DNA of 16,201 nt from Phlegmacium glaucopus (lineage: Eukaryota; Basidiomycota; Agaricomycetes; Agaricales; Cortinariaceae): the NCBI GenBank assembly GCA_015039465.1, contig MU130375.1, forward strand, positions 77,863 through 94,063, read 5' to 3'. The notes under the pieces were generated by a model. The model did not search any database. It had not been told where the DNA came from and worked only from the letters and a program-made list of their open reading frames with translations. Within the stretch, counting starts at the first letter, position 1. Every line of letters starts with the position of its first letter. Below, one piece after another: positions 1 to 16,201 of the stretch. The translations under genes were made by a program, and so were the position numbers.

Positions 1-387
1 TTGTTTTATGATGTCATGTCTTGTTTCTAGATGACTGAGCATGCCTTATGAGGTCATATGTTTCATAATGTCACATTGTCACAATTGTGACAATTGTGAC
101 AATTGTGACAATTGTGACAATTGTGACAATTGTGACATGATGTCACATGATATCACATGCTTTATTATTGTAGGACCTCTTATTGATATTTTACTTACTG
201 ATGTTATCCTTAGGACTTGTATAACAATCCTTCATAATTGTAGACTTGATAGTTACTTTAGATTGCAAGTAGTTCATTTGACCATTATGGATTTTGTATG
301 GTTAGAGTCTGAACTTTTTGTAGTGTTATTTAACAGTATGATAAATAGATCAATTCAGATCATAGTTATCTGCTGCTTTAACCTGAA
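1..387. other. AT-rich non-coding stretch
   Basis: No supported gene. It is AT-rich and contains the 9-bp minisatellite at 71-137 together with many partial copies of gtcacatg/catgtgac-type palindromic words around it. A reading frame that crosses the minisatellite encodes only a Cys-Asp-Asn repeat and has no recognisable protein, so I do not call it. Confidence 0.6.
71..137. repeat. 9-bp tandem repeat (minisatellite)
   Basis: About six consecutive copies of the 9-base unit tgacaattg (79-132), flanked by degenerate copies. Each unit contains the palindrome acaattgt, so the array reads nearly the same on both strands and could fold into many alternative hairpins. Flanks (tcacattgtcac on the left, gtgacatgatgtcac on the right) are also palindromic. 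Confidence 0.95.
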
Positions 388-560
388 CTTTACACTCCCC
401 CACATCTTCCTCCAGGAATCCAGGAGGAATCCAGGAATTCCTGGTCAATGAGAATATTCCTGGAGGATTCCTGGTGGATTCCTAGTAAATTCCTGGGATT
501 CCTGGTTAATTCCTGGTTAATTCCTGGTGGATTCCAGATGAATTCCAGGTGAATTCCCAG
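388..560 (+). repeat. Solo end of a foldback repeat with attcctggt-type subterminal motifs
   Basis: Begins with CTTTACACTCCCCCA at 388-402, followed by a run of degenerate caggaatcc/attcctggt motifs. The same terminal motif and following bases recur at 715 in the same orientation and, inverted, at 1556. The similarity to the 715 copy also extends a few bases upstream (cctgaa), so the true outer edge is uncertain. It looks like one end of a non-autonomous element whose other half is missing or merged with the neighbouring copy. Confidence 0.75.
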
Positions 561-651
561 GACTATTATTTCTACACCATCATTTCAATCAAATTTTCTT
601 AGTTTTTTTTGTCACACACATATTAATTTCTTTAATTTAATACTAACAACT

Positions 652-672
652 CTACCCCTTAGTGAGGGGTAG
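652..672. repeat. Short perfect hairpin
   Basis: ctacccct and aggggtag form an 8-bp GC-rich stem around a five-base loop. It lies between the two forward foldback ends. Its role is unknown; with no gene upstream it is not a convincing terminator. Confidence 0.5.
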
Positions 673-714
673 CTATTATCATTTATAATTACTTATACAT
701 TGTTTAATCCTGAA

Positions 715-1556
715 CTTTACACTCCCCCATATCTTCCTGCAGGAATCCAGGAATTCCTGATAAATGAGATTATTCCTGGTAGATTCCTAGTAAATTCTTG
801 GTGGATTCCTAGTATTCCTGTACTACCATTAAATATTATTTAAAGGTAAAATGGCAATACATAAGTTAATTGTGATCCATACATATATAGGTTAACATCT
901 ATTAAAGGTGGCAATGCCTTACTGCCATTTGAATGTTGAACTTTGTTCAAGCTGTGAGGTGTGACACATCTCAACAGCACTTTCTTTACAACCACAACTG
1001 TCACCAACCAGGAATCCACCAGGAATCACCAGGAATACTAGGAATCCACCCAGAATTTACTAGAAATCCACCAGGAATAATCTCATTTGTCAGGAATTCC
1101 TGGATTCCTCCTGGATTCCTCCAGGATTCTGATGTGTCACATGTGGTCACATGTGGTCACATGATCAAACCTCGCAGCCTGAACAAAATTCAAAACTCAA
1201 ATGGCAGCAAGGCATTGCCACCTTTAATATATGTTAACCTATATATGTATGAATTACAACTAACTTATGTATTTATATTATACCTTTAAATATTAATAAT
1301 AAATACCATTTAATGGTAGTACCAGGAATTCCAAGGATTCCTGGTGGATTCCTGGTGGATTACTTCCTAGGAATTCCCGGATTCCTGGTGGATTCCTGGT
1401 ACTCAAGGAAATTTATACCTGGATTAGGAAGAGCAAGGAATTGTCAATTTCAGGGGAAATCAGAGGAAATTGGCTGGTAGCAAATTCCTCCTGGAATCCT
1501 GGTATTCCTACCAGGAATGGCAGGAATCCTCCAGGAAGACGTGGGGGAGTGTAAAG
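715..1556. mobile_element. Foldback (long inverted repeat) non-autonomous element
   Basis: Left edge CTTTACACTCCCCCA (715-729) matches inverted TGGGGGAGTGTAAAG at the right edge (1542-1556). Inside, two blocks alternate: A (attcctggt-rich) and B (AT-rich, containing catacatatataggttaac). B at about 836-970 is matched in reverse complement by about 1131-1310, and A at about 733-820 is matched in reverse complement by about 1010-1130, with another inverted A copy up to 1556. The order is A-B-A'-B'-A'', so nearly the whole element can fold on itself. It has no coding capacity of its own. I see no clear target-site duplication. The right edge lies inside the 3' end of the transposase reading frame, so it either inserted there or forms one end of that element. 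Confidence 0.85.
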
Positions 1557-4500
1557 ACCTCTTCAGTGCTGCCGAACTTTTGTCCACAACAGCTTTTACC
1601 ACAGCAGCCAACCCGATGCTGCTGTCATCGCCGTACTCGTCATCACTGTCATCGCCGTACTCGTCATCACTGCCCTCGTCAATGATGTCCTCTGGTACGA
1701 TTTTGTTTGAAGCAGGTAAGTCTGAGGCGGATGTTTCTGAGTCTACTAAAAGATCATTCCAGAACACAGGATCATCGACTTTCAGCTCTCTCAGTTTCTT
1801 TCGAGCATCAAAGGATGTGAGACTTTCATAGGATAGATTCCACCCACGTACACAACACATTTCGAAAGACTTTGGGATTGTAGGTCAACTGCAGGAATGC
1901 CAGGTAGCTCATTGTCTCGTACCTTTTTAACCAAAGCCTGAGAGTTGACCGCGTTGTAGGCGTTCCAAAGCCAGGTAACGCTCTGATCACGGACAGTCTT
2001 GATTCGTTTGTCAACTGCCAACACTGGTTCGTTTTTTTCAATCCACTCAAGCATGTCCTGGACAATAAACTCATGATAGGATTGCTTTATCGAGTGTTTA
2101 AATGGGCGCTGCATCCCTACATCGCATGGTTGATGAAGTCCAGTGCAACCTCCAGGTATGAAGTCCAATATAATATTGTCATGGTTGTCTGACATCCATT
2201 TGCGAAACTCCTTTGATCGATGTACAGACCAAACATTGATCTGCCAGAGTGCTTTCTGTGTTGGTGGAAGGTTGAGAAGGGCCCGTTTGCGGGCAAAGTA
2301 GGGTGCAAGAATGTTATCGACGAAGCTGTGCATGGTTGCCATGTTTGACCAGTATGTCACTGTTCCTGAATGTTCAAGAAGCATTCCTGCACTCATGACT
2401 TCATTGTAGTACCCTGCGGTTTTAGATGGACAAGATGCTGTTGATAGTCCTGCGTATATTGCCTGGAGTGGGAGGAGAGTTCCGTCATTTGCAACAGAAA
2501 CCATCACAGTAAATGCATGTTTTTCATCTCCTCCTACAAGTGAAACTTGCTTTGCACCTATCGGGGCATAGGTCATCTTGTCACCTGGAGCGTAGACCAC
2601 CTGGGTTTGATCTGAATTGACATAGAGGACAGAGAGTATGTCATATTCTTTGATGCTGTATGCCTTCCGTAAGAACAATTTCTCACATTTCTCTTCCCAA
2701 TCCTCTGGAATTTTTTGTGCTGCTCATGTTGCCTTGCGTTCTGACCAGTTCAACTGGTGCCTCATCCATTTGCGAACAAAGTTATCGGATGCTCTGAAGG
2801 TTGACCCGTCTTTATAAGGTGTGTTCAGGATTTCCAGTGCTCTGGATATTATGAGCACTAACATGACACCTCAGACAGTGAGGACAGTCATGGCAGCCCC
2901 TGCTTCACGCATTTTAAGAAGGCGGTCTTTGACCTCTTGGACGACATCGGGGTGACGAGACTGAATTGGCCCTTAGTCAGGTTTGGAACACTTTTACAAA
3001 CTGATTCACATACCAAAACTCCATGCTGACCTCCTTTATTATGTCCAGTATCGTTTCCACAGTCAATCCTTCGCAAAACAGCATTGGTCCACTTTGGCTT
3101 ATTCCCAGAGCGATCAATCCAAGATTTCACGGTTGTGCGGCTGAGGCCCTCAAAATTGACAGGGTTAATTCTCTTCACAGCATCAACAATCTCTGATGCC
3201 CCCATTTTCCACCCAACCTGCTTAACAGCGACCTCAATCTGTGACCACAGAAAGGGCGAGAACCAGTTATAATATTTTGCTTGTTGTACCAGTACCTTGG
3301 CCTTCTGGCCTTGGGGTTTTTTATGTTCACTCTTAAATTTTCGCTTGATAGCTCGCCCAGGCCGTGACAGTTTGGCAGTCGATGACCTGACTTTATGCTT
3401 GGTGTCGGTAAGTGTGGCTTTGATAATCTGTATATAAAACTCATGAAAAGAACCAACGTATAACAGATTTAACACTTACTTGGCGCTTCCTCCCCCCTGG
3501 ACTGCGAAGTCCAAGCTTTATCTCAGCTCTTTTATTTGTCTCCCATTGCTTCTGCTTCCAAAGGCGCGCTCGTTCTTTTTTTGTTTCTGCTTGTTGAAGC
3601 CTTGCAGCTCTGAGCTTGTATTGATCATCTTGCATCATTGTTTCATATTGGTCTGTCTCTTGTGCATGGTATTCCTCATTTTGCTCCTTTGTCCCTTGGG
3701 AAAAAAATTGAAACAGGCCTTTCTTTGAACCCTTGGTAAGTCCCTGTCGGATTGCTGATGTGATGGTTGGCTTAGATGTTGATTCCACAGCACTCGCCAA
3801 TATTGCTCCGGATTTGTTGGGCAGGGCTGGGCTCAGAAGAGAAGTGGGGTTTGGAGGCGTGGTCAATTTGAGAGTGAGGTGCGCTGGTTCGTCATCATCC
3901 ATTGAGTCTTCTCCTGACCCTTGGTCCGATTCATAAGATTCTTCATCCATCTCCCAATCACTGCTGGCACCACCTTCCAGCTGTTCATTTTCCACCCCAT
4001 CATTTGTTTCGGTGTCGGAGTCCATGTGCTCTGAGTCAACATCTTCACTTTCTGCCTCGCTTGGTAAGGTCTAAGATGTATTCACCAAAATTATTATATA
4101 TTCCAGGAGATAATGAGTATACTTTACCTCTGCCTGAGTATGCCTTCGGATAACCTTCAGCAAGACATCTAATCGACCTTCCACCACATTTCCTGCATTG
4201 AGTAGCTTTTCTTTCCCATTTGAAAAGAAAACTGTTAATGCATTCCAAGCTAGTAAACAACATGAAAAGAATCCCTTTGGATGGTGACTGGGAGTGATTG
4301 GTGTGTAAATTGTTTGCCGCTATGAAAGTATGTCCACCACTCTAACACCTTCTTCACAGTCTCTGGTATCTGCTGCTCAAGGGAGTCTCCATACCATATT
4401 TCACCCATCCAAAAGTCAAGAACAACCGCCACCCAATGGTTCCGGTTGAGATTTACCAGAAAGCCAAACTGATCTCGCCTTCCCGTTTCAAGACCATTTC

Positions 4501-5223
4501 CGATATGGTGATAAAGTCTGAAGGAGCCATCAGTGGTGTAGCGTTCAGGTGCCTCGTAAGCCAGTTTGATCTTCTCATAAAACCAAGTGCTCCCAATCTC
4601 GACAGTAAACTGACACTCGAGTTGTACCTTAGTCTTTAGGAGATCAAGCATCTGTCCTGCATGCTCTCCCTTCAACCAGGCGTTGGATGTGTATGCTGTA
4701 AGTATCTTGAGGTCGTCTGTACCATTGGAGCTGAAACCACACAGGTTGTGTCCCCATTGAAGAACTGCTAATGCGTTGAAAACCTGATCGACAACTTGGG
4801 CAGACTCTTTTTTTCCCTTTGCGGCCCACTTTTGAGACAGCTCATGCAAATTTTGCTCTGCCCTCGCCCTCGCTCCCTGCACCAGCTGAACCTCAAACAT
4901 GTTGTCCCAGTATGTGACAATCCACAGGGGGTATGTTCCGCTTGAATTGGTGTGAACTGGCTTGATTGAACGGTTTCCAGCACTAGTTGCATGAAGTAGG
5001 TGCTTCTTCAATGCATCAACAACAGACTGTGGAGGTGAAGGAAGTGCTTGGATATTTGTAATATCATTTATGTTTGGAGGTTGGGTATCAAAGAAACTGT
5101 TGTTGGGAAGTCTCGGGATGGCAATAGGAGAGGAAGGTGAAATTGAAGGAGCTCAAGAACTGTCAGCTTGGGGCTTGGAAATATTTGTGCGTAGAACTCT
5201 TGGGGAGCAATGCTGAGGTCCAT
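1450..5223 (-). pseudogene. Ulp1-like protease / DDE_1 transposase fusion gene, decayed
   Basis: Read on the minus strand from ATG at 5223. (1) A Pro/Ser-rich lead. (2) A Ulp1/C48-like cysteine protease: His in NHW (4438-4436), Asp in YGDS (4387-4385), Cys at 4262-4260 just past a one-base loss. (3) Intron 4127-4071 (57 nt, phase 0). (4) An acidic, then basic linker. (5) Intron 3479-3428 (52 nt, phase 0). (6) A helix-turn-helix region (about 3280-3050). (7) A DDE_1 transposase core: first Asp in NSDQTQ (2612-2610), VWSVHRS box at about 2230, third Asp in QPCDVG (2123-2121). Breaks: apparent one-base losses near 5150, 4264, 2970 and 1875; TGA stops at 2873-2871 and 2726-2724; the second catalytic Asp before VWSVHRS is Asn (2237-2235). 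The C-terminal frame ends inside the foldback repeat. Known: DDE_1 cuts and joins transposon ends; Ulp1 enzymes remove SUMO-like tags. Inferred: one transposon-encoded gene, now dead. Confidence 0.85.
1622..1669 (-). repeat. Two 24-bp tandem repeats in the acidic C-terminus
   Basis: The unit tgtcatcgccgtactcgtca plus tcac occurs twice, head to tail, and encodes on the minus strand an Asp/Glu-rich DDEYGDDS motif twice. It lies in the acidic tail of the transposase frame, a typical place for replication-slippage expansion. Confidence 0.85.
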
Positions 5224-5426
5224 CTTGTGTAGTAAATAGTCAGTCGAGACAATGGACCAGTGAAAAATGTATATTTGAAAATATCATGGACCTAAATGGG
5301 GAAGTCCATAAAGGGTGTTAACCCTACAAGTGGCGAAAATATTTGGATGGTCACATGTCCCAGTAGGACATGGCGAAACCAAAATTTTGCCGCACTGGTC
5401 ACAGGTCACACAGGGTGGTGAATTGA
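5224..5426. other. Spacer between two decayed elements, with a hairpin
   Basis: Between the start of the protease/transposase gene and the truncated reverse transcriptase. Contains a perfect 7-bp inverted repeat (catgtcc 5354-5360, ggacatg 5366-5372) and a repeated tggcgaaa word. No gene. The junction where the retroelement lost its 5' part must lie here, but I cannot place it to the base. Confidence 0.5.
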
Positions 5427-6497
5427 TTGATTTCATACAGTAGTAGCAATTTGGGCATGATTGGTAACGCCGTGGTTGACATCTGGGAGGCAGAGGAAGT
5501 CCATCCTATTCTAAAATATGAAGACGACCTCAAAATCTTCCACACTCCATCAACTACAGGCACATTTTCGGATGGCAATATCTATTATGACTACGACTGC
5601 CCAGAGGCTTTACATCATATTGAGCTGTTAGGTGTCCCTTGGCACAAAGAGAAAGGGGACAACAGCTTTAAATTCATAACAACATTCATCAGTTTCCTGT
5701 GGGACATACCCCAGAAACTAGTTAGCCTTCCTGAAGTAAAACAACTTAAGTTTCATGAGCGGGTCCGCCGGTTTCTCAACAACTTCTCGATTTACAACCA
5801 TCCATGCCAGCTTGTTGATGTTGAAAAGATTCATGGCTCATTGTGTCACGTCGCATTCGTATATGTGAACGGCCACTCTCGTCTCCCCTCACTCTCCAAT
5901 TTCGCCGCATCCTTCCAGTGCAAAGACAGGTACTTCAGGACCAGATACCCACCTTGGGCCATGATCAAAGACCTAGAATGGTGGCTTGAGGCGCTATCAG
6001 TTCCCTGCATCACCCGTCAACTTCATCCTCGGGGTACTCTGCAGGATCTGGGGCTCTACATAGACGCCTCCACATCATGGGGTATTGGTATTGTCATGGG
6101 AGAGTCTTGGGCTGCCTTCCACCTGTCCCCCACTTGGAAGATTCCAGGCTGTGACATCTGTTGGCTGGAGACAGTTGCGGTTGAGCTTCTGGTTTATTTC
6201 CTTGAACAGAAGGGTCTCTGTGATTGTCGGCTGCTCATCCATTCCAACAACCAAGGCACAATTGGGGCCATGGCCAAGGGCCGCAGCTCGAATACCCACA
6301 TTAATCTTTCTGTCCGCTGCACATATGTGGTCCTCATGGACTTATTCATCACACCTAACATCAACTACATTGAGTCTGAAGCTAACCCAGCCGATCCTAT
6401 CTCACATGGAGAACCAGGATTAGCTGGGAAGCAGGTTTTTCCTATCTTTACGCTCCCAGTTGAGCTCATTGATTGCTTCCTTGATGTCCAGTCTTGA
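5427..6497 (+). pseudogene. Reverse transcriptase (C-terminal part) and RNase H of the DIRS-like element
   Basis: About 356 codons without an ATG at the left, so the protein is 5'-truncated. The polymerase active-site box reads KYEDDL (Asp-Asp at 5523-5528), a variant of the usual Y-x-D-D. After thumb and connection regions comes an RNase H fold: first Asp in LYIDAS (about 6060), Glu in WLETVAVEL (about 6165-6190), and the third position in the motif usually written SDN, which here is Ser-Asn-Asn (6246-6248). The terminal ADP-I-S box has His (SHG) where family members usually have Arg. Both changes fit G to A at a CpG. Known role: copying element RNA into DNA and removing the RNA strand. With the fingers missing and an RNase H acid lost it should be inactive. 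Confidence 0.85.
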
Positions 6498-8005
6498 ACG
6501 AGCTTTCCCATCGGCGGCCCGTGCTGTCGAGAGGTCAGTGGGTGAGAGAAGAACCTCGGTTCCTATTTTACCGCGCCCCACTTGTCCTCGAAACTCATTT
6601 CACCTGTATAAATCTCACCCTGCATCATCCTCCAGCATTCCTGAAATTATGTTACCCTTTTCTACCCCACTCTATGCATCATCCAAATCAGAAACCACAT
6701 CCACAGCCTTACACTTAATCAGTGCCAATACTCCTCGTCCCATACAACCTCACAAACCTCAGAGCGGCCGATCCATCATACCTAGCCATCTACACCCCCA
6801 CGTCGCAGCCGCTGACCGTATCTTCTTATGGGATACTCCTTTTGGAGTCCGTCATAGAGCACAACTCACCCAGACACTTCCTTCTCCCCTCGTTGAATCA
6901 GCAATGATGGCTATCAGAGGCGGCTATGCCCCAAACACCAGATCCACCTATGCTGCAGGCCTGAAACGGTTCACACAATTTTGTGATAAGTGGCACATAG
7001 CAGAGGAGGATTGCATGCCTGCTCAATACCCTCTTCTTTGTGCTTTTATTGCCAAACATAAAGGCTTAGTGGCAGGTGGTACCATCCATTCCTGGATGTC
7101 GGGCCTACGCAGCTGGCACATTGTGCATCATGCCCCATGGTGTGGTGATGACAACTGGGTCAAATTAGCTCATGTCTCTGCAAATAAGGAGGGGACCAAC
7201 CACAGAATGGCTCTCAGGGCACCCATGTCTGTCAAGCACCTGCTAGCTCTTCGCCACATCATTAACCTGTCAGACTCATTTCATGCAGCCATCTGGGCAG
7301 CCGCTTTATGCATGTTCTTGGGCTGCTGACGGCTTGGTGAGACCATCATCGCCATTGCGGCTGCTTTCAATGAGAAGTACCATGTACTTCGTTCCGTCAC
7401 GTAGGTCATACCACTCATTATGGTCACCCTATCATCTAACATTCATTAGCATTGCCTTTCGCACATTGCGGGATGGGACTTGCTCCGCAAGTTTCCCGAT
7501 TCCTTGGACAAAGTCCACAAGAGAGGTTGGCGCTTCTGTGGTCCTTACAGCACATGCCAACTCGCTGATATGTCCTGTCGCCACTCTTGAGAACCATCTC
7601 GCTGTCAACTCATCAATTCCTTCATCATCAGCTCTCTTTGCATACATGACACCTCAGGGCCAACCTAGAAACTTGCTCAAGCATACATTCCTCAACTTCG
7701 TCACAGGTGTATGGTCAGCTGCCAAGCTTACCCACATTCTCGGGCACAGCTTCCATATTGGTGGTGCCGTGGAGTTGCTCCTTGCTGGGGTACCTCCAGA
7801 AGTTGTTGCTGCCACTGGTGGCTGGACTTCTCTCGCTTTCCTTCTGTACTGGCACCGCATGGAGGATATTCTCCCCATGAGCACTTCAAAAGCATACAAC
7901 AAAGCTCATATCAATACTCTGGCCATCATTTTCAAACAATTCCACATCAACAATAATATTCCTTCCGTACTTATCAACGCATCAGATGGTTCACTTTCAA
8001 TTTAG
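6484..8005 (+). pseudogene. Tyrosine recombinase (phage-integrase fold) of the DIRS-like element, one intron
   Basis: Exon 1 runs 6484-7400, intron 7401-7449 (49 nt, GTAGGT start, CTAAC branch-like site, TTAG end), exon 2 7450-8005; the splice joins a split Thr codon and restores the frame. The N-terminal part (about 6900-7160: RGGYAPNTRSTYAAGLKRF, then a conserved Trp-rich helix) looks like the SAM-like core-binding domain. Box A is G-C-stop-R-L-G-E: the first catalytic Arg is present (7330-7332) but an in-frame TGA sits just before it (7327-7329), fitting CGA to TGA. The HxxR box reads HSFH with Arg replaced by His (7754-7756, fits CGT to CAT). The nucleophile Tyr is kept in LLYWHR (7847-7849). 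Inferred: an inactive integrase relic. Confidence 0.85.
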
Positions 8006-8621
8006 TTTCTCATGCCTCGTCAGCGGCCCAATTATCAAGTATTATCAGCATCCCACTCCTATTTAGTAGAATGTAGAAGTCACATCACTGTTTCGGACAA
8101 TCTAGATATCCTTGCATCACCACTTGTATTGATCTTCCCTCATACTCTCACCTTGTAGAACTACTTTGCATCCTTTACATCCTGCTCGTCACATATATAT
8201 TTCTGCTGCTCCCGCCTTTCCATCATACTTGACTTTAAACTTATTGCTCACCGCTTCCATTTATCACTTAACAGAGAATATTACCATCATTCAACTTGAT
8301 CAGAGGGCTTCTCTTATTGAAAACATGACACTATCTCGATACTACGTATCACATTCTTGGTGTCTCGATGGGGCAGGTCAAGCACCAGAGTGATGCTTGT
8401 TTGGGTAGACAGCCTGCCTCACTCGTACCTCACCAACCTGCCGACAGGAGCTTACACTCTGGTTGGTACAGCTGGTTGATTTCAGCACTTGTTCGCCACA
8501 ATCAAGCTCACCTGACGCTCAGGTCTTGCTTGGACTCCTCTTCAGATCATTTCTGAACCTTTTTGGATCAAATAATTGGGCCGCTATCTCAGGCCAATCT
8601 AATCTCTCCTGGAAATGAAAT

Positions 8622-8641
8622 CACATGATGCAAGTCATGTG
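8622..8641. repeat. Perfect 7-bp hairpin
   Basis: cacatga, a six-base loop, then tcatgtg. It resembles in size and base content the hairpin at 5354-5372 on the other side of the retroelement remains, which may mean both belong to element ends; this is only a suggestion. Confidence 0.45.
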
Positions 8642-8815
8642 AATCTTCTTGTGTATAACAAGCGCAATTTTCTCCTCGCTTACTCTTTTCTATCCTTTAA
8701 CTACCGATCGTTCCATTTTCTCCACCTCAATTCTATAGCTATATCTACTCACTCATTCATCTAACTCATCCTCTTTCTTTAACCCACCCACCCACACCAC
8801 GACAAGAGTAGAGGA

Positions 8816-8855
8816 GGGCCGTTTGGGGTTAGCCAACCAGCAACCCCATCGGCCC
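8816..8855. repeat. GC-rich hairpin with 11-base loop
   Basis: gggccgtttggggtt (8816-8830) pairs with aaccccatcggccc (8842-8855) with only a one-base bulge and one mismatch, around loop agccaaccagc. It stands out sharply in the surrounding AT/CT-rich DNA. It could be an RNA structure in an element leader or terminal region. Function unknown. Confidence 0.7.
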
Positions 8856-9603
8856 TTCGACCTGGAGCCTCAACGACCTATCTTCTCTCGTTGTCGGCTT
8901 TTCACACCCAACCTTACTACTCTTGCTCTTATATACCTCTTTTTACGAGTTTTCTCTCACACTATTCTCAATATTTTCCCTCTTTTGCTGCGAGTTCAAT
9001 ACACGAGAACCACGCCCAGCTCAGGCTCTGGCAAAATCTTCCGGCACGATTGGGACCACATGCAGGCTAATCCCTTTCACCTTCTGAGATCCAAATTTGA
9101 GGAGCCCGGGCAAGCCCTAGGCACAGACAAGATATTCATACCTACGGATCTCTTGCACATTCGTCTCATTGTAACATAATATTGCACCTCTACTTTCATT
9201 GACTCCAAGACGCGACAGTTACCTTATCAACTTTCAGTCCTATCAACGGAATGTAACATCAGGCCTGATTATCCCCCCAATACTTGTGTTTGAATATTAT
9301 TCTCATGAGAGGTTAACAAGAACTGAGTAGTTTTTTTCTTCTTTCTCTGTTGGTTTCAAATGTCCTTTGGCAATGCCGTCTTTGGTAAGTACATTGAGAA
9401 AACAAAATGAAAAAAAAGTAGAAATATATGAGTAGGGATATGCAATAGCCATAGTCAGTAAGTAGGTAGATAAGTGCCAACCATAGATCCTTTGTCCACC
9501 TCTCAGGTGGGGTAACTAAAAAACCTACGCTTTGACCTCATCTGTACTACTTTTAACCTCAACCGCAGCCTTCAAACATCCAACAACCACAGCAGGAACA
9601 TCT

Positions 9604-12600
9604 TTATGGGTATACACCCTTAACCCCAACATACACAGAATTTGAATCATCATGAGGAATCGTCACTTTGCCTTTCTCCTCTTCCTTCTCTGTCTCAGCG
9701 GCGGTGGAATCTCCATAGTTGCTGTTGTTATATCCACGTTGCGTACTCTCATGTACATTTCCTTCGCTAACGCTAACGCTATCAGGAGGGGTATGAGAGT
9801 CTGCGTTTGGTGCGGCTGGTGTGATTGTACCACTAGTAGCAGTATCGGATTCAACTGATACGTCAGTAGGAACAGGTTTGTCTGGGACAAGGTCTACCAC
9901 TTTGGTAGCGGTGGTGGGAGTAGCTGTAGCAGCCATCTTGTTGACCACAACAGTTTTGACTTTGGTCGTGGTAGTCGTGGTGGTAGTGGTAGTAACTATC
10001 CCATCCTCCGTTTTTTCCTCTGTTTGGGAGTTGTAGATTCCTCACATGCTTTCTTCTTTTCGTATTCTTCGAAATCACGTTGTATCAATGTTTCGAGTGT
10101 GGCCGGTAAGAAGTGTTTTTTGTTGCCGGGAAAAAGTCAAGGTTTTTCAGAAGTTGAGTGGATTTTTTTGGGATATGATATGAATTGAGATGCCCTTACT
10201 CGGTTTTGAAATCTTTATAAAAGGATGGGTCAATGAGATTTAATGAAGAAGAAGAAAAAGCTTACTGGATGCTATCGCTTGGCTCTTGGCTTGCTCAGTC
10301 AAGATGCGAGACAGTTTTCGTAGTTGCCATTCATCAATAGTGGTAAAATTCTGTGGAAAGAAACGTACATTGAACAACAGTTCCCAAAAAAAGCAAAACT
10401 ACTTACTTCATTACGATCCAATGTTCGATCCAAACGAACCCAAGAAATTTTGAGAAACTACTTTCTTTCTTTTCTTCTTAATTCAACTGCGCACATAAAC
10501 GATATAATTCCCTGCCTCTGAGTCGACTTCTAAATGAACACTACGGAAATTAAAATCCAAATGACCAGATTCAGCGATAGGTTCCTTTTGACCCTCTTTG
10601 ACAAGAGTAAAATCCATGGTCCAAGATGCTCGACCTGCGACATCTCTGTAATATCTTGAATCGAGTTGAGAAAGTACGATGATGGTTGTGGAAGGTCCTG
10701 GAAGTGAGAACGTAACTGTGGAAATATATATAGTGAGGAAAGACGATATGTAAAGGATTAGGAGAACTTACAGGTCACATCGCCATAAGACCAAGCGACT
10801 AAAAGAGGTGGAACGGGGACATGGAGCCATTGAGATGACATCATCCAAGTAGAATCGAAGAGAATAGTCCTATCAATCTGCGCGGAACATTCCAACCAAT
10901 CCGAATCTTCCTGGAATTAGCCAGAGGGAGGAAAAAGGGTTTTTCAAACGCACATTCCATTACGAATTCCCCATCATCCCCAGACGTATGTCCTAATTTC
11001 AACCATTCCTGTGTCCATTCATTTGAACCATCCGACCATCGACCTGTCCATTCGGATTTCCCCCAAGGGTTACGAACAACGACGAATCTCTTTCCGTTAC
11101 ATTTTACTGCTCATATGCGTGGTTTCCGATCAAGCCTTATACTTTAGTACCTGTGACGCCACTTCTTGTGCTGTCGAGGTTGTTGAATGAACATCCTAAA
11201 AGTCGGTCTTTGTTGGCTCTGCTTAGTCCTTCGTCCCAGAATCTTTCAGGTTCCAAAATGTCCTAAATATTTTTGCGTTAAAATTATGTGAAGCATTTCG
11301 TTATGAACCATACCTTGCTCTGTAAAACGGTCGAAACGCCACTAGAGTACGAAAGATTAGTATATGTATTTTTGTTTGGATTAACAGAAGACTAGGACTT
11401 TACCCAGTGAGGTCCTCAATCGCATCACATTCCCGACCTCCCAACAAATGCGAATAGTTGCCATGTAGTTTCGCATAGGCCTTCTCGATGAGCGGAACCC
11501 AAATTTCTCCTACTGTTCCCGATTTCGCGAAATACAACGACTTTCCACCTTTCCGAGTTGATTTGTTGTAGACATCTTTTTTTTGTCGTAGTGATATAGC
11601 TCTTGTTCGCTAGACTTGAATTCTTCGTGTTTCGGAACTCGGTATATAACATACTGTTGGGGGTGACGTTCGGCGTTGAGCAGGCCATTACGGCTTAGGA
11701 AAGGAAAGGAACAACTAACTCGTCGATGATGACAGTGACCCAGACATTATCTCGGAAGAAGATGAAACTATATACGCCAACCTTTTCGTCTCGCTACAAA
11801 AAATTTCAGTAGGATTATGGTTTAGTAATCACAAAGACCCGAAAACGTTCAGCGACATAGAACTTCTCCACTAAGCCTGGTGCTGTTGAGACGGTAGCAA
11901 GGGCGGAGAGAAACCAACGATCTCCCAATGCTTCTTGGATAATGTCATTCGAATCTGCAGCACCGCCGACGAACAATTGAGGATTATCGAATGCTGAGTG
12001 ACGATGAACGTCGGCGGGGGGGACATTTTTCATTAGTTTGCATGAATAGACGATAGAGACATTTGTTCTTGTCATTCTCTATGTCGAACTCGATGTCTCT
12101 GGGGACTCTGTATGAACAAAAAGGATACGTTTGAAGTAGTTCAAATATACCTGAGTTTTCTATCTTTTTCCAGACAATCTTTAGCAACTTGTTGTACGTT
12201 GTTGCATATCGGATACCCGTTTACGATGTTCTTGAGCCATTTCTTGCGTTGTGTCTCGCGACCTGACATCCAAAAAGGTTATGCGCGATGGAATAACAAT
12301 CGGTGTAAGAAACCCCATACCATGAGTGCCTGCCTGAGTCGTTCATTTGTGTCTCACACCAGACAATTTCTCCTTAAGTTCTTTCAACTGTGCCCCAGCC
12401 GTCTCTGCCCTCTCTGCCGCAATTTCCTTATCTAACACAATCACTTCCAGTTGTTCTTATGGATCAACAAGGTGATTTTCAGGGAGTTATGATTGCTGCT
12501 ATTTGCATCAATGAGTTCGTCCTGTAGTTTTGCGGGTTTGGCTTGGGAAGGAAGGATTCAGCACGACGTTCTTTGGGGTCTCGCATGAGTTTCGTGTAGT

Positions 12601-12784
12601 GTGCTTGTCGGACTTCCAGAACGCAGAATTTTACGCATAATTTTTGAAGTTCTTGATCATTGCTTGCAGGCTGCGAATTTATTAGGCTTCCTCAGTCAAG
12701 GATGAAAAAATTATTAATTTACGTACCACTTGGAGAGGTGAGGGAGGGAGGCTTCTGTGGAGGTTCGTCCGATGGCCAATGCAT
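9604..12784 (-). pseudogene. Calpain-type cysteine protease gene, catalytic Cys lost, frameshifted
   Basis: At least twelve exon pieces on the minus strand from a likely ATG at 12784. Introns visible: 12726-12691, 12359-12263, 12150-12108, 11838-11794, 11719-11654, 11403-11342, 11313-11263, 10953-10911, 10771-10716, 10494-10458, 10406-10351, and one starting at 10265. Order: Pro-rich start, coiled-coil-like charged region, CysPc domain, C2-like domain III (about 10910-10350), Thr-rich tail (to 9604). Calpains cut target proteins using Cys, His and Asn. Here His (GNHAY, 11121-11119) and Asn (VRNPWG, 11071-11069) remain, but the Cys position in GD-C-WFLSAL is Arg (CGT, 11919-11917). Frame breaks: C7 run at 12016-12022 (one extra), near 11653, A8 run at 11577-11584, a loss at about 11102-11112, and probably near 12540 and 10050. 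Homopolymer breaks could be sequencing errors; the Cys change and the 11102-11112 loss are harder to explain that way. Confidence 0.85.
9963..10002 (-). repeat. Threonine-codon microsatellite in the calpain tail
   Basis: On the minus strand a run of ACC/ACT/ACG codons gives about nine consecutive Thr residues. Such triplet-like tracts vary easily in length. The Thr-rich tail frame is open to TAA at 9604 but is not in the frame of the conserved calpain C-terminus just upstream (RDFEEYEKKK, about 10070), so a small indel or an unseen splice lies between them. Confidence 0.7.
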
Positions 12785-13660
12785 TCGATGGTGTTTGATT
12801 CCTGCACGGGATATTGAAGATGAGGAACAAGAACCGATAGAAGATTAAGGAACAAAGTTGTAGCAAGTTGACCCGCGCGGAGCTGCAAATATTGGCTGGC
12901 GTAGGACAATTTCGGCCCCTATCTGTGCACTGCCGCAACGCGAGCTTGTTTCTGCGTTCAAAATCCTTTTCGAAAAGACGACTTGACTCTGGAGGTATTT
13001 ATGTATATCGGATGTATCGGGCATTCATGGGCGTCATCTAACGATCATCAGCATGGCAGGCATGCCGAATTAGAATTATCCGTGAGTGTTTTCCATCTTG
13101 AATAGATTAATATTCTTATAAAGGCGCACATCGGTAAGTCCATGCTAGGTTATGCATATATGCGCTCTATTCTGCGCCGATAGCATCCGGCATCATGTTC
13201 GTCAATGGTGACTGGTGAGTAAGTCTCAAAGTTGACTAAGCGCCAGAATGAGATGCAATAGAAGGGAACGAGGATCTCGTAAAGGTGTAGACTGAGATTT
13301 AGTAGTAGCTGCTGTGGATGTAACTGGACCTCTGGCTGAACGGTCGAACTGGTACTAGAGCCTGTGTTTGGAGGTGGCAGTACTGCAATCAGAGTGGTAC
13401 TTGAACCTGAAGCCGCCGTTGCAGATGAGAGCGGAGAAATAATGCACAATTATCGCTCATTCATGTTGCACCTTGCCAGAAGAATACGGACAAGATCCGA
13501 CTTGAGCGGCAACTTTCGGGATCGCCGCTGATCTCCGTTATTTGTAGCTGAGAGCAGAGTAATCCAGACGTGGAATTGCTGTTTATGTAATCGAGAGCAT
13601 CTTTCTTTCTTTCTGACGCTCATCACCCTTACCGCTCACCACGACTCACTGTTCAAAAAT
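12785..13660. other. Intergenic region between divergent calpain and NLR genes
   Basis: No supported gene. Both flanking genes point away from it, so it should hold both promoters. A pyrimidine-rich tract with ctttctttctttct (about 13600-13616) lies about 45-60 bases before the NLR start codon, as is common near fungal transcription starts. A minus-strand frame at 13150-13449 is Ser/Thr/Pro-rich with no ATG at its start and no recognised motif; I do not call it. Confidence 0.5.
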
Positions 13661-15285
13661 ATGAAGCGTATCTTTAGGAAAATTGTCAAGCCCAAGATAT
13701 CGAAACATTCATCTCTGACCATCAACCATGCTCTGGGTTCAAGCTCTGAACCAGCAACTTCGACATCGACCATCAAAACAAGCACCGCCGATCCCATGCC
13801 ATCCGTTCCCGCTAATGCTGCGGCTGCAAGCGCACAAGTTATTCAAGTCGCTGGCATGACTGTGAGCGTTCAGTTTCGCCCATCGCATCCCTTAAGTATT
13901 TAACCATCGTCATCGATCAGGCTGCCCACCTAGTCTCTACTTCGGTCTCCGCTTTGGCGATCAATGAGCAAGATGTAAGCATTCCAATCGCTAGTGTTAC
14001 TGTGAGTGTTCAACTTCGCCCATCGCATCCTTAAGCATTTAACCATCGTCATCGATCAGGCCACCCATAACCTACTCTCTACGTCGGTCCCCACTTGGGC
14101 GATCAATGATCTTGCTCCTGTATGCATTCCGGCCGCTGGGGTTAATGTGAGTGTTCAACCTGGTCTATCATATCGATCACTATTCAATTATCCTCATTGA
14201 TCAGAGTGCCGATGAACTCCAAGTCCCCGCTTCGGTTTCCGCTCTGGCTGTTGCTCCTGTAGCCCATCTGGAAGGAAATTCACCCTCGCCTGAAGCCGCA
14301 ATCCAAGCTAAATTGGGATCCATAGAATCGCAACAAAATCCCTCCGTGAGTTGCTTGCACCATGCATTCTCGACTTTCGCTGATGATGATCAATAGGTTC
14401 AACAACCTGTCTCGGGTCCATTTCCGAATGCGCAAGTTGTATTCATCACCCACAGTACTATTGTGAGTCTTTCTCGTAGGTCGTGTACTTTTGGCAATAA
14501 CAGTACATTTAGAACAATGTCAATAGTCTCTCTGCCAATACCGATGAAGGGCAGATGAAGATCTCTACACCTAAGAAACCCAACTCCAGTCCAATCTTTA
14601 CTGGACGGAAGGATGTACTCAATAAACTTGGGAACATTTTTGTTCAATGTACTACTAGTAGACTGATGTTAAGGCGCTCTTGTCTCCTCTGGGGATTGGG
14701 AGGGATTGGAAAGACCCAAATTTGTCTCAGGTTCATAGAAGAAATGTCTGACAGGTAAGGGTTCTTACTCTGCCATTCACAACACTGGATTCATTTCTTG
14801 ATAGTTTTTCACATGTCTTCTGGGTTGATGCCTCCTCTCAGGAGAGCATGGAAATGTCTCTCAAGGGCATATCTACCCTTCCGGCTGCCCAAGATTCCCA
14901 TGTGGATGGCTCAGTTGAGTCTGTTCTCCAGTGGATATCTTCTCTCAAAGAAGAATGGTTGATTGTGTTTGATAATGCTGATGATCTTCCTGCAGAGACA
15001 GTAGACAAGTTCATTCCCTCATGCAACAGAGGTAATATTCTCATTACTAGCAGAAACCAATTCATGGGAAGGATCATATCATTTGGGAACAAAATTGAGA
15101 TCCATGAAATGGAGGTACCTGATGCAATAGCTCTTCTTCTGAAAGCTAGCTATTTGGATTCATTGCCTGAGCATCTAGAAGCTGCCAAAATGATTGTGAC
15201 TGAACTTGGCTGCATTCCTCTTGCTATTGATCATGCTGGAGCCTATATTGAGGCTGGGAAATGTGATATTGATGAATATCTGAGG
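13661..15285 (+). CDS. NLR (STAND) protein, NB-ARC NTPase; seven exons, coding continues into the reversed block
   Basis: Exons 13661-13861, 13921-14001, 14060-14146, 14205-14345, 14397-14462, 14513-14754, 14805-15285; all six introns are 50-60 nt with GT(G/A)AG starts and AG ends, and the joined frame has no stop (433 codons). Residues 1-190 are Ser/Thr/Ala/Pro-rich after a basic start (MKRIFRKIVKPK) and match no effector domain I know. NB-ARC: P-loop GLGGIGKT (residues 253-260, 14693-14716), Walker B LIVFDNADD (about 325-333), NILITSRN (about 350-357), GLPL-like LGCIPLAIDHAGA (about 407-419). These ATP-switch proteins act in fungi in non-self recognition and regulated cell death (family knowledge; role here inferred). 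After DEYLR at 15285 the forward frame turns to nonsense; the true continuation is the block 16201 to 15286 read backwards, giving about 738 codons with the gene still unfinished. The forward stop at 15547-15549 is therefore not real. Confidence 0.92.
13862..14204 (+). repeat. Tandem intron-exon duplication in the NLR N-terminal region
   Basis: Three successive introns (13862-13920, 14002-14059, 14147-14204) are near copies: gtgagYgttca, then cgcccatcgcatcc in the first two, ending in atcgatcag or attgatcag. The small exons after each are also related (STSVSALAIN, STSVPTWAIN, PASVSALAVA). The repeating unit is about 140-145 bases, one intron plus one phase-0 exon of 27-29 codons, so copies can be added or lost without breaking the frame. 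Confidence 0.9.
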
Positions 15286-15572
15286 ACGAACGATCTACAC
15301 TGTATGACAACTCCCACAGACCTACAAGACGTGGTTCGTCGAAGAAGGAGTACAGGTATTGAACTTGGAGGTCGACGAGACGGAGTAAGGTGGAAGGGAC
15401 TAGGGACATACACGTACGATCTAGTCGGTATGATCACTCCCATATACCTACAAGACGTGGTTCGACGAAGAAGGAGTACAGGTATTGAACTCGGACGTCG
15501 ACGAGACGTAAGAAGGTCAGAGGTAAGAGTTTGTAATGATCACTTTTAAAGTAGGTAAATAGTAGTATCATG
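15286..15572. repeat. 126-base tandem repeats = tetratricopeptide repeats seen backwards
   Basis: The word cctacaagacgtggttcg begins at 15321 and again at 15447, exactly 126 bases apart, and both copies run on through gaagaaggagtacaggtatt. 126 bases is 42 codons, the unit length of kinesin-light-chain-type TPRs. Read backwards uncomplemented, the copies give (K/L)LGAEHP(D/Y)TL and AEQL(E/Q)(V/A)QVMDMRKK. Read forwards they give only an Arg-rich nonsense repeat. Confidence 0.93.
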
Positions 15573-16201
15573 ACGAGTTGTAGAGGATAGACGGAAGATA
15601 CATTGAGTAACCGGAATTATACACCTTTTTAGTTGGCAACGTCTCGTATTAGGACTGAAGGTTTAGAGGTACCTTAACGTGTCCTGTTCTAATACGAAGG
15701 GTAGAGTGTGTAAGAAACGACGAGTCTAAAACTGTAAGAGAGGGCTGAGGTCATCACGTGGTCTCCTACTTGTCTTTTGTAAAATCTATTAACAGGAGAA
15801 AAGTAGTTACTCTTACTCTCTTCCTGTGATTAGGGAACAGGTTTCTCCTTCAGTAGGGTTACTGGTAGTAACAGGTTCGGTTCGTCTCATATTAGGTCTT
15901 TTCACTGACGAACTCCATTGAAAAGTCGATACAGTGACAGTTATCGTATAAAGTACCGGAGAAGTCGTCGTCTAGACTTATATAGAAATCTTTATAACGA
16001 TACTACTATCTTTCGTGTATAAACTTCATAGTCCTAACGTCGGACCCGACGAACACGTAGAGGTGGTCACCTTACTGGTGATCGGGAGAAAAGTTAAAGA
16101 AACTTTCTTTCTAGGGTTCAGGGTATGTGACAGACTAATATTGACCTACGGGGACACTTACATCGTAGACTGTATTCTTGGACTGCTACGTAACTCTTAA
16201 C
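15286..16201. other. Block written in reverse without complement: remainder of the NLR gene
   Basis: Reading the bases from 16201 down to 15286 as they stand (no complementing) gives 305 stop-free codons in the frame left open at 15285. The start (QFSMHRQVLMSDATF) joins directly to DEYLR. Then come VYGTWDLSFKEIEKRA (about 16138-16091), QAAQAAILIL, a winged-helix-like region, SVHPLVHYWSR (about 15775-15743), and two KLC/TPR-type repeats (GRWNEAEQLEVQVMDMRKKL). This is the usual order NB-ARC, ARC2/winged helix, TPR in fungal NLRs. Neither the plus strand nor its reverse complement gives any of this. The joint is exact: no base is missing or extra between 15285 and 16201, and the block ends on the last base of the window. 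Not a natural inversion, which would also swap strands. Confidence 0.96.

Follow-up and report, generated by a model that had tools for sequence, protein, structure and literature searches.

The last 916 bases of the window, by which we mean the whole 16,201-nucleotide stretch of Phlegmacium glaucopus DNA analysed here (C141:77863-94063, in a genome of 60.5 Mb and 259 contigs), are very probably the product of an assembly error, a reading to which we assign a probability of about 0.93. The next 916 bases of a gene appear there in reverse order without having been complemented, most likely as the extension of a contig end that was only half-reverse-complemented. This reading is derived from the mirroring itself, from its exact in-frame start at position 15,286, from its end at a run of N, from the similar anatomy found elsewhere in the genome and from the presence of other types of genes among the mirrored sequences. 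The artefact is systematic in the P. glaucopus genome, and there is no biological novelty in it. The coordinates of the window features and of the mirrored pieces are collected in Table 1.

Table 1. Features of the joint at the end of the window and mirrored pieces of the same gene family along the genome.
Feature	Sequence	Positions	Strand	Remarks
P-loop-like motif LLWGLGGIGKT	window	14684..14716	+	predicted NTPase (NB-ARC-like) part; frame-1 translation, normal orientation
Normal-orientation coding stretch of the gene	window	14803..15285	+	open frame; ends ...DIDEYLR at the joint
Mirrored block	window	15286..16201	.	916 bases, reversed but uncomplemented; reads naturally 16201 -> 15286, 305 codons; adjoins N run
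Final base before N run	window	16201..16201	.	N starts at C141:94064
Mirrored piece	L010	2355-4815		adjoins N or A run
Mirrored piece	L010	7176-7898		adjoins N or A run
Mirrored piece	L011	4202-5930		adjoins N or A run
Mirrored piece	L012	2972 to about 7414		adjoins N or A run
Mirrored piece	L013	2681-2953		adjoins N or A run
Mirrored piece	L042	1028-1501		adjoins N or A run
Mirrored piece	L055	1068-1738		adjoins N run across the gap of the window
Mirrored piece	L056	1049-2131		adjoins N or A run
Mirrored piece	L057	585-1942		adjoins 26-A run
Mirrored piece	L058	295-1407		adjoins N or A run
Mirrored piece	L059	415-1953		adjoins N or A run

Translation of the block in 12 readings (forward, reverse complement, reversed and complement, in three frames each) left a single open one, the reversed frame 0, with 305 codons and no stops; the other 11 contained from 11 to 28 stops each. 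The block as written showed observed/expected ratios of 1.18 for CpG and 0.07 for GpC, and its counterpart in the normal paralogue L015 (C141:61000-69000) ratios of 0.08 and 1.09, respectively. Depletion of CpG in the natural counterpart and of GpC in the block as written is what is expected of a mirrored string. The reversal without complementing that the first-pass annotation had described is thus confirmed to the base by the translations, the paralogue alignment and the CpG/GpC ratios, as is the 305-codon frame that opens when the block is read from 3' to 5' without complementing. Its statement that neither real strand carries this protein also holds, as all the forward and reverse-complement frames contain stops.

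The protein obtained from the reversed reading matched Pfam TPR_10 (7.8e-22) and TPR_12 (2.3e-16), with the TPRs located at the end of the natural reading; DUF7779 reached 25 bits, under its 27-bit cut-off. TPR_10 was also matched by L015 (1.4e-136). In the alignment with this paralogue, the normal part of the window reaches as far as reference base 1872 and the reversed block takes over at 1873, with 93.3% identity over 916 columns; with the second normal paralogue, L014, the corresponding bases are 1890 and 1891 and the identity 91.6%. The in-frame join at 15,285 with no base lost, claimed by the same annotation, is therefore reproduced by a paralogue that continues across the joint. The similarity of the reversed-read protein to TPR families, on which that annotation had made its reading depend, was found as well, with paralogues aligned through the joint, and no normal-orientation family match to the real strands was detected beyond 15,285 in the comparison with L014 and L015.

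In the genome, 36 other places match the coding stretch that precedes the joint, from query bases 1-36 to query bases 484-486, and then stop, and one further place matches query bases 3-303 of the same search (best 40 of 243 candidates). A search with the normal paralogue as query gave 40 normal places spanning at least 831 of the 913 query bases, its own place included (best 40 of 276 candidates). The gene is putatively NB-ARC-like with TPRs, an assignment supported by the TPR matches, by the motif LLWGLGGIGKT, recognised by eye and which we take to be a P-loop, and by the annotation of PF00931 (NB-ARC) in some homologues; no match to Pfam NB-ARC was found on the stretches scanned directly (the block, window pieces and L015). 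Behind the artefact, we predict an ordinary NB-ARC-like/TPR gene with a normal continuation. A search of a phage collection returned no match.

An ordinary inversion of the chromosome, or a mirror repeat arisen by chance, might be considered, the family being repetitive and inversions common. We consider it virtually impossible: an inversion would give the reverse complement, yet the frames in that orientation hold 14-20 stops, and a chance mirror repeat cannot yield 93% identity over 916 columns.

A run of at least 3,837 N begins immediately after the end of the window. N appear again at C141:104200-105266, followed by 671 mirrored bases (those of L055) and then by normal sequence. We infer that the N from C141:94064 onward and those up to C141:105266 form one gap, with C141:97901-104199 lying between. 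Both edges of the N run beside the window, the window on one side and L055 on the other, are mirrored. The N runs might in principle be withheld sequence and no assembly gaps, a possibility that does not touch the 25-A spacers described below.

The mirrored block is not unique, as the genome holds others. Further mirrored copies of the block as written were found at two places in C209, in C151 and in C171, with 89-93% identity (best 40 of 243 candidates). Twelve mirrored pieces of the gene family were examined, with sizes from 273 bases to 4.4 kb, and all 12 adjoin either N or 25 consecutive A (in L057, 26). L042 came from the search of spacers; the eleven others are the window itself and pieces picked by mirror homology, L055 also for its position across the N run of the window. 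At least three further mirror-like places, around 44 kb in C230, 699 kb in C164 and 224 kb in C129, are left out of this count. For L012, the reach to the spacer or gap rests partly on composition: family homology covers positions 2972-4965, a mirror match to the interior locus L047 covers 5564-6871 (93.9% over 1,324 columns), and the remainder was assigned by composition. In addition, L024 mirrors L019 with 99.4% identity over 695 columns. No mirror pair (at least 150 columns, E <= 1e-15) was detected between any two of L014, L015 and L046-L051, a small sample. Apart from the assigned tails, positions 1-386 of L028 are the complement, not the reverse complement, of positions 2639-3027 of the same locus at 86% identity.

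The mirrored tails contain, wholly or for the most part, open frames of 834, 615, 558 and 305 codons, and the mirrored blocks diverge by about 7-16% from the paralogues L014 and L015. Because the long frames stay open despite this divergence, the sequences must have evolved in normal orientation. This bears on the idea that the chromosome itself carries the blocks, through parallel-strand copying or 3'-5' synthesis, which we regard as extremely improbable. The blocks are many and differ from each other, as one stray file edit would not explain, yet 12 of the 12 examined end at N runs or artificial spacers and their long frames are open without decay; moreover, we know of no polymerase or recombination route for reversal without complementing. 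A single file slip was also considered and is ruled out, since several loci are mirrored. An error of file handling or assembly, favoured over real DNA in the first-pass annotation, is supported by the gap and spacer boundaries and by the other mirrored loci.

The three spacers first encountered consisted of exactly 25 A in the plus strand. Genome-wide, runs of exactly 25 A numbered 157 in the plus strand and a single one in the minus strand, and those of exactly 24 A, none and one, respectively; when every match to 25 A was counted, including each register of longer runs, the figures were 827 plus and 194 minus. Which strand a record is deposited in is biologically arbitrary and a natural repeat would be blind to it, so this bias shows the 25-A runs to be placeholders written into the sequence; they could be masked or counted as gaps. 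At L036, open normal frames of 500 codons in the minus strand flank both sides of a 25-A spacer, and a mirrored flank is thus absent from some spacers.

The flanks of the spacers were also analysed by composition, comparing the normal with the reversed reading under an order-4 Markov model trained on 197 kb minus the locus under test. Known mirrored blocks scored from -11 to -17 bits per 300 bases in five of six cases, and -5.5 in the 273-base piece; the means of eight interior or normal loci ranged from +1.8 to +9.8 bits per 300 bases, these control scores being noisy, with single 300-base windows down to -12.5 in L046, which contains N, and -9.1 in L051, which does not. Four N-free interior loci showed no reversed-like segment above 11.4 bits. 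We used the first 30 of the 158 sites with exactly 25 A (L016-L045), which provided 60 flanks. Fifteen of these flanks, at 14 of the 30 sites (9 left and 6 right), exceeded the 99th percentile of 560 control anchors, and 13 of the 60 exceeded the maximum of those anchors, all taken from the four N-free interior loci. With an earlier control set of 840 anchors from six loci, 8 of the 60 flanks passed; two of these loci, L046 and L049, contain N runs beside which they give high scores, and their removal led to the 560 anchors and the 15 of 60. The other 45 flanks, which fell short of the 99% threshold, could be normal; they could also be mirrored and too short or signal-poor, as exemplified by the confirmed 273-base tail of L013, which reached 5.7 bits, under the threshold of 8.0.

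Four starts of mirrored readings, of 70 residues each, were compared with protein families. One matched RVT_2 (3e-20), the copia-type reverse transcriptase, another matched ankyrin repeats (7.4e-12), and two matched no family. The mirrored copia flank, searched as written, gave 12 further matches with 68-93% identity, one of which, at C116:119476, sits 47 bases beyond the spacer C116:119403-119429. The finding of RVT_2 and ankyrin repeats in mirrored flanks rules out a process confined to the NB-ARC-like/TPR family.

Mirrored sequence appears also to have reached the protein record. A nonsense ORF from a mirrored array (L010:3539-4546, minus strand) gave one match with E <= 0.001 when 7,986 candidates out of 5.8 billion proteins were scored, the hypothetical protein BYT27DRAFT_7265694 of P. 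glaucopus (also called Cortinarius glaucopus, and placed by the NCBI taxonomy in the Cortinariaceae, Agaricales), of 254 residues, with 72% identity over 47% of the query. A normal exon of 277 residues on C49 matches another hypothetical protein of P. glaucopus, BYT27DRAFT_7250161, with 100% identity over 99% of the query. About 200 residues of BYT27DRAFT_7265694 match mirrored-frame translations, and residues 201-235 match normal TPRs; no place in the genome matched it at full identity, the best piece showing 92% (best 149 of 2,669 candidates). Its match to mirrored frames implies that such mirrored DNA is part of the deposited assembly, where it was annotated as a gene. A purposeful alteration of the window, also contemplated in the first-pass annotation and suggested by the exact coincidence between the end of the block and that of the window, is very unlikely in view of the match of BYT27DRAFT_7265694, of the mirrored tails at gaps and spacers on other contigs, which carry their own divergence, and of the window stopping just where the N run of the contig begins.

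The assembly error that we favour could have arisen as follows. The original contig would have ended at position 15,285, and long-read patching, likely with PBJelly, would have appended the tail. Two half-operations would yield identical letters: a correctly oriented extension may have been reversed and left uncomplemented, or an extension taken from the opposite strand may have been complemented and left unreversed. A tail mirrored in this way would be unable to overlap its true neighbour, and the gap would tend to stay open, or would be flagged as overfilled and receive a minimal spacer of 25 bases, later presumably changed to A's. At one spacer in L010, the normal part stops at reference base 1689 and the mirrored tail beyond it starts, in natural order, at base 1629. 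About 60 bases are present on both sides of that spacer; with the tail in natural order, this overlap could have been detected.

The paper likely to be that of the genome project (PMC7550596) names, in its available parts, ALLPATHS-LG followed by patching with PBJelly for hybrid assemblies in general, and PBJelly is the likely patching program for P. glaucopus too. According to the available parts of its description (PMC3504050), PBJelly treats 25 or more N as a gap, writes flank extensions into gaps that it cannot close, and reports an overfilled gap when two extensions fail to overlap; extension or overfilling by this program is also described in portions of PMC4580222, PMC7757076 and PMC9635638, and overfilling was inferred in PMC8848313, as far as its available text goes. 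It is possible, if somewhat unlikely, that an error of the same kind, which overlaps with the reading just proposed, was made by another program, for example the gap patching of the assembler or an in-house finishing script that wrote left-hand walking extensions in walking order. The letters themselves are silent on the program, and a left extension in walking order would be the same string; moreover, neither a 25-base spacer of PBJelly nor a reason for its A letters was found in the available text of PMC3504050, PMC4580222, PMC7757076 and PMC9635638, and a keyword search of the open-access literature returned no paper on such a spacer. Against another program stand the mention of PBJelly in the likely project paper and the fit of its 25-base gap minimum, flank extensions and overfilled gaps, as given in the available parts of PMC3504050, to the anatomy found here. 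No printed report of such a bug or error class was found in a search of the open-access literature at the level of phrases and keywords.

In the published P. glaucopus genome, some gene tails beside gaps make sense on neither strand, and gene models at such tails can be truncated or contain nonsense. The sequences affected include NLR-like genes and a retrotransposon. Should other genomes have been patched in the same way, the error may extend beyond P. glaucopus, and scanning for it is simple. We suggest, tentatively, that mirrored gap edges constitute a systematic class of error, in which half-reverse-complemented extensions from long reads, present in many public hybrid assemblies, hide gene ends and seed nonsense proteins, and which would be detectable in any genome by the comparison of reversed with normal composition together with the strand count of 25-A runs. 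There is nothing new in it as biology; the error class is worth checking in other patched genomes.

Other regions of the window contain features of mobile elements. The minus-strand region 1791-2678 matches the DDE superfamily endonuclease PF03184 (4.4e-07) and likely encodes a transposase; no Pfam match was found for the ORFs at 2888-3475 and 4250-5011 beside it. In the plus strand, three successive ORFs (356, 289 and 240 aa) along 5427-8005 look retroelement-like by eye, with parts resembling reverse transcriptase/RNase H and a tyrosine recombinase, and no Pfam match at 0.001.

Compared with the fungal NB-ARC/TPR (NLR-like) family, the gene shows no unusual trait once the block is read the other way, and the joint is crossed by its normal copies, L014 and L015, whose identity to the block is 92-93%. 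The anatomy of the gap edges resembles the output of PBJelly (English et al. 2012, PMC3504050) in the read-derived sequence at gap-facing ends, in the gap left between them and in the 25-base threshold, and differs from it in that the available parts of that paper describe neither reversal without complementing nor a spacer of A. Misoriented contigs and false inversions are alike in placing correct sequence in the wrong orientation beside a gap; unlike the block described here, which breaks strand direction, they are reverse complements and keep the logic of the strands.
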